Below are positions 1 to 64,000 of a stretch of DNA of 64,000 nucleotides, in pieces. The stretch lies in assembly GCA_000378025.1 (NCBI GenBank), contig KB899087.1, positions 4,982,001-5,046,000 of the forward strand, written 5' to 3'. Numbering within the stretch: position 1 is the first letter of the stretch; each line of letters opens with the position of its first letter. The notes beneath the pieces were generated by a model. The model was given only the letters and a program-made list of their open reading frames with translations. It did not search any database and was not told the DNA's origin. The stretch comes from Xanthobacteraceae bacterium 501b (GTDB lineage Bacteria; Pseudomonadota; Alphaproteobacteria; Rhizobiales; Xanthobacteraceae). Made by a program: the position numbers and the translations under genes.

Positions 1-735
1 CATTCGCGCTCCACCTTCCAGTCCTGGCTGCCCGGCCGCATCATGCTGCCGGTCGGCTTCGCGCTTGCCATCGCCGCCGGCACCTATGTGATCGCCGAGA
101 GCAATGGCTATGCCCGCGGCAAGGCGGACGAGGCCGGCGCGCAGCAGGCGCAGGAGAGCGTGAAGACGCTGGCCCGCCTCGTGGCCCAGCCGGTCGATCT
201 CGCCGAGGAGCCAACCGACAAGGGCGACCAGCTCGATATTCCCACCATGATCCGCGCCATCGAGCCCGGCGCGGTCTACAAGCCGCCGCAGAAGGCCGCC
301 GCCAAGCCGGCCGCCCCGCGCGTGACCACTGGCGAGGCGCCGCTGTCCAGCGACATCACGGTGGCCTCGCTGCCGGCCGGGGTGGAGCGCTTCGACCAAT
401 GCGGCGCGCGCTGCGACAGCCGCGACCCGATGGTGACGCACGCGGAGGCGCCGCTGGTCGTCGGCGCGCAGCCGCTGCCGCCCGAGCCTGCCGCCGCTGC
501 CGCGCCGGCCGTTGCTGCCGTGCCGGTCGGCGTGCCGCGCGACCTGGCGGCCGCTCCGGTCGTCGTGCCGCCGGCGCCCGTTATCGCGCGGGTGGAAGAG
601 CCCAAGGAGGGCTTTCTCGGCCTGCCGCCGATCCCCACCGCGAGCGAAATCGTCGACCGGACGGTGGAGGGCACCAACCGCGCCTATGACGGCATGAAGC
701 AGGCAGTGAACGGCGCGCTCGACCTCTGGCGCTGA
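1..735 (+). CDS. Membrane-anchored Pro/Ala-rich hypothetical protein (5' end outside window)
   Basis: I do not recognise a family. The frame is open from the first base of the window. The first internal ATG (43) has no Shine-Dalgarno-like sequence and falls right at the hydrophobic segment, so the true start is probably upstream and the gene is listed as 5'-partial. Visible parts are one transmembrane helix soon after PGRIM (MLPVGFALAIAAGTYVIA), a short charged/helical stretch, a long low-complexity Pro/Ala/Val linker, and a C-terminal amphipathic segment ending DLWR. The topology suggests a single-pass inner-membrane protein with a periplasmic tail. It ends 9 bp from the convergent gbcB. Function is unknown. 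Confidence 0.6.
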   Translation, partial: HSRSTFQSWLPGRIMLPVGFALAIAAGTYVIAESNGYARGKADEAGAQQAQESVKTLARLVAQPVDLAEEPTDKGDQLDIPTMIRAIEPGAVYKPPQKAAAKPAAPRVTTGEAPLSSDITVASLPAGVERFDQCGARCDSRDPMVTHAEAPLVVGAQPLPPEPAAAAAPAVAAVPVGVPRDLAAAPVVVPPAPVIARVEEPKEGFLGLPPIPTASEIVDRTVEGTNRAYDGMKQAVNGALDLWR

Positions 736-744
736 GGCGCTACC

Positions 745-1935
745 TCAGCGATCCACGACAAGGTTGCTGGTCGGCTTCGAGCAGCACAGCAGCGCCATGC
801 CGGCATCGATCTCGCGCTGGCGGATGCCGCCGCCATGCTTCATCTCTACCGTGCCGTCGATCAGCTTCGACTTGCAGGTGCCGCACAGCCCCTTCGAGCA
901 GGAGGAGGGCAGGCGCACCCCGGCGCGGCGGGCGGCGTCCAGCACGAACATGTCGGAGCGGCACTCGATGCTCCGCTTCTGCTTGGCGAATTCGACCGTG
1001 TAGGTGACGACCGGCGCCTCCAGCGCCTCGGGAATCGCCTGCAGCAGCTCGGCCGACACGACTTCCGCCGCCACGTCAGGCTCGGCTTTGGCCAGCTCGG
1101 CGAAGTCGAAGCTTTCCTCATGGTGGCGCGCCATGTCGAAGCCGGCGCCCTTCAGCATCTCGCGCACCGCCTTCATGAAGGGCGCCGGGCCGCAGACGAA
1201 GATTTCGCGCTCGGCATAGTCGGGCGCGACATGTTCAAGCACGCCAAGGCTGACCCGTCCGCGCAGGCCGTGCCAGGGCGCGCGGGGGCTGTCGGCCTCG
1301 CAGACCGGGGCGAAGCGGAAGGCGCCCGGCTGGTTGCGCGCCATCAACTCCAGCTCGTCGCGGAAGATGATGTCAGCCGGCGAGCGGGCGGCATGGACGA
1401 AGACGATGTCGCGCGGCGTGCCGAGATCATGGAAGGTGCGGGCCATCGACATCACGGGGGTGATGCCGCTGCCGCCCGACAGGAACAGATATTTCGGCGC
1501 CGGGGAGGGCGTGCCCTGCGTGAAGCAGGAGAACTCGCCCATCGGCCCGACGGCGCGCAGGGTGGAGCCGACCTTGATGTGGTCGTGCAGATGGTTCGAC
1601 ACCGGACCGCCGGGCACGCGCTTCACCGTGATGGCGAGCGTGTGCGGGCGCGTCGGCGCCGAGGCGATGGTGTAGCAGCGATTGATCGTCTCGCCGCCGA
1701 TCTCCAGCTCCAGAGTGAGGAACTGGCCGGGCTGGTAGTGGAAGACGCACGGCTGCTGCGGCGCCAGCACGAAGGTCTTCACATCAGCCGTCTCCTCGCG
1801 GATGGCGAGGACGGTGAGCGCATCGTCGGCCTCCGGGTTCCACTCGGCCAGCGCGCCGGTCAGGCGCAGCGCGGCGGGGTCTGGCAGGACGGTGGGGGTG
1901 GGCGCGTGCATGGGGGCGGTGCCTGACAGTTTCAT
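745..1935 (-). CDS. gbcB: Glycine betaine monooxygenase reductase subunit (ferredoxin-NAD(P)H reductase with C-terminal 2Fe-2S)
   Basis: The protein is 396 aa. It should pass electrons from NAD(P)H through FAD and a plant-type 2Fe-2S centre to the Rieske oxygenase GbcA, which N-demethylates glycine betaine to dimethylglycine in the cytoplasm. An FAD-binding domain carries RCYTIAS, an NAD-binding domain carries GGSGITPVMSM and CGPAPFM, and the C-terminal ferredoxin domain has the CSKGLCGTC cluster plus a distal Cys (ALLCCSKP). This order is typical of GbcB/HcnA-type reductases. The putative oxygenase gene lies upstream on the same strand, with a repeat-rich 279-bp gap. The first ATG (1935) has no clear ribosome site and an in-frame ATG at 1911 is an alternative. 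The assignment as GbcB rather than another Rieske reductase rests on the gbcA, sox and GbdR context. Confidence 0.83.
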   Translation of the reverse strand: MKLSGTAPMHAPTPTVLPDPAALRLTGALAEWNPEADDALTVLAIREETADVKTFVLAPQQPCVFHYQPGQFLTLELEIGGETINRCYTIASAPTRPHTLAITVKRVPGGPVSNHLHDHIKVGSTLRAVGPMGEFSCFTQGTPSPAPKYLFLSGGSGITPVMSMARTFHDLGTPRDIVFVHAARSPADIIFRDELELMARNQPGAFRFAPVCEADSPRAPWHGLRGRVSLGVLEHVAPDYAEREIFVCGPAPFMKAVREMLKGAGFDMARHHEESFDFAELAKAEPDVAAEVVSAELLQAIPEALEAPVVTYTVEFAKQKRSIECRSDMFVLDAARRAGVRLPSSCSKGLCGTCKSKLIDGTVEMKHGGGIRQREIDAGMALLCCSKPTSNLVVDR

Positions 1936-2214
1936 GGTTTAACGTGCAACGTCATCCTGAGCTGCCCGGCACCGCCGGGCCTCGAAGGATGGGGTGCTTT
2001 GCTTCAACATCCTTCGAGGCTCGCTGCGCTCGCACCTCAGGATGACCGTCTTACCGGGCTCGACGCCGAGACGTGGCCGAGACGTGGATCCCCGGGCCAA
2101 GCCCGGGGATGACGGTGTGCGTCACCCCGGGGATGACGGTGTGCGTCACCCCGGGGATGACGGTGTAAGTGCGGCGCCGACACCTCACGTGGCGGGGCCG
2201 AGGCGCCGCTGCCC
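1936..2214. repeat. Intergenic hairpin/tandem repeat block between gbcA and gbcB
   Basis: This gap holds no gene. It contains an 11-bp inverted repeat (CTCGAAGGATG at 1981-1991, CATCCTTCGAG at 2008-2018). It also holds a direct repeat of period 24 from about 2101 to 2166 (almost three copies of a CCCCGGGGATGACGG-containing unit) and the palindrome CCCCGGGCCAAGCCCGGGG. The GGATCCCCGG-type unit recurs near 57248. It looks like a REP-type element inserted within the putative gbcA-gbcB transcription unit. Confidence 0.7.
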
Positions 2215-3474
2215 TCAGCGCCCCAGATGCGCGTTCATCCGGTTGATGTACCAGTTGCAGAACTTGTCCACGAGCATCTCGGTGTGCGGGGAGTAAGGGC
2301 CGGGCTCATAGGCCGGGCTGCGGGCGCCGTCCTGGCAATAGCCGACCAGTTCCGAATCCTGGTCATTGGTGGCGTCCCACACGCCGGTGAGGTTCTCGAT
2401 CGTGTAGTCGACCCCCTCGACCGCGTCCTTGTGCACCAGCCATTTGGTGCGCAGCAGCGAGCGCTCGGCATCCAGCGGCAGCACCGAGAACACCACCGCG
2501 TGGTCGGACATGAAGTGGTGCCAGGAATTCGGCTGGGTCCAGAAATGCAGCGCGCCGTGCTTGGGATCGTTGATGCGGCCGAGCAGCTTCTTGCACGCCG
2601 CCTTGGTGTCGTTGGTGTGGCTCTCGCCATCGCCGGCCAGCGGCAGGCGCTCGGTGCGGAAGCCGGTCGCCATGTCGTCGAGATGCTCCATCAGCGTGGA
2701 GGGGAAGCCGCAGCTTTCCCATTCGCGATGGCTGGATTTCAGCAGCTTGTCGTAATCCTCGGCCTCCTTGCGCTCATGCTCGTCGAGCTCCTCGGGCGCG
2801 AAGCCGAAGCCATAGGCGAAGAGCGGCACGGTCAGCTCGGGATGGTTGCCCGCGCAGTGATAGCACTCGCGGTTGTTCTCCATGGTGAGCTTCCAGTTGC
2901 CCGGCTCGATGATGTCCTTCTCGAAGGCGACCTTGGCGTTCTTCAGATCGTGCGGGGCGAGATAGGGCGCCATCTTCGCCGCCATCACCTCGAAATCTTC
3001 CGGCGGCTCGTCGGCCAGGCACACAAAGAGCAGCCCTTCCAGCGAGCGCACATGCACCGGCTTCAGGCCATGGCAGGAGGCGTCGAAGCCCTCGCCCATA
3101 TGCGAGGCGGCCAGCAGCTTGCCGTCGAGGCCATAGGTCCAGGAATGGTAGCGGCAGACCAGGTTGCCGACCGTGGTCTTGTAGTCGTGCACGATCGGCG
3201 CGCCGCGGTGGCGGCACACATTGTGGAAGGCGCGGACCTCGCCATCATCGTCGCGCACCAAGAAGATGCTGGCCTTGCCGATCTCGAGCGTCATGGCGTC
3301 GCCCGGCTCAGGAATGTCGGGGTCGACGCCGACGAACAGCCAGTGATGGCCGAAGATCACGTCCATGTCGGCCGCGAAGATCTCGGGGCTGGTGTAGAAC
3401 GGCGCCTCCAGGCTGTAGCCCGGCTTGCGGCGGCGCAGCAGCGCCTTCAGCGGCGTGGCGGTCGAATCCAGCAT
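2215..3474 (-). CDS. gbcA: Glycine betaine monooxygenase, Rieske non-heme iron oxygenase subunit
   Basis: The protein is 419 aa, the usual size of GbcA. The start at 3474 (MLDSTATPLK) is preceded by a GAGGGAGAA ribosome site; the open frame continues upstream but into sequence without family character. The Rieske 2Fe-2S ligands are the C-R-H at 87-89 and C-R-Y-H at 107-110 pairs. The mononuclear iron site is the NRECYHCAGNHPE segment (His206, His211). The enzyme hydroxylates an N-methyl group of glycine betaine, releasing formaldehyde and dimethylglycine. The partner reductase is the downstream gbcB. Serine deaminase and sarcosine oxidase genes nearby complete much of the betaine-to-pyruvate route. 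A stachydrine-type substrate is a less likely alternative. Confidence 0.85.
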   Translation of the reverse strand: MLDSTATPLKALLRRRKPGYSLEAPFYTSPEIFAADMDVIFGHHWLFVGVDPDIPEPGDAMTLEIGKASIFLVRDDDGEVRAFHNVCRHRGAPIVHDYKTTVGNLVCRYHSWTYGLDGKLLAASHMGEGFDASCHGLKPVHVRSLEGLLFVCLADEPPEDFEVMAAKMAPYLAPHDLKNAKVAFEKDIIEPGNWKLTMENNRECYHCAGNHPELTVPLFAYGFGFAPEELDEHERKEAEDYDKLLKSSHREWESCGFPSTLMEHLDDMATGFRTERLPLAGDGESHTNDTKAACKKLLGRINDPKHGALHFWTQPNSWHHFMSDHAVVFSVLPLDAERSLLRTKWLVHKDAVEGVDYTIENLTGVWDATNDQDSELVGYCQDGARSPAYEPGPYSPHTEMLVDKFCNWYINRMNAHLGR

Positions 3475-3664
3475 CGTCTGTTCTCCCTCGCGCGGGTTCC
3501 CGGCCCCGCTTGTCGTCTGGAATTGTTCGACGGAAGCGCGGCGCTGACTTTGCTGGAAGCGACAGGCAATTCTCTGGACGCGACATTCCCACGGCCCGCG
3601 CAACGCCAAGAGGACGGCGCGTCGCCGCGCCGCCCTCGCCGTGGTTGGCAGGAGGTGGAAAGGT

Positions 3665-4459
3665 TCACATCGCCGGCAGGATGGCGATGTCGTGCACCGT
3701 GCCCGCGACCCCGGCGATCTTGCCCGCCGCGGTGGCCTTGCCGGTGGCGAGATCAACCGCATAGAGCGTGTCGCCGGCCATCAGCCAGCCCTCATTGGCG
3801 CCGGCCGGGGTGGTGACGATGTCGAAGGCATAGGTGTCGCCGGTGACGCCGAGCTTGCCGACGGAATTGAGCACGCCATCATTGGGCGGGGCCTGCTTGA
3901 CCAGTGTGCCGGCGGTGGCGTCGATGTCGTAGAGCGCGGTCTCCTTCGCGCCCTTCACCGAGTTGGTGTAGGCGCCGGCGACGACCTTCGAGGCCTTGCC
4001 CTTGTGCATGTCGCCCTCGGCATAGTTCAGCACGCCGTCCGTGGTCACCTTGCCGTCGTCGACATTGGCCCGCAGATTGGTGCCGTCGCTGCCGATCACC
4101 CGCAGCCGGTCGGCCACCGGGTTGAAGTCGACCGTGGCCATGGAGCCGGCCGGCAGCATGGTGGAGAGCTTCGACTTCGCCATCGCCTTGCCGCTGGCGG
4201 GGTCGATGGTGACGACGGTGCCATCGGCGAACAGGCCGTAGAGCAGGCCGTCGGCCGGGCGCACATCGATGCCGACGAGCGTGCCTTCGCCGGCGACCGT
4301 CATCGGGGTGCCGGCCTTGGCGGCCTTCACATCGACGAGGACGATGCGGTTGCCGTCGAGCAGGGCGGCGACGGACTGCGCCTGCGCGCCGGTGGTGGCG
4401 AAGGCGAGGCCGGTGAAGGTGAACGCGCTGAAGGTGAGGGCGATCATCGAGCTTTTCAT
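3665..4459 (-). CDS. Secreted DUF4394 domain protein
   Basis: The protein is 264 aa and begins with a clear Sec signal peptide (MKSSMIALTFSAFTFTGLAF...AQA). The rest resembles DUF4394: repeated short beta-rich units such as LYGLFADGTVVTIDP, VADRLRVIGSDGTNLRANVDDG and TALYDIDATAGTLVKQ, suggesting a beta-propeller-like periplasmic or secreted protein. Its biochemical role is unknown. It is divergent from the ECF sigma factor gene across 166 bp. DUF4394 genes are often next to sigma/anti-sigma pairs, so it may be a target of that sigma factor (inference). Confidence 0.75.
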   Translation of the reverse strand: MKSSMIALTFSAFTFTGLAFATTGAQAQSVAALLDGNRIVLVDVKAAKAGTPMTVAGEGTLVGIDVRPADGLLYGLFADGTVVTIDPASGKAMAKSKLSTMLPAGSMATVDFNPVADRLRVIGSDGTNLRANVDDGKVTTDGVLNYAEGDMHKGKASKVVAGAYTNSVKGAKETALYDIDATAGTLVKQAPPNDGVLNSVGKLGVTGDTYAFDIVTTPAGANEGWLMAGDTLYAVDLATGKATAAGKIAGVAGTVHDIAILPAM

Positions 4460-4625
4460 GGTGGCGAACTCCGTTTCGCGCCGAACCCGTGTCGGCTGGG
4501 ACAGAGCGGCTACACGCGGGAATCGCCGGCGGATGCAGCGACACGCGAAAAAATCTGTTGCCGTTGCATCCGAAACCGCCGGCGCGGCGTAAGAGTACCA
4601 AGCCTTACTTTGCGGGAGCCGCCCG

Positions 4626-5210
4626 ATGACGACCCTGCTGCCAGCCCTTGAGGGCGCCGCCGAGGACGTGCTCGCCGAGGACGCGCTCGCCGAGGCGCTG
4701 CGCGGCTGCGCGCGCGGCGATCGCGCCGGGCTGCAGCTTCTCTATGACCGGCTGGCACCAAAGATGACCGGCGTCGCGCTGCGCATGCTGCGCCGGCGCG
4801 ATCTCGCCGACGAGGTGGTGCACGACACCTTTCTGCGGATCTGGGAAAAGGCCGACAGCTTCGACCCGGCGCGCGGCCGGCCGACCTCCTGGGCCTTCGC
4901 CATCCTGCGCAACACCGCGCTCAACGCCCTGCGCGGCGAAGGGCGGATGGAGCTGGTCGGCGATTTCGAGGCGATCGAGCCGGCCAGCGAGGAGGCCGAC
5001 GCCGAGACGCTTGTCATGGCGCTCTCCGAGGCCAGCGCGCTCAGGCGCTGCCTCGACCGGCTGGAGCCGGCGCGGCGCCGGGCGATCCTGCTCGCCTACA
5101 TGCGCGGGCTGACCCATGGCGAGCTGGCGGGAAGGCTCGGCGTGCCGCTCGGCACCGCCAAGGCGTGGATACGCCGCAGCCTGCTCACCCTGCGGGAGTG
5201 CATGACATGA
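4626..5210 (+). CDS. ECF-type RNA polymerase sigma factor
   Basis: The protein is 194 aa. Region 2 is seen in DLADEVVHDTFLRIW and the following SWAFAILRNTALNALR. Region 4 is the C-terminal helix-turn-helix HGELAGRLGVPLGTAKAWIR. The start ATG at 4626 follows a GCGGGAG ribosome site. The stop codon overlaps the start of the anti-sigma gene (ATGA), so the pair is translationally coupled. The arrangement with an RskA-like anti-sigma and a secreted DUF4394 protein suggests a stress-responsive SigK-like ECF factor controlling envelope genes. The inducing signal cannot be read from the sequence. Confidence 0.88.
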   Translation: MTTLLPALEGAAEDVLAEDALAEALRGCARGDRAGLQLLYDRLAPKMTGVALRMLRRRDLADEVVHDTFLRIWEKADSFDPARGRPTSWAFAILRNTALNALRGEGRMELVGDFEAIEPASEEADAETLVMALSEASALRRCLDRLEPARRRAILLAYMRGLTHGELAGRLGVPLGTAKAWIRRSLLTLRECMT

Positions 5211-5929
5211 GCGCGGATGAGCGCGACCGGCTGGCGAGCGAATATGTGCTCGGCCTGCTCGATATGGAGGAAATGCGCCGCTGCGAGGAAAGGCTGGCGC
5301 GCGATGCCGGGCTCGCCCTGCAGGTGGAGCTGTGGCGGGCGCGTCTCGCCGAACTCGACGCCACTGCCGCCCCGGTGACGCCCGATCCGGCGCTGTGGCC
5401 GCGCATCGAAGCGGCGCTCGGGCCGGTGGCGCCCGCGACGCCGCGCCGGGTCGCGCGGCCCTCCCGGCTGGCGACATGGTGGGAGAGCCTGAGCCTGTGG
5501 CGCGGCTACGGGCTGGCGGCCTCGGCCGCGCTGGTGCTGCTGGCCTTCGGCACGGCGCAGCTGGCGCGGCAGGCGGCGCAGGCGCCGGTGCTGGTGGCGG
5601 TGCTGCTCTCGGACCAGAACCAGCCGGCGGCGGTGGTCAACGCCTTCCGCGATGGGCGCACCGAGCTTCTCGCCCTGAGCGCACTCAAGGCGCCGGAAGG
5701 CAAGTCGCTGCAGGTGTGGACGCTGTGGGACCGCGAGCGCGGGCCGGTCTCGGTCGGCCTCTTGGAGGCGATGCGCAATGTGGAATTGAGCGTCGAAGGC
5801 CTGCCGCGCCCCGCCGCCGCGCAGCTCTATGAGGTGACGCTGGAGCCGGCGGGCGGCTCGCCCACCGGGCGCCCGACCGGGCCGATCCTGATGAAGGGCA
5901 ATGCCAGCCCGACCGAGACCGGGATCTAA
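5207..5929 (+). CDS. Anti-sigma factor, RskA-like, membrane-bound
   Basis: The protein is 240 aa. The start at 5207 overlaps the sigma factor stop by 4 bp and is preferred over the in-frame ATG at 5165, which would overlap the sigma gene more. The N-terminal 70 residues are the cytoplasmic sigma-binding part (MSADERDRLASEYVLGLLD), without the HxxxCxxC zinc motif. A transmembrane helix lies at about residues 99-118. The C-terminal extracytoplasmic domain (QAPVLVAVLLSDQNQPAAVVN to LYEVTLEPAGGSPTGRPTGP) matches the RskA-type periplasmic domain. It should hold the ECF sigma at the membrane until released. Confidence 0.85.
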   Translation: MSADERDRLASEYVLGLLDMEEMRRCEERLARDAGLALQVELWRARLAELDATAAPVTPDPALWPRIEAALGPVAPATPRRVARPSRLATWWESLSLWRGYGLAASAALVLLAFGTAQLARQAAQAPVLVAVLLSDQNQPAAVVNAFRDGRTELLALSALKAPEGKSLQVWTLWDRERGPVSVGLLEAMRNVELSVEGLPRPAAAQLYEVTLEPAGGSPTGRPTGPILMKGNASPTETGI

Positions 5930-5939
5930 TAAGTGCGCG

Positions 5940-6992
5940 CTACTCGAACAGCCGCTGCGCCGCCATGCTCTGCACCGCCACCGGGGCGCGGGCGCGGGCA
6001 TCGGACGGGGTGAAACCGTGCTGCGCCTTGAACTGGCGGGAGAAATGCGCGCAATCGGAGAAGCCGGCTTCCAGCGCGATGTCCGTCACCGAGCGCACGG
6101 TGGTATCGAGCAGGAAACGGGCATAGCGCAGCCGCAGCCGGCGGTAGAACTCCGCCGGGCGCTGGCCCATCACGGTCTGGAACAGCCGTTCCAGCTGGCG
6201 GGTGGAAAGCTGCAGCCGGCGGGCGATGTCGGCGATGGGCAGCGGGTCGGCGAGGTGCTGTTCCATCATCAGCAGCGCGCGGCGCACGCGGTCATCCGCC
6301 ACCAGATCGGCGATCGGCGGGTGCGGCTGGGATTCGGTGCCGGGGCGCTGGCGGTCCAGCAGCAGCACATGCCGGCTCTTCTGGGCGATGGAGCGGCCCA
6401 AGAACTTCTCCACCAGCGCGGTGGCGAGATCGGCCGCGCCGCCGCCGCCGGCGCAGGTGATGCGGTCGCCATCGATGACATAGAGCCGGTCCGCCACCGG
6501 GGTGTGGTGGGGGAATTCCTCCATGAAGTCCTGGTAGTGATACCAGGAGACGCAGCAGCGCCGCCCGGTCATCAGCCCGGCGCGGGCCAGCACGAACGAG
6601 CCGGTGCACACGCCGACCAGCGGCACCCCGGCGCGGGCGGCGCGCTTCAAATAAGCGATGCTCTCCTCGTCGAGCTGCTGGCCGCCATGCAGCAGGCCGC
6701 CGACGACGATGATGTAGGCGAAATTCGCCGGGTCGGTGAACGGGCCGGAGGGCGCCACCGTGATGCCGCAGCTGGCGCGGATCGGCTCCTGCTTTGAGGA
6801 CATCACCTGCCAGCGGGCGAGGATGGGGCGCGAGCGGTCGCCATCATCGGCGGCGAGGCGGAACTGGTCGACCATCAGCGAGAAGGCGGAGAGGGTGAAA
6901 TTATCGGCGAGGATGAAGCCGACATTCAGCGCCGGCGCCGCCGCGTGCGCGGGGTGCGCCATGCCGGGAGAGGTGGGTCGCTGCTGGTTCAT
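5940..6992 (-). CDS. gbdR: GlxA-type transcriptional regulator (GATase1-like plus AraC HTH), probable glycine betaine regulator
   Basis: The protein is 350 aa starting at 6992 (MNQQRPTSPG), where an AGGAG ribosome site lies 6 bp upstream; the longer open frame adds 16 residues without support. The N-terminal half is a DJ-1/PfpI-like class I amidotransferase fold (VGFILADNFTLSAFSLMVDQFRLA, VGVCTGSFVLARAGLM). The C-terminal half is a double AraC helix-turn-helix (LPIADIARRLQLSTRQLERLF, SVTDIALEAGFSDCAHFSRQFKAQHG). In pseudomonads a regulator of this architecture (GbdR) activates gbcAB, soxBDAG and serine deaminase in response to betaine or dimethylglycine, which are exactly the neighbours here. 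The symbol is inferred from context and architecture. Confidence 0.8.
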   Translation of the reverse strand: MNQQRPTSPGMAHPAHAAAPALNVGFILADNFTLSAFSLMVDQFRLAADDGDRSRPILARWQVMSSKQEPIRASCGITVAPSGPFTDPANFAYIIVVGGLLHGGQQLDEESIAYLKRAARAGVPLVGVCTGSFVLARAGLMTGRRCCVSWYHYQDFMEEFPHHTPVADRLYVIDGDRITCAGGGGAADLATALVEKFLGRSIAQKSRHVLLLDRQRPGTESQPHPPIADLVADDRVRRALLMMEQHLADPLPIADIARRLQLSTRQLERLFQTVMGQRPAEFYRRLRLRYARFLLDTTVRSVTDIALEAGFSDCAHFSRQFKAQHGFTPSDARARAPVAVQSMAAQRLFE

Positions 6993-7074
6993 GGCCTGCT
7001 CCTGAAGGTAGCATAGCAAATTTGCCGCCCCAGGTCGCAAGCGGGTTGCAGTTTCGCGGTTGCCGCGCAGGCGT

Positions 7075-8439
7075 TCAGCATTCCGGCAGGTTCACGGCGA
7101 GGCCGCCCAGCGAGGTTTCCTTGTATTTCGAGGCCATGTCGCGGCCGGTCTCGCGCATGGTGACGATCACCTTGTCGAGCGAGACGATGTGGGTGCCGTC
7201 GCCATGCAGCGCCAGCGAGGCGGCGTTGACCGCGCTGATGGCGCCAAAGGCGTTGCGCTCGATGCAGGGCACCTGCACCAGCCCGCCAATCGGATCGCAG
7301 GTCATGCCGAGATGATGCTCCATGCCGATCTCGGCGGCGTTCTCCACCTGCGCCGGCGTGCCGCCCAGCGCGGCGGCGAGCCCGCCCGCCGCCATCGAGC
7401 AGGCCACCCCAACCTCGCCCTGGCAGCCGACCTCGGCGCCTGAAATCGAGGCGTTGATCTTGAACAGCGCGCCGATGGCGGTGGCGGTGAGCAGGAACAC
7501 ATGCAGCCCGGCCCGGTCGGCGCCGGGGCAATGGTCGCGATAATAGCGCAGCGTCGCCGGCACCACCCCGGCCGCGCCATTGGTCGGGGCGGTGACGACG
7601 CGGCCGCCGGCGGCGTTCTCCTCGTTCACCGCGATGGCGTAGAGGCTGACCCAGTCCATGATCTCGTGCGGGGTGGGGGCGTTGCGGGCGAGGAGTGCGT
7701 CGCGGATCGCCTTGGCCCGGCGCTTGACGTGCAGCCCGCCGGGCAATTCGCCCGAGGTGGCAAGGCCGCGGTCGATGCAGGCCATCATCGCCTCGACCAC
7801 GCCATCGAGCCGCGCCTCCACCTCGGCGTGCGGACGGCGCACGTGCTCATTGGCGAGGACAAGCTCGGCGATGGAGCAATTTTCGCGCGCCGCATAGGCC
7901 AGCAACTCGCGGGCGTTGCGGAAGGGATAGGGCAGGGCGGCCTCATCGGCTGCCGGCGGCTGGCCGACCTCGTGTTCGGGCACCACGAAGCCACCGCCGA
8001 TCGAGCACCAGCGCGCCTCATTGAGCAGCCCGCCATCGCCGGCGAAGGCGCGGAAGGCCAGCGTGTTCGGGTGCTGCGGGGTGGGCGAGACGCCATCGAA
8101 GACGATGTCGCGGGCGACATCGAAACCGATGCCATGAGTGCCGCCGAGCGGCAGGCGGCCATCCTCTGCCACGCCGGCGATGAGCGCGTCGGCCTGGTCG
8201 GGGTCGACATTGCGCGGATGGTTGCCGGCGAGGCCGAGCATGACAGCCTTGTCGGTGCCGTGGCCCTTGCCGGTCCAGGCGAGCGAGCCATAGAGCGTCA
8301 CCTCGACCCGGGCGGTGCGGGCCAGAAGCCCGTCCGCCGTGAGGCCCTCAGTGAAGCGCAAGGCCGCCAGCATCGGCCCCACCGTGTGCGAGGAGGACGG
8401 GCCGATGCCGATCTTGAAGAGCTCGAAGGCGCTGAACAT
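7075..8439 (-). CDS. sdaA: L-serine ammonia-lyase (iron-sulfur, single-subunit)
   Basis: The protein is 454 aa, the usual size of the one-chain Fe-S L-serine dehydratase, converting L-serine to pyruvate and ammonia. The N-terminal [20 protein letters not shown] is the hallmark of the beta domain. The alpha-domain cysteines that hold the 4Fe-4S cluster are seen in [19 protein letters not shown] and VPCIERN. Its position between sox genes and the GbdR-like regulator fits the end of betaine catabolism: sarcosine gives glycine, then serine, then pyruvate. No PLP-binding motif is present, so it is not the IlvA-type deaminase. Confidence 0.9.
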
Positions 8440-8661
8440 GGACGCTTAACCCGGTGGGACGATAAGGCCGCAGAGTCTTTGCTGGGTCCCGGCTCAGCGC
8501 TGCACAGGGTGCAGCTTGGCCGGGACACCGGGTCGGTCAGCTCGTCTTTCGTATCCCGGCCCAGCGGAGGCGCAGCCGAGGCGCCGCGCCGGGACCCAGG
8601 AGAAAACCTGCGTCTCGGCTTCGTCGTCGCTCGGTCAACGCCGCCGGGCTTTCGGCAAATC
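8440..8661. repeat. Long-arm inverted repeat between soxG and serine deaminase gene
   Basis: The gap contains a 12-bp inverted repeat with arms CTGGGTCCCGGC (8482-8493) and GCCGGGACCCAG (8588-8599), enclosing smaller hairpins such as GCTGCACAGGGTGCAGC. No gene is supported. It may act as an mRNA-stabilising or REP-type element in the sox-sda transcript. Confidence 0.55.
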
Positions 8662-9258
8662 TCAGGCCAGCTCGCGGCGGGCGTCTTCCAGCAGTTCCCA
8701 GACATAGGGCGCGAAGGAACGCCAGACATCAATGTGGAACACGTCCGGGGCGTGGCGCACCAGCACGATTTCCGCCTTGTGGAAGATGGTGCGGGTGCAC
8801 ATGCCCACCGGGAACGCGCCCAGCGACAGGTCCAGCGGGTTGCCCTGGTTCAGCACGAAGGCGGCCTTTTCGCCCGCCACCTCAATGCCGGTGCTGCGCG
8901 CCGAGACATCGACCAGCGAGTGCGGCAGGCCTGTTGTGGCCGCCTCGATCGCGGCGAAGAGCGGGGCGGGCTCGGCTCCGGGGGCCAGCAGCAGCCACTC
9001 ATCCGGGCCGAGCCAGAAGGCGAAGCGGCCACCCGCGGCATTGAAGCGGCAGGCCTCGCGCGGCAGGGCGACGCCGAACGCCTCCCCCGCCGGGCCGATC
9101 GCCGCCTCGCGGCCGCGAAACACCAGCCGCGCCGCCGGGCCGAGCGCGACAAGTCGCGCGGATGCGACAGCGCGCGAGACGGCCGCCAGCGCGGTGAGAG
9201 GGCTGGCGGGGGCCAGGGGCGTGGTCGAAGGCATGTTTACGCTCGGGCTCTCAACCAT
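8662..9258 (-). CDS. soxG: Sarcosine oxidase, gamma subunit
   Basis: The protein is 198 aa, within the usual range for SoxG of heterotetrameric sarcosine oxidase. It keeps the GcvT-like features of the family (WLGPDEWLLLAP-type segment, LVDVSARSTGIEVAG, CTRTIFHKAEIVLVR). The start at 9258 overlaps the soxA stop by 8 bp, indicating translational coupling; ATG 9235 is a shorter alternative. SoxG completes the complex that oxidatively demethylates sarcosine to glycine, passing the methyl group to tetrahydrofolate. Confidence 0.88.
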   Translation of the reverse strand: MVESPSVNMPSTTPLAPASPLTALAAVSRAVASARLVALGPAARLVFRGREAAIGPAGEAFGVALPREACRFNAAGGRFAFWLGPDEWLLLAPGAEPAPLFAAIEAATTGLPHSLVDVSARSTGIEVAGEKAAFVLNQGNPLDLSLGAFPVGMCTRTIFHKAEIVLVRHAPDVFHIDVWRSFAPYVWELLEDARRELA

Positions 9259-12200
9259 TGAGGCGTTCCCCCTTGGGATCGTAGAAGACCGGCTCGACCA
9301 CCTCGACCTCGATGGCGTGGGTCGGCATCGGCACCATGAGCTTCTGGCCGATGCGGGCGCGCCCGCCCTTCACCATCGCCAGCGCGATCGAGCGGCCGAG
9401 AACGGCGCTGTGATAGGAGGAGGTGACGAAGCCGAGCATCGGCACCGGAACGGGGGCGGCAGGGTCGGTGACGATCTGCGCGCCTTCCTCCAGCACGATT
9501 TTGGGGTCGGTGGTCTTCAGCCCGACCAGTTGCCGGCGGTCCGGCGCCGACATGGCGTCGCGAGCGAGCGAGCGCTTGCCGACGAAATCCTTCTTCGCCT
9601 TGCCGACCGCCCAGCCGAGATTGGCGTCGTCAGGCGTCGCGGTGCCGTCCGTCTCCTGGCCGACGATGATGTAGCCCTTCTCGGCGCGCAGCACATGCAT
9701 GGTCTCGGTGCCGTAGGGCGTGATGCCGAAGCGCTCGCCCGCCGCATAGACCGCTTCCCACACCGCCCTTCCATAGGCGGAGGGCACGTTGATCTCGAAG
9801 CCGAGTTCGCCGGTGAAGGAGACGCTGAACAGCCGCGTCGGCACGCCGAGGATGGTGCCCTCGCGCACGCACATATGCGGGAAGGCTTCCTTGGAGAGGT
9901 CGATACCCTCGATCAGCGGGGCGATCACCTCGCGGGCCTTGGGCCCCTGCACGGCGATAACAGACCATTGCTCTGTCGTGGAGGTGAGCCACACGTCGAG
10001 GTCCGGCCATTCGGTCTGGAGGTAGTCCTCCATATGCGCCAGCACGCGCGGGGCGCCGCCCGTGGTGGTGGTGACGTGGAAGCGGTCCGCCGCCATGCGG
10101 CCGACCACGCCGTCATCCATGACGAAGCCGTCCTCGCGCAGCATGACGCCGTAGCGCAGCCGGCCGGGTTCCAGCTTGGCCCAGGCATTGGTGTACATGC
10201 GGTTCATGAACTCGGCGGCGTCCGGTCCGACGATCTCGATCTTGCCGAGGGTGGAGGCGTCGAACATGCCGACGCTGGCGCGCACCGCCTTGCATTCGCG
10301 GGCGACGGCGGCGTGCATGTCTTCCATGCGTCCGCCTGCGCCGGCACGCGGGAAATAATGCGCGCGCTTCCAGTTGCCGACATCCTCGAAGGCCGCGCCG
10401 TGTTCGGCCGCCCAGTCGTGAATGGCGGTCTTGCGCAGCGGATCGAACACATCGCCGCGTGCCGCCCCGGCGAACAGGCCGAAGGTGGTGGGGGTGAAGG
10501 GCGGGCGGAAGGTGGTGAGCCCGATCTTCGGCACCGGCGTATCAAGCGCCTCGGACACGATGCCGAGGGTGTTCATGTTCGACGTCTTGCCCTGGTCGGT
10601 CGCCATGCCCGTGGTGGTGTAGCGCTTCACATGCTCGATGGAGCGCATGCCCTCGCGTGTGGCGAGCAGGATGTCCTTGGAGGTGACGTCGTTCTGCCAG
10701 TCGACAAAGGCCTTGGCCAGCGCCGGGTTGCGCCCGTGCGGGGTGGCGCCGATGAAGCCGGCGCTGCCGAGGTCTTCCGCGCTGGCGGGGATGGCGCGCG
10801 AGGGCGTGGCCGGGGCCGGGGTGGCGCCGCGCGCGGGGGAGGCGTGGTCGCGGGAGGCGAGGGCAGCCGCCTCGCCCTGGGCATAGCCGTCTTCCAGCAC
10901 GCGCTGCAGGCCATGGACGCCCCGGCAGGCGCCGGCCGAGCGTTCGCGTTCCACCGAGGTGCCGGGGAGGTAGGCGCCGGCCGCGCCGTCCCAGATGAGC
11001 TTGCCGCGCGACTGCGAGAACAAATGTACGCTCGGCGTGAAGCCGCCTGATATCAGCACGCTGTCGCAGGCAATCGTCTCAGCGGGGCCGACCGCGCCAT
11101 TCTTCACCTTGGCGAGCTGGGCGGAGGAAACCCGCAGCCGGCCCTTGGTGCCCACAAGCACGGTGGAGGGGCGCACATCGATGCCCGCCGCGAGCGCCCG
11201 GGCGGGGAGTTCGCCTGACACCTCAGTGCGCAGATCGGCGATGGCGGCGATGCTGACGCCGGCGGCCTTGAGGTCGAGCGCGGCGCGGTAGCCGGCATCG
11301 CAGGCGGTGAAGATCACCGCGCGCTCGCCGACCTTGGCGCCATAGCGGTTGGCGTAGGTGCGGGCGGAATCGGCCAGCAGCACGCCCGGCCGGTCGTTTT
11401 CGGGGAACACCAGCGGGCGCTCCAGCGCGCCGGCGGCGATCACCACTTCTGTCGCTCGCACCTGCCACAGCCGCTCGCGCGGCAAGTCGGCGCCGGGGGT
11501 GGCGAGATGATCGGTGACGCGCTCGGCCAGCGCGATGAGGTTATGCGGGAAATAGCCGAAGGCGGTGGTGCGCGGCATCAGCGTGACGTTGTCGCGCGCC
11601 GCCAGGCTCGCCAGCGTGGCCGCCAGCCACTCGGCCGCCGGCCTGCCCTCGATGGTGGCCGAGACTTCCGAGAGCAGCGAGCCGCCGAGTTCGGCCTGCT
11701 CGTCGCAGAGGATCACCCGCGCCCCGCTTTCGGCGGCGGCCAGCGCGGCGGCAAGGCCGGCCGGGCCGGCGCCGACGACGAGCACGTCGCAATGGGCGTG
11801 GTTCTGGGTGTAGCGGTCCGGGTCCGGCAGCTCAGGGGCGACGCCGAGGCCGGCCATGGCGCGGATCTTCGGCTCGTAGAAGCGCTTCCAGGCGCCTGCC
11901 GGCCACATGAAGGTCTTGTAGTAGAAGCCCGAGGGCAGGAAGGGCGAGGCGAGGTCGTTGACCGCGCCGGCGTCAAAAGAGAGCGAGGGCCAGCGGTTCT
12001 GGCTCTGCGCCTTCAGCCCCTCATGCAGCTCCACCTGGGTGGCGCGCAGGTTCGGCGCGGCGCGGGCGGCGTCGCGGGCGACATTGACCAGCGCGTTCGG
12101 CTCGTCCGAGCCGGCGGAGAGGAAACCGCGCGGGCGGTGATATTTGAACGAGCGGCCAATGAGGTGCACGCCATTGGCGATCAGCGCCGAGGCCAGCGTG

Positions 12201-12301
12201 TCGCCCTTGAAGCCGGAGAAGGTCTGCCCGTCGAAGCGGAAGGACAGCGGTGCGGCGCGGTCGATGCGCCCGCCCGAGGCGGTGCGGAAGCGGTTGGTCA
12301 T
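9251..12301 (-). CDS. soxA: Sarcosine oxidase, alpha subunit
   Basis: The protein is 1016 aa, matching the large alpha subunit of heterotetrameric sarcosine oxidase. An N-terminal ferredoxin-like part (FDGQTFSGFKGDTLASALIANG) is followed by a nucleotide-binding domain (DVLVVGAGPAGLAAALAAAESG). The C-terminal half is a GcvT/aminomethyltransferase-like tetrahydrofolate domain (HDWAAEHGAAFEDVGNWKRA to ELGFEINVPSAYG). The start at 12301 (MTNRF) sits one base after the soxD stop. The 1027-residue reading that starts inside soxD is not needed. It functions in the cytoplasm in the B-D-A-G complex. Confidence 0.93.
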   Translation of the reverse strand: MTNRFRTASGGRIDRAAPLSFRFDGQTFSGFKGDTLASALIANGVHLIGRSFKYHRPRGFLSAGSDEPNALVNVARDAARAAPNLRATQVELHEGLKAQSQNRWPSLSFDAGAVNDLASPFLPSGFYYKTFMWPAGAWKRFYEPKIRAMAGLGVAPELPDPDRYTQNHAHCDVLVVGAGPAGLAAALAAAESGARVILCDEQAELGGSLLSEVSATIEGRPAAEWLAATLASLAARDNVTLMPRTTAFGYFPHNLIALAERVTDHLATPGADLPRERLWQVRATEVVIAAGALERPLVFPENDRPGVLLADSARTYANRYGAKVGERAVIFTACDAGYRAALDLKAAGVSIAAIADLRTEVSGELPARALAAGIDVRPSTVLVGTKGRLRVSSAQLAKVKNGAVGPAETIACDSVLISGGFTPSVHLFSQSRGKLIWDGAAGAYLPGTSVERERSAGACRGVHGLQRVLEDGYAQGEAAALASRDHASPARGATPAPATPSRAIPASAEDLGSAGFIGATPHGRNPALAKAFVDWQNDVTSKDILLATREGMRSIEHVKRYTTTGMATDQGKTSNMNTLGIVSEALDTPVPKIGLTTFRPPFTPTTFGLFAGAARGDVFDPLRKTAIHDWAAEHGAAFEDVGNWKRAHYFPRAGAGGRMEDMHAAVARECKAVRASVGMFDASTLGKIEIVGPDAAEFMNRMYTNAWAKLEPGRLRYGVMLREDGFVMDDGVVGRMAADRFHVTTTTGGAPRVLAHMEDYLQTEWPDLDVWLTSTTEQWSVIAVQGPKAREVIAPLIEGIDLSKEAFPHMCVREGTILGVPTRLFSVSFTGELGFEINVPSAYGRAVWEAVYAAGERFGITPYGTETMHVLRAEKGYIIVGQETDGTATPDDANLGWAVGKAKKDFVGKRSLARDAMSAPDRRQLVGLKTTDPKIVLEEGAQIVTDPAAPVPVPMLGFVTSSYHSAVLGRSIALAMVKGGRARIGQKLMVPMPTHAIEVEVVEPVFYDPKGERLNG

Positions 12302-12302
12302 G

Positions 12303-12602
12303 TCACTTGCTCCCGCCGCTGGAGGCGTCGACATCCGGGCGCGCTTCGCCGGCCTTGTAGGTGGTGACGAAGAAGTCGCTCACCGTGTCGCGCAGCGCGT
12401 TGAAATAGCGGCCGCAGCCATGGATGTGGCGCCAGCGCTCGGCGTGCAGGCCCTTGGGATTGGTGCGGTTGTAGAGGAAATCCGCCCATTCCTGGTCGGT
12501 GAGGGCGGAGGGGTCGGCCGGGCGGGCGATATGCGCCTCGCCGCCATAGCGGAATTCGACTTCCGGCCGGGCGCCGCACCAGGGGCAGGTGATGATGAGC
12601 AT
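12303..12602 (-). CDS. soxD: Sarcosine oxidase, delta subunit
   Basis: The protein is 99 aa. It begins MLIITCPWCG and contains HIHGCGRYFN. The Cys/His-rich pattern corresponds to the zinc site of the small delta subunit of heterotetrameric sarcosine oxidase. Gene order soxB-soxD-soxA-soxG with near-zero spacing is the canonical arrangement. Confidence 0.93.
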   Translation of the reverse strand: MLIITCPWCGARPEVEFRYGGEAHIARPADPSALTDQEWADFLYNRTNPKGLHAERWRHIHGCGRYFNALRDTVSDFFVTTYKAGEARPDVDASSGGSK

Positions 12603-12613
12603 GGCTCAAATCC

Positions 12614-13864
12614 TCAGTGCGCGACGGCGGCGGCGGCCGCTTCGTCGATCAGGAAACCATCGCGGAAACGCTCCAGCGTGAAGGGCGCGTTGATGGCGTG
12701 CGGGGCGTCCCTGGCGATGGTGTGGGCGAAGACATGGCCCGAGCCCGGGGTCGCCTTGAAGCCGCCGGTGCCCCAGCCGCAATTCACATAGAGGCCCGGC
12801 ACCGGGGTTTTCGCGATGATCGGCGAGCGGTCCGGCGTCACGTCGACGATGCCGCCCCAGTTGCGCAGCATGCGCAGGCGCCGGAACTGCGGCACCAATT
12901 CGCAGATCGCGTCCAGCGTGTGCGAGGCGATGTGCAGCGCGCCGCGCTGGGAATAGGAGGTGTAGGCGTCGGTGCCGGCGCCGATCACCATCTCGCCCTT
13001 GTCGGATTGCGAGATATAGGCGTGGATCGTGTTGCTCATCACCACGGTGGGGAAAGCGGGCTTCACCGGCTCGGACACCAGCGCCTGCAGCGGATAGCTC
13101 TCCAGCGGCATGCGCAGCCCGGCCATCGCCATGACCACGCTGGTGTGGCCGGCGGCGGACACGCCGACCTTCTTCGCCCGGATGAAGCCGCGCGAGGTTT
13201 CCACCCCTTCCACCGCGCCGGCGGCGTTGCGGCGGATGCCGGTGACTTCGCAGTTCTGGATGATGTCGACGCCGCGCGAATCCGCCGCGCGGGCATAGCC
13301 CCAGGCCACCGCATCGTGGCGGGCGGTGCCGCCGCGCCGCTGCAGCGCGCCGCCGATGATGGGGTAGCGCATGCTCTTGATGTTGAGCGGCGGGCAGAAT
13401 TCCTTCACCTGCTCGGCGTTCAGCCATTCATTGTCGACGCCGTTCAGCCGGTTGGCGTGGACATGGCGCTTGAAGCTGATCTCGTCATGATGGTTATGCG
13501 CCAGCATGAGCACGCCGCGCGCCGAATACATCACGTTGTAGTTGAGGTCCTGCGACAGGCCCTCCCACAGCTTCACCGCGTGCTCGTACAGCGCGGCGCT
13601 TTCGTCGAACAGATAGTTCGAGCGCACGATGGTGGTGTTGCGCCCGGTATTGCCGCCGCCGAGCCAGCCACGCTCGATGACAGCGACATTGGCGATGCCG
13701 TGTTCCTTGGCGAGGTAATAGGCCGCCGCCAGCCCATGCCCGCCGGCGCCGACGATGATGACATCGTACTCGGCCTTCGGCTCGGGATTGCGCCACTGGG
13801 GCTGCCAGCTCTTGTGGCCGCCAAAGGCGCGGCGGAACAGCTCGAAGCCGGAGAATTTCTGCAC
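12614..13864 (-). CDS. soxB: Sarcosine oxidase, beta subunit
   Basis: I place the start at a GTG (13864, [16 protein letters not shown]). A GGAGG ribosome site lies 5 bp upstream, and this gives a 416-aa protein, the usual SoxB length. The frame stays open to an ATG at 14080, but those 72 extra residues ([12 protein letters not shown]...) lack SoxB character. The FAD-binding Rossmann motif is [21 protein letters not shown], and [16 protein letters not shown] is the conserved C-terminal flavin segment that includes the covalent FMN region of the family. SoxB carries the sarcosine oxidation site. It heads the soxBDAG operon. Confidence 0.88.
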
Positions 13865-14125
13865 ATTCGCCTCCGACGGAAGATAGACGCCTGCGGTGCG
13901 CGGACCGCCGTGAACCTGAGCCGCATGGTTGCGCGGCGCCCCGCGCAAGGCGAGCATTGTTTCGGCGCTGGCGTTGAACGGATGCGACATTGGATGCGAC
14001 ATCGCCGCGTGAGGGCCGAAGCCCCCGGCGCGTTCACGCGCTGGTGATGGGCGCGGAGCGGGTTTCCTTGCGGAAGCCATGATCGCTCCCTACCTCCCAG
14101 CGCAGACAGCAACACGGGATGCACC

Positions 14126-14983
14126 ATGTTCAACAGCGGTAGTTTCGACGCCAAGCGGCTGCTCGACCAGTTCCTCACGCCGCAGGCGGGCACGCAGGCG
14201 GGCACGCAGGGCGGTGTTCCCGCGACGCAGAATTCGCTGGGTGGCCTCCTCGGCGGGCTGACCGGCGGCCTTTCCGGCATCACCGGCAGCGCCAACGCCC
14301 AGCCCCCCGGGGCCGGCGCGCCCGGCGCGGCCTCCGGCGCCGGCGACCTGATGGGGCGGGCCAAGGACTATCTCGGCAATAATGGCGGCTCGCTCGCCTC
14401 CGGCGCGGCAGCCGGGGCGCTGGTGTCGCTGGTGCTCGGCAGCAAGGGCGGGCGCAAAATGGCCGGCAGCGCCATGAAGCTGGGCGGCCTCGCCCTGGTC
14501 GGCACGCTCGCCTACAAGGCCTACCAGAACTACCAGCAGGGCCAGCAGCCGCAGCAGACGGCGGCCGAACCGGTGCCGAGCCAGCTTCCCCCGGCGCAGT
14601 CGCCCTTCCACCCCGCGCAGGCCGAGCGCAGCCATTTCGACGTGACGCTGCTGCGCACCATGATCGCCGCCTCGCTGGCGGATGGCCATGTCGACGAGAC
14701 CGAGCGCGCCGCCATCTCCGCCAAGCTGGGCGGCGCCCAGCTCGACGAAGCCGAGCGCTTCCTGACGCAGGAGCTTGGCGCGCCGGCTTCGCCCGAGGCG
14801 CTGGCGGGCGAAGCCACCTCGCCCGAGCAGGCGGCCGAGGTCTACATGACCGCGCTGCTCGCCATCGACGCCGACACCACTTCCGAGCGGGTGTTTCTCG
14901 CCCGGCTGGCGACGGCGCTGAAGCTCGACCCGGCGCTGGTGCAGCATCTGGAAGCCAGCGCCCGCGCCGCGCGCGCGGGGTGA
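14126..14983 (+). CDS. DUF533/TerB-like membrane-associated protein
   Basis: The protein is 285 aa and resembles the YebE/DUF533 family. It has a Gly/Gln-rich N-terminus, then a glycine-rich hydrophobic segment (SLASGAAAGALVSLVLG, followed by LGGLALVGTLAYKAYQNY) likely to be membrane inserted. The C-terminal TerB-like helical domain starts LLRTMIAASLADGHVDETERAAI. Function is unknown in this family. It is divergent from soxB across about 260 bp with no obvious partner gene. Confidence 0.8.
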   Translation: MFNSGSFDAKRLLDQFLTPQAGTQAGTQGGVPATQNSLGGLLGGLTGGLSGITGSANAQPPGAGAPGAASGAGDLMGRAKDYLGNNGGSLASGAAAGALVSLVLGSKGGRKMAGSAMKLGGLALVGTLAYKAYQNYQQGQQPQQTAAEPVPSQLPPAQSPFHPAQAERSHFDVTLLRTMIAASLADGHVDETERAAISAKLGGAQLDEAERFLTQELGAPASPEALAGEATSPEQAAEVYMTALLAIDADTTSERVFLARLATALKLDPALVQHLEASARAARAG

Positions 14984-15342
14984 TCGCTGTCTTGTAAATT
15001 GACAGCGGGCCGTCATTCCGGCCGCCGCCGCAGGCGGAGTGCCGGGATCGCGCGCCGGAATTTCGGAGCGATCCCGGACAGGGCCTGCGGCCCTTCCGGG
15101 ATGACGGAGAGGGGGCGGCAGGAACTTCGTTCCGCCTGAGGCAAAGCCCTATGGGATTGCCTGAGGCAGGACCAAGGGGGCCACCTGGGCAAAGCCGTTC
15201 CGGCTTGCCTGACGGCAGAACCTTCGGTTCGCCTGATGTAATCAAGGTTAAGCGTTAAGGTTAAGCCCCTCTTAATCACTCGCGGGCACAGTGCAGCCGT
15301 CGAAGAGCGCCGGGAATCTCCCGGCTCATCCGGGATGGTTGC
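14984..15342. other. Intergenic region with REP-like hairpin and CtrA-type box
   Basis: No gene is supported in this 359-bp gap. The first part holds an imperfect inverted repeat (CCGTCATTCCGG at 15010-15021, CCGGGATGACGG at 15096-15107), the same type of element seen in other gaps of the window. The second part has short GCCTGAGGC/GGCAAAGCC-like repeats, then a cluster of four TTAA tetramers (15248-15275), discussed separately as a candidate CtrA box. Confidence 0.6.
15248..15275. promoter_or_regulatory. Candidate CtrA box upstream of outer-membrane barrel gene
   Basis: Four TTAA tetramers lie in 28 bp, and the last two (15261-15264 and 15272-15275) are separated by exactly 7 bases. That is the TTAA-N7-TTAA pattern bound by the alphaproteobacterial cell-cycle regulator CtrA. 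It is 68 bp upstream of the downstream gene's ATG, a plausible promoter position. Confidence 0.4.
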
Positions 15343-16041
15343 ATGCGTGATTTCGGGGCGTTGAAGCGTGGGGCGGGCCTGCGCGGGAAAGGCCGGCTTC
15401 TGGCGGCGGCGCTGGCGGTGATGCTGCTCGGCGCCGGCGGCGCGGCGCGGGCGGCGGACCCGATCGACGGGATGGGCGCCGACGATCTGCTGGCCGACGA
15501 CCTGCTCGCGATGGCGCCTGAGATCGAGGAATCCCGCTTCTGGTATCTGCGCGGCGATATCGGCTACGTCTTCAACGATTCCGCCGATGCCGGGGCGGCT
15601 GGCCACATCCCTCTCAAGGATGCCGGCGTTTTCGGCCTCGGTGTCGGCGCGCGGCTCAGCGACCTGGTGCGGGTCGACCTCACGGCCGACTACCGCAGCC
15701 CGGCGGATTTTTCCGCGCGTGGGTGGAGCGGCGAGGCCAGCGCGACCACGCTGCTGGCCAATCTCTATCTCGATCTCGGCACCTGGCACGGGCTCACCCC
15801 CTATGTCGGGGCGGGCCTTGGCGCCAGCCATCTCGCGCTCTCGGGCGTCGCCGATGCCGAGGGATGGGGCCTCGCCTGGGCGGTGATGGCCGGCGGCACG
15901 GTGACGCTGGCGCCGAACTGGCAGCTCGATCTCGGCTATCGCTATCTCAGCATCGAAAACGCCGCTATGGGCGGCGTGCTGTCGGGCATCAGCCAGGCGG
16001 CGCATGAGGTGCGGCTCGGCGTGCGCTACCTGTTCGACTGA
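15343..16041 (+). CDS. Outer-membrane beta-barrel protein (porin/OmpA-like family)
   Basis: The protein is 232 aa. A Sec signal peptide (GRLLAAALAVMLLGAGGAARA) is followed by alternating aromatic strands: FWYLRGDIGYVF, GVGARLSDLVRVDLTADYR, LTPYVGAGLGASHLAL, WQLDLGYRYLSIENA. The C-terminus is EVRLGVRYLFD, close to the Y-x-F-type barrel signature. This fits the small Omp25/Hbp-like 8-stranded barrels common in Hyphomicrobiales. Its ligand, if any, is not visible. A CtrA-like box precedes it. Confidence 0.8.
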   Translation: MRDFGALKRGAGLRGKGRLLAAALAVMLLGAGGAARAADPIDGMGADDLLADDLLAMAPEIEESRFWYLRGDIGYVFNDSADAGAAGHIPLKDAGVFGLGVGARLSDLVRVDLTADYRSPADFSARGWSGEASATTLLANLYLDLGTWHGLTPYVGAGLGASHLALSGVADAEGWGLAWAVMAGGTVTLAPNWQLDLGYRYLSIENAAMGGVLSGISQAAHEVRLGVRYLFD

Positions 16042-16065
16042 GGCCGCCGTCAGACGTTCGCGCCG

Positions 16066-16560
16066 TCAGAAGGTCTCGTCGGGATAAACGCCCCAGAGCC
16101 GCGCCTGCTTGACGAAACCGTCGAGGCCGTGGCCCGTCACCTCCACCGCGCACCACCCGCCCGAGCAGCTTTTCGGGCGCACCAGCACATGGGCCGCGAG
16201 ATAGGCGATGATGGCCGCCTCCGCCTCGGGAGCGGCGCGCAGGGCGACATTGTCACCATCGCGCGTGCGGATCGACGCCGCCCGGCGCACCGTAAGCAGC
16301 GCGCTGTGCACCCAGCCGACATCGCCGGTATTGTCACGGATGCGGCGCCAGTTGCCGTAGCGGTTGACCACCTCGACCGGCCAGCCGCGCTGATGGAACA
16401 CCCAGTGCACGCGATAGGCGACGCCCGGCCCGACGCGCACATTCGTCACTGCGTTCCTGAGCGTGGCGAAATAGGGAAGCGCGCGCTCGGCAAGCGCCGG
16501 CCCGCCGGACAGGAAGAGGGTCGCGAGGACGAAAAGCGCCGTGGCTCCCTTCTTCCTCAC
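16066..16560 (-). CDS. Secreted bacterial SH3-domain protein
   Basis: The protein is 164 aa with a Sec signal peptide (GATALFVLATLFLSGGPALA). It has two SH3-like repeats: the first has NVRVGPGVAYRVHWVFHQRGWPVEVV and WRRIRDNTGDVGWVH, the second NVALRAAPEAEAAIIAYLAAHVLV. This is the SH3_4/DUF1058 pattern of periplasmic proteins in Alphaproteobacteria, probably involved in peptidoglycan or envelope binding. It is on the same strand as and 41 bp downstream of the IalB-like gene. Confidence 0.8.
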   Translation of the reverse strand: MRKKGATALFVLATLFLSGGPALAERALPYFATLRNAVTNVRVGPGVAYRVHWVFHQRGWPVEVVNRYGNWRRIRDNTGDVGWVHSALLTVRRAASIRTRDGDNVALRAAPEAEAAIIAYLAAHVLVRPKSCSGGWCAVEVTGHGLDGFVKQARLWGVYPDETF

Positions 16561-16601
16561 GATCCTGCTCCCTGTTTGTCCCTGCAGTGCCGGTCCGCCT
16601 T

Positions 16602-17105
16602 TCAGCGGCAGCCCGAGAGGATGCGGTCGGTGGCGGCGGTGACGCCGTTGAGCGAGAACACGTAGCTCGTGTCGTTGCCGCGCGCCGAGGTGGCGCTGAT
16701 GTTCATCTGGCTGCCGCCGCGCAGGGCTTCGAGAAAGGCCGGTTCGCGCTCGGCCCGCCGCAGCCAGGCGCTGCTGCCCTCGGTCATGAGCGTGAACTTG
16801 TCGTCGCCGATGCTGGCGACCACCTGTGAGCCGGCGGCAAAATTGTAGCCGGTCTGGAAACTCACCTCGGTGCGCTGCGCGGTGTCGGGCAGTGCGGTGA
16901 CAAAGAATGTCACATCGCCATGGGCGAGCTGCTCGGGCCTAGCCGAGGTCGGCATGCTGATCGTGTAGCATTGCGGCTTGCCGTTGGCGTTGAAGCGCCA
17001 GGCGCTCCAGTCCTTGTACTCGCCCATTGCTGTCGGCTTGGCAGCCATGGCGCCAGTTGTGGCAAGGAACATCACACTCAGTGCGATGGCGGTCCGTCCA
17101 ATCAT
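16602..17105 (-). CDS. IalB-like (invasion-associated locus B family) periplasmic protein
   Basis: The protein is 167 aa with a signal peptide (MIGRTAIALSVMFLATTGAMA). The motif YKDWSAWRFNANGKPQCYTIS, a paired C-terminal Cys (ILSGCR) and the beta-rich DVTFFVTALP/EVSFQTGYNF segments resemble the IalB family. That family is broadly found in Rhizobiales and is not restricted to pathogens, so no virulence role should be read into it. A TTAA-N7-TTAA CtrA-like site lies about 55 bp upstream of the start. Confidence 0.7.
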   Translation of the reverse strand: MIGRTAIALSVMFLATTGAMAAKPTAMGEYKDWSAWRFNANGKPQCYTISMPTSARPEQLAHGDVTFFVTALPDTAQRTEVSFQTGYNFAAGSQVVASIGDDKFTLMTEGSSAWLRRAEREPAFLEALRGGSQMNISATSARGNDTSYVFSLNGVTAATDRILSGCR

Positions 17106-17159
17106 CGGGGGAAGCCTCCTCTCGTCTGTGGTTCAGCGCAGGAGACTTGTCGGTCAGCG

Positions 17160-17174
17160 TTAAGACAGCGTTAA
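17160..17174. promoter_or_regulatory. Candidate CtrA box upstream of IalB-like gene
   Basis: TTAAGACAGCGTTAA fits TTAA-N7-TTAA exactly. It lies 55 bp upstream of the IalB-like start codon on the minus strand. It is the second such site in 2 kb, both next to envelope genes. Confidence 0.4.
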
Positions 17175-17313
17175 GGCACGGGGCGAAAGCGCGATCACAA
17201 TGTGGACAGGGGCGGAAATGCGGTAACGAACAGCCATCCTGCGCCCCTCTCGCTCGTCATCCGACACCAAGCCTGCTACCAGATACCTGCGGGAGAAACG
17301 CGGGAACCCATTC

Positions 17314-18909
17314 GTGATCGTCACCACCTGTTTCGAGAATTGGCAGACATGGGAAACCCAGGACGGCGCCATTCACTGGCGCGGCGCGCTCTATGATGAC
17401 GCCGGAAGTCGGCTCGACCCCGCCAGCCTTATACCGCTCGGCCTAAGCGACATCCGGGACGTGGTCGAGTCCCACTACGGATTCTTTGCGTTCATCATGG
17501 AAAAGAAAGGATCGATCATTGCATGTGTCGATCCGATACGATCGATCCCGATCTTTTACATTGACGATGTCGTCATCAGCGACAGCGCTGAACATGTGAG
17601 GACCTGCCGGCCTGCCGCAGCGATGGATGCCGAAGCGCGGGCGGAATTTCTCCTTGCCGGCTATGTTACGGGTAATCGAGCCCTTTGGTCTGATATAAAG
17701 CAGCTATGCGCAGGAGAGATCGCCGTCTTTTCAGGCGGAGGCGTGAATCGGCAGCGCTACATCGAGTTCGACCACAGATCGGTAGCAGCTTTAAGTCACG
17801 AAGAATTCCGCTCGCGCCTCGATCGTGTTCTCGACCATATGTTCCGGCGGCTTATAGCGCATGCGGGTGGTCGCCAGATTGTCGTGCCGCTCAGCGGGGG
17901 CTATGACTCGCGGCTTGTCGTGACCATGCTGAAAAAGCTCGGATACACCAATGTTCTTTGCTTCAGTTATGGTGTTGACGGAAACGAGGAGTCAGCGGTC
18001 AGTAAATCGGTCGCCGAAGTGCTCGGCTTTCCATGGATATTTGTTCCCTATCGCAACGAGGACTGGCGGAGATCCTGGCGTTCCGACAGTGCCGCGTCGT
18101 ACCGTTCCTTTGCCTCCGGCAGCTGCTCCTTGCCGCACATGCAGGATTGGCTGGCGGTAGAAAAACTCGGCGCGGAGCGGAAAATCGAATCGGATTGCAT
18201 TTTCGTTCCCGGCCACGCTGGTGATTTTATCGAAGGTGGGTACATCACAGAGAATTTTCTGCACCCGCTGAATTTATCCAAGAACAGAATTATTGACTTC
18301 ATCATCGCCTCTCATTTTTCCGCCGCACCGTCACGCGCGCGCGCGGAGATGGCGCGACTGCGACGTCGGCTGAGTGATGCGCTTGGAGATGGGCCATTCT
18401 GCAGTGAAGCCGACGCAGCAAACGCTTATGAACGCTGGGTGTGGGAAGAGCGGCAGGCAAAATACACGGCGAATTCACTCAGGGTCTATGATCATTTCAA
18501 GATCGACTGGTGGATGCCGCTCTGGGATCAGCAATTTATCCATTACTGGAACGCTGTGCCACTCGAACTCCGGATCGAGAGGAGGTTTGCCGTCGGCTAT
18601 ATCGAGGCCCTCTATCGCACGGTCGCCGGCTCGGCCGACCCAGCCCCTCGCGTCGATCTACAACGTCGGCGACCGGGGCTTCGATACACGCTCAAACTTG
18701 CGGTTCCGCGGTGGAAGTCGCAGGCGATTTCGCGACTGCTGCAAAAGCGTCGACTGCGGGCGACGTATAAGCGGATCGAGAATCATCCGCTCGGCTTTGC
18801 GTCTCTGGTGCCGCGAGAGCGTCTTCGGCCCTTGGTGCGCGAAGGCTACAACGTGATCGGCATTTATTCGAAGCTCTATCTTGAAGGGAGCTGGGGCGAC
18901 CTTCGGTAG
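17314..18909 (+). CDS. Asparagine synthase-like protein (degenerate GATase plus PP-loop amidotransferase domain)
   Basis: The protein is 531 aa with a GTG start at 17314. The C-terminal two-thirds is an asparagine synthetase-type ATP pyrophosphatase domain, with the PP-loop [10 protein letters not shown] at about 192-200. The N-terminus resembles a class II glutamine amidotransferase fold ([30 protein letters not shown]) but lacks the catalytic Cys at position 2, so ammonia transfer from glutamine is doubtful. Base composition is clearly lower in GC than the neighbours and codon use is less biased, suggesting transfer. Such lone AsnB-like proteins occur in polysaccharide or secondary-metabolite loci, but none is visible here. 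It sits between the IalB-like gene and serC with no operon partner. Confidence 0.75.
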
Positions 18910-18984
18910 GCTGGCGGCCCGCGCCAGCGCGGAGGAGCCGGCGCGGAAGCCGGGGGAGCTCTGCCCCGTCTTTGCCCTTGCGTT

Positions 18985-19061
18985 CCCCCCGCGGCCGGAG
19001 TATCTCCGTTCCCGGGCTACCCTTCCCCACCGAAGGGCTCCCATCTGGAAGGATGGCTATC
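18985..19061 (+). promoter_or_regulatory. Structured serC leader (candidate serC RNA motif)
   Basis: The 5' leader of serC carries a hairpin CCCTTC (19020-19025)/GAAGGG (19032-19037), followed by GGGCTCCC and the ribosome site GGAAGG. Alphaproteobacteria are known to carry a conserved structured leader upstream of serC (the serC RNA motif). Position and hairpin fit, but I cannot confirm the consensus by eye. Confidence 0.3.
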
Positions 19062-20237
19062 ATGACGAATACCGCGCAGCCGGCTGTGAAGCCGGCCAAT
19101 TCCAATTTTTCGTCCGGCCCCTGTGCCAAGCGCCCCGGTTGGACGCTTGAGGCCTTGAGCGATGCTCCGCTCGGCCGCTCGCACCGTGCCAAGGTCGGCA
19201 AGGCGAAGCTGAAGCTCGCCATCGACCTCACCCGCGAAATTCTCCAAATCCCCGCCGACTATCGCATCGGCATTGTTCCCGCCTCCGACACCGGCGCGGT
19301 CGAGATGGCGCTGTGGTCGCTGCTCGGCGCCCGCCCGGTCGACCTGCTGGCGTGGGAGAGCTTCGGCGAAGGCTGGGTGACGGATGTCGTCAAGCAGCTC
19401 AAGCTCAAGGATGCCCGCATCCTGAAGGCCGGCTATGGCGAGCTGCCGGATCTCGCGCAGATCAATTTCGACCATGACGTGGTGTTCACCTGGAACGGCA
19501 CCACCTCGGGCGTGCGGGTGCCGAGCGCCGATTTCATCCCCACCGACCGGCAGGGCCTGACCATCTGCGACGCCACCTCGGCGGTGTTCGCGCAGGATCT
19601 CGACTGGGCCAAGCTCGATGTCGTGACCTATAGCTGGCAGAAGGTGCTGGGCGGGGAAGCCGCGCATGGCATGCTCATCCTCTCGCCGCGCGCGGTCGAG
19701 CGGCTGGAGAGCTATGTGCCGGCCTGGCCGCTGCCGAAGATCTTCCGCCTCACCAAGGGCGGCAAGCTGATCGAAGGCACGTTCGAGGGCGAGACGATCA
19801 ACACCCCGTCCATGCTCTGCGTCGAGGACTATATCGACGCGCTGAACTGGTCGAAGCAGGTCGGCGGGCTCACGGGCCTTCAGGCGCGCTCGGATGCCAA
19901 TTTCAAGGTGCTCGCCGACTATGTCGCCAGGACGCCCTGGATCGACTTCCTCGCCACGGTGCCGGAAACCCGTTCCAACACCAGCGTGTGCCTCGTGGTC
20001 GCCGACCCCGAGGTGAAGGCGCTGGCGCCGGACGCGCAGGCGGCCTTCGCCAAGGCGCTGGCGGCGTCGCTGGAAAAGGCCGGCGTCGCCTATGACATCG
20101 GCGCCTATCGCGACGCGCCGGCGGGCCTGCGCATCTGGGCGGGTGCCACCGTCGAGGCGTCCGATCTCGAAGCGCTGCTGCCCTGGCTCGACTGGGCCTT
20201 CGCCAGCGCCAAGGCGGGCCTCAAGCAGGCCGCCTGA
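19062..20237 (+). CDS. serC: Phosphoserine aminotransferase
   Basis: The protein is 391 aa starting at 19062 ([10 protein letters not shown]), with GGAAGG 8-10 bp upstream; the ATG at 19053 would sit directly on the ribosome site, and 18972 is not supported. It converts 3-phosphohydroxypyruvate and glutamate to phosphoserine. The PLP lysine is in [15 protein letters not shown] (Lys194). Substrate-site segments [12 protein letters not shown] and [11 protein letters not shown] match the alphaproteobacterial SerC subgroup. It is followed by serA in the same direction, so two consecutive steps of serine synthesis are adjacent. Confidence 0.93.
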
Positions 20238-20452
20238 TCCCTCGCGCCTCCCCGCCGCTGACGCAAGGGGACGGCGAAGGGGCCGCGTGCGGCTCAAGGG
20301 CGAATGGCTCCTCTCCCGGCCGCGTTTCGCCCTCGACGCCTTCCCGCGTGCGCCCGACGAACGCTTCGTCGTCTCCTCCCGCCAGCGGCGGGACATTCCT
20401 TCCGCCCGCGTTGCGGGTCGACGTTCCCCCTTTTCCGAACAGGATGAAGCCC

Positions 20453-22039
20453 ATGGCTCCCCGCGTTCTCATTTCCGACGCGCTTTCCCCCGCCGCCGTG
20501 CAGATCTTCAAGGACCGCGGCATCGAGGTCGATTTCCAGCCGGCGCTGGGCAAGGACAAGGACAAGCTGGCTGAGATCATCGGCAATTATGATGGCCTCG
20601 CCATCCGCTCGGCCACCAAGGTGACGCCGAAGATCCTCGCCAATGCCACGCGGCTGAAAGTGGTCGGGCGCGCCGGCATCGGCGTCGACAATGTCGACAT
20701 CCCGGCCGCCACCGCCAAGGGCGTGATCGTGATGAACACGCCGTTCGGCAATTCCATCACCACCGCCGAGCACGCCATCGCCATGATGTTCGCGCTGGCC
20801 CGCGAAATCCCCGCTGCCGACGCCTCCACCCAGGCCGGCAAGTGGGAGAAGAACCGCTTCATGGGCGTGGAACTGACCGCCAAGACGCTCGGCATCATCG
20901 GCTGCGGCAATATCGGTTCCATCGTCGCCGACCGCGCCATCGGCCTGAAGATGAAGGTCATCGCCTTCGATCCTTTCCTCAGCCCTGAGCGCGCCAAGGA
21001 CATCGGCGTCGAGAAGGTGGAACTGGACGACCTGCTCGCCCGCGCCGACGTCATCACCCTGCACACGCCGCTGACCGACAAGACCCGCAACGTGCTCTCG
21101 GCCGAGGCGATCGCCAAGACCAAGAAGGGCGTGCGCATCGTCAATTGCGCGCGTGGTGGGCTGGTCGACGAGGCGGCGCTGGCGGCGGCGCTGGAGAGCG
21201 GGCATGTCGCGGGCGCGGCCTTCGACGTGTTCATCACCGAGCCGGCGACCGAGAACCCGCTTTTCGGCCATCCCAATGTGATCTGCACCCCGCATCTGGG
21301 CGCGTCCACCACCGAGGCGCAGGAGAATGTCGCGCTGCAGGTGGCCGAGCAGATGAGCGACTATCTGCTGCGCGGCGCCATTTCCAACGCGGTGAACTTC
21401 CCCTCGATCACGGCGGAGGAAGCCCCGAAGCTGAAGCCGTTCATCGAACTCGCCGAAAAGCTCGGCTCCTTCGCCGGCCAGCTCACCGACACCGACATCC
21501 AGACCGTGCGCATCACCTATGACGGTGCGGTGGCCAGCCTGAAGATCAAGGCGCTGACCTCGGCGGCGGTGGCCGGCCTGCTGCGCCCGGCGCTGGCCGA
21601 CATCAATGTCGTCTCGGCGCCGAGCATCGCCAAGGAGCGCGGCATCGTGGTGGAGGAGACCACCCGCGAGATCGCCGGCGATTATGAGAGCCTGATCACG
21701 CTGACCGTCATCACCGAGAAGATGGAGCGTTCGATCTCCGGCACGGTGTTCGCGGACGGGCGCCCGCGCATCGTCGACATCAAGGGCATCAAGGTGGACG
21801 CCGAGTTCGCGCCCTCCATGCTCTACGTCACCAATGAGGACAAGCCGGGCTTCGTCGGCCGCTTCGCCAGCCTGCTCGGCGATGCCGGGCTGAACATCGC
21901 CACTTTCGCGCTCGGCCGTGACCGGCAGGGCGGCGATGCCATCGCGCTGGTGGAAGTGGACGGCACGGTGCCGGGCGAACTTCTCGCCAAGGTGCAGCAG
22001 CTGCCCTCCGTGAAGCAGGCCAAGCCGCTGGTGTTCTGA
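20453..22039 (+). CDS. serA: D-3-phosphoglycerate dehydrogenase
   Basis: The protein is 528 aa starting at 20453 (MAPRVLISDAL), preceded by AGGA; the upstream open frame lacks homology-like sequence. It oxidises 3-phosphoglycerate with NAD+, the first step of serine synthesis. The NAD-binding motif is GIIGCGNIGS, the catalytic His region is TPHLGASTTEAQ, and ARGGLVDEAAL is typical. The long form carries the intervening domain and a C-terminal ACT domain (LYVTNEDKPGFVGRFASLLGDAG), expected to give serine feedback. A strong terminator follows 24 bp after the stop. Confidence 0.95.
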   Translation: MAPRVLISDALSPAAVQIFKDRGIEVDFQPALGKDKDKLAEIIGNYDGLAIRSATKVTPKILANATRLKVVGRAGIGVDNVDIPAATAKGVIVMNTPFGNSITTAEHAIAMMFALAREIPAADASTQAGKWEKNRFMGVELTAKTLGIIGCGNIGSIVADRAIGLKMKVIAFDPFLSPERAKDIGVEKVELDDLLARADVITLHTPLTDKTRNVLSAEAIAKTKKGVRIVNCARGGLVDEAALAAALESGHVAGAAFDVFITEPATENPLFGHPNVICTPHLGASTTEAQENVALQVAEQMSDYLLRGAISNAVNFPSITAEEAPKLKPFIELAEKLGSFAGQLTDTDIQTVRITYDGAVASLKIKALTSAAVAGLLRPALADINVVSAPSIAKERGIVVEETTREIAGDYESLITLTVITEKMERSISGTVFADGRPRIVDIKGIKVDAEFAPSMLYVTNEDKPGFVGRFASLLGDAGLNIATFALGRDRQGGDAIALVEVDGTVPGELLAKVQQLPSVKQAKPLVF

Positions 22040-22062
22040 GGCCGGAAGCAGACGCGACAAGA

Positions 22063-22093
22063 AAAAGGCCCCCGGAGAACCCGGGGGCCTTTT
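22063..22093 (+). terminator. Rho-independent terminator of serA
   Basis: Perfect 9-bp stem GGCCCCCGG (22067-22075)/CCGGGGGCC (22081-22089), loop AGAAC, flanked by A and T runs, so it could also act for the convergent eda gene. Confidence 0.9.
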
Positions 22094-22111
22094 GCGTTGG
22101 AAACGGCCCGC

Positions 22112-22759
22112 TCAGAGCGGGAAGGAAGCCCGGTGCAGCTTGGCGGCGGCCTTGGCCAGCGCGACGATCTGCTCCCAGTCGCCCATCGTGACGGCGTCAT
22201 TCGGCGCCACCCAGGAGCCGCCGACCGCGAGCACGTTGGGCTGGGCGAGGTAGGAGCCGACATTGGCCGGGCCGATGCCGCCGGTCGGGCAGAAGCGCAG
22301 GTCCGGCAGTGGGCCGGCCAGCGACTTCAGCAGATTGACGCCGCCCACCGCCTCGGCCGGGAACAGCTTCAGCACCGGAAAGCCCATGGCGTGCAGCGCC
22401 ATCGCCTCGGTGGCGGTGGCGCAGCCGGGCATCACGGGCACCGGCGCCTCGGCCAGCGCTTCCGCCAAAGCCGGCGGGCAGCCGGGGCTGACCAGGAAGC
22501 GGGCGCCGGCATCGATGCATTTCTGGATCAGGTCGGGCCGCGTCACCGTGCCGGCGCCGACAATGGCGTCCGGCACCTCGGCGGCGATGGCGGCGATGGC
22601 TTCCAGCGCCGCTGGCGTGCGCAGCGTCACCTCGATCAGCGGCAGCCCGCCCTCGGCCAGCGCCCGCGCCAGCTTCACGCCGGCGGCGACACTCGGCACG
22701 GTGACGACGGGTACGACGGGAGCGCGGGCGAGCAGCAGGCTGGGATCGGGAAGCGACAT
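22112..22759 (-). CDS. eda: 2-dehydro-3-deoxy-6-phosphogluconate aldolase (KDPG/KHG aldolase)
   Basis: The protein is 215 aa starting at 22759 (MSLPDPSLLL) after an AAGGTG ribosome site; a longer frame to 22840 is unlikely. Family motifs are VVPVVTVPSVAAGVKLARALAEGG, IEVTLRTPAALEAI (catalytic Glu), GAGTV, FLVSPGC, and the Schiff-base lysine in VLKLFPAE, with FCPTGGI. It splits KDPG into pyruvate and glyceraldehyde 3-phosphate. A KdgK-like kinase (58312) elsewhere in the window could feed it. It is convergent with serA. Confidence 0.93.
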   Translation of the reverse strand: MSLPDPSLLLARAPVVPVVTVPSVAAGVKLARALAEGGLPLIEVTLRTPAALEAIAAIAAEVPDAIVGAGTVTRPDLIQKCIDAGARFLVSPGCPPALAEALAEAPVPVMPGCATATEAMALHAMGFPVLKLFPAEAVGGVNLLKSLAGPLPDLRFCPTGGIGPANVGSYLAQPNVLAVGGSWVAPNDAVTMGDWEQIVALAKAAAKLHRASFPL

Positions 22760-22907
22760 CGGGCACCTTGCGAGATCTATGCGGGAGTTCCTGGCGACAT
22801 GAAGACCGCCGGGGGGCGGCTTGTCGAGAGGCTCGGCCAAGTTTTGTGCAGTGCGGGGGGCGCATCCCGCGCACCGCGCCTGCGCGCCCCGGCGGCGGGC
22901 GCTCCGG

Positions 22908-23741
22908 TCAGGCCGCGAAGCTGGTCGAGCGGGAGAGGCTTTCCCAGGCGGTGATCTCGGCTTTCATCTGGCCCAGCTTCTGCGTCACAAGCTCAAGCGC
23001 GTCCTCGCCGAGAAAGAGGCGCGTTGGCGGATGATCGGCCGCGACGAGCTTAAGCAGGGCCTGCGCCGCCTTTTCAGGATCGCCGGGCTGGTTGCCGCTC
23101 TTGGTCTGACGCGCCACGCGCAGCGGGTCCATGACCGCATCGTAGTCGCTTAGGCTGCGCGGCGTGCGCTCCATCGACCGCCCGGCCCAGTCCGTGCGGA
23201 ACTGGCCCGGCGCCAGTGCGGTGACGTGGATGCCGAAGGGAGCCACCTCCTTGCCGAGGGATTCGGAGATGCCCTCCAGCGCGAACTTGCTGCCGCAATA
23301 GAACGCGATGCCGGGCATGGTGATGAAGCCGCCCATGGAGGTGACATTGACGATGTGCCCGCGGCGGCGGGCGCGCATGCCCGGCAGCACCGCCTTGATC
23401 ATCGCGACCGGGCCGAACACGTTGGCGGCGAACTGACGCTGAAGGTCGTCGATCGACGCCTCTTCGACAATACCCTCGTGGCCATAGCCGGCATTGTTCA
23501 CCAGCACATCCACCGGTCCGACGGCCCGCTCGGCGGCGTGGACGGCTTCGGGAATGGCCGCGTAGTCCGTCACATCCAGCAGCAGCGGAAAGGCGCGCTC
23601 CGACGTGCCGAAGGCGTGCGCGTCGGCCGCCCGGCGCACGGTGCCGATCACCCGATGACCATCAGCGAGGGCGGCGGCGGCAAAGGCCCGTCCGAGACCG
23701 GAGGCGACGCCGGTGATAAGGAAGGTTCTGGAATGGGTCAT
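22908..23741 (-). CDS. SDR-family oxidoreductase
   Basis: The protein is 277 aa, a classical short-chain dehydrogenase. It has the cofactor motif TGVASGLGRAFA, NNAGYG, and the active-site Ser/Tyr-x3-Lys in NVTSMGGFITMPGIAFYCGSKFALEG (Y-C-G-S-K). Substrate is unknown. It is divergent from a TetR gene across 54 bp that contain a perfect 16-bp palindrome, so it is very likely the repressor's target. Confidence 0.88.
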   Translation of the reverse strand: MTHSRTFLITGVASGLGRAFAAAALADGHRVIGTVRRAADAHAFGTSERAFPLLLDVTDYAAIPEAVHAAERAVGPVDVLVNNAGYGHEGIVEEASIDDLQRQFAANVFGPVAMIKAVLPGMRARRRGHIVNVTSMGGFITMPGIAFYCGSKFALEGISESLGKEVAPFGIHVTALAPGQFRTDWAGRSMERTPRSLSDYDAVMDPLRVARQTKSGNQPGDPEKAAQALLKLVAADHPPTRLFLGEDALELVTQKLGQMKAEITAWESLSRSTSFAA

Positions 23742-23772
23742 GGGAGGTTCCTGCTGTTGAACAGAGCTAAAT

Positions 23773-23788
23773 TTATATCATGATATAA
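23773..23788. promoter_or_regulatory. Palindromic TetR operator between SDR and tetR genes
   Basis: TTATATCATGATATAA is a perfect 16-bp palindrome in the short divergent promoter region, centred 32 bp from the SDR start and 8 bp before the TetR start region. It is the natural binding site for the adjacent TetR repressor, probably controlling both genes. Confidence 0.7.
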
Positions 23789-23795
23789 TTCCGAG

Positions 23796-24440
23796 ATGGA
23801 TCAAGACAAGCCCCGGCCCGCGCGGCCGAAGCAAACGACGCGCGCGCGCATTCTGGACGCCGCCGAGCGCCTGCTCGGGCAGGGCGACGCCGGCTTTTCG
23901 ATGCGCGAGCTCGCCGAGGAAGCGGGGGTGAGCTTCGCGACGCCGTTCAACCAGTTCGGCAGCAAGGCCGGGATCATGCTCGCCCTGTCGGAGCGCCGCA
24001 TCGACGCCATGCGGGACCGGCTTGCCCGTGCGGCGCTTCCGGCCACGGCGGTCGCGCGCGTGCTCGTGGCGGTCGATATTGCGACGGCGGTCATGCTGGG
24101 CGCGCCGGCGGTCAATCGTGCGGTCATGGCGGCGGTCAGCGCGCCGAACGATCCACCCGGCAATGTAGCCGGGCGCTCAGCCGCGTGGTGGGCTGAGGCG
24201 CTTGGTTCCGGCGCCGAACTCCCGGCTGCGACGCGCTCCCTCGCACTCACCGTGCTGCCCCATCAACTGGCCATCGCCTTTCGCGGCGTTCTGTCCTTCT
24301 GGACGGCGGGCGAACTTGCCGACGAAGGGCTCAGCCGGCAGGCGCGCGCGGCGGCGGCCGGGGTTCTGCTGGGCTTCAGCGGAGCTGAGGACCGGGCGAG
24401 GCTTATGGCGCTTCTTGAGGCGGGCAGCGGTCGAAGCTGA
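23796..24440 (+). CDS. TetR/AcrR-family transcriptional regulator
   Basis: The protein is 214 aa. The N-terminal helix-turn-helix reads TRARILDAAERLLGQGDAGFSMRELAEEAGVSFATPFNQFGSKAGI, typical for TetR. The C-terminal ligand domain is unassigned. It is divergent from the SDR gene with a shared palindrome, so it probably represses the SDR in the absence of a substrate-like ligand. Confidence 0.9.
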   Translation: MDQDKPRPARPKQTTRARILDAAERLLGQGDAGFSMRELAEEAGVSFATPFNQFGSKAGIMLALSERRIDAMRDRLARAALPATAVARVLVAVDIATAVMLGAPAVNRAVMAAVSAPNDPPGNVAGRSAAWWAEALGSGAELPAATRSLALTVLPHQLAIAFRGVLSFWTAGELADEGLSRQARAAAAGVLLGFSGAEDRARLMALLEAGSGRS

Positions 24441-24552
24441 GCCCTATGAACGGCGAGCGTGCCGCAGGAATTGGTGTGGCCAGCTGCGCCTAGCCGCTTG
24501 AGCGCTCATGGCATAGCCTGATCCGGACGACACCGCCGCACCCGAGTGAGCC

Positions 24553-25482
24553 ATGTTCCGAATCGATTCCCCCTATCCCCGCGACATGGTTGGCTATGGC
24601 CGCACCCCGCCGGACCCGAAATGGCCGGGCGGCGCCCGGATCGCGGTGCAGTTCGTCATCAATTACGAGGAGGGCGGCGAGAACTGCATCCTGCATGGCG
24701 ATGCCGCCTCCGAGGCGTTTCTGTCGGAGATCGTCGGCGCCCAGCCCTGGCCGGGGCAGCGGCACATGAACATGGAGTCGATCTACGAATATGGTTCGCG
24801 CGCCGGCTTCTGGCGGCTCTGGCGGCTGTTCACCTCGCGCGGCCTTCCGGTCACGGTCTATGGGGTGGCGACCGCGCTGGCGCGTAACCCGGAAGCCGTC
24901 GCCGCCATGAAGGAGGCCGAGTGGGAGATCGCCAGCCACGGGCTGAAATGGATCGACTACCGCAACCATTCCTATGCGGCGGAGAAGGCCGATTTCGAGA
25001 CCGCGCTACGCCTGCACACCGAGATCACCGGCGAGCGCCCGCTCGGCTGGTACACCGGGCGCACTTCCGAGCATACGCGCCGCATCGTCATGGAGGAGGG
25101 CGGCTTCCTCTATGATTCCGACATCTATTCCGATGATTTGCCGTTCTGGGTCGAGGGGCCGCGCGGGCCGCATCTGTCCATTCCCTACACGCTCGACGCC
25201 AATGACATGCGCTTCGCCATCCCCGCCGGCTTCGACCATGGCGAGCCGTTCTTCGCCTATCTGCGCGACAGTTTCGACGTGCTCTACGCCGAGGGGGCCG
25301 ACGCGCCGAAGATGATGAGCGTCGGCCTGCATTGCCGTCTCGCCGGGCGGCCGGGGCGGTTTCTCGCGCTGCAGCGCTTCCTCGACCACATCGCCCGCCA
25401 CGACCATGTGTGGGTGCCGCGACGGATCGACATCGCCCGGCACTGGCACCAACATCACAAGCCGTCCCCAAAGCCGGAGTGA
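24553..25482 (+). CDS. puuE: Polysaccharide-deacetylase-fold allantoinase PuuE-like
   Basis: The protein is 309 aa. It matches the cofactor-independent allantoinase PuuE rather than a chitin deacetylase: PRDMVGYGRTPPDPKWPGGARIAVQFV, NYEEGGENCILHGD, EIASHGLKWIDY, GWYTGRTSEHTRR, LPFWV, MSVGLHCRLAGRPGR. It would hydrolyse (S)-allantoin to allantoate in purine breakdown. No other ureide gene is visible in the window, so the pathway link is from family resemblance only. It lies 4 bp upstream of the mliC-like gene. Confidence 0.85.
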   Translation: MFRIDSPYPRDMVGYGRTPPDPKWPGGARIAVQFVINYEEGGENCILHGDAASEAFLSEIVGAQPWPGQRHMNMESIYEYGSRAGFWRLWRLFTSRGLPVTVYGVATALARNPEAVAAMKEAEWEIASHGLKWIDYRNHSYAAEKADFETALRLHTEITGERPLGWYTGRTSEHTRRIVMEEGGFLYDSDIYSDDLPFWVEGPRGPHLSIPYTLDANDMRFAIPAGFDHGEPFFAYLRDSFDVLYAEGADAPKMMSVGLHCRLAGRPGRFLALQRFLDHIARHDHVWVPRRIDIARHWHQHHKPSPKPE

Positions 25483-25486
25483 GGCC

Positions 25487-25846
25487 ATGACACCGCGCAA
25501 CGCCTTCCTTGCCGCCCTCGTGCTCGCCGCGCTGCCCTGCGCCGCGCAGGCGGACCAGATCGTCCTTCCGCTGCCGAAGGGAGCAAAGGCGGAGACGATC
25601 CGCGTCGCCTATGACTGCGGCGCCTTCGGCCCTGTCGCGGCGCGCTATTTCAACGCGCCACCGGTGGCGCTGGCGAGCCTGTCGTTCAAGGGCGAGTTCC
25701 TGGTGGTGTCGAATGTCATCGCCGCCTCGGGCGCGCGCTACGCCGGCGGAAAATACATCTGGTGGACCAAGGGCAACAGCGCCGACCTCTATGACGTGAC
25801 CTTGGGCGAGGACGCGGCGCCGGTGGCCTCCTGCACCTCCTCGTGA
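25487..25846 (+). CDS. MliC-family membrane-bound/periplasmic lysozyme inhibitor
   Basis: The protein is 119 aa with the start at 25487 (MTPRNAFLAALVLAALPCA) after GGAGTGAGG; a longer frame overlapping puuE is disfavoured. A Sec signal peptide ends near AQADQ. The mature part has YDCGAFGPVAARYFNAPPVALASLSF, ASGARYAGGKYIWWTKGNSADLYD and a final ASC, the MliC/PliC pattern (c-type lysozyme inhibition in the periplasm). The signal peptide has no strict lipobox. Its 3' end overlaps the convergent channel gene by 58 bp. Confidence 0.8.
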   Translation: MTPRNAFLAALVLAALPCAAQADQIVLPLPKGAKAETIRVAYDCGAFGPVAARYFNAPPVALASLSFKGEFLVVSNVIAASGARYAGGKYIWWTKGNSADLYDVTLGEDAAPVASCTSS

Positions 25847-26307
25847 GCGGGCTCCTCATGGTGTGGAGCCCGCTTGCGCGGCGGACGGCGCACTTCAGGC
25901 AAATGCTGCTGGATTACCAGTAACAGCAGCGCGGTGGTCCAGCCGAACATCATGATGCCGCTGCCCGCCGTCATCGGGCCGATCAGGCGCGTCGCGGTCT
26001 GCTGCCCGGCATCGCCGAAGCCGAGGGCGGTGTAATTGACGAAGGCGGAGTAGTAGGCGTCGTTGTGGTCTGAAACGAGACCCTTGGACGCATAGACGAC
26101 GGCCCAGATGCCGACCTCGATGAGATGGGCGCCGAGCAGCAGGATGTTGGCGACGAGGAGCGCCAGCAGCAGCCGCAGCCGGGGATGACGCTTGAACACC
26201 TGCTCATAGGCATCCGCGCAATCGAGGAGGATATAGGTGGCCATCAGATGAACCAGCATCACCAGCAGCATCATGGAGATGCCGAGGCCGATTTCCTCGA
26301 AGATCAT
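25789..26307 (-). CDS. Two-TM potassium-channel-like protein
   Basis: The protein is 172 aa with the start at 26307 (MIFEEIGLGISMMLLVMLVH) after GGGAG. It has an N-terminal helix, a second helix (LLALLVANILLLGAHLIEVGIW), a pore loop with a K+-filter-like LGFGD in NYTALGFGDAG, and a last helix (GSGIMMFGWTTALLLLVI). The charged C-terminus is His/Glu-rich. It fits a small ion channel of the Kch-like superfamily; selectivity cannot be proved from sequence. It is divergent from the GNAT gene, 31 bp apart, and overlaps mliC tail to tail. Confidence 0.75.
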   Translation of the reverse strand: MIFEEIGLGISMMLLVMLVHLMATYILLDCADAYEQVFKRHPRLRLLLALLVANILLLGAHLIEVGIWAVVYASKGLVSDHNDAYYSAFVNYTALGFGDAGQQTATRLIGPMTAGSGIMMFGWTTALLLLVIQQHLPEVRRPPRKRAPHHEEPAHEEVQEATGAASSPKVTS

Positions 26308-26338
26308 CGTCGTCTCCCGGGGGCGGAGGAGGAGTGGA

Positions 26339-27178
26339 ATGCCGGCAGATATAAGCATTCGCGCGCTTAACAGGGCGGAAATCGGGCTGACGGTGCAATG
26401 GGCGGCGGCCGAGGGCTGGAATCCCGGCCACGCCGACGCCGCCTGCTTCGCCACGGTGGACGCGGGCGGGTTTCTGCTGGCGGAACTGGACGGCGCGCCG
26501 GCGGCGGTGATCTCGGTGGTCAATTACGACGCGCGCTTTGCCTTTCTCGGCTTCTACATCGTGCGGCCGGATCTGCGCGGGCAGGGCATCGGCCTGCGCC
26601 TCTGGCAGGCGGGCCTCGCCCATGCCGGGGAGCGCACCATCGGGCTCGATGGCGTGCCGGCGCAGCAGGCCAATTATAGCAGGCAGGGCTTCGTCTTCGC
26701 CCATCGCAACATCCGCTTCGCCGGCACGCCGGAGGCCGGTGAGGCCGGCGACACGGTGGACCTCGCCAGCGTTGCGTTCGAGGCGGTGGCGATGAGCGAC
26801 GCGCGGGTGTTTCCCGCCCCCCGCGCCGGCTTTCTCAAGGCCTGGCTCACCGCCCCCGGCCATGCCGGGCGGGCAGTGTGGCGCGAGGGGCGGCTCAAAG
26901 GGTGGGGCGTGGTGCGCCCGGCGCAGGCCGGGTGGAAGATCGGCCCGCTGATCGCCGAGGATCCGGAGACGGCGGACGTGCTGTTTCGGGCGCTGCGGGC
27001 GGCGGCGGGGAGCGAGGCCATCGTGCTCGACGTGCCCGAGCCGAATGCGGCGGCGCTGGCGCTGGCGCGGCGGCACGGCCTTTCCCCGGTTTTCGAGACC
27101 GCGCGGATGTACCGCGGCTCACTCCGCCCGGCGACGCTGCAGCCCCTCTTCGGCGTCACCAGCTTCGAGCTCGGCTGA
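26339..27178 (+). CDS. GNAT-family N-acetyltransferase
   Basis: The protein is 279 aa starting at 26339 (MPADISIRAL) after GGAGGAGG. The N-terminal GNAT fold is marked by GFYIVRPDLRGQGIGLRLWQAGL (acetyl-CoA loop RGQGIG) and LDGVPAQQANYSRQGFVFAHRNIRF. The second half resembles the C-terminal domain of YitH/HolE-like acetyltransferases (FAGTP..., GWKIGPLIAEDPETADVLF). Substrate is unknown. Its 3' end overlaps the convergent DMT transporter gene by 60 bp. Confidence 0.85.
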   Translation: MPADISIRALNRAEIGLTVQWAAAEGWNPGHADAACFATVDAGGFLLAELDGAPAAVISVVNYDARFAFLGFYIVRPDLRGQGIGLRLWQAGLAHAGERTIGLDGVPAQQANYSRQGFVFAHRNIRFAGTPEAGEAGDTVDLASVAFEAVAMSDARVFPAPRAGFLKAWLTAPGHAGRAVWREGRLKGWGVVRPAQAGWKIGPLIAEDPETADVLFRALRAAAGSEAIVLDVPEPNAAALALARRHGLSPVFETARMYRGSLRPATLQPLFGVTSFELG

Positions 27179-28096
27179 GGCCGGGCCGACCCTCGGCCGG
27201 CCGGTTTTCGGCGCCCACAGCGTGGCGATGACGACGCCCGCCAGCACCAGGCCATAGCCGGCCGCGTGGTAGAGATGCGGGCGCTCGCCCAGAAACACGA
27301 TGGCCAGCGCCGAGCCGAACACTGGCATCAGGTGAAAGAACGGCGCGGCGCGGTTCGGCCCGACCAGCTGGATGCCGCGATTGAAGAACAGATAGGCCAG
27401 CACCGAGGGGAACAGCGCGACATAGACGATGGCGGTGAGTGCCTTGGCATCGAAGACGAGCGGGGGGCTCACAAGACGCTCGGCGACGAAGAGCGGGGTC
27501 AGCATCACCACGCCGAGGCTGAGGCTGAAGCCGAGGAAACCCAGCTGGGAAAAGGCCGGCCGGCGCGCCAGCAGCGAGGAATAGGCGCCGTAGATGACCA
27601 TCGCGGCGATGAGCCAGAGATCGCCCTCGTTGAACTCGATATTCACCAGGACCGCCGGATCGCCCCGGCAGATGATGGTGAGCACGCCGAGCAGCGACAG
27701 GAAGATGCCGCCCGCCTGGCCTATTGAGAGCCGCTCGCCATTGAGGATGAGCGACCAGAAGGCGATGAGCAGCGGCCCGGTCGACTGGATCAGCAGGGCG
27801 TTGAGCGCCGGGGTGAACTCCAGCGCGTGGTATTGCATGGTGTTGAAGACGGTGATGCCGGCCAGCGACAGCAGGCCGACCAGCTTCCAGTGCCGGCGCA
27901 TCAGCGGCCAGTCCGCCCGCATGTCCCGCCACGCGAAGGGCAGGAGAATCAGCACCGCCAGCGCCCAGCGCATCCAGCCCAAGCTCGCCGGCGGCACATG
28001 CCCGGCGACATGGCGGCCCATCACGATGTTGCCCGCCCAGAACAGCGAGACGAGGGTGAGCAGCAGATAGGGCGCGTCGAACAGGCGGCGGAACAT
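27119..28096 (-). CDS. DMT-superfamily (EamA) transporter
   Basis: The protein is 325 aa with about ten transmembrane helices in two EamA repeats (the first starts LTLVSLFWAGNIVMGRH, the second GDLWLIAAMVIYGAYSSLLAR). It is an inner-membrane exporter of a small metabolite or amino acid by family. The substrate is not readable. It overlaps the GNAT gene tail to tail, so the two are convergent. Confidence 0.88.
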   Translation of the reverse strand: MFRRLFDAPYLLLTLVSLFWAGNIVMGRHVAGHVPPASLGWMRWALAVLILLPFAWRDMRADWPLMRRHWKLVGLLSLAGITVFNTMQYHALEFTPALNALLIQSTGPLLIAFWSLILNGERLSIGQAGGIFLSLLGVLTIICRGDPAVLVNIEFNEGDLWLIAAMVIYGAYSSLLARRPAFSQLGFLGFSLSLGVVMLTPLFVAERLVSPPLVFDAKALTAIVYVALFPSVLAYLFFNRGIQLVGPNRAAPFFHLMPVFGSALAIVFLGERPHLYHAAGYGLVLAGVVIATLWAPKTGRPRVGPASAELEAGDAEEGLQRRRAE

Positions 28097-28255
28097 GAGC
28101 GGGGCCGGGTACGGAACGGGTGGCCCGCCCAGCCTCTAAAGCAATTCAGCCGCCCTGACGCCGCCGGATCGGCGGCGCGTCCATGAAATCTTCTGATCCA
28201 TCCCCGCGCCTCGTCGATGCGTCGAGGCGATCCGTGGCGAGGGGCGGGGCGGCCT

Positions 28256-29155
28256 TCACGCCCCGGCGCGCAGGTGCAGCCTTGTGCCCCAGGGATCGGC
28301 GACCGCGAAGCCCTGCGTCAGCGGCGTGAGCGCCGCGCCGGCTGCCGCCAGCCGCGCCCGCACCGCCTCGACCGCCGCTGCATCCGGCAGCAGCACCTCG
28401 AAGGCCACCAGGCCGGTGCTGCCCGAGGGGGCCGGGCCACCGCCCCGGCTCTGCCAGATGTTCAGCCCCAGATGGTGGTGATAGCCCCCGGCGCTGACGA
28501 ACAGCGCGCCGGGATAGCGATCGGTCGTCACCGCGAAGCCGAGCTCGTCGACATAGAAGCGGCGGGCGCCGGCGAGATCGCCGACCTGCAGATGCACATG
28601 GCCGACGCGCGTGCCCTCCGGCATGGGCGCGTCGAGCGGCACACCCTCGGGGGTGTCGGCCAGCAGCTTGCGCAGGTCGAGCGGCTGGGTCGCCATCTCG
28701 ACCGTCAGTTTATCCCAGCGCCAGTCGCTTTCCGGGCGATCGCGGTAGATCTCGATGCCGTTGCCGTCGGGATCGTCGAGATAGAGCGCCTCGCTCACCA
28801 GATGATCGGAGGCGCCGAGCCGCACGCCCTGCGCGACCAGCCGGCGCAGCACGATGGCGAGGGCCGGGCGGTCGGGAACAAGGAGGGCGACGTGGAACAG
28901 GCCGGCGGTGCCGCGCGGGCGCAGGCTGGCGTCGGGCGCGCCGACCAGTTCGATCAGCGTTTCGGCGCCGACGCCGAGGCGCAGGCTGCCATCGGCATTG
29001 GTGCCGAGTGGCGAAAGCCCCACCGTGCCGGTGTAGAAGGCGGCAGAGCGCGCCGCGTCACGTACGCGCAGGCGCACCGCGCCCATGCGCAGGCCGGCCG
29101 GCAGGGTGGGCGCGGGGCTGGCGGAGGCGGGCGGGGCGATGGCGGTGCTGGTCAT
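28256..29155 (-). CDS. VOC-family dioxygenase/glyoxalase-like protein (CatE type)
   Basis: The protein is 299 aa with two vicinal-oxygen-chelate modules. The first has VRLRVRDAARSAAFYTGTVGLSPLG and the metal-binding LFHVALLV. Then come DPDGNGIEIYRDRPESDWRWD and a second module with RVGHVHLQVGDLAGARRFYVDELGF. This pattern is that of CatE-like catechol-2,3-dioxygenases. Aromatic ring cleavage is a family-level possibility only; no degradation genes are adjacent. Confidence 0.8.
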   Translation of the reverse strand: MTSTAIAPPASASPAPTLPAGLRMGAVRLRVRDAARSAAFYTGTVGLSPLGTNADGSLRLGVGAETLIELVGAPDASLRPRGTAGLFHVALLVPDRPALAIVLRRLVAQGVRLGASDHLVSEALYLDDPDGNGIEIYRDRPESDWRWDKLTVEMATQPLDLRKLLADTPEGVPLDAPMPEGTRVGHVHLQVGDLAGARRFYVDELGFAVTTDRYPGALFVSAGGYHHHLGLNIWQSRGGGPAPSGSTGLVAFEVLLPDAAAVEAVRARLAAAGAALTPLTQGFAVADPWGTRLHLRAGA

Positions 29156-29346
29156 GACGGTTCCTCACGGCGGCGGCGTTCGATGCTGCTAAGGTCGTGC
29201 AGCGCCCGCGCGCCCGCAATCGGCAGATGATTGCAGGCGCGCAATACCGCCCTGCCATTGCCGCCCGGCGGGCCGCGACTTGTGCACCGCATCGTTGAAG
29301 GTGCCGGCGTTCTTGCCTCTCCCTGTGTCATCCCTTAAGACGATGC

Positions 29347-29374
29347 AGCCCCGGTCGGACGTTTCGCCGGGGCT
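29347..29374 (+). promoter_or_regulatory. GC-rich hairpin in purA leader
   Basis: AGCCCCGG (29347-29354) pairs with CCGGGGCT (29367-29374), followed by TTTG. It is about 60 bp upstream of purA and on its strand. It looks like a weak terminator or attenuator; no upstream gene runs into it. Confidence 0.4.
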
Positions 29375-29435
29375 TTGTCTGTGCGCGGGCACGGCACGCC
29401 GCCGCACCCCGCCTCGCAATGCAGGAGCGTGGCTC

Positions 29436-30731
<1,296 letters not shown>

Positions 30732-30759
30732 CGTTCCACCCCGGACCCGATCGCTCCCC

Positions 30760-32259
30760 ATGGCCGATTACTACCCGCTCATCGCCCGCGCCATTGGCGG
30801 CCTCCCCGACAAGACCGGGGAGGCCCGCAAGGCTGTCTATGAGCGGGCAAGGCGGGCGCTTCTCGCCCAGCTGACCGCCGTCGACCCGCCGCTCTCCGAG
30901 CCCGATGTCGCCCGCGAGCAGCAGGCGCTGGAAACGGCGATCGGCCGGGTGGAGGCCGAATACGGCACTGCGACGCCGCCGGCGGCCAGCCAGCCGCCGG
31001 CCCGGCCCCCGAGCCCACCGCCGGCCGCGCCGCCACCGGCCGCATCCGCGCCGGTTCCCCCGCCGCCAGTGCCGCCGGTGCCCGCGCCTCCCGTTGCCCG
31101 GGCGCCGCTGACGGCCTCGCCTCTGCCGCCGCCTTCGAACTTTCCCGCTGCCGCGCCCCCGGCCGCCGCTTACGCGCGCGCCCCGGAACGGCCGCTGGAG
31201 CGTGCCGCCGACCCGGCAACGGGTTTCCATCCGACGGAGGCCGAAGCGGTCGCCGCCGGGCTGGAGCCTCCGCGCAGCGCCGGCGGTCCGTCCGACTGGC
31301 GCCGCGAAGCCACCCGGCTGGTGCGCGAGCGGGAAGCCGAGGAAGCCGCCCATCAGGGCGAGGAGCTTCCGGCCGAAATGCCCCCCGCCGCCGAAGCGCC
31401 GCCCGCGCAAGGCGGACGCGGCCGTCTGGTGGCCGTGCTTGTCTTCGTTCTGCTGCTGATCGCCGGTGGTGTCGTCGGCTATACCCAGCGTGAAACCATT
31501 GTCGGGCTGATCAATGGGGCAGGCAGCGGCACGTCCTCGCCCTCGGCCAAGGCCCCGGCGACCCCCGCGCCCAGCGATGCGCCCAAATCGACCGACCGGA
31601 TCGTTCAGGCGGACGATGCTGCCGCTCCGGCAGCGTCGAGCGCGGCACCCGCCGCCAGCAGCGCCGCCGGCGACGCCTCCATCGGCGCCGACCAGCGCGC
31701 CGTGCTGTTCGAGGAGAGCCCGGGCGGCGGCGAGCAGGGCCTGCAGCAATATGTCGGCACGGTCGAGTGGAGCACGGAGAGCGCCAGCGCCAGCGACGGC
31801 CAGCCGGCCGATATCGGCGTGCGGGCGGAAATCTCGATCCCGGCCCGCAATGTCAGCGCTATCCTGACCTTCCGCCGCAATCAGGACCCCTCGATTCCGG
31901 CCTCGCACATTCTCGAAGTGCAGTTCAAGCTGCCGCCCGGCTTCGATCTCGGCAATATTTCCAGCGTGCCGGGCATGCGGGCCAAGGCCTCTGAAGGCGC
32001 GCAGGGCGCGCCGCTGGTCGGCCTCGCCGTGCGGGTGGCACCGAACTATTTCCTGGTCGGCCTGTCCTCGCTGCCGACGGATGTGCAGCGCAATCTCGGC
32101 TTCATCATCACCCGCAACTGGCTCGACCTGCCGCTGGTGTTCGAGAATGGCCGCCGCGCCATTCTGGTGCTGGAAAAGGGCCGCGACGGCGATGAGGCGT
32201 TCCGCGAGGCATTCTCGGCCTGGGGCCTGCCGGTCGGCCCGGCGCAGAAGGCCAACTGA
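30760..32259 (+). CDS. Conserved membrane-anchored hypothetical protein with Pro/Ala linker
   Basis: The protein is 499 aa. I know no function. The N-terminus (MADYYPLIARAIGGLPDKTGEARKAVYERARRALLAQL) is a short helical domain seen in many Alphaproteobacteria. It is followed by a long Pro/Ala-rich stretch, a basic/acidic segment, one transmembrane helix at about 222-243 (LVAVLVFVLLLIAGGVVGY), and a folded C-terminal domain of about 190 residues (RAVLFEESPGGGEQGLQQYVGTVEW to LVFENGRRAILVLEKGRDGDEAF). The C-terminal part is probably periplasmic. It sits directly behind purA. Confidence 0.75.
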   Translation: MADYYPLIARAIGGLPDKTGEARKAVYERARRALLAQLTAVDPPLSEPDVAREQQALETAIGRVEAEYGTATPPAASQPPARPPSPPPAAPPPAASAPVPPPPVPPVPAPPVARAPLTASPLPPPSNFPAAAPPAAAYARAPERPLERAADPATGFHPTEAEAVAAGLEPPRSAGGPSDWRREATRLVREREAEEAAHQGEELPAEMPPAAEAPPAQGGRGRLVAVLVFVLLLIAGGVVGYTQRETIVGLINGAGSGTSSPSAKAPATPAPSDAPKSTDRIVQADDAAAPAASSAAPAASSAAGDASIGADQRAVLFEESPGGGEQGLQQYVGTVEWSTESASASDGQPADIGVRAEISIPARNVSAILTFRRNQDPSIPASHILEVQFKLPPGFDLGNISSVPGMRAKASEGAQGAPLVGLAVRVAPNYFLVGLSSLPTDVQRNLGFIITRNWLDLPLVFENGRRAILVLEKGRDGDEAFREAFSAWGLPVGPAQKAN

Positions 32260-32291
32260 CGGTCCACGCCTCATTTTCCGCACGGCTTGTC

Positions 32292-32318
32292 AGGGGGAGC
32301 GCCACGCTCCCCCTTTTT
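32292..32318 (+). terminator. Rho-independent terminator after the purA-hypothetical unit
   Basis: Stem AGGGGGAGC (32292-32300)/GCTCCCCCT (32306-32314), loop GCCAC, followed by TTTTT. Confidence 0.88.
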
Positions 32319-32392
32319 GTTGTGCCCGGTGCTGGGGCACGGCCGGCGGTCCGCCCTTCCGCTGGGGTAATGTCATGCGCCCGATGCAAGGG

Positions 32393-32416
32393 TGGTATTT
32401 GGCATTAGGTATACCA
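32393..32416. promoter_or_regulatory. GntR-type operator-like site upstream of the 42-aa ORF
   Basis: TGGTATTTGGCATTAGG shares its first ten bases (TGGTATTTGG) with the reverse complement of the site at 48189, and the sequence goes on into GGTATACC. It lies about 60 bp upstream of the small ORF at 32472. It is a candidate outlier member of the oxalate GntR operator set. Confidence 0.4.
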
Positions 32417-32471
32417 GAAGCATCAACCCCTTCGTATGTTGCGTCGCAGCAAATTCGATCGGAGACGGCGC

Positions 32472-32600
32472 ATGTTGCAGTCGGTTTACCCCCTCCTGCC
32501 GCTTCTCATCCTCGGCCACGCCCTAATCACCATCCTGGCCGTGGAACTGCTCGGCGAGGAAGAGACGGCGGCACTGGCGCCGGAATGCTACCCGGCCTGA
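32472..32600 (+). CDS. Small single-pass membrane protein (42 aa)
   Basis: This short ORF encodes 42 residues beginning MLQSVYPLLPLLILGHALIT and ending ECYPA. The ATG follows GGAGAC at 6 bp spacing and the stop is followed 9 bp later by a perfect terminator hairpin, so it has all parts of a discrete small gene. A hydrophobic helix covers about residues 6-28, then an acidic GEEE segment. I recognise no family. The GntR-like operator motif upstream suggests regulated expression. It lies between two terminators and convergent with sucD. Confidence 0.55.
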   Translation: MLQSVYPLLPLLILGHALITILAVELLGEEETAALAPECYPA

Positions 32601-32608
32601 CATGAAAA

Positions 32609-32640
32609 AGCCCCGTGGCATCGCTGCCACGGGGCTGTGT
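32609..32640 (+). terminator. Terminator after small ORF, convergent with sucD
   Basis: Perfect 12-bp stem AGCCCCGTGGCA (32609-32620)/TGCCACGGGGCT (32625-32636), loop TCGC, preceded by AAAAA on the left, so it also serves as a T-run terminator for sucD on the minus strand. Confidence 0.85.
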
Positions 32641-32662
32641 CGTTTTCTGCCGGACGGCAGGA

Positions 32663-33558
32663 TCAGGCGGCAGCGCGGCCCTTCAGGACCTCGACCAGCG
32701 TCTTGCCGAGGCGCGCGGGGGAGGGGGAGACCACGATTCCGGCCTCTTCCATCGCCGCGATCTTGTCCTCGGCGCCGCCCTTGCCGCCTGAGATGATGGC
32801 GCCGGCATGGCCCATGCGGCGGCCGGGGGGAGCCGTGCGGCCGGCGATGAAGCCGACCATGGGCTTCTTGCGGCCGCGCTTGGCCTCGTCCTTGATGAAC
32901 TGGGCCGCTTCTTCCTCGGCCGAGCCGCCGATCTCGCCGATCATGACGATCGATTCGGTGGCGTCATCGGCCAGGAACATCTCCAGCATGTCGATGAACT
33001 CGGTGCCCTTGACCGGATCGCCGCCAATGCCGACGGCGGTGGTCTGGCCCAGGCCCTCCTGCGAGGTCTGGAACACCGCCTCATAGGTCAGCGTGCCGGA
33101 GCGCGAGACGACGCCGACCGAGCCCTTCTTGAAGATGTTGGCCGGCATGATGCCGATCTTGCACTCGCCGGCGGTGACGATGCCGGGGCAGTTGGGGCCG
33201 ACGAGACGGGACTTGGAACCGTCCAGCGCCCGGCGCACCTTCACCATGTCGAGCACCGGAATGCCCTCGGTGATGCAGACAATGAGCGGGATTTCCGCCG
33301 CGATCGCCTCGCAGATGGCATCCGCCGCGCCCGGGGGCGGGACATAGATCACCGAGGCATCGGCGCCGGTCTTGTCGCGCGCCTCGGCGACGGTGTCGAA
33401 CACCGGCAGGCCGAGATGGACCGAGCCGCCCTTGCCCGGCGAAGTGCCGCCGACCACCTGCGAGCCATAGGCCATGGCCTGCTCGGAGTGGAAGGTGCCG
33501 TTCTTGCCGGTGAAGCCCTGGGTGATGATCTTGGTGTTCTTGTTGATGAGAATGGACA

Positions 33559-33559
<1 letters not shown>
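32663..33559 (-). CDS. sucD: Succinyl-CoA synthetase, alpha subunit
   Basis: The protein is 298 aa starting at 33559 ([21 protein letters not shown]). Its ATG overlaps the sucC stop by one base. It has the CoA-binding Rossmann domain ([16 protein letters not shown]), [19 protein letters not shown] and the phosphohistidine region [12 protein letters not shown]. With SucC it interconverts succinyl-CoA and succinate in the TCA cycle. Confidence 0.96.
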
Positions 33560-34758
<1,199 letters not shown>

Positions 34759-34891
34759 TAAATCCGCTCCTCCACAACCGGACGGTCGGGAGAGCTGCCG
34801 AAGGCTCTCCCGTCGATTGGCGTATCCTATTTCCCTATAGGCGCAGACGCGCCAAGACGCTACTGCGCCGAAACGCAGACACCCTATGCCG

Positions 34892-35665
34892 CTACTGCAC
34901 GAATGTGTTGCTGAGCGTCCCGATGCCCTCGATCACGATGTCCACCGTGTTGGTCGGGGCCTTCATCACGCCGACTCCCACCGACGTGCCGCAGCAGATG
35001 ATGTCGCCGGGGTTCAGCGTCATATCGTGCGAAATGCGGCTCACCAGTTGGTGCGCCGAGAACACCATGTCGCTGATCGGGTAGCGCTGGCGCTCGTCGC
35101 CATTGAGCACGGTGCAGACGACGAGACTGGCCGGATCGACCTCGGTCGCCACCACGGGCCCGAACGGGCCGAAGCCGTCGAAGCTCTTGGCCCGCACCCA
35201 TTGGGCGAAGGTGGCGTCCTTGTTGATGATGTCGGCGGCGGTGATGTCGTTCACGCAGGTGTAGCCGAAGATGTACGCGCCCGCCTCGTCCTCGGAGACG
35301 GCAGTCGCCTTCTTGCCGATGACGATGCCGAGTTCGCCCTCATAGACGACCTTGCCGTCATAGGAGGCCGGCCGGTGCACGGTGGCGCCGGGATTGGTGA
35401 GGCAGGAGCCGGCTTTCAGCAGATAAAGCGGATCAGCCGGAACGGGCGAATTGAGCTTCGCCGCCAGGGCATGGAAGTTGTTCCACAGCGCGATGATCTT
35501 GGTCGGCTCCGTCGGGGCGAGGAGATCGACCTCGGAGAGCGCGATGCGCTCTCCGGTCGGCGTGGCGCCATTGAACATGTCGCCGCTATGGACGGTGATG
35601 GTGTTGCCCTCAAGCGTGCCGAAGCCGGCCGCGCCCGAGCGCTGGTAACGAACCCAGTGTGCCAT
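34892..35665 (-). CDS. Fumarylacetoacetate hydrolase (FAH) superfamily protein
   Basis: The protein is 257 aa. Family motifs are [25 protein letters not shown] (metal-binding E-x-E), [25 protein letters not shown], and [12 protein letters not shown]. Members hydrolyse, decarboxylate or hydrate 2-oxoacids such as oxaloacetate. It is 12 bp downstream of the PanE-like gene and shares its promoter, where a 17-bp oxalate-regulon operator candidate lies. A role in handling a 2-oxoacid from glyoxylate or oxalate metabolism is inferred; the substrate is open. Confidence 0.82.
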
Positions 35666-35677
35666 GTGTCGCCGAAC

Positions 35678-36655
35678 TCAGTTGTAGCAGCCGGCGATCT
35701 GCGCGCGCTGGCGAACCAGGGCGAGCACGACGTCGAGGGTCGGGGTCGGGATTCCGGCGAGGCGGCCCATTTCCTGGACCACCGTGACCAGCGCGTCGAT
35801 CTCCATGGCGCGGGAGCGTTCGAGATCCTGCAGCATCGAGGTCTTGTGCGCGCCGACCGCGCCCGCGCCATCGATGCGGCGCTCCACGCCGACGCGGAAG
35901 TTCACGCCGGACTGGACGGCGATTTCCTGCGCCTCAAGCATCATCGCCTTGGCCACGGCACGGGTGCCGGGATCGGAGGCGATCACGTCGAGCGTGGCGT
36001 GGGTGAGGGCGCTGATCGGGTTGAAGCAGAGATTGCCCCACAGCTTCAGCCACAGTTCGTCGCGGATATTGGGCAGGACGGGCGCGCGCATGCCGCCGGC
36101 CGCGAAGGCTTCCGAGAGCTTGGTGGCGCGCTCGGTGATCTCGCCCGAGGGCTCGCCCAGCGGGAACTTGTCGCCATAGACGTGCTTGATGACGCCCGGC
36201 TCGACCACTTCGGTGGCGGGATAGACGATGCAGCCAATGGCGCGCTCGGGCCGCAGGCCCGCCCACTGCTTGCCACCGGGATCGACGCTCTCCAGCGTCT
36301 TGTTCTCCAGATGGTCGCCATGCTTGTAGTAGTACCAGTAGGGCACGCCGTTGACGGCAGTGACCACGGCGGTGTCGTTACCCAGCAGCGGCTGCATGGC
36401 ATCGACCACGCCCGGCACCGAATGGGCCTTCAGGGCGACGATGACATAGTCCTGCGGGCCAAGCTCGGCCGGGTTGTCGGAGCAGGGAATGTGCTCGACA
36501 CGCTCCTCGCCGTCGATGAGCAGCTTGAGGCCGTTCTTCTTCATGGCTTCGAGATGGGCGCCACGGGCAACGAGGCTGACATCGACGCCCGCCCGCTTGA
36601 GCTGAACACCGACATAACCGCCGATCGCGCCGGCACCATAGATGCAGACCTTCAT
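35678..36655 (-). CDS. panE: Ketopantoate-reductase family enzyme, candidate oxalyl-CoA reductase (PanE2-like)
   Basis: The protein is 325 aa. The NADPH-binding motif is CIYGAGAIGGYVGVQLKRAG, with TAVNGVPYWYYYKHG and the catalytic-lysine region LKLWGNLCFNPISALTHATLD of PanE/ApbA proteins. By annotation it would be 2-dehydropantoate reductase. However, a PanE homologue (PanE2) has been reported to act as oxalyl-CoA reductase in oxalate-growing Methylobacterium. Here the gene sits in an oxalate/glyoxylate island and carries the same 17-bp operator as the gntR-oxc-frc operon. I favour reduction of oxalyl-CoA to glyoxylate; pantothenate synthesis is the alternative. Confidence 0.85.
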   Translation of the reverse strand: MKVCIYGAGAIGGYVGVQLKRAGVDVSLVARGAHLEAMKKNGLKLLIDGEERVEHIPCSDNPAELGPQDYVIVALKAHSVPGVVDAMQPLLGNDTAVVTAVNGVPYWYYYKHGDHLENKTLESVDPGGKQWAGLRPERAIGCIVYPATEVVEPGVIKHVYGDKFPLGEPSGEITERATKLSEAFAAGGMRAPVLPNIRDELWLKLWGNLCFNPISALTHATLDVIASDPGTRAVAKAMMLEAQEIAVQSGVNFRVGVERRIDGAGAVGAHKTSMLQDLERSRAMEIDALVTVVQEMGRLAGIPTPTLDVVLALVRQRAQIAGCYN

Positions 36656-36704
36656 GGGACTCCCTCCTATATCCAGGCTACCCCCGCGGTGCCCGGATTT
36701 TGTT

Positions 36705-36721
36705 TGGTATTTTGTATGCCA
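36705..36721. promoter_or_regulatory. GntR operator candidate upstream of panE-FAH operon
   Basis: TGGTATTTTGTATGCCA is an inverted repeat, TGGTAT/ATGCCA around five bases. Read on the other strand (TGGCATACAAAATACCA) it is identical in 16 of 17 positions to the site upstream of gntR at 48189. It is 50 bp upstream of the panE-like start, where an operator or activator site would be expected. Confidence 0.72.
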
Positions 36722-36970
36722 TGATTAGGTGCGATGAGCCCCTAGTCAAGAGCGAAGGCACGGGCGTGATAAAACGTCGCGCATGTTTAGCCGCTTCGCA
36801 TTTCCTGGCGGGGCGTGTTTGCGACGTGTCACTTAAGTTACTTCGCGAGGGACCGGCTTGTCCACGGTGTATAGGCCAGAACAATTGTCTGAATGAATAC
36901 GCAAAAGACGGCGCGGGGTGCCGCGTTTCACTGGCCGGACAGCAATGCTTACTTTTCTCGCCACAAACAG

Positions 36971-36995
36971 TTCGGGGGCGCCAAGCGCCCCCGAA
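36971..36995 (-). terminator. Hairpin terminator after gcl-hyi-garR
   Basis: Perfect stem TTCGGGGGCGC (36971-36981)/GCGCCCCCGAA (36985-36995) with a 3-base loop, 31 bp past the garR stop. The T-tract is weak, so termination efficiency is uncertain. Confidence 0.65.
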
Positions 36996-37025
36996 GGTCG
37001 TACTGAATTATGAATTCAGATGGTG

Positions 37026-37916
37026 TCAGGCGTCCGGCGCGACGGTGTGATTTGCCATCAATTCCAGAGCCTTGACCAGGGCGGAGTGATCCCAGGCCGA
37101 GCCGCCATTGGCGGCGCAGGTGCTGAAAAGCTGCTGCGCCAGCGCGGTCGAGGGAAGCGCCATCTGCATCTGACGCGCGCCGTTCAGGGCGAGGTTCAGG
37201 TCCTTCTGGTGCAGCTCGATGCGGAAGCCCGGGTTGAAGGTGCGGTTGATCATCCGCTCGCCATGGACTTCCAGAATGCGCGAATTGGCAAATCCGCCCA
37301 TCAGCGCCTGGCGCACCTTGGCCGGATCGGCGCCCGCCTTGGAGGCGAACAGCAGCGCCTCGCCGACGGCGAGGATGTTCAGCGCGACGATGATCTGGTT
37401 GGCGACCTTGGTGGTCTGGCCATCGCCATTGCCACCGACGAGGGTGATGTTCTTGCCCATCTTCTCGAACAGCGGCTTCACCGTGGCGAAGGCGCCCTCC
37501 GGACCGCCGACCATGATGGTGAGCGAGGCGGCCTTGGCGCCGACTTCGCCACCCGACACCGGGGCGTCGAGATAGTCGCAGCCGAGCTCGTTGATCTTCT
37601 TGGCGAACTCCTTCGTCTCGACCGGAGCGATCGAGCTCATGTCGACGACGATCTTGCCGGCCGAGAGGCCCGCCGCGATGCCGTTCTCGCCGAACAGGGC
37701 GGCGGCGACATGCGGGGTATCCGGCACCATGGTGATGATGATGTCGGCGTTCTTGGCGACTTCCGTGCCGCTGGCGCAGGCGACGCCGCCCTTGCCCGTC
37801 AGCTCGGCCGGGACCGGCTTGACGTCATAGAGATAGAGCGTGTGGCCGGCGTCGATGAGATGACCGGCCATGGGCGCGCCCATGATGCCGAGACCGACAA
37901 ATCCAACATTCGCCAT
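37026..37916 (-). CDS. garR: 2-hydroxy-3-oxopropionate (tartronate semialdehyde) reductase
   Basis: The protein is 296 aa. The N-terminal NAD(P) motif is VGFVGLGIMGAPMAGHLIDAG; DAPVSGGEVGAKAASLTIMVGG and the catalytic-lysine region GNGDGQTTKVANQIIV are typical of the beta-hydroxyacid dehydrogenases GarR/GlxR. It reduces tartronate semialdehyde to D-glycerate. It follows gcl and hyi in the same direction with a 51-bp gap to hyi, so the operon encodes glyoxylate to glycerate. Confidence 0.93.
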   Translation of the reverse strand: MANVGFVGLGIMGAPMAGHLIDAGHTLYLYDVKPVPAELTGKGGVACASGTEVAKNADIIITMVPDTPHVAAALFGENGIAAGLSAGKIVVDMSSIAPVETKEFAKKINELGCDYLDAPVSGGEVGAKAASLTIMVGGPEGAFATVKPLFEKMGKNITLVGGNGDGQTTKVANQIIVALNILAVGEALLFASKAGADPAKVRQALMGGFANSRILEVHGERMINRTFNPGFRIELHQKDLNLALNGARQMQMALPSTALAQQLFSTCAANGGSAWDHSALVKALELMANHTVAPDA

Positions 37917-37967
37917 CGTCTTATCCTCGTTTTCCCAGACGTATTCGGTTTCTTGACCGCCGTGGCC

Positions 37968-38753
37968 TCACGCCACGCCGGCGAGTTCCTTGAGCCAGCC
38001 GAGGCCTGCCCCGGTTTCGCCCTTCGGCTTGTATTCGCAGCCCACCCAGCCCTCGTAGCCGATGGCGTCGAGATGGCGGAACAGGAAGGGGTAGTTGATC
38101 TCGCCGGTGCCGGGCTCGTTGCGGCCGGGATTGTCGGCGAGCTGGATATGCGCGATCTGGGCGAGGTTCGCCTCGATGGTGCGGGCGAGATCGCCCTCCA
38201 TGATCTGCATGTGGTAGATGTCGTACTGGATGAAGAGGTTGTCGGAGCCGACCTCTTCGATGATCGCCTTCGCCTGCTTCGTGTAGTTGAGGAAGAAGCC
38301 GGGAATGTCGCGGGTGTTGATCGGCTCGATCAGCAGCTTGAGGCCGGCTTCCTTGATCTTCGGCGCGGCGAACTTCAGGTTGTTGACGAAGGTGTTGTGC
38401 AGCACTTCGCGATCGGCCCCGGCGGGCACGATGCCGGCGAGGATGTTGACCTGCGGGCAGCCCAAAGCGGTGGCGTACTCGATCGCCTTGTCGACGCCGG
38501 CGCGGAACTCGTCGACCCGCTCGGGCAGGATCGCGATGCCGCGCTCGCCGCCGCCCCAATTGCCGGCCGGCAGATTGTGCAGGACCTGCTGAAGATTATT
38601 GGCCTTCAGCTTGGCGACCAGTTCCTCGACCGGAAAGTCGTAGGGGAACAGGTATTCGACGCCGGTAAAGCCGGCGGCGGCGGCCTTCTCGAAACGATCG
38701 AGGAAGGGCACCTCGTTGAACAGCATGGTGAGATTGGCGGCAAAACGGGGCAT
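37968..38753 (-). CDS. hyi: Hydroxypyruvate isomerase
   Basis: The protein is 261 aa of the xylose-isomerase-like TIM-barrel family: FAANLTMLFNEVPFLDRFEKAAAAGFTGVEYLFPY, LIEPINTRDIPGFFLNYT, IQYDIYHMQIMEGDL and GCEYKPKGET are characteristic of Hyi. It interconverts hydroxypyruvate and tartronate semialdehyde. It lies between gcl and garR. Confidence 0.93.
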   Translation of the reverse strand: MPRFAANLTMLFNEVPFLDRFEKAAAAGFTGVEYLFPYDFPVEELVAKLKANNLQQVLHNLPAGNWGGGERGIAILPERVDEFRAGVDKAIEYATALGCPQVNILAGIVPAGADREVLHNTFVNNLKFAAPKIKEAGLKLLIEPINTRDIPGFFLNYTKQAKAIIEEVGSDNLFIQYDIYHMQIMEGDLARTIEANLAQIAHIQLADNPGRNEPGTGEINYPFLFRHLDAIGYEGWVGCEYKPKGETGAGLGWLKELAGVA

Positions 38754-38787
38754 GGACCGCTCCTAGGGCATTCGGAAGATGGACTGG

Positions 38788-38895
38788 CCCCCTCTCCCCG
38801 GCGGGGAGAGGGGTGGGGTGAGGGGGGCTACCGCAGGGCGGAGGCTTTCCCCTCACCCGCCGCTACGCGGCGACCTCTCCCCAACGGGGAGAGGA
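38788..38895. repeat. REP-like double hairpin between gcl and hyi
   Basis: Two palindromes of the same sequence type, CCTCTCCCCGGCGGGGAGAGG (38791-38811) and CCTCTCC..CGGGGAGAGG (38874-38894), flank CCCTCACCC/GGGTGAGGGG-like sequence and a CGCCGCTACGCGGCG hairpin. This is an intergenic repeat type common in Hyphomicrobiales. It may stabilise or attenuate the gcl-hyi-garR transcript. Confidence 0.75.
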
Positions 38896-38936
38896 AAGTA
38901 AAGCTATTTGGCGCGCGAATGAGCGCGAAACCGCTC

Positions 38937-40700
38937 TCACGCCTTGGCGGCGCCTTCCAGCGGCAGGTCGAGCACGTCTTCGAACTCGTTCACCGCGTCG
39001 ATCTCGGTGCCCATGGCGATGTTGGTGACGCGCTCAAGGATGAACTCCATCACAACAGGCACCTGGTGCTCCTGCATCAGCGCCTTGGCGCGGACGAAGG
39101 CGTCCTTGAACTCGTTCGGCGAGGAGACACGGACCGCCTTGCAGCCAAGGCCCTCGGCCACTGCCACATGGTCGACGCCGTAGCCGGCATTTTCCTCGGC
39201 ATTGATGTTGTCGAAGGCGAGCGAGACTTCAAAATCCATGTTGAAGCCGCGCTGCGCCTGACGGATCAGCCCGAGATAGGAGTTGTTCACCACCACATGG
39301 ATGTAGGGCAGCTTGTGCTGGGCGCCCACCGCCAGCTCCTCGATGAGGAACTGGAAGTCATAATCGCCCGACAGCGCCACGATCTCCGCGTCCGGGTCCG
39401 CCGCGCGCACGCCGAGCGCCGCCGGCAGGGTCCAGCCGAGCGGGCCGGCCTGGCCGCAATTGATCCAGTTGCGCGGCTTGTAGACATGCAGCATCTGCGC
39501 GCCGGCGATCTGGCTGAGGCCGATGGTCGAGACATAGCGGGTGTCGCGGCCGAAGGCCTCGTTCATCTCTTCATAGACGCGCTGGGGCTTCAGCGGCACA
39601 TTGTCGAAATGCGTCTTGCGCAGCATGGTCTTCTTGCGGTCGAGGCATTCCTTGGCCCAGGCGGAGCGGTCCTTCAGCTTGCCGGCGGCCTTGTATTCGC
39701 GCGCCACGTCGAGGAACAGGTCGAGCGCGGCGCCGGCATCGGAGACGATGCCGAGATCGGGGCCAAAGACGCGGCCGATCTGGGTCGGCTCGATGTCGAC
39801 GTGAATGAACTTGCGGCCCTTGGTGTAGACCTCGACCGAGCCGGTGTGGCGGTTCGCCCAGCGATTGCCGATGCCGAACACGAAGTCCGAGGCCAGCATG
39901 TTGGCATTGCCATAGCGGTGCGAGGTCTGCAGGCCGCACATGCCGGCCATCAGGTCGTGGTCGTCAGGGATGGTGCCCCAGCCCATCAGGGTGGGGATGA
40001 CAGGCACGCCGGTCAGTTCGGCGAATTCGACCAGCTTGTCGGAAGCGTCCGCATTGATGATGCCGCCGCCGGAGACGATGAGCGGGCGCTCGGCCTCGTT
40101 CAGCATGGCGATGGCCTTCTCGGCCTGCTTGCGCGTCGCCTTGGGCTTGTAGACTTCGAGCGGGGAATAGGTCTCCTCGTCGAACTCGATCTCGGCCAGC
40201 TGGACGTCGATCGGCAGGTCGATCAGCACCGGGCCGGGGCGGCCCGAGCGCATGACGTGGAAGGCCTGCTGGAACACCATCGGCACCAGCGCCGGCTCAC
40301 GCACCAGCACCGCCCATTTGGCGACCGGCTTGGCGATGGATTCGATGTCGACCGCCTGGAAGTCTTCCTTGTAGAGCCGCGCGCGCGGGGCCTGGCCGGT
40401 GATGCACAGGATCGGGATCGAATCGGCCGAGGCGGAATAGAGGCCGGTGATCATGTCGGTGCCGGCGGGGCCTGACGTGCCGATGCACACGCCGATATTG
40501 CCGGCCTTGGCGCGGGTGTAGCCTTCGGCCATGTGCGAGGCGGCCTCGACATGGCGCGCCAGGATGTGGCGCGTCTGGCCATAGGCGCGCATCGCGGAAT
40601 AGAGCGGATTGATCGCGGCACCGGGCACGCCGAAGGCGGTGGTGACGCCTTCCATTGCGAGAATCCGGATCGCGGCATCGACGGCACGCATCTTGGCCAT
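38937..40700 (-). CDS. gcl: Glyoxylate carboligase (tartronate-semialdehyde synthase)
   Basis: The protein is 587 aa, the normal Gcl length. It is a TPP- and FAD-binding enzyme that joins two glyoxylates with loss of CO2 to tartronate semialdehyde. The N-terminus has [16 protein letters not shown] and [16 protein letters not shown], where the usual catalytic Glu of the superfamily is replaced as is typical for Gcl. The TPP motif is [21 protein letters not shown]...[15 protein letters not shown]. It heads gcl-hyi-garR. Three TTCCG-type repeats lie 170-240 bp upstream. Confidence 0.95.
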
Positions 40701-41083
40701 GGCAGTTCCTCCTCGTGTCGTCGGCTGGTGGGGGCTCGCCCCTCACGGGGCTGGCGGCGCCCGGCACCGGCCTTTCCGACCTGTTCAAAACGTTTGTCCG
40801 GCTGCCGCGCGCCTCATCCAGCGCCGGGTTCAGGCAACCGGGCGCATGCTGCGGAGCGGCATCATTCTTTCCGCAGTGCGGAATGAATTTCCGAAATCGC
40901 GGAAAACATGCCACGCCGGAGCTATTTCCGCAATACGGGATGTATTTCTGGTTTGCGAAAAATAAGCGGATGCGCCTTTATGCGGAGACGCGACGCGGCC
41001 GGGCGGTGGCATAAGATGGGTCGCTTGGGCAGTTGGGGTAGGGTGGAGCGTTCGCGCCCGCCATTTTCGGAGGTGATCTGCGG
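40701..41083. other. Divergent gcl-iclR control region
   Basis: This 383-bp region holds no gene. The iclR-proximal half is AT-richer and carries three related inverted repeats (40869-40883, 40888-40905, 40926-40940). The gcl-proximal part is ordinary GC-rich leader. Confidence 0.7.
40869..40940. promoter_or_regulatory. Cluster of three IclR-type operator candidates
   Basis: The three sites are TTCCGCAGTGCGGAA (perfect palindrome, 40869-40883), TTTCCGAAATCGCGGAAA (40888-40905), and TTCCGCAATACGGGA (one mismatch, 40926-40940). They share TTCCG-N5/6-CGGAA and are roughly one to two helical turns apart, as expected for cooperative binding by the adjacent IclR-family regulator. Confidence 0.7.
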
Positions 41084-41902
41084 ATGAACCAGGACGTCCC
41101 GACCGTGCGCCGCCGTGGCCGCCCTTCCTCCGCCACCGGCACCGAGGGCGGCGGCGAGGTGCAGTCGCTCGACCGCGCCATCGCGCTCTTGGAAGTGCTG
41201 GCGCTCTCCGACGGGCTGACGCTGAGCGAGGTGGCGCGCGCCGCCGAACTGCCGACCTCCACCGTGCATCGGCTGCTGACCACGCTGGAGCGGCGTGGGC
41301 TGGTCGGCCATGACGCGGCGACCGGGCTGTGGATGGTCGGCATCGGGCTGTTCCGCGTCGGCTCGGCCTATTTGCGCATCCGCAAGCTGCCCGAGATCGC
41401 CCGCTCGCTGCTGCGCGAGCTCTCGCACGGGGTGAACGAGACGGTGAACCTGTCGCTGATCGAGGGGCCGCATCTGGTCTGCGTGGCGCAGGTGGAAAGC
41501 CATGCGGCGGTGCGGGCGTTCTTCCGCATCGGCGGCGATCTGCCGATCCACGCCTCGGGCGGCGGCAAGGCCATCCTCTCCGCGATGAACCCGGAGGCGC
41601 GGCGCGCCTGGCTGGGCGGCGACCAGCTGCAGCGCTTCACCGAGCATACCCATGTTAGCCGGCGCGCCTTGCAGGCGGACCTCGCCGAGATCGCCGAGCG
41701 CGGCTTTTCCATCGACGATGAGGAGCACACGCCGGGCATGCGCTGCGTCGCGGCGGCGGTGCTGGACGAATGGCGCGAGCCGGTGGGGGCGATCTCGATC
41801 TCCGCCCCGACCGTGCGGATGCTCCCTGAGCGCATCGCCGACCTCGGCGCCCGCGTGCGCGAGGCCGCGCGGCGGCTGACGACGCAGTATTCCGGGCGGT
41901 AA
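41084..41902 (+). CDS. IclR-family transcriptional regulator of glyoxylate genes
   Basis: The protein is 272 aa. The winged helix is VQSLDRAIALLEVLALSDGLTLSEVARAAELPTSTVHRLLTTLERRGLV. The C-terminal effector domain (FFRIGGDLPIHASGGGKAILS, GFSIDDEEHTPGMRCVAAAVLDEWREPVGAISIS) matches AllR/IclR, whose members sense glyoxylate or pyruvate. It is divergent from gcl with an operator cluster between, so control of gcl-hyi-garR by glyoxylate is likely. Confidence 0.88.
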   Translation: MNQDVPTVRRRGRPSSATGTEGGGEVQSLDRAIALLEVLALSDGLTLSEVARAAELPTSTVHRLLTTLERRGLVGHDAATGLWMVGIGLFRVGSAYLRIRKLPEIARSLLRELSHGVNETVNLSLIEGPHLVCVAQVESHAAVRAFFRIGGDLPIHASGGGKAILSAMNPEARRAWLGGDQLQRFTEHTHVSRRALQADLAEIAERGFSIDDEEHTPGMRCVAAAVLDEWREPVGAISISAPTVRMLPERIADLGARVREAARRLTTQYSGR

Positions 41903-42261
41903 GGTTCGCTACGGGCCGTCGTCATCCCGGACGAAGGCGCAGCCTTCGAGCCGGATGGTTTCAACGCGCCTGTGTTTCACGATCCCGGAGAGGGCTTACA
42001 GGCCCTTCCCGGATGACGCCCTTCCCGGATGACGACTTGCGTGCCGACAAAAAAAAAGCCGGCGCGGGATGCGCCGGCATTAGTCGCCTAGGAGGAACCG
42101 AACGTTGGGAAAACCCTTCGTCCTGCTCCGGGAGGCTCGTTGGCTGTTCCCCACCGCCACACAGAACCGCGCGGCGTGACGGGGAAGGCCGATTGGGTCC
42201 CGCACGTTGCGGGCAAGGAGCGGCGCGGGCGCCGCTCCGACAGCTCATTAGACCGAGGTGA
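41903..42261. repeat. Intergenic region between iclR and frc with REP-like hairpins and the frc terminator
   Basis: The first 120 bp contain a GTCATCCCGGA...TCCCGGATGAC imperfect inverted repeat, with a short direct duplication of CCCTTCCCGGATGACG, of the same type as at 15010-15107. The frc terminator lies at 42049-42078. The remaining bases up to frc show nothing I can name. Confidence 0.6.
42049..42078 (-). terminator. Terminator of the gntR-oxc-frc operon
   Basis: On the minus strand, stem GCCGGCGC/GCGCCGGC with loop ATCCC is followed by nine T residues. It is about 185 bp downstream of the frc stop. Confidence 0.85.
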
Positions 42262-43512
42262 TCAGACCGCCTTGGCGTCGTGCAGGGCGACGATTTCTTC
42301 CTGCGAGTAGCCGAGATCGGCGAGCACTTCATTGGTGTGCTGGCCGAGCAGCGGCGAGGCGGTGATCTCGACTTCGACGTCCGAGAACTTGATCGGCGAA
42401 CCGACGGTCAGATACTTGCCGAGCTTGGGGTGATCGACCTCGACCACGGTGCCGCTCTTGCGCAGCGACGGGTCGTTGGCGATTTCCTTCATCGACAGCA
42501 CCGGCGCGCAGGGGATGTCGAACTTGCGCAGGATGTCGATGGCCTCGAACTTCGTCTTGTCGGCGAGCCAGGACTCGATGAAGGCGAAGATGTCGAAGAT
42601 CTTGTCCTGACGGGCTTCGGCGGTGTTGTAGGCCGCGTCGTCGATCCACTCCGGCTTGCCCAGCGCCTTGCAGATCGGCGCCCAGGCATGGCCCTGGATG
42701 GTGAAGTAGATATAGGCGTTGGGATCGGTCTCCCAGCCCTTGCACTTCAGCACCCAGCCCGGCTGGCCACCGCCGCCGGCATTGCCGCCGCGCGGAACCA
42801 CGTCCGAGAACTCGCCATGCGGGTACTGGGGGTATTCTTCGAGATAGCCGAGAGCGTCGAGGCGCTGCTGGTCGCGCAGCTTGACGCGGCAGAGGTTGAG
42901 CACCGAATCCTGCATCGACACGGCGACCTTCTGGCCCTTGCCGGTCTTCACCTTCTGGTGCAGCGCGGTCAGGATGCCGATGGCGAGGTGCATGCCGGTG
43001 TTCGAGTCGCCGAGAGCGGCGGCCGACACGGTGGGGGGGCCATCCCAGAAGCCGGTGGTGGAGGCGGCGCCGCCCGCGCACTGCGCGACGTTCTCGTAGA
43101 CCTTCAGGTCCTCATAGGCGTGGCCTTCCGAGAAGCCCTTCACCGAGGCGAGGATCATGCCGGGGTTGAGCGACTGGATGTGCTCCCAGGTGAAGCCCAT
43201 GCGGTCGAGCGCGCCGGGGCCGAAATTCTCGACCATCACGTCCGATTCCTTGATCAGCTTGGTCAGGACTTCCTTGCCCTGCGCCGTCTTGGTGTCGAGC
43301 GTCAGCGAACGCTTGTTGGAGTTCAGCATGGTGAAATACAGCGCGTCGGCGTCCTTGACATGACGCAGCTGCGAGCGCGTGACGTCGCCCGCGCCGGGGC
43401 GCTCGACCTTGATCACGTCGGCGCCGAACCAGGCAAGAAGCTGCGTGCAGGCCGGACCGGCCTGAACGTGCGTGAAATCGATGATCTTAATACCTTCGAG
43501 GGGCTTAGACAT
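42262..43512 (-). CDS. frc: Formyl-CoA:oxalate CoA-transferase, canonical copy
   Basis: The protein is 416 aa starting at 43512 ([20 protein letters not shown]). It is a class III CoA-transferase moving CoA from formyl-CoA to oxalate. The catalytic Asp169 ([11 protein letters not shown]) and the glycine-rich loop [12 protein letters not shown] with four glycines match the classic Frc enzyme. It is the last gene of the minus-strand unit gntR-oxc-frc2-PAS-frc and is followed by a strong terminator. With oxalyl-CoA decarboxylase it forms the oxalate-to-formate cycle. Confidence 0.93.
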
Positions 43513-43680
43513 TGTAGTCGACTTCCCTTTTAGCGTTAACAGTCCGGACGGAGGCTCACCCTGCCGCCGGATTGAGATTTCCCATCCCTCGCGGATGGAA
43601 ACCGTACTTCTCCCCATGCGCCCCGGCACTGTTACGGCGCCGGCTTGCATCTCCCAGGGGGTGATCGACTTCGGAACGAC

Positions 43681-44121
43681 TCACGACTTCTTTTCGTCCA
43701 CCCTGGCCTCACACTCCGCCAGGCGCCGGCGCAGATCGCGCTCCTCGGCCCAGCGGACTGTCTCGTCACGGATCACCGCCACGATCTCCCGCGCGGTGCC
43801 CGTCTCGTCCGTCAGAAGGGCGACCGTGAACGCGATGGACAGCGTCCGCCCTTCCTTGTGCAGTGCCGGCACGCGCAGGAGCTGCGTGCCGTATTTGGTC
43901 TGCCCCGACCGCATCGTCTCGGCGTAACCGTCCCAGTGCCGCTTGCGCTGGCGCTCCGGCACGATCAGGTCCAACGACTGGCCGAGGGCCTCGTCCTCAG
44001 AGAAGCCGAACATGTGCTCGGCTGCCGCATTCCAGAGCGTGATCCGTCCCTCGGCATCCGACACCACGACGGCGTCACCGATGGAGGCCACGAGCTGGGT
44101 ACAGTCGACCTTGCTCCGCAT
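43681..44121 (-). CDS. Stand-alone PAS-domain protein within the oxalate operon
   Basis: The protein is 146 aa and is essentially one PAS domain: VASIGDAVVVSDAEGRITLWNAAAEHMFGFSEDEALGQSLDLIVP, then RHWDGYAETMRSG, ending in a short coiled tail (AEERDLRRRLAECEARVDE). No output domain follows. The His in RKRHWDGY sits where heme-PAS proteins such as FixL carry their iron ligand, but one residue is inserted relative to FixL, so heme binding is only a possibility. It lies between two frc genes and is probably co-transcribed, suggesting a redox or oxygen input into oxalate metabolism. Confidence 0.8.
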   Translation of the reverse strand: MRSKVDCTQLVASIGDAVVVSDAEGRITLWNAAAEHMFGFSEDEALGQSLDLIVPERQRKRHWDGYAETMRSGQTKYGTQLLRVPALHKEGRTLSIAFTVALLTDETGTAREIVAVIRDETVRWAEERDLRRRLAECEARVDEKKS

Positions 44122-44254
44122 GGCTCTTCGTCACTTTCCACCTCCCGCCGCCGGGAGGTTCCTGCCACGCGCGGCCGCCAAAGTGCCGGCCGCGAATCCG
44201 TCATGTCCTCCGAAACGGCCGCCGCCCGGGGCGGCCGCCCTCACGCGGACAGGC

Positions 44255-45532
44255 TCACTCGGCCGCCAACCGCACCGGCTCGCCGACCGCGCCTGAGGCC
44301 TTGATGCGGGCGATCTCGTCGCCACCCAGGCCGAGGACACCGGCGAGAATTTCCTCGGTGTGCTCGCCCAGCAGCGGCGAGCGCTCGACCTCGACGTCGT
44401 TGTCCGACAGCTTGATCGGGTTGCCGACGGTCAGGTACTTGCCGCGCGTGGGGTGGTCGATCTCCACCAGCGTGCCGGTCGCGTAGAGCGACTGGTCCTC
44501 GGCGATCTCCTTCATCGAGAGCACCGGGCCGCAGGGAATGTCGACCTTGTTGAGGATTTCCATCGCCTCGAACTTGGTGTGGGCCATGGTCCACGATTCG
44601 ACGCGGTGGAAGATCTCGTTGAGATGGGGCAGGCGCGCCGCCGGCGTGGCGTAGTTCGGATCGGTCTTCCAGTCCGGCTCGCCGATGACGTCGCAAATCT
44701 TCCCCCAGACCGGGGCCTGGGTGATGAAATAGATATAGGCGTTGGGATCGGTCTCCCAGCCCTTGCACTTCAGGATGCGCCCGGGCTGACCGCCACCGGA
44801 ATCATTACCGGCGCGCGGCACCGAATCGCCGAAGGGCAGGCCCTCGCCGAACTGGCTGTATTCGCGCAGCGGGCCGCGCTCCAGGCGCTGCTGGTCGCGC
44901 ATCTTCACGCGGCAGAAATTCAGCACCGCGTCCTGCATGGCGCAGAGCACCTTCTGGCCGCGGCCGGTCAGCGTGCGCTGGTAGAGCGCCGTGACGATGC
45001 CGAGGGCGAGGTGCAGGCCGGTGCCGCTGTCGCCGATCTGGGCGGCGGTGACGAGCGGCAGGCCGTCGCGGAAACCCGTGGTCGAGGCCGAGCCGCCGGT
45101 GCACTGGGCGACGTTCTCATAGACCTTGCAATCCTCGAACGGGCCGGGGCCGAAGCCCTTCACCGAGGCGAGGATGATGCGCGGGTTGAGCTCCTGGATG
45201 CGCTCCCAGGTGAAGCCCATGCGGTCGAGCGCGCCGGGGGCGAAATTCTCGACCATCACGTCGCAGATCTTCACCAGCTCCTCGAGGACCTTCTTGCCCT
45301 CGGGGTTCTTGGTGTCGAGCGTGATGGAGCGCTTGTTGGAGTTCAGCATCGTGAAGTAGAGGCTGTCCGCATTGGGGACATCGCGCAGCTGGGCGCGGGT
45401 GACATCACCCTCGCCGGGACGCTCTACCTTGATCACATCGGCCCCGAACCACGCGAGAAGCTGCGTGCAGGTGGGGCCGGACTGAACATGGGTGAAATCG
45501 AGGACGCGAACGCCGTCCAATGCCTTGCCCAT
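44255..45532 (-). CDS. Formyl-CoA transferase paralogue
   Basis: The protein is 425 aa starting [20 protein letters not shown]. It is closely similar to the downstream Frc, with the catalytic Asp168 (QIGDSGTG). Its mobile loop reads [12 protein letters not shown], three glycines preceded by Ser instead of four glycines, and the C-terminal half has diverged. It probably transfers CoA to oxalate or a related dicarboxylate from formyl- or succinyl-CoA. It is 103 bp downstream of oxc and upstream of the PAS gene. Confidence 0.88.
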
Positions 45533-45635
45533 GGGGTTCCTCTCAAGATGACCCGGCTTTTCGCCGTTGTGTCGTTGTTACTTAGGGGATGGGACGGGTG
45601 GGGAAATTGCCGCTCCCCACCCGTCCCGGTTTGAC

Positions 45636-47375
45636 TTACTTCTTCTTCACGACGCTCTGCGGGTTGAGGCTGCCGATATTGCCGCTCTCGCTGCCGGCGG
45701 CCGGGTCGATCACGGCGTTGATGAGGGTCGGCTTGCCGCTGTCCATCGCCTCGTCCACGGCGCGCTTGAGCTCGTCCGGGGTGGTGACGTGGACGCCGAC
45801 GCCGCCGAAGGCTTCCATCATCTTGTCGTAGCGCGAGTCGGCGACGAAGACGGTGGTGCCGGGGTCGCGACCGGTCGGGTCGGTGTCGGTGCCGCGATAG
45901 ATGCCGTTATTGTTGAAGATAACGACGCAGACCGGCAGGTTGTAGCGGCAGATGGTCTCGACTTCCATGCCGGAGAAGCCGAAGGCGCTGTCGCCCTCGA
46001 CCGCCAGCACCGGCTTGCCGGTTTCCACCGCCGCGCCGATGGCGAAGCCCATGCCGATGCCCATCACGCCCCAGGTGCCGACGTCCAGGCGCTTGCGCGG
46101 CTGGTACATGTCGATCACGCCGCGGGCGAGGTCGAGCGTGTTGGCGCCCTCATTGACGAGGATCGCGTCCGGACGCTCCTTGATGACCTGCTTGAGAGCG
46201 CCGAGCGCCGAATGGAAATCCATCGGCGTGGAGTTCTTCAGCAGGCGCTGGGCCATCTTGCCGATATTGACTTCCTTGCGGGCGTTGATCGCGTCGATCC
46301 ACTCGGCCGCAGGCGCCTTCCAGCCGGTCTTGATGCCCTCGTTCAGGGCCTCGATGACCGAACCGATGTCGCCGACCAGCGGCGCCGCGATCTCGACATT
46401 CGAGTCCATTTCCTTGGGCTCGATGTCGATCTGGATGAACTTCTTCGGGGCGTCGCCCCAGGTCTTGCCCTTGCCGTGCGACAGCAGCCAGTTGAGGCGC
46501 GCGCCGACGAGGACGACGACGTCCGAATCCTTCAGCACCGTCGAACGGGCGGCGCCGGCCGAGAGCGGATGGTTGTCGGGCAGCAGGCCCTTGGCCATCG
46601 ACATCGGCAGGAAGGGGATGCCCGAGGTTTCGATGAAGGAGCGGATCTCCGCATCGGCCTGCGCGTAAGCGGCGCCCTTGCCGAGGATGATCAGCGGCTT
46701 CTTGGCCGACTTCAGCACGTCGAGCGCGCGGGTGACGGCGGAGGGGGAGGGGAGCTGCGCCGGGGCGGCGTCGATCACCTTGACCAGCGACTTGGCGCCG
46801 GCATCGGCATCCATCACCTGCGAGAACAGCTTTGCCGGCAGGTCGAGATAGACGCCGCCGGGACGGCCGGAGACCGCCGCGCGGATGGCGCGGGCGACGC
46901 CGATGCCGATATCGGCCGCGTGCAGCACGCGGAAGGCCGCCTTGCAGAGCGGCTTGGCAATGGCGAGCTGGTCCATCTCCTCATAGTCGCCCTGCTGGAG
47001 GTCGACGATCTCGCGCTCGGACGAGCCGGAGATGAGGATCATGGGGAAGCAGTTGGTGGTGGCGTTCGCCAGGGCGGTGAGGCCGTTGAGGAACCCCGGC
47101 GCCGAGACGGTGAGGCACACGCCCGGCTTCTTGGTCAGAAAGCCGGCGATGGCGGCGGCGTTGCCTGCGTTCTGCTCATGGCGGAACGAGACGACGCGGA
47201 TGCCTTCGGCCTGCGCCATGCGACCCAGATCCGTAATCGGGATCCCGGGTACGCCGTAAATGGTGTCGATATCGTTCAGTTTGAGCGCATCGATGACCAG
47301 GTGGAAGCCGTCCGTGAGCTCCTGCTCGGTCTCGGCGGCGGCATTCACGTCAATAACCTGTGCGACTGCGGACAT
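45636..47375 (-). CDS. oxc: Oxalyl-CoA decarboxylase
   Basis: The protein is 579 aa and TPP-dependent, converting oxalyl-CoA to formyl-CoA and CO2. N-terminal motifs are [26 protein letters not shown] (catalytic Glu) and [13 protein letters not shown]. The TPP motif is [22 protein letters not shown]...FNNNGIYRG. The C-terminus is Lys-rich (SVVKKK), as in known Oxc. It is 43 bp downstream of a GntR gene in the same direction, so both are expected in one transcript. Confidence 0.95.
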
Positions 47376-47418
47376 CCCGTATTCCCTCCCAAACGTCCTT
47401 CGGCGGGTTCATGCCGCC

Positions 47419-48144
47419 CTAATCTAGGTCTACGTGGTTCTCGACATGCTCAGCGAGCCGGATCGTATGGTCTCTGACCAGACGTTCGGCGCGGTCCGCG
47501 TCCCGCGCCTCGAGAGCAAGAATGATCTCCAGATGGTCGGATGCCGAACGCTGCGCCCGGTCCATCTCAAAGATCGTGCGGTGGCGGATGGCCCGTACAT
47601 GGAAGAACAGGTTTTCCGTCATCGCCACGAGCAGCGAAGAGCCGCTCAGCCGGATCAGCGCCTGGTGAAACGCGATATTCGCACTGGAATATTCGTCGCA
47701 CCGGTCGCGCTCGATCCGCGCCAGATCGAACTTCTTGAACAACGTCCTAAGCTCGGCGATCGCCTCGTCGCTTGCGCGCTGCGTGGCGAGGCGGGCCGCC
47801 ATGCTTTCCAGCGCCGCCCAGGCCTCGATCATCTCGATGATCTCGGCCTTGGAACGGCGAACAACCATAATTCCCCGCCGGGGTACGGCGCGGAGCAGGC
47901 CCTCCTGCTCCAGCATCGCGACCGCCTCGCGGATCGGCGTCCGGCTTGCGCCGAGACGCTCGGAAATATCCCGCTCGTCGAGCAGCATCGGCTCGCTCGA
48001 GCCGTAGATGTTCATGTGCGTGATGGCTTCCTTGAGAGCGGCATAGGCCTTGCTCTTGAAGCTCTCCTTGGCCGGCAGGCGCTCGATGGTCAGGCCATTC
48101 TCACCGCTTTGCCAGTGCTTGCTCACAACTGCCTTGCTGTTCAC
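47419..48144 (-). CDS. GntR/FadR-family regulator heading the oxalate operon
   Basis: The protein is 241 aa. The winged helix is SKAYAALKEAITHMNIYG...LDERDISERLGASRTPIREAVAMLEQEGLLRAVPRRGIMVV, and the FCD effector domain holds metal/ligand His residues (SANIAFHQALIRL, RSASDHLEIILALEARD). It is the first gene before oxc. A 17-bp inverted repeat 45 bp upstream suggests autoregulation and control of oxc-frc. It is clearly related to the second GntR at 48553. Confidence 0.9.
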   Translation of the reverse strand: MNSKAVVSKHWQSGENGLTIERLPAKESFKSKAYAALKEAITHMNIYGSSEPMLLDERDISERLGASRTPIREAVAMLEQEGLLRAVPRRGIMVVRRSKAEIIEMIEAWAALESMAARLATQRASDEAIAELRTLFKKFDLARIERDRCDEYSSANIAFHQALIRLSGSSLLVAMTENLFFHVRAIRHRTIFEMDRAQRSASDHLEIILALEARDADRAERLVRDHTIRLAEHVENHVDLD

Positions 48145-48188
48145 GGAAGCGTCCTCTGCGGAAAACCCACAGCGGATTTCCGAAAAAG

Positions 48189-48205
48189 TGGCATACCAAA
48201 TACCA
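48189..48205. promoter_or_regulatory. GntR operator candidate upstream of gntR-oxc-frc operon
   Basis: TGGCATACCAAATACCA, an inverted repeat TGGCAT-N5-ATACCA, is 45 bp upstream of the gntR start. It differs at a single base from the site upstream of the panE-FAH operon at 36705. Confidence 0.75.
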
Positions 48206-48321
48206 ACATGTCAATTCGCTTGTCCCCGTCGCGGGGCTGCCTCCGGCTCCTTTTCCTCACCTTCGCCGTGCGCTTTCTCAGCTCGTCCTGACCTTCAGTA
48301 AGGAGGGTGGAACGCACTTGC

Positions 48322-48334
48322 GTATGCAATATAC
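48322..48334. promoter_or_regulatory. Weaker GntR-like half-conserved site
   Basis: GTATGCAATATAC followed by CA gives the same GTAT-N5-ATACCA arrangement, though the outer TGG of the left arm is missing. It may be a secondary site in the same control region. Confidence 0.4.
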
Positions 48335-48454
48335 CACGGTCGATCGGGCATGGCGAGGGCGCCGGAACACTTTGCGGCGTCCCGCAGTCAAAAGTTCGCT
48401 CCATTCTGGCAGGGGCTTGCGACCAGCGGCGGGCGAATCAATACCAAGGCCTTG

Positions 48455-48490
48455 AAAAGAAAAGGCCCGCCGCCGGATGGCGAGGGGCCT
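48455..48490 (-). terminator. Terminator of second gntR gene
   Basis: On the minus strand, AGGCCCCTCGCC pairs with GGCGGCGGGCCT (imperfect stem, loop ATCC), followed by TTTTCTTTT, 60 bp after the stop. Confidence 0.8.
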
Positions 48491-48552
48491 GAAGGGTGCG
48501 TCGCGCCCATGCTAGCGGCCCTGCGCCGGCCAGAAATGGCTGGCAAGCAGGG

Positions 48553-49254
48553 TCAGGAGGGGAATTTGCCGTGCTTCTCGACATGGGCGGCGAGGCCCAG
48601 CGTGTGCTCGCGCACCAGCCGCTCGGCCAGATCGGCGTCGCGGGCGACCAGGGCGGCGATGATGCCGCGATGCTCCTGCAGCGAGCGCTCGGAGCGGTTC
48701 TCCTGGCGCACCGACACGGCGCGGATGCCGCGAATGTGGATGAACAGGTTTTCCGTCATCTCGGCGATCATCTCGCAGCCGCCGAGCCGGATGATGTTCT
48801 GGTGAAAGCGGATATTGGCGTTGGAATATTCGTTCATGTGGTCGGCGGGCGCTTCGCCCTCGAAATCGTGGAAAAGCTCCCGCAGTTCCGCCAGCTCGCG
48901 GTCGGTGGCCCGGCTGGCCGCGAGCCGGGCGGCCATGCTCTCCAGCGCCGCCCAGACGACGATCATGTCGATGATCTCGCGCTTCGACTTGCGCACCACG
49001 AAGATGCCGCGGCGCGGCACCGAGCGCACGAAGCCTTCCTGCTCAAGGACGGTGAGGGCCTCGCGGATCGGCGTGCGGCTCACGCCGAGATCGTGCGAGA
49101 GCTGCCGCTCGTCGAGCCGGATCTCGCTCTCCTGCCCATACATGTCCATCTCGGTGATGGCCTTCTTGATGGCGTCATAGGCCAGGGTCCGAAGGCTGGT
49201 ATTGGCGGCGAGAGGCGCGATGTTCAGCCTCGTCTGGGTGTCGGCGCTTTCCAC
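48553..49254 (-). CDS. Second GntR/FadR-family regulator
   Basis: The protein is 233 aa from a GTG at 49254 (VESADTQTRLNIAP) with GAGGAAA 8 bp upstream; the frame extends to 49557, but the added 101 residues are low-complexity and do not match the paralogue. The winged helix is YDAIKKAITEMDMYGQESEIRLDERQLSHDLGVSRTPIREALTVLEQEGFVRSVPRRGIFVV. The FCD domain has NANIRFHQNIIRL and HRGIIAALVARDADLAERLV. It shares the recognition-helix residues SRTPIREA with the first GntR, so overlapping operators are possible. It is divergent from the first oxlT. Confidence 0.88.
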   Translation of the reverse strand: MESADTQTRLNIAPLAANTSLRTLAYDAIKKAITEMDMYGQESEIRLDERQLSHDLGVSRTPIREALTVLEQEGFVRSVPRRGIFVVRKSKREIIDMIVVWAALESMAARLAASRATDRELAELRELFHDFEGEAPADHMNEYSNANIRFHQNIIRLGGCEMIAEMTENLFIHIRGIRAVSVRQENRSERSLQEHRGIIAALVARDADLAERLVREHTLGLAAHVEKHGKFPS

Positions 49255-49861
49255 GGGCGGTTTCCTCGTCAGTTGCTGAAGAAGTTGTTCTTGTTGTTGT
49301 CCGCTGCAGTTTTCCTGCAGGGCGGCCGGTTTCGCCCGGCCATTACGCGGTCCTGCCCCGGGATCCTTTGCGATTCTCTTAGGGGAACAGGCACTGTGAG
49401 CATCGTATAACACATACAGAATGTCCATGCGGGATGGCCCGACGCCGGCGGGGCCGGGCGCGCCGGCAACTCCCCGCGCGCCACCTCTCGCCGCCCGCCG
49501 CCCTTCGAGCGGCGCGGGCCCGGCCGGGCGACCAAGCGGTGGCCGAGTGGCGGCCAAGCCGCGCCCAAGCCGCGCCCAAGTGGCGCCAGCGTCGCGCCAT
49601 GGCAGCGCCTGGCCTTTCGGGCATCTAACGTTAGGTAATAGAGGCGGAGTATTCCCTATCGTTATGTGCCGTCAGGTCATGCAGTTTCCTGTTAGATGCA
49701 GATGTCTGTGGTATGCAAAATTTTGCATTACCAAAAAACCATAGTATGGTCGGCGGAATGGCTGATCTAAGACGCGCCCTTGTGGGTGCGCGCAGCGGGC
49801 ATTCAACAAGAAGAACAGCAAATAACTGATCTCTTTACGTTGGGAAACGTTCGAGGACAAC
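49255..49861. promoter_or_regulatory. 607-bp control region between gntR and oxlT
   Basis: The gntR-proximal half is GC-rich with a short direct repeat (AAGCCGCGCCC, about 49555-49580). The oxlT-proximal half is AT-rich and holds several palindromes: CTAACGTTAG (49625-49634), ATGCAAAATTTTGCAT (49713-49728, flanked by TGGT and ACCA), and ACCATAGTATGGT (49738-49750). No gene is supported. The TGGTAT/ATACCA half-sites link it to the GntR operator family. Confidence 0.6.
49709..49750. promoter_or_regulatory. Tandem palindromes upstream of first oxlT
   Basis: A 16-bp perfect palindrome ATGCAAAATTTTGCAT is flanked by TGGT/ACCA, followed 4 bp later by a second perfect inverted repeat ACCATA-G-TATGGT. 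They lie 110-150 bp upstream of the oxlT start and share TGGTAT-type half-sites with the other GntR candidates, though spacing differs. Confidence 0.55.
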
Positions 49862-51178
49862 ATGACATCTGACGCAACGGCATCCGTCAATAAAAAGCGC
49901 TGGCTGCAGCTCGTGTTCGGCGTGATCTGCATGTGCATGATCGCCAACATGCAGTATGGCTGGACCTTCTTCGTCAATCCGATGCAGGAAGCCCATGGCT
50001 GGGATCGCGCCGCGATCCAGGTGGCGTTCTCCATCTTCATCGTCACCGAGACCTGGCTGGTGCCGGTCGAGGGCTGGTTCGTCGACAAATACGGCCCGCG
50101 CGTCGTGGTGCTGTTCGGCGGCGTGCTTTGCGGCCTGGCCTGGGTCATCAACTCCTATGCCGACACGCTGACCCTGCTTTATGTCGGTGCGGCGCTGGGC
50201 GGTATCGGTGCGGGCGCGGTGTATGGCACCTGCGTCGGTAACTCGCTGAAGTGGTTCCCGGATCGTCGCGGCCTTGCCGCCGGCATCACCGCCGCCGGCT
50301 TCGGCGCCGGCTCGGCGCTGACCGTGATCCCGATCCAGAACATGATCAAAAATCAGGGCTATGAAGCCGCGTTCTTCTATTTCGGTGTCGCCCAGGGCGT
50401 GGTGATCACGCTGATCGCGCTCTTCCTCGCCGCGCCGAAGAAGGAGCAGATCGCCGCCTTCGCCGCCAAGGCGATCGCCAAGGTCTCGCAGTCGGCCCGC
50501 GATTTCGCGCCGAAGGAGATGCTCTCCACCCCGCTGTTCTGGGTGATGTATGCGATGTTCGTCATGATGGCCGCTGGCGGCCTGATGGCGACCGCCCAGC
50601 TCGGCCCGATCGCCAAGGATTTCGGCATCGCCGATATTCCGGTGAGCCTGATCGGCATCACCCTGCCGGCGCTGACCTTCGCCGCTGCGATCGACCGCGT
50701 GCTGAACGGCCTTACCCGTCCGTTCTTCGGCTGGGTGTCGGACCAGATCGGCCGTGAGAACACCATGTTCGTCGCCTTCGCCATCGAGGGCGTCGGCATC
50801 TACGCGCTGAGCGTGCTCGGCCATAACCCGGTGCTGTTCGTCATCCTCACCGGCCTGGTGTTCTTCGCCTGGGGCGAGATCTACTCGCTGTTCCCGGCCA
50901 TGTGCGGCGACGCCTTCGGCTCGAAGTTCGCCACCACCAATGCCGGCCTGCTCTACACCGCCAAGGGTACGGCGGCGCTGATCGTGCCGTTCACCAGCGT
51001 CATCACCACCATGACGGGCAGCTGGCACGCTGTGTTCATCACCGCTGCGGCCCTGAACATCGTCGCCGCCGTGATGGCGCTGGCCGTGCTCAAGCCGCTG
51101 GCGTCGGCCCATGGTCGGCGCGCGGCTGCCGCCGCGGCTGCGGCGAAGGGGTCGTCCAAGGTGATGGCGGCCGAATAG
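49862..51178 (+). CDS. oxlT: OFA-family MFS transporter (oxalate:formate antiporter-like), copy 1
   Basis: The protein is 438 aa with 12 predicted helices and the OxlT-type signature. The loop between helices 2 and 3 has GWFVDKYGPRVVVLFGG, helix 4 GTCVGNSLKWFPDRRGLAAGITAAGFGAGSA, then DRVLNGLTRPFFGWVSDQIGR (Arg of the substrate path) and LLYTAKGTAALIVPF (the essential Lys of OxlT). It should exchange external oxalate for internal formate. An alanine-rich tail ends the protein. A strong terminator follows. Confidence 0.9.
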   Translation: MTSDATASVNKKRWLQLVFGVICMCMIANMQYGWTFFVNPMQEAHGWDRAAIQVAFSIFIVTETWLVPVEGWFVDKYGPRVVVLFGGVLCGLAWVINSYADTLTLLYVGAALGGIGAGAVYGTCVGNSLKWFPDRRGLAAGITAAGFGAGSALTVIPIQNMIKNQGYEAAFFYFGVAQGVVITLIALFLAAPKKEQIAAFAAKAIAKVSQSARDFAPKEMLSTPLFWVMYAMFVMMAAGGLMATAQLGPIAKDFGIADIPVSLIGITLPALTFAAAIDRVLNGLTRPFFGWVSDQIGRENTMFVAFAIEGVGIYALSVLGHNPVLFVILTGLVFFAWGEIYSLFPAMCGDAFGSKFATTNAGLLYTAKGTAALIVPFTSVITTMTGSWHAVFITAAALNIVAAVMALAVLKPLASAHGRRAAAAAAAAKGSSKVMAAE

Positions 51179-51209
51179 CCGCCTCTCCCCCACCACCCGT
51201 TTTCTTCAA

Positions 51210-51236
51210 GGGCCCGTCCTCGGACGGGCCCTTTTT
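51210..51236 (+). terminator. Terminator of first oxlT
   Basis: Stem GGGCCCGTC (51210-51218)/GACGGGCCC (51223-51231), loop CTCG, then TTTTT. Confidence 0.9.
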
Positions 51237-51559
51237 CTTGTCCGCCACGCTGAGAGGCCCGCGCGCTCCTGCGGCGGACCCGGCAGATTGGCAGCATTCC
51301 AATTGTAAACAGGCGACGAAAATGGGGCGCGAACCGTGCGCTTTCGTGTCGTCGCCGCCCGAATGCGGTTGTCTCCAGTGACGAGGCAAAGTCTCCGTTC
51401 CCGAGCGTTCCTGCTATTCATCTTCTGTCGCGATTTGAACTGACGCAGGGGCGGCACGCGACAACGATGTGACATCTATTAAAGGCGATCTCGATAACAA
51501 GTGGAAAGTCTACAAGGTCTTTAGGCTTACGGAACGTGGGGTGAGTCGTAAATCGCAAT

Positions 51560-51576
51560 TGGCATACATAATATTG
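51560..51576. promoter_or_regulatory. GntR-like operator candidate upstream of second oxlT
   Basis: TGGCATACATAATATTG keeps the left arm TGGCATAC exactly and AATA of the right side. It lies 260 bp upstream of the second oxlT start in the AT-rich part of the gap. Confidence 0.45.
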
Positions 51577-51835
51577 TCGATTATGATCCGGCCTCAGCGG
51601 GTCGGTTCCGCAACCCTGCGTCAGGGCGCCTCCGAGGTTTCGGAACGCCACGTAAGGGGGCGGATACCGCGCAACCTTTGGGACCAAAATGCCGCTCAAG
51701 CGGCCGTCGCGGGGGCGACGCAGAAAGCGCCCCCGGGACCAACGACAAGCCGGCGCCCGAGCCGAACAGGCAACGGAACGACCGCAATAAAAAGCCGATC
51801 CGCGGCATTTATCGATTTGGGAGAGGAGATCGCCC

Positions 51836-53161
51836 TTGAGTACGTCCAAGACGCTGGCCGCCGTCGGGCCTGGCCAGGATTATTCGGAAAGCCGCCGTTG
51901 GCTTCAGCTTGTTGTCGGCGTCGTCTGCATGGTGGCGACCGCGAACATCCAGTACGCCTGGACCCTGTTCGTTCCTGAAATTCAGGAGACCTTCGGCTGG
52001 GAGCGCGCGTCGATCCAGATCGCGTTCACCATCTTCGTTCTGGTGCAGACCTGGCTCGCGCCGATCGAAGGCTATTTCATCGACAAGCTTGGCCCCCGCC
52101 TCATGGTCGCCTTCGGCGCCCTGTTCATCGGCGCGGCCTGGGTGATCAATTCGCAGGCCACCAGCCTGATGGGCTTCTACCTCGGCGCCGCCATTGGCGG
52201 TATCGGCGTGGGCTCGATCTACGCGACCTGCATCAACAACGCGCTCAAGTGGTTCCCGGATCGTCGCGGCCTCGCCGTCGGCCTGACGGCGGGCGGCTAT
52301 GGCGCCGGCTCGGCCGCCACCATCCTGCCGATCGCCGCGATGATCGACAGCGCCGGCTTCCAGGAGACCTTCTTCTTCTTCGGCCTGCTGCAGGGCGGTC
52401 TCGCCTTCGTTGCCGCCTGGTTCCTGCGCTCGCCGAAGGCGGGTGAGGTCAAGGCCTCCACCAAGCTCAACCAGAGCCGCCGCGACTACACGCTCGGCGA
52501 AGCCATGAGCACCAAGCTTTTCTGGCTCATGTTCCTGATGTTCATCTGCGTCGTCACCGGCGGCATGATGGCGGTGGCCCAGCTCGGCGTCATCGCGCAG
52601 GATCTCGGCGTGAAGGAGTTCCAGGTCGACCTGTACTTCTTCGTCATGGCCGCGCTGCCGCTGGCCCTGATGCTCGACCGCGTCATGAACGGCATCTCGC
52701 GTCCGCTGTTCGGCTGGATCTCGGACCATATCGGTCGTGAGAAGACGATGGTCATCGCCTTCACCCTCGAAGGCCTCGGCATCATCGCGCTCGGCGCCTT
52801 CGGCCACAATCCGTGGGCGTTCCTCATCCTCTCCGGCGTGGTGTTCCTCGCCTGGGGTGAAGTCTACTCGCTGTTCTCGGCTCTCGCCGGCGACGCCTTC
52901 GGCACCAAGCACATCGGCAAGATCTACGGCGTGCTCTACACCGCCAAGGGTATCGGCGCGCTGTTCGTTCCGGTCGGCAACCTGCTGATGGAAGCGACCG
53001 GCACCTGGTCGACCGTGCTCTACACGGTTGCCGGCATGGACCTGTTCGCGGCCTTCCTGGCGATCGCGGTCCTGCCGCGCACGCTCAAGGCGCATGTGGC
53101 CCGTTCGGCCGCCATGCCGCCGGCGGTGGACAAGACCAGCACCGCCACGGCGCATGCCTGA
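51836..53161 (+). CDS. oxlT: OFA-family MFS transporter (oxalate:formate antiporter-like), copy 2
   Basis: The protein is 441 aa from a TTG start at 51836 with GAGAGGAG upstream; no ATG is placed well. It has 12 helices and is closely similar to copy 1, with GYFIDKLGPRLMVAFG, NALKWFPDRRGLAVGLTAGGYGAGSA, DRVMNGISRPLFGWISDHIGR and GVLYTAKGIGALFVP (the OxlT lysine). The two copies may differ in affinity or substrate (oxalate, formate, other dicarboxylates). A terminator follows. Confidence 0.9.
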   Translation: MSTSKTLAAVGPGQDYSESRRWLQLVVGVVCMVATANIQYAWTLFVPEIQETFGWERASIQIAFTIFVLVQTWLAPIEGYFIDKLGPRLMVAFGALFIGAAWVINSQATSLMGFYLGAAIGGIGVGSIYATCINNALKWFPDRRGLAVGLTAGGYGAGSAATILPIAAMIDSAGFQETFFFFGLLQGGLAFVAAWFLRSPKAGEVKASTKLNQSRRDYTLGEAMSTKLFWLMFLMFICVVTGGMMAVAQLGVIAQDLGVKEFQVDLYFFVMAALPLALMLDRVMNGISRPLFGWISDHIGREKTMVIAFTLEGLGIIALGAFGHNPWAFLILSGVVFLAWGEVYSLFSALAGDAFGTKHIGKIYGVLYTAKGIGALFVPVGNLLMEATGTWSTVLYTVAGMDLFAAFLAIAVLPRTLKAHVARSAAMPPAVDKTSTATAHA

Positions 53162-53216
53162 TCCATCGGCGGCCCGCGCGGCCGCCGGTCGGTCCTGCCA
53201 ATTCAACGTCTCGACG

Positions 53217-53240
53217 GGGGGCCCTTGCGGGCCCCCTTTT
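53217..53240 (+). terminator. Terminator of second oxlT
   Basis: Stem GGGGGCCC (53217-53224)/GGGCCCCC (53229-53236), loop TTGC, then TTTT. Confidence 0.88.
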
Positions 53241-53264
53241 CGTTTGCGCGGCGCGATGCGCCGT

Positions 53265-53708
53265 TCAGCCGATCTCGCCCGGCAAGGCGAGGGCGAGGTC
53301 GGCGAGATACCCAACCTTGAGGCTGGCGCGGGGGCCGAGCCCGGCGAGGGCCAAACGGTCGAACCAGCGCGCCTCCAGCGCGTCGTCGGCGGCCACCGCC
53401 TCGCCCGCGCGCCAGCGGCACAGCACGGCGATCATCGCGAAATGATGGGCCAGGGCGCCGTCGGGGCCGTGTTCGATGAAATCAAGCACGGTGAGCAGGC
53501 GGGGCATGTCGGCATGGATGCCGGTTTCCTCGTGAAGCTCGCGCAAAGCTGCGTCGAGATGGGTCTCGCCCGGCTCGATGCGGCCGCCGGGAAAACCCCA
53601 GAGCCCCTGGTCGGGCGGATTGGCGCGGCGCACCAGCAGCATCTCCTCCCCCCGCGCCACAAGGGCGAGAACGGCGGCGACGGGGCGGACCGGAGGCGGC
53701 AAGGTCAT
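53265..53708 (-). CDS. NUDIX hydrolase
   Basis: The protein is 147 aa with the full NUDIX box GGRIEPGETHLDAALRELHEETGI. The rest (RPVAAVLALVARGEEMLLVRRANPPDQGLWGFPG) is typical of a small MutT-like pyrophosphohydrolase. It is 57 bp downstream of thiC on the same strand, so it may be under the TPP riboswitch and act on a thiamine-pathway pyrophosphate, but this is only positional inference. Confidence 0.9.
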   Translation of the reverse strand: MTLPPPVRPVAAVLALVARGEEMLLVRRANPPDQGLWGFPGGRIEPGETHLDAALRELHEETGIHADMPRLLTVLDFIEHGPDGALAHHFAMIAVLCRWRAGEAVAADDALEARWFDRLALAGLGPRASLKVGYLADLALALPGEIG

Positions 53709-53765
53709 CGCGGCGATACTCCTGAAGGGCGCGCGGCCGGAGAGGCCCGGCCGCGCGGGAAAAAC

Positions 53766-55925
<2,160 letters not shown>

Positions 55926-57173
55926 ATGGCCAGCACGACGTTTCCGCCCCGCACTGCGACCCGCCGCGCGTTGATCGCCGGCGCGCTTGCCTTCGGTTTG
56001 CTCGCGCCTGCTGCGGCCTTCGCCCAGGACAATTGCGGGCGGACGGGCGCCGGCTTCGATGCCTGGCTCGCCGGCTTCAAGCAGCAGGCGGTGGCGGAAG
56101 GCGTGTCGCCGCGCACGGTCGCGGCCGCGCTCAACGGCGTGACCTACGCCCCCGACATTGTCGGCACCGATCGTGGGCAGAAGGTGTTCGGCCAGAGCTT
56201 CTTCCAGTTCTCCGACCGCATGGTCGCGAATTACCGCATCCAGCAGGGGCGCCAGAAGATTCAGGCCAATCCCGAGCTGTTCAGCCGGATCGAGCAGCAA
56301 TTCGGCGTGCCGGGCGCGGTGCTGGTCGCCTTCTGGGGGTTGGAGACCGATTTCGGCGCTTTCATGGGCGACAAGCAGACGATTCGCTCGGTCGCCTCGC
56401 TGGCCTGGGACTGCCGGCGGGCGGAGATGTTCCGCACCCAGCTGATGGCGGCGCTGAAGATCATCGACCGGGGCGACCTGACCGTGCAGACCATGCGCGG
56501 CCCCTGGGCGGGCGAGCTTGGCCAATTCCAGTTCCTGCCCGACCATTATCTGAACTACGGCGTCGATTTCGACGGCGATGGAAAGGTCGATCTCATCCGC
56601 TCGGCGCCCGACGCGCTGGCCTCGGCGGCCAACTACATCAAGGCACTGGGCTGGAAGGCCGGCCAGCCCTGGCTGGAAGAGGTGAGCGTGCCGGCTAACC
56701 TGCCCTGGGACCAGGCGGACCTGTCGATCAAGATTCCCCGCGCGCAATGGGCGCGCATGGGCGTGGTGCGGGCCGGCGGCGGCCAGCTGCCCGCCGACCA
56801 GCTTCCCGCCTCGCTGCTGCTGCCGATGGGGCGGACCGGGCCAGCCTTCCTCGTCTACCCGAATTTCGACGTGTTCACCGAGTGGAACAACTCGCTGACC
56901 TACGCCACCTCGGCGGCCTATCTCGCCTCCCGCGTCGCCGGGGCGGGGCCGTTCAACCGGGGCCAGGGCGACAAGATCCCGGTGCTCTCCATGGCGCAGG
57001 CGAAGGAACTGCAGACGCTGCTCAACGCGCGCGGCCACCATGTCGGGCGGATCGACGGCATCATCGGCGCGGCGACACGGCAGGCGGTGAAGACCGAGCA
57101 GCAGCGGCTCGGCCTGCCGGCCGATTCCTACCCGACGCCGGAGCTGGTGGCAGCGCTGCGGGCCGGGAAGTGA
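55926..57173 (+). CDS. Lytic murein transglycosylase (MltB-type) with peptidoglycan-binding domain
   Basis: The protein is 415 aa. The N-terminus (TRRALIAGALAFGLLAPAAAFA) is an export signal with a twin arginine. The SLT_2/MltB catalytic domain has FDAWLAGFKQQAVAEGVSP, VLVAFWGLETDFG (catalytic Glu) and GPWAGELGQFQFLPDHYLNYGVDFDGDGKVDL. The C-terminal PG_binding_1 module is KELQTLLNARGHHVGRIDGIIGAATRQAVK. It cleaves peptidoglycan glycan strands in the periplasm. Divergent from thiC. Confidence 0.93.
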   Translation: MASTTFPPRTATRRALIAGALAFGLLAPAAAFAQDNCGRTGAGFDAWLAGFKQQAVAEGVSPRTVAAALNGVTYAPDIVGTDRGQKVFGQSFFQFSDRMVANYRIQQGRQKIQANPELFSRIEQQFGVPGAVLVAFWGLETDFGAFMGDKQTIRSVASLAWDCRRAEMFRTQLMAALKIIDRGDLTVQTMRGPWAGELGQFQFLPDHYLNYGVDFDGDGKVDLIRSAPDALASAANYIKALGWKAGQPWLEEVSVPANLPWDQADLSIKIPRAQWARMGVVRAGGGQLPADQLPASLLLPMGRTGPAFLVYPNFDVFTEWNNSLTYATSAAYLASRVAGAGPFNRGQGDKIPVLSMAQAKELQTLLNARGHHVGRIDGIIGAATRQAVKTEQQRLGLPADSYPTPELVAALRAGK

Positions 57174-57181
57174 GCCTGTAG

Positions 57182-57277
57182 CCAGCAGATCAACGTCATG
57201 ACCGGGCTTGGCCCGGTCATCTATGGGTTTCCTCCTCACCCAAAGACGTGGATCCCCGGGTCAAGCCCGGGGATGCC
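57182..57277. repeat. Hairpin repeats downstream of transglycosylase gene
   Basis: Two palindromes: GACCGGGCTTGGCCCGGTC (57200-57218) and CCCCGGGTCAAGCCCGGGG near 57254. The latter, with its GACGTGGAT lead-in, matches the unit at about 2089-2108. Convergent transglycosylase and CDF genes end on either side, so they may terminate both. Confidence 0.65.
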
Positions 57278-57292
57278 GGCGTGCAGCGACCT

Positions 57293-58180
57293 TTACAGTA
57301 CCGGCACGCCCTGCTGCTTGGCCTTCACTTCCGGCTCGACATGGATGTTGACGAGCACATCGGCGACCTCGGCCTCCAGCGCGTCCTCGATGCGGTCGCA
57401 GATGGCATGCGCCTCGCTGACCGGCATGTCGCCGGGCACGACGAGGTGGAAGTCGACGAAGATCATGCGTCCCGCCTGGCGTGTACGCAGGTCATGCGCC
57501 TCGATGGCGCCGGTGGCCTCGGCGGCGATGCGGCGGCGGATGCGCTCCAGCGTCTCCGCCGGCACGGCCTGGTCCATCAGCCCGCCGACGCTCTCCTTCA
57601 GCACCGACCAGCCTGACCACAGGATGTTCAGCGCGACGAGCCCGGCCAGCACGAGGTCGAGCTTCTCCCAGCCCGAGAGCGCCGCCAGCGCGACGCCGAG
57701 CAGCACGCCGGCCGAGGAGACCACATCGGTCAGCAGGTGCCGGCCATCGGCGGCGAGCGCGGGAGAGCGGGCGCGGCGGCCTTCGCGAATCAGGATCGCG
57801 CACCAGATGCCGTTGATGACGGTGGCGAGGGCGTTGACCGCGAGGCCCTTGGGCGAGGCATCGAAGCTGTGCGGTTCGAGCCAGCCGAGATAGACCTCGC
57901 GGAAGATGGTGATGGCGGCGACGACGATCAGCACGCCGACGATGACGGCGGAAAAATACTCAGCCTTGGCATAGCCATAGGGGTGGGCGGCATCGGCCGG
58001 CTTGGCGCTGACGCGCAGCGCCAGCACCGCCGTGATGGCGGTGGCCACGTTGACGATGCTCTCCAGCGCGTCCGAATACAGCGCCACGCTGCCGGTGAGC
58101 ATATAGGCCGCGTATTTCAGCCCGAGCACCACCAGGCTGATGCCGACATTGATCAAGGCGATCCGTGAGGAGAGAGCCAT
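57293..58180 (-). CDS. Cation diffusion facilitator (CDF) metal transporter
   Basis: The protein is 295 aa with about six transmembrane helices. The metal-site helix 2 has LYSDALESIVNV (Asp at the usual metal position) and helix 5 GRHLLTDVVSSAGVLLGV (H-x3-D). The cytoplasmic domain has HDLRTRQAGRMIFVDFHLVVPGDMPVSEAHAICDRIE. It exports Zn, Fe or Mn by proton exchange. A perfect 18-bp palindrome lies 78 bp upstream. Confidence 0.92.
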   Translation of the reverse strand: MALSSRIALINVGISLVVLGLKYAAYMLTGSVALYSDALESIVNVATAITAVLALRVSAKPADAAHPYGYAKAEYFSAVIVGVLIVVAAITIFREVYLGWLEPHSFDASPKGLAVNALATVINGIWCAILIREGRRARSPALAADGRHLLTDVVSSAGVLLGVALAALSGWEKLDLVLAGLVALNILWSGWSVLKESVGGLMDQAVPAETLERIRRRIAAEATGAIEAHDLRTRQAGRMIFVDFHLVVPGDMPVSEAHAICDRIEDALEAEVADVLVNIHVEPEVKAKQQGVPVL

Positions 58181-58257
58181 CGGCGCATACCCATTATGGC
58201 GCCGCGCGCCCGATGCCCAGCGCTTAGTCGCTCATGTCTGAAAAAGCAAGCAGCTGC

Positions 58258-58275
58258 AATGACTTGCAAGTCATT
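58258..58275. promoter_or_regulatory. 18-bp perfect palindrome upstream of CDF gene
   Basis: AATGACTTGCAAGTCATT is its own reverse complement. Its AATGA...TCATT arms resemble Fur-superfamily boxes, and it lies in the promoter region of the metal exporter, suggesting metal-dependent control. Confidence 0.65.
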
Positions 58276-58311
58276 CGCAGAAGCGTTTGCAGTGCTTCGC
58301 GCCGACGCGGC

Positions 58312-59220
58312 TCAGGCGTTGGCGTGGCGGGGCAGCAGCGCGCCGCGATGGCGGATGACGCGGCCCGCCAGATGGTGCCCGGCCTGCGCCGCCGCTGCCG
58401 GCACGTCGCCGCCAAGGCGGGCGGCGAGATAGGCGGCGTTGAAGCTGTCGCCCGCCGCTGTGGTGTCGACGGGCTCCACCGGCTGGGGAATCGGCACGAG
58501 CTGCGCGGTGCCGCCGCTGACCACCAGCGCACCCTCGGCGCCGTTCTTCACCACGATTTCCTGCACGCCGAAGGTGGCGAGGCGCTCGGCGGTGGCGGTG
58601 GGGGAGCCGTCGCCCCAGAGCGTTGCCTCATCCTCGAAGGTCGGCAGGGCGATGGAGGTGCGCTTGAGCGCTTCGGCATAGACCGCACGCGCCCTTGCTA
58701 CGTCGCCGCGCCAGTTGCGCGGGCGGAAATTGCCGTCGAAGACGATGCGGGTGCCGCGCTCGCGGGCGAATTCCAGCGTCGCCAGCAGCCGCCCGAGCCC
58801 GGCATTGGAATAGAGCGAGAGGGTGATGCCGGAGAGATAGATGAGGTCGGCCTCGATCAGCGCCTCGCACACCACTTCCCAGCCCGGCAGCTCGAACAGC
58901 TCGCGCGCCGGGGCGGTGTCGCGCCAATAGGTGAAGCTGCGCTCGCCCTGCGCGTCGGTGTCGATGAGATAGAGCCCGGCGGTCCTGCCCGGCACGCGCG
59001 CCATCAGCCTTGTGTCGAGGCCCTCGCCCTGGGCGGAGGCGCGGATGGCGTCGGAATAGGGGTCGTCGCCGAGCGCGGTGGCATAGGCGGTCTCGACGCC
59101 GGCGCGGGCGAGATAGACGGCGGTGTTGAAGGTGTCGCCACCGACCGACTGGCCGAAGCGCCCATCGGCGCCGCGTGCCAGCTCGACCATGACTTCGCCG
59201 ATCGAAATTACCCGGGCCAT
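58312..59220 (-). CDS. kdgK: PfkB-family sugar kinase, 2-dehydro-3-deoxygluconokinase-like
   Basis: The protein is 302 aa. Signatures are GEVMVELA, FGQSVGGDTFNTAVYLARAG, TALGDDPYSD, GLYLIDTDAQGERSFTYWRDTAPAREL and the C-terminal DTTAAGDSFNAAYLAARLGG anion-hole motif, matching KdgK rather than ribokinase. It would phosphorylate KDG to KDPG, the substrate of the Eda at 22112. It is 110 bp downstream of the SDR gene. Confidence 0.85.
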   Translation of the reverse strand: MARVISIGEVMVELARGADGRFGQSVGGDTFNTAVYLARAGVETAYATALGDDPYSDAIRASAQGEGLDTRLMARVPGRTAGLYLIDTDAQGERSFTYWRDTAPARELFELPGWEVVCEALIEADLIYLSGITLSLYSNAGLGRLLATLEFARERGTRIVFDGNFRPRNWRGDVARARAVYAEALKRTSIALPTFEDEATLWGDGSPTATAERLATFGVQEIVVKNGAEGALVVSGGTAQLVPIPQPVEPVDTTAAGDSFNAAYLAARLGGDVPAAAAQAGHHLAGRVIRHRGALLPRHANA

Positions 59221-59330
59221 GCGTCCCTCCCTATGCGCGTCGATTCGCGCGGGAGCCTCGCTTTATTCCATCAGCGAGGCAAGGTCGGGGCGGCTTCCGT
59301 CCCGCCCGGGGCGGGACGGAAGGGGCGGGC

Positions 59331-60092
59331 TCAGAACTGGACGCCGCGGGTCAGGGCGCCATCGACCACCAGATTGGTGCCATAGATGAAGCTCGCCGCC
59401 GGGCTCGCCAGGAAGACGGCGGCGTTGGCGATTTCCTGCGCCGTCGCCATGCGGCCCGTGGGGTTGAGCGCCAGCGCCTCGGCGTACAAAGCGGGGTTGC
59501 CGTCCTTGATCTGGTTCCAGATGCCGCCGTCGAAATAGGTGTTGCCCGGGGAGACGGTGTTGGCGCGGATCTTCTTCGGCGCCAGCTGGAAGGCGAGGCC
59601 CTGCGTGTAGTGGATCAGCGCCGCCTTGAACACGCCATAGGGGCCGCAGGCGAAGTCGATCTCGCGGCCGGACACCGAGGAGATGGTGACGATGGAGCCG
59701 GCGGCGCTCTGTTCGAGATAGGGCATGGCGGCGTTGACGAGACGCACCGTGCCCATGAGGTCGGTGTCGAAGCCCTTCTTCCAGTGCTCCTCCTCATGGC
59801 CGACCGCGAGCGCGCTGACATTGGCGACAACGATGTCGAGCCCGCCAAACGCGCTGGCCGCCTTCTCCACGAAGCCGGCGAGGGCGGCGCCGTCGGACAC
59901 GTCGGCCCCGACGCCGAGCGTCTTCACGCCGGCCTCCGCCAGCCGGGCAGCGGTGGCCTGCGCCTCCCCGTCATGGCGGCTGCATACGGCGACGTCGCAG
60001 CCCTCGGCCGCCAGCGTCTCGGCGATGGCGAGGCCGATGCCCTTGGTGCCACCGGTGACGACGGCGCGCAGTCCCTTGAGTCTGAGATCCAT
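59331..60092 (-). CDS. SDR-family oxidoreductase upstream of kdgK
   Basis: The protein is 253 aa starting at 60092 (MDLRLKGLRAVVTGG) with AAGGA about 10 bp upstream; the longer frame is not needed. Cofactor motif TGGTKGIGLAIA, NVSA in place of NNAG, and active site ISSVSGREIDFACGPYGVFKAALIH (Y-G-V-F-K). It may act on a sugar acid in the same pathway as the downstream KdgK-like kinase; the substrate is unknown. Confidence 0.87.
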   Translation of the reverse strand: MDLRLKGLRAVVTGGTKGIGLAIAETLAAEGCDVAVCSRHDGEAQATAARLAEAGVKTLGVGADVSDGAALAGFVEKAASAFGGLDIVVANVSALAVGHEEEHWKKGFDTDLMGTVRLVNAAMPYLEQSAAGSIVTISSVSGREIDFACGPYGVFKAALIHYTQGLAFQLAPKKIRANTVSPGNTYFDGGIWNQIKDGNPALYAEALALNPTGRMATAQEIANAAVFLASPAASFIYGTNLVVDGALTRGVQF

Positions 60093-60202
60093 GGTCGGTG
60101 ATCCTTCAGAAGTGGGGGGAGTCTCGGCCCATGATCCCAACACCGCCGCCAACGCACAAGACACCTCGCCGGATTATCCCGGTGCGGCGTGCGGTGCGGC
60201 GC

Positions 60203-60784
60203 TTACGGCGCGATCATGATGATGCGCGGCGCGGTGGCGGGCGCGGTCGGCTGCCCAGTTTCGGCTGCGCTGCCTTCGGCCGGCTCTGCCGGGGGAGGCG
60301 CCGCCGGCCAGCCGCCTTCGGGAGCGTAGCGGGCTTCGAGATCGCGGGCGCGCTGTTCGTTGAGGCCGATCAGGCAGATCATCCGTTGCGCCATGATGCC
60401 CGAGCCGCCGAGCCGCCCGCCGACGCTCTGCCGGGGGCCCTCGCTCTCGAACGGGGCGATGCTCTGGCATTCGAAATTGCGCCAATGGACGAAGCGCCCC
60501 TGCGATTCCTCGAATAATCCGATCCACCGCCGCCGCTGCGCCGGCTGCAGATCCGCCCTCGCCTCGATCGTGGTGCCGACTCCCGCGACGCTCCGCTCCA
60601 GTGCGCGCTCGCCCGCCGCCTGCAACGCGGCGAGGCAATCGAGATAGGCGCGCGGTTCGGCATGCTGGCTCCGGCACGCCGCCACGTCCGCCCGTGCCGT
60701 CGAAATAGCGGCGCCGAGAACGAGTGGCGCGGCGAGGAGGAGGCCGAGGCGGCGGGGCAGGCGCCGTCGCGAGGGATGCGTCAT
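60203..60784 (-). CDS. LprI/DUF1311-like periplasmic protein
   Basis: The protein is 193 aa starting at 60784 (MTHPSRRRLPRRLG). A Sec signal peptide (LGLLLAAPLVLGAAISTARA) precedes the DUF1311-type domain: CRSQHAEPRAYLDCLA, RRRWIGLFEESQGRFVHWRNFECQ and MICLIGLNEQRARDLEARY. Four spaced Cys residues suggest disulfides. LprI-family proteins can inhibit lysozyme. The C-terminus is a Pro/Ala-rich tail. Confidence 0.7.
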   Translation of the reverse strand: MTHPSRRRLPRRLGLLLAAPLVLGAAISTARADVAACRSQHAEPRAYLDCLAALQAAGERALERSVAGVGTTIEARADLQPAQRRRWIGLFEESQGRFVHWRNFECQSIAPFESEGPRQSVGGRLGGSGIMAQRMICLIGLNEQRARDLEARYAPEGGWPAAPPPAEPAEGSAAETGQPTAPATAPRIIMIAP

Positions 60785-60814
60785 CGGTCTCGGCCTCCGT
60801 TCGGCCCGCAGCAC

Positions 60815-62020
60815 TCAGGCGGCGGGCGCCTTGCCCAGGAAGGCGTCCATGCGCTCCAGCGCGCGGGAGATGTTGGCGGCGGAATTGGCGTAGGACAGGC
60901 GAATATAGCCCTCGCCGAACACGCCGAAATCCGGCCCGCCTATGGTGGCGACTCCCGCCTCGTCCAGCAAGGCGGTGGCCAGCTTCTTGGCGGAGGCCCA
61001 GCCGGTGCCCGATATATTGGGGAAGGCATAGAACGCGCCCTTCGGCACGGCGCAGCGCACGCCCGGCAAAGCGTTGAGGCCTTCCACCACCAGATGCCGG
61101 CGACGGTCGAACTCGGCGACCATCTGCGCCACGCAGTCCTGCGGCCCGGTGAGCGCGGCCAGCGCGCCGAACTGCGCCGGGGCGTTGACGCAGGACCAGG
61201 CATTGACCGCGAGCTTGCGTGCGGCGTCGAACAGGCCTTCCGGCCACAGCGCCCAGCCGAGCCGCCAGCCGGTCATCGCATAGGTCTTCGACCAGCCATT
61301 GAGCAGGATCAGGCGGTCGCGGATTTCCGGGTAGGCCAGCAGGGTGGTGTGCGCCTCGCCGTCGAACAGGAACTGGTCGTAGATCTCGTCGGAGAGAATG
61401 GCGACGTGCGGATGCGCCGCCAGCCCGGCAATGAGGGCGTCGATCTCGGCCTTGGGGGTGACGCCGCCGGTCGGGTTGGCGGGCGAATTGAGGATGACGA
61501 GGCGGGTGCGCTCGGTGATGAGCGAGAGCGCTTCCGCGGCGGAGAAGCCGAAGCCGTTCTCCTCGCGCACCGGCACCGGGACGGGGGTAGCGCCGGTGAA
61601 TTCGATCATCGAGCGGTAGATGGGAAAGCCGGGGTCGGGATAGAGGATTTCCGCGCCGGGCTCGCCCAGCATGAGGATGGCTGAGAACATCGTCACCTTG
61701 CCGCCGGGCACGATCATCACCCGGCCGGGGTCGATGTCGAGGCCGAAGCGGCGGTGAATGTCACCCGCCACCGCCTCGCGCAGCGGCTGGATGCCGACGG
61801 AGGGGGTGTAGCCGTGCTGGCCGTCGCGCAGCGCCTTGATGGCGGCTTCGACGATATGACCGGGCGTGGCGAAATCGGGCTGGCCAATGCCGAGATTGAT
61901 GATGTCGCGCCCCTGCGCCGAAAGCGCGGCGGCGCGTGCCAGCACGGCGAAGGCGTTCTCCTCGCCGATCCGGTCGAAGGCCGCGACAGGGTGGGGCGGC
62001 AGGCGGGTGGCAGGCGTCAT
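60815..62020 (-). CDS. Class I/II pyridoxal-phosphate aminotransferase
   Basis: The protein is 401 aa starting at 62020, the second of two adjacent ATGs, with GAGG 5 bp upstream; the 467-residue frame is not supported. Fold-type I motifs are DIINLGIGQPDFATPGHIVEAA, GYTPSVGIQPLREAVA, ILNSPANPTGG, SDEIYDQFLFDG and the PLP lysine in NGWSKTYAMTGWRLGW. It is AspC/alanine transaminase-like; the amino acid substrate is not determined by sequence. It is divergent from the double GNAT gene. Confidence 0.9.
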   Translation of the reverse strand: MTPATRLPPHPVAAFDRIGEENAFAVLARAAALSAQGRDIINLGIGQPDFATPGHIVEAAIKALRDGQHGYTPSVGIQPLREAVAGDIHRRFGLDIDPGRVMIVPGGKVTMFSAILMLGEPGAEILYPDPGFPIYRSMIEFTGATPVPVPVREENGFGFSAAEALSLITERTRLVILNSPANPTGGVTPKAEIDALIAGLAAHPHVAILSDEIYDQFLFDGEAHTTLLAYPEIRDRLILLNGWSKTYAMTGWRLGWALWPEGLFDAARKLAVNAWSCVNAPAQFGALAALTGPQDCVAQMVAEFDRRRHLVVEGLNALPGVRCAVPKGAFYAFPNISGTGWASAKKLATALLDEAGVATIGGPDFGVFGEGYIRLSYANSAANISRALERMDAFLGKAPAA

Positions 62021-62193
62021 CATGTCCTCGTCGGCGTTGTGTTGGCGTTTCCGTTGGCGCGGCGCATCAAAGCTCTTGCAGTCTTTCGCATTCGTGTCAC
62101 ACGGGAGCGGGGCGAGGTTCAAGGGGCTGCGCCGGCCGGATCGGCAAATGGCCGGTCGCGTGGCCGGTGGCGCGTGGGTTGGGTGAGACGCTG

Positions 62194-63375
62194 ATGGCTG
62201 TGCCGAACGACGAGACATCCGCGCCGCAGGCGCTGCCGCTCGGCGCCCCCGTTGACACCGCCCCGGCGCCGCGACCGTCGCGCACCCGCCTCTCCGGCCA
62301 GCATGTCGAGCTTGTGCCGTTCGATCTCGCCGCGCATGGCCCGGCGCTGTTCGCCGCCAGCCACGGGCCGGAACGCGACGCGCTGTTCGCCTATCTGCCG
62401 ACCGGCCCCTATGAGGATTATGCCGCCTTCGCCGCCTATTACGGCGCGGCGGCGGAGCGCGACGACCCGCTGATGTTCGCCATTGTCGACAAGGCGAGCG
62501 GCGTGGCGGTCGGCCATGCGACGTATCTGCGGATCGACCCGGCGAACCGCACGATCGAGGTCGGCCATATTCTCTACACGCCGGCGCTGATGCGGACCCC
62601 GGGCGGCACCGAGGCGATGTATCTCATGGCCCGGCATGTGTTCGAGACGCTGGGCTATCGTCGCTATGAGTGGAAGTGCAACGCGCTGAACGCCCCCTCG
62701 CGCCGGGCGGCAGAACGCTATGGCTTCCGCTTCGAGGGGCTTTTCCGCCACCATATGATCGTCAAGGGCCGCAACCGCGACACGGCCTGGTTCTCGATTC
62801 TTGCGGAGGAATGGCCACAGATCGCCGTGGCGATGGAGGCCTGGCTGGCGGCGGAGAATTTCGACGCGGCCGGCCGACAGAACGTGTCGCTCTCAGTGCT
62901 GAATACGCGTGCGCTTGACGTGGAAGGCCGCACGCTGCGCCGGGCCGACCTGTCCGATCTGCCGGCCGTGGAGACGCTGCAGCGCGCGGCCTATGCCCGC
63001 AACCGCATCCTGCTCGGGGTCGAGCCGGTGCCGCTGCTGTGGGATTATGCCCGGGTGTTCCGTGAGCGCGAGGTGTGGGTGCTCGACGGCAATGAGGGGG
63101 TCGTCGCCGTCGCCATCCTCCAGCCGCGCGGCGAGGACCTTCTGGCCGACAGCCTCGCCGCCTGCCCGCGGGCGCAGGGATTCGGCCATGGTAACCTGCT
63201 GCTGGCGGCGGCGGAGGCGCGGGCACGGGCGCTGGGGCGGCCCATCGTGCGGCTCTATACCGGCGAACCGCTCTCGGCCAACATCAACTGGTACCGGCGC
63301 AAGGGCTACGTCATCGAGCGGGTGGAACAGCTGCCCGACCGGAGGCTGGTTCATATGTCGAAGCCGGTGGGATAG
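62194..63375 (+). CDS. Two-domain GNAT acetyltransferase (RimJ/RimL-like plus GNAT)
   Basis: The protein is 393 aa starting at 62194 (MAVPNDETSA) after GGTGAG. The N-terminal domain (about 30-210) is RimJ/RimL-like: HVELVPFDLAAHGPALFA, TIEVGHILYTPALMRTPGGTEAMYLMARHVFETLGYRRYEWKCNALN, SRRAAERYGFRFEGLFR. The C-terminal domain (about 245-393) is a second GNAT: RRADLSDLPAVETLQRAAYA, GFGHGNLLLAAAEARARALGRP, NINWYRRKGYVIERV. It looks like a natural fusion of two acetyltransferases; substrates are unknown. Confidence 0.85.
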   Translation: MAVPNDETSAPQALPLGAPVDTAPAPRPSRTRLSGQHVELVPFDLAAHGPALFAASHGPERDALFAYLPTGPYEDYAAFAAYYGAAAERDDPLMFAIVDKASGVAVGHATYLRIDPANRTIEVGHILYTPALMRTPGGTEAMYLMARHVFETLGYRRYEWKCNALNAPSRRAAERYGFRFEGLFRHHMIVKGRNRDTAWFSILAEEWPQIAVAMEAWLAAENFDAAGRQNVSLSVLNTRALDVEGRTLRRADLSDLPAVETLQRAAYARNRILLGVEPVPLLWDYARVFREREVWVLDGNEGVVAVAILQPRGEDLLADSLAACPRAQGFGHGNLLLAAAEARARALGRPIVRLYTGEPLSANINWYRRKGYVIERVEQLPDRRLVHMSKPVG

Positions 63376-63478
63376 GGGTGGTGCGCGCCTGTTCTGCGCG
63401 CGCTTTCCTTGCGCCGGAGCGCGGATGGCTTACATTCGGCGCGGGTATTCGCCCTGAACCTGTGCTGTTGGACGTTCG

Positions 63479-64000
63479 ATGATGAGCTATGTGGAGGCGG
63501 CCGGCGCGCCGCTGCGCAAGACCGGCCATATCAAGCTGCATGGCCCCGAGGGCTTTGCCGGCATGCGCAAGGCCGGGCAACTGACGGCGCAGGCGCTCGA
63601 CCTCGTGCATGAGCTGGTGGCGCCTGGCGTGACCACCGAGGCGATCGACCGGCTGGTGTTCGACTTCGCCATGGACCATGGCGCGCTGCCGGCGACGCTG
63701 ATGTATCGCGGCTACCGCAAATCCACCTGCACCTCGATCAACCATGTCGTCTGCCACGGCATCCCGAACGACAAGCCGCTGCGCGAGGGCGACATCGTCA
63801 ATGTCGACGTGACGCTGATCGTCGACGGCTGGTATGGCGATTCGAGCCGCATGTATCCGGTGGGCGAGATTCCCCGCCGGGCCGAGCGGCTGCTTGATGT
63901 GACCTATGAATCGATGATGCGCGGCATCGCCGAGGTGATGCCGGGCCGCCATGTCGGCGATATCGGCGCGGCGATCCAGGATTTCGTCGAGCCGCTGCAC
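63479..64000 (+). CDS. map: Methionine aminopeptidase type I (3' end outside window)
   Basis: The reading frame starts with two ATGs (63479, 63482) and is open to the end of the window, giving 174 residues. Motifs are GPEGFAGMRKAGQLTAQALDLVHELVAPGVTTEAID, STCTSINHVVCHGIPNDKPLREGDIVNVDVTLIVDGWYGDSSRMY (metal-binding Asp and His residues) and GRHVGDIGAAIQDF. It removes the initiator methionine from nascent proteins. No strong ribosome site is visible upstream. Confidence 0.93.
   Translation, partial: MMSYVEAAGAPLRKTGHIKLHGPEGFAGMRKAGQLTAQALDLVHELVAPGVTTEAIDRLVFDFAMDHGALPATLMYRGYRKSTCTSINHVVCHGIPNDKPLREGDIVNVDVTLIVDGWYGDSSRMYPVGEIPRRAERLLDVTYESMMRGIAEVMPGRHVGDIGAAIQDFVEPLH

Follow-up and report, generated by a model that had tools for sequence, protein, structure and literature searches.

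The PanE-family gene of an oxalate cluster (35678–36655, minus strand), which an earlier note on this DNA had singled out as a candidate oxalyl-CoA reductase, very probably has this activity in its own organism, as its orthology to relatives of both tested enzymes and its gene partners across the class both argue. The adjacent FAH-superfamily gene (34892–35665, minus strand) is likely to encode a dedicated partner of the oxalate route. The PanE protein would then be a further member of the already known PanE2/ApbA2 type, whereas the FAH protein belongs to a subfamily that lacks the His-Glu dyad and, through its tie to the oxalyl-CoA reductase, appears to represent a novel variant within a known superfamily. 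We also put forward, as a doubtful but specific idea, that oxalyl-CoA reduction is a two-enzyme reaction in which PanE makes a hemithioacetal and the new dyad-less FAH class splits it.

Organization of the oxalate cluster

The window, that is, the whole 64,000-nucleotide stretch of DNA analyzed here, covers C1:4982001–5046000 of a two-contig genome that is 99.98% complete. The genome is Ancylobacter-like, and the window FAH is 98–99% identical to the FAH proteins of Ancylobacter vacuolatus and A. rudongensis. Both open reading frames described in the earlier note, panE and an FAH gene that follows it on the minus strand at a distance of 12 bp, were confirmed. panE encodes a 325-aa protein with the Pfam domains ApbA and ApbA_C, which we read as a putative NAD(P)H-dependent oxalyl-CoA reductase; the FAH gene encodes a 257-aa protein with the Pfam domains FAA_hydrolase and Rv2993c-like_N and an LWNN...K motif. 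The order of transcription on the minus strand is GntR, oxc, frc2, frc1, gcl, hyi, garR, panE, FAH, sucC and sucD. Directly upstream of panE, as had been claimed, are the genes for the tartronate semialdehyde reductase GarR (37026–37916), the hydroxypyruvate isomerase Hyi (37968–38753) and the glyoxylate carboligase Gcl (38937–40700), and further upstream are those for the formyl-CoA transferases Frc1 (42262–43518) and Frc2 (44255–45532), the oxalyl-CoA decarboxylase Oxc (45636–47375) and a GntR/FCD-family regulator (47419–48144), all on the minus strand. These enzymes reached their NCBIfam cut-offs, and Hyi also passed the 2-oxo-tetronate isomerase model with a marginally better score. The GntR/FCD assignment comes from family scans (NCBIfam, Pfam), and neither the regulators of the window nor the FAH reached the cut-off of an NCBIfam model. 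gcl is faced by the gene of a BhcR-like, IclR-family regulator (41084–41902, plus strand), which scored 308 bits, below the BhcR model cut-off of 350; beyond it come another GntR-like ORF and a pair of genes for MFS transporters. The first transporter (49862–51178, plus strand) is a probable oxalate/formate antiporter, judging from its 67% identity to a gene annotated as oxlT in Azospirillum ramasamyi, and the second (51836–53161, plus strand) is related to the same oxlT-type genes at lower identity (52–53% in Labrys loci). On the other side, 133 bp after the end of FAH, sucC (33559–34758, minus strand) and sucD (32663–33559, minus strand, its start taken from the ORF translation) were named from sequence as the beta and alpha subunits of succinyl-CoA synthetase. 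Because a genome search at E 1e-10 gave no match other than this SucC, an oxalate-dedicated copy of SucCD was ruled out here.

An operator-like site shared by panE and the oxc side

The 'oxalate operator' that the earlier note had placed on panE is real as a shared sequence. A 17-bp site occurs with zero mismatches before panE (36705–36721, minus strand, TGGCATACAAAATACCA) and before the GntR gene preceding oxc (48189–48205, plus strand, TGGCATACCAAATACCA). With up to three mismatches allowed, the pattern TGGYATRCNNAATACCA has seven matches in the window, compared with 1.03 expected; they fall at six places, one of which is palindromic and contributes two, and none of 100 shuffles reached seven; these counts are somewhat favorable to the pattern because it was written from these very sites. 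Further copies, each with three mismatches, lie at 48320, 51560 and 3862. Before panE, the site is perfect in all 21 Ancylobacter-type loci, has one, two and three mismatches in Phyllobacterium, A. ramasamyi and Skermanella rosea, respectively, and at least four in the remaining loci tested. The GntR protein is the candidate for binding this site, and because the site is common to panE and GntR/oxc, panE-FAH and oxc probably share one regulator. A one-mismatch copy at 32400 is without explanation.

PanE and its relatives

The window PanE falls into the NCBIfam subfamily NF005089, whose model is named 2-dehydropantoate 2-reductase, and is 69.5% identical to its homologue in Cupriavidus metallidurans and 46.9% to that in Methylobacterium bullatum. 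Its AlphaFold model (mean pLDDT 96) has the ketopantoate-reductase fold, with 3ghy as the best match (TM 0.95). Six residues, N102, K204, N208, N212, S273 and E285, are invariant in 29 of 29 PanE relatives, and we take them as equivalents of the catalytic residues (Lys, Glu, Asn and Ser) in the E. coli ketopantoate reductase. In a tree of 49 rows, made up of every fourth ligase-linked locus, every third unlinked locus and a hand-picked set, the window PanE lies within an eight-row Frc/Oxc-linked group that includes C. metallidurans, with a support of 91 (SH-aLRT, quick search). Its orthology to the two tested enzymes was assessed via their close relatives: C. necator ApbA2 and M. extorquens PanE2 are reported to share 51% identity and 66% similarity (PMC7486775), and the C. 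metallidurans/M. bullatum pair reproduces these values (50.9% and 66.4%). Deletion of apbA2 in C. necator is reported to slow growth on oxalate, with the doubling time rising from 6.5 h to 10 h (PMC7486775), and a characterization of PanE2, the putative oxalyl-CoA reductase, has also been reported (PMC8411744).

Among 289 alphaproteobacterial genomes, PanE (E 1e-68) was found in 101 and Oxc (E 1e-150) in only 13, which looks counter to an oxalate role, but the gene neighborhoods reverse that impression. The survey of neighborhoods comprised 104 of the 132 PanE matches, the window, 24 weaker matches and three FAH-linked loci with no ligase of 50% identity beside PanE (L106, L107 and L108) being set aside, and identity classes were taken from one BLAST alignment against the window PanE. 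Among the 75 homologues of at least 53% identity, a homologue of oxalate-CoA ligase is encoded on the same strand within 400 bp in 57, Frc in two and neither in 16, so that 59 of the 75 have an enzyme expected to form oxalyl-CoA beside them, as the window has with Frc. Below 53% identity, the ligase is found in 8 of 29 loci, and the median PanE-ligase gap over all 65 ligase-linked loci is 6 bp. When two of the PanE-linked ligases were compared with solved structures, the oxalyl-CoA synthetases 6qjz, 5ie0 and 8aff came out on top (best E 8e-129); the same two scored 420–434 bits against plant oxalate-CoA ligases versus 213–220 bits against malonyl-CoA synthetase and FadD13, the best non-oxalate relatives. 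The PanE-linked ligases pass no NCBIfam model, the best being that of the FadD7 fatty acid-CoA ligase, below its cut-off, and the window genome has no oxalate-CoA ligase at E 1e-70. Since the neighbor of PanE is a ligase in some loci and Frc in others, the same PanE appears, from gene context, to work with two sources of oxalyl-CoA, namely CoA transfer (Frc) and ATP-driven ligation. In the models applied here, the PanE family of these 101 of 289 sampled alphaproteobacteria bears the name of an enzyme of vitamin B5 synthesis, while the gene partners of its closer members point to oxalate assimilation, and correcting the name would alter how oxalate use is read from genomes.

Conservation of the FAH gene as a partner of panE

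The pairing of FAH with panE proved to be conserved well beyond this locus. We examined the best 80 of 272 FAH relatives, which for that reason are close ones, some of their loci being cut by contig ends. Among these 80 loci, 65 have PanE of at least 40% identity within 300 bp and 74 have it within 3 kb; 37 show Frc or Oxc, and 64 show at least one of Frc, Oxc, OxlT and Gcl; sucC lies within 1 kb in 21, a number equal to that of the Ancylobacter-type loci. All 13 genomes with FAH (E 1e-62) have PanE (E 1e-68), versus 101 of 289 overall (P 7e-7), and the same holds for 12 of 12 once the window's own genome is left out (P 2e-6), both P values being uncorrected for genome size. Conversely, 88 of the 101 PanE genomes are without this FAH. 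A ligase or Frc is present in 12 of the 13 FAH genomes; the exception, G168, has FAH and PanE, but neither ligase nor Frc was found at the limits used. Oxc is present in four of the 13 FAH genomes versus 13 of all 289 (P 0.001), or in 3 of 12 once the own genome is left out (P 0.01), and none of the four Oxc genomes without PanE has FAH. FAH therefore follows PanE more closely than Oxc, and Oxc was ruled out as its obligate partner.

Two genomes, those of M. bullatum and G238, have PanE proteins that are 99% identical to each other, and in both FAH and PanE are adjacent in the opposite order, oxlT-FAH-panE-ligase. No gcl is in view near these genes in either genome, which rules out Gcl as an obligate partner as well. 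In the oxalate clusters of C. metallidurans and Caballeronia, FAH and PanE are present 9.1 and 3.9 kb apart. Gene context was read for FAH contigs other than those of G096 and G006. Eleven genomes have no Frc, Oxc or ligase beside FAH; PanE is adjacent in ten of them and one is cut by a contig end, and nine of the 11 (G357–G359, G361–G364, G053 and G104, not G360 or G168) have a Frc homologue of 68–79% identity elsewhere. Several FAH genes of 50–57% identity lie away from oxalate genes (G109, G176, G232, G235 and G252), in genomes that have a ligase-PanE unit elsewhere. A Xanthobacter locus (L088) reads oxc-frc-frc-sucC-FAH with no PanE within the 20.8 kb in view. A tree of 50 of the 102 FAH rows, in which L102 is labeled as linked with its PanE 1 kb away, showed no single clade of oxalate-linked FAH; five of the six unlinked members share a subclade with Methylobacterium, and the sixth is placed next to the Burkholderiales pair. 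The earlier note knew of no assigned job for FAH in the oxalyl-CoA route, and our searches of open-access papers yielded neither a role for it nor a description of FAH in oxalate operons. As an FAH gene is in the operon of the PanE2 homologue of Methylobacterium, its job is directly testable in tractable strains.

Fold and active site of the FAH

The FAH scored 183.7 bits against PF01557, far above the cut-off of 23.9, and the fold matches agree with membership in the superfamily. The alignment of its subfamily has 96 members, the window copies (L001, L008 and L096) and identical proteins being left out. The metal ligands E109, E111 and D140 and the lysine K160 are kept in all 96, and the catalytic His-Glu dyad is replaced in all 96, His by Leu, Ala, Met, Ser or Val and Glu by Lys or Arg. 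Every row has the segment LWNN[FYS]xxx[AS]x[KR], whose last position is Lys, or Arg in one; 80 of the 96 rows came from a scan with a peptide of this segment among its six patterns, and the rows found otherwise agree. At this segment, five of the six FAH paralogues in the same genome have NxxxHxxE, and the sixth (L009) lacks coverage. W61, N62 and R158 are invariant in the subfamily, as is K70 apart from one Arg, and the invariance of R158 is limited to the subfamily as compared with the paralogues. In our mapping, the position equivalent to FAHD1 R106, which serves substrate binding, is never Arg in the 96 members versus Arg in six of six paralogues, and that equivalent to Q109 is Ile, Leu or Val in 96 of 96 versus Gln in five of six. 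Hence, of the FAHD1-type set R106, Q109 and K123, only the Lys is kept, as K160, in 96 of 96. The predicted FAH model has a pLDDT of 88.6 and is least certain at residues 61–80, the lid segment.

In FAHD1, the His-Glu dyad has been proposed to activate the hydrolytic water, with Lys and Asp handling the enol (PMC8398924). According to the same report, FAHD1 binds oxalate on Mg through its 1,2-dicarbonyl, and N-aryl oxalamic acids act as inhibitors (PMC8398924). Because the dyad is replaced while the metal ligands and the Lys are kept, ordinary FAH hydrolysis by the window protein seems unlikely, and it could still act on a 2-oxo or 2-hydroxy acid that is bound to Mg. The removal of a toxic 2-oxoacid, which the earlier note had offered as an example, is one of several options.

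Proposed pathway and alternative explanations

We propose that the panE-FAH pair would provide the assimilation step of the oxalate pathway. Frc would activate oxalate to oxalyl-CoA, Oxc would decarboxylate part of this for energy, and PanE would reduce the remaining oxalyl-CoA with NAD(P)H. Oxalyl-CoA is a 2-oxo acid with S-CoA as its side group, and therefore a ketopantoate-reductase fold could reduce its carbonyl. The PanE reaction, R-CO-COO- to R-CHOH-COO-, would with R = S-CoA give CoA-S-CH(OH)-COO-, the hemithioacetal of glyoxylate, which would split into CoA and glyoxylate, and Gcl-Hyi-GarR would carry the glyoxylate towards glycerate. The FAH might use Mg2+ to hold the head group (oxalyl or glyoxylyl) and catalyze the release of CoA from the hemithioacetal, a lyase step that could also run spontaneously. 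We suggest only tentatively that FAH is this Mg-dependent lyase freeing CoA and glyoxylate from the PanE product. The assignment fits because, in our sample of genomes, FAH occurs only with PanE whatever the source of oxalyl-CoA, because its metal site suits the head group and its water-activating dyad is lost, and also because most PanE genomes lack FAH. The chemistry would have a parallel in ureidoglycolate lyase, where a glyoxylate adduct likewise loses a leaving group; to our knowledge, a lyase step of this kind has no precedent in the FAH family. Counting against it, the 88 PanE genomes mentioned above manage without FAH and such hemithioacetals dissociate unaided, and the Xanthobacter locus L088, with PanE not in view, is a possible counter-example. 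Against the explanation as a whole count G168, with neither ligase nor Frc, and the 16 of 75 PanE loci that have neither in view, as well as the PanE-linked ligases in that they pass no NCBIfam model. If PanE activity, FAH partnership and the lyase step are put into one compromise judgment, we consider the chances of the whole explanation to be about even.

The main rival to a lyase is a role in metabolite repair, with FAH as an oxalate-tolerant enzyme for enol-oxaloacetate or for oxalomalate, the adduct of glyoxylate and oxaloacetate; we regard this as possible, if on balance unlikely. An oxalate-importing cell would need a tolerant version because micromolar oxalate is enough to inhibit the usual oxaloacetate tautomerases/decarboxylases of the FAHD type: 50 μM oxalate is reported to cut the activity of partly purified bovine OAT1 by over 90% (PMC10825186), and the IC50 of oxalate for FAHD1 is given as 7 μM (PMC8398924). 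For YisK, a good structural match to the window FAH, one structure entry contains oxalate (8sky) and another the reaction product 4-hydroxy-2-oxoglutarate (8sut), the latter compound perhaps derived from oxalomalate. Repair also fits the retention of the Lys and Asp thought to handle tautomerization together with the loss of the lid dyad said to form upon ligand binding, both roles being those described for FAHD1 (PMC8398924), as well as the position of FAH directly before sucC, a gene that lies within 1 kb of FAH in the 21 of 80 loci (the best 80 of 272). The replaced R106 and Q109 positions in the 96 members speak against it, as does the fact that FAH tracks PanE more closely than Oxc. Alternatively, FAH could serve as a safety valve, hydrolyzing oxalyl-CoA or another oxalyl thioester so that CoA is set free. 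Its co-occurrence with PanE regardless of the enzyme making oxalyl-CoA would speak for this, as would the binding of oxalyl compounds via Mg by FAHD1 (PMC8398924). This we consider improbable: the dyad proposed to activate water in FAHD1 (PMC8398924) is replaced in 96 of 96 members, and hydrolysis of oxalyl-CoA would waste the activation energy.

A different alternative concerns PanE, which could be an ordinary ketopantoate reductase lying by chance among oxalate genes, or could have a dual role. The catalytic Lys, Glu, Asn and Ser are invariant, the NCBIfam name is that of 2-dehydropantoate 2-reductase, and panB and panC are present in the genome, about 3 Mb or more from panE on the map. The earlier note had called for a search for a second panE near panB/panC and had taken a sole panE, combined with pantothenate auxotrophy of its mutants, as the sign of a ketopantoate enzyme. 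The first half of that sign is there: the search gave no second panE, and the window PanE is the sole ApbA_C protein of the genome. Yet this status does not make it the pantothenate enzyme, because strong PanB matches occur in 58 of 71 genomes from the order, and 24 of those 58 are without a credible ApbA_C protein, having either none at all (17) or a match weaker than 1e-10. Pantoate must therefore often come from another reductase, and presumably another enzyme makes it in these genomes; IlvC is a reported stand-in for PanE in Buchnera and Corynebacterium (PMC4306246). PanB or PanC was near PanE in none of the 104 homologue loci, and 57 of the 75 closer homologues stand beside a homologue of oxalate-CoA ligase, which rules out a housekeeping PanE as the main reading. 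With the operator-like site common to panE and the oxc side of the cluster also opposed to it, a ketopantoate or dual role for the window PanE seems very improbable to us.

Comparison with known systems

The closest known system to our preferred reading, PanE as an oxalyl-CoA reductase with FAH as its partner, is PanE2 of M. extorquens and ApbA2 of C. necator (oxalyl-CoA reductase / CoA-acylating glyoxylate dehydrogenase), with which we compared the window via the M. bullatum and C. metallidurans homologues. Membership in NF005089 (for the window and G238 proteins), the catalytic residues and the nearby oxalate genes are shared, whereas the neighbors differ: Frc/Oxc and gcl-hyi-garR in the window, and oxlT-FAH-panE-oxalate CoA ligase in M. 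bullatum and G238. The units of other alphaproteobacteria that combine PanE with an oxalate-CoA ligase (AAE3 / Pcs60 type) have the same PanE family next to the expected maker of oxalyl-CoA; in contrast, the window genome lacks such a ligase at E 1e-70, and activation there would be by the CoA-transferase. FAHD1 and YisK (oxaloacetate decarboxylase-tautomerase) share the fold, the metal ligands and the active-site lysine with the window FAH, and its predicted model aligns with a TM by query length of 0.68–0.72 for FAHD1 and 0.82–0.86 for YisK. Unlike them, its subfamily has the His-Glu dyad and the R106 and Q109 positions replaced and W61, N62, R158 and K70 instead. The nearest solved structures, at 33–37% identity, are 3rr6, 3qdf, 4pfz and 2dfu, which are mycobacterial and Thermus proteins of the '2-hydroxyhepta-2,4-diene-1,7-dioate isomerase' type. 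We know of no oxalate context for these proteins, and 4pfz, unlike the window FAH, retains an NYxxHxxE motif.

The ligase-PanE unit

The oxalate-CoA ligase gene and panE form a two-gene unit that is widespread in alphaproteobacteria and occurs at 57 of the 75 loci carrying a PanE homologue at least 53% identical to that of the window (the ligase being counted on the same strand within 400 bp; for example, homologue loci L115, L117, L119, L121-L124 and L128). The intergenic gap is mostly only a few bases, and oxalyl-CoA decarboxylase (Oxc) is mostly absent. This unit is probably an oxalate assimilation route, which the NCBIfam models used do not label as such.

Possible oxalate carriers are the tripartite tricarboxylate transporters of the TctA-like type that adjoin the unit in L122 (4882-6411), L124 (4894-6375) and L137 (6014-7528, coordinates being those of each locus). 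In L045 and L078 a 35% relative adjoins the FAH-PanE pair, and in L084 one adjoins FAH. NAD(P) transhydrogenase genes lie a short distance downstream of PanE in Azospirillum ramasamyi and Skermanella rosea (L094, 12001-16802; L095, 12001-17600), an arrangement that fits PanE being an NADPH-consuming reductase.

Other genes of the oxalate clusters

In several clusters containing formyl-CoA transferase (Frc), a ThDP enzyme distinct from Oxc adjoins Frc (L090, 15817-17439; L092, 20459-22168; L118, 1387-3078; L120, 4874-6595; L044, 4943-6667). These enzymes are 24-27% identical to the window Oxc and at least 55% identical to the L120 enzyme, for which, as the only one scanned, the top two NCBIfam models were acetolactate synthase and 2-hydroxyacyl-CoA lyase, both below the cut-off. 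The Frc-adjoining enzyme could represent an additional oxalyl-CoA decarboxylase type, or else a carboligase.

The window sucC (33559-34758), the sole sucC found in the genome, directly follows the oxalate genes, and the oxalate clusters of L063, L086, L088 (Xanthobacter) and L092 also hold sucC, at 75-77% identity. The sucC products in such clusters may supply succinyl-CoA to a CoA-transferase. In the gap past sucD, a copy of the operator-like site with one mismatch is found at 32400-32416, a position that is not the promoter of an oxalate gene.

Glyoxylate is also a product of allantoin breakdown. A window gene (24553-25482) lying 7 kb beyond sucD shares 71% identity with the gene annotated as allantoinase PuuE in A. 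ramasamyi, and this PuuE-like gene is in view at 10 of the 21 Ancylobacter-type loci.
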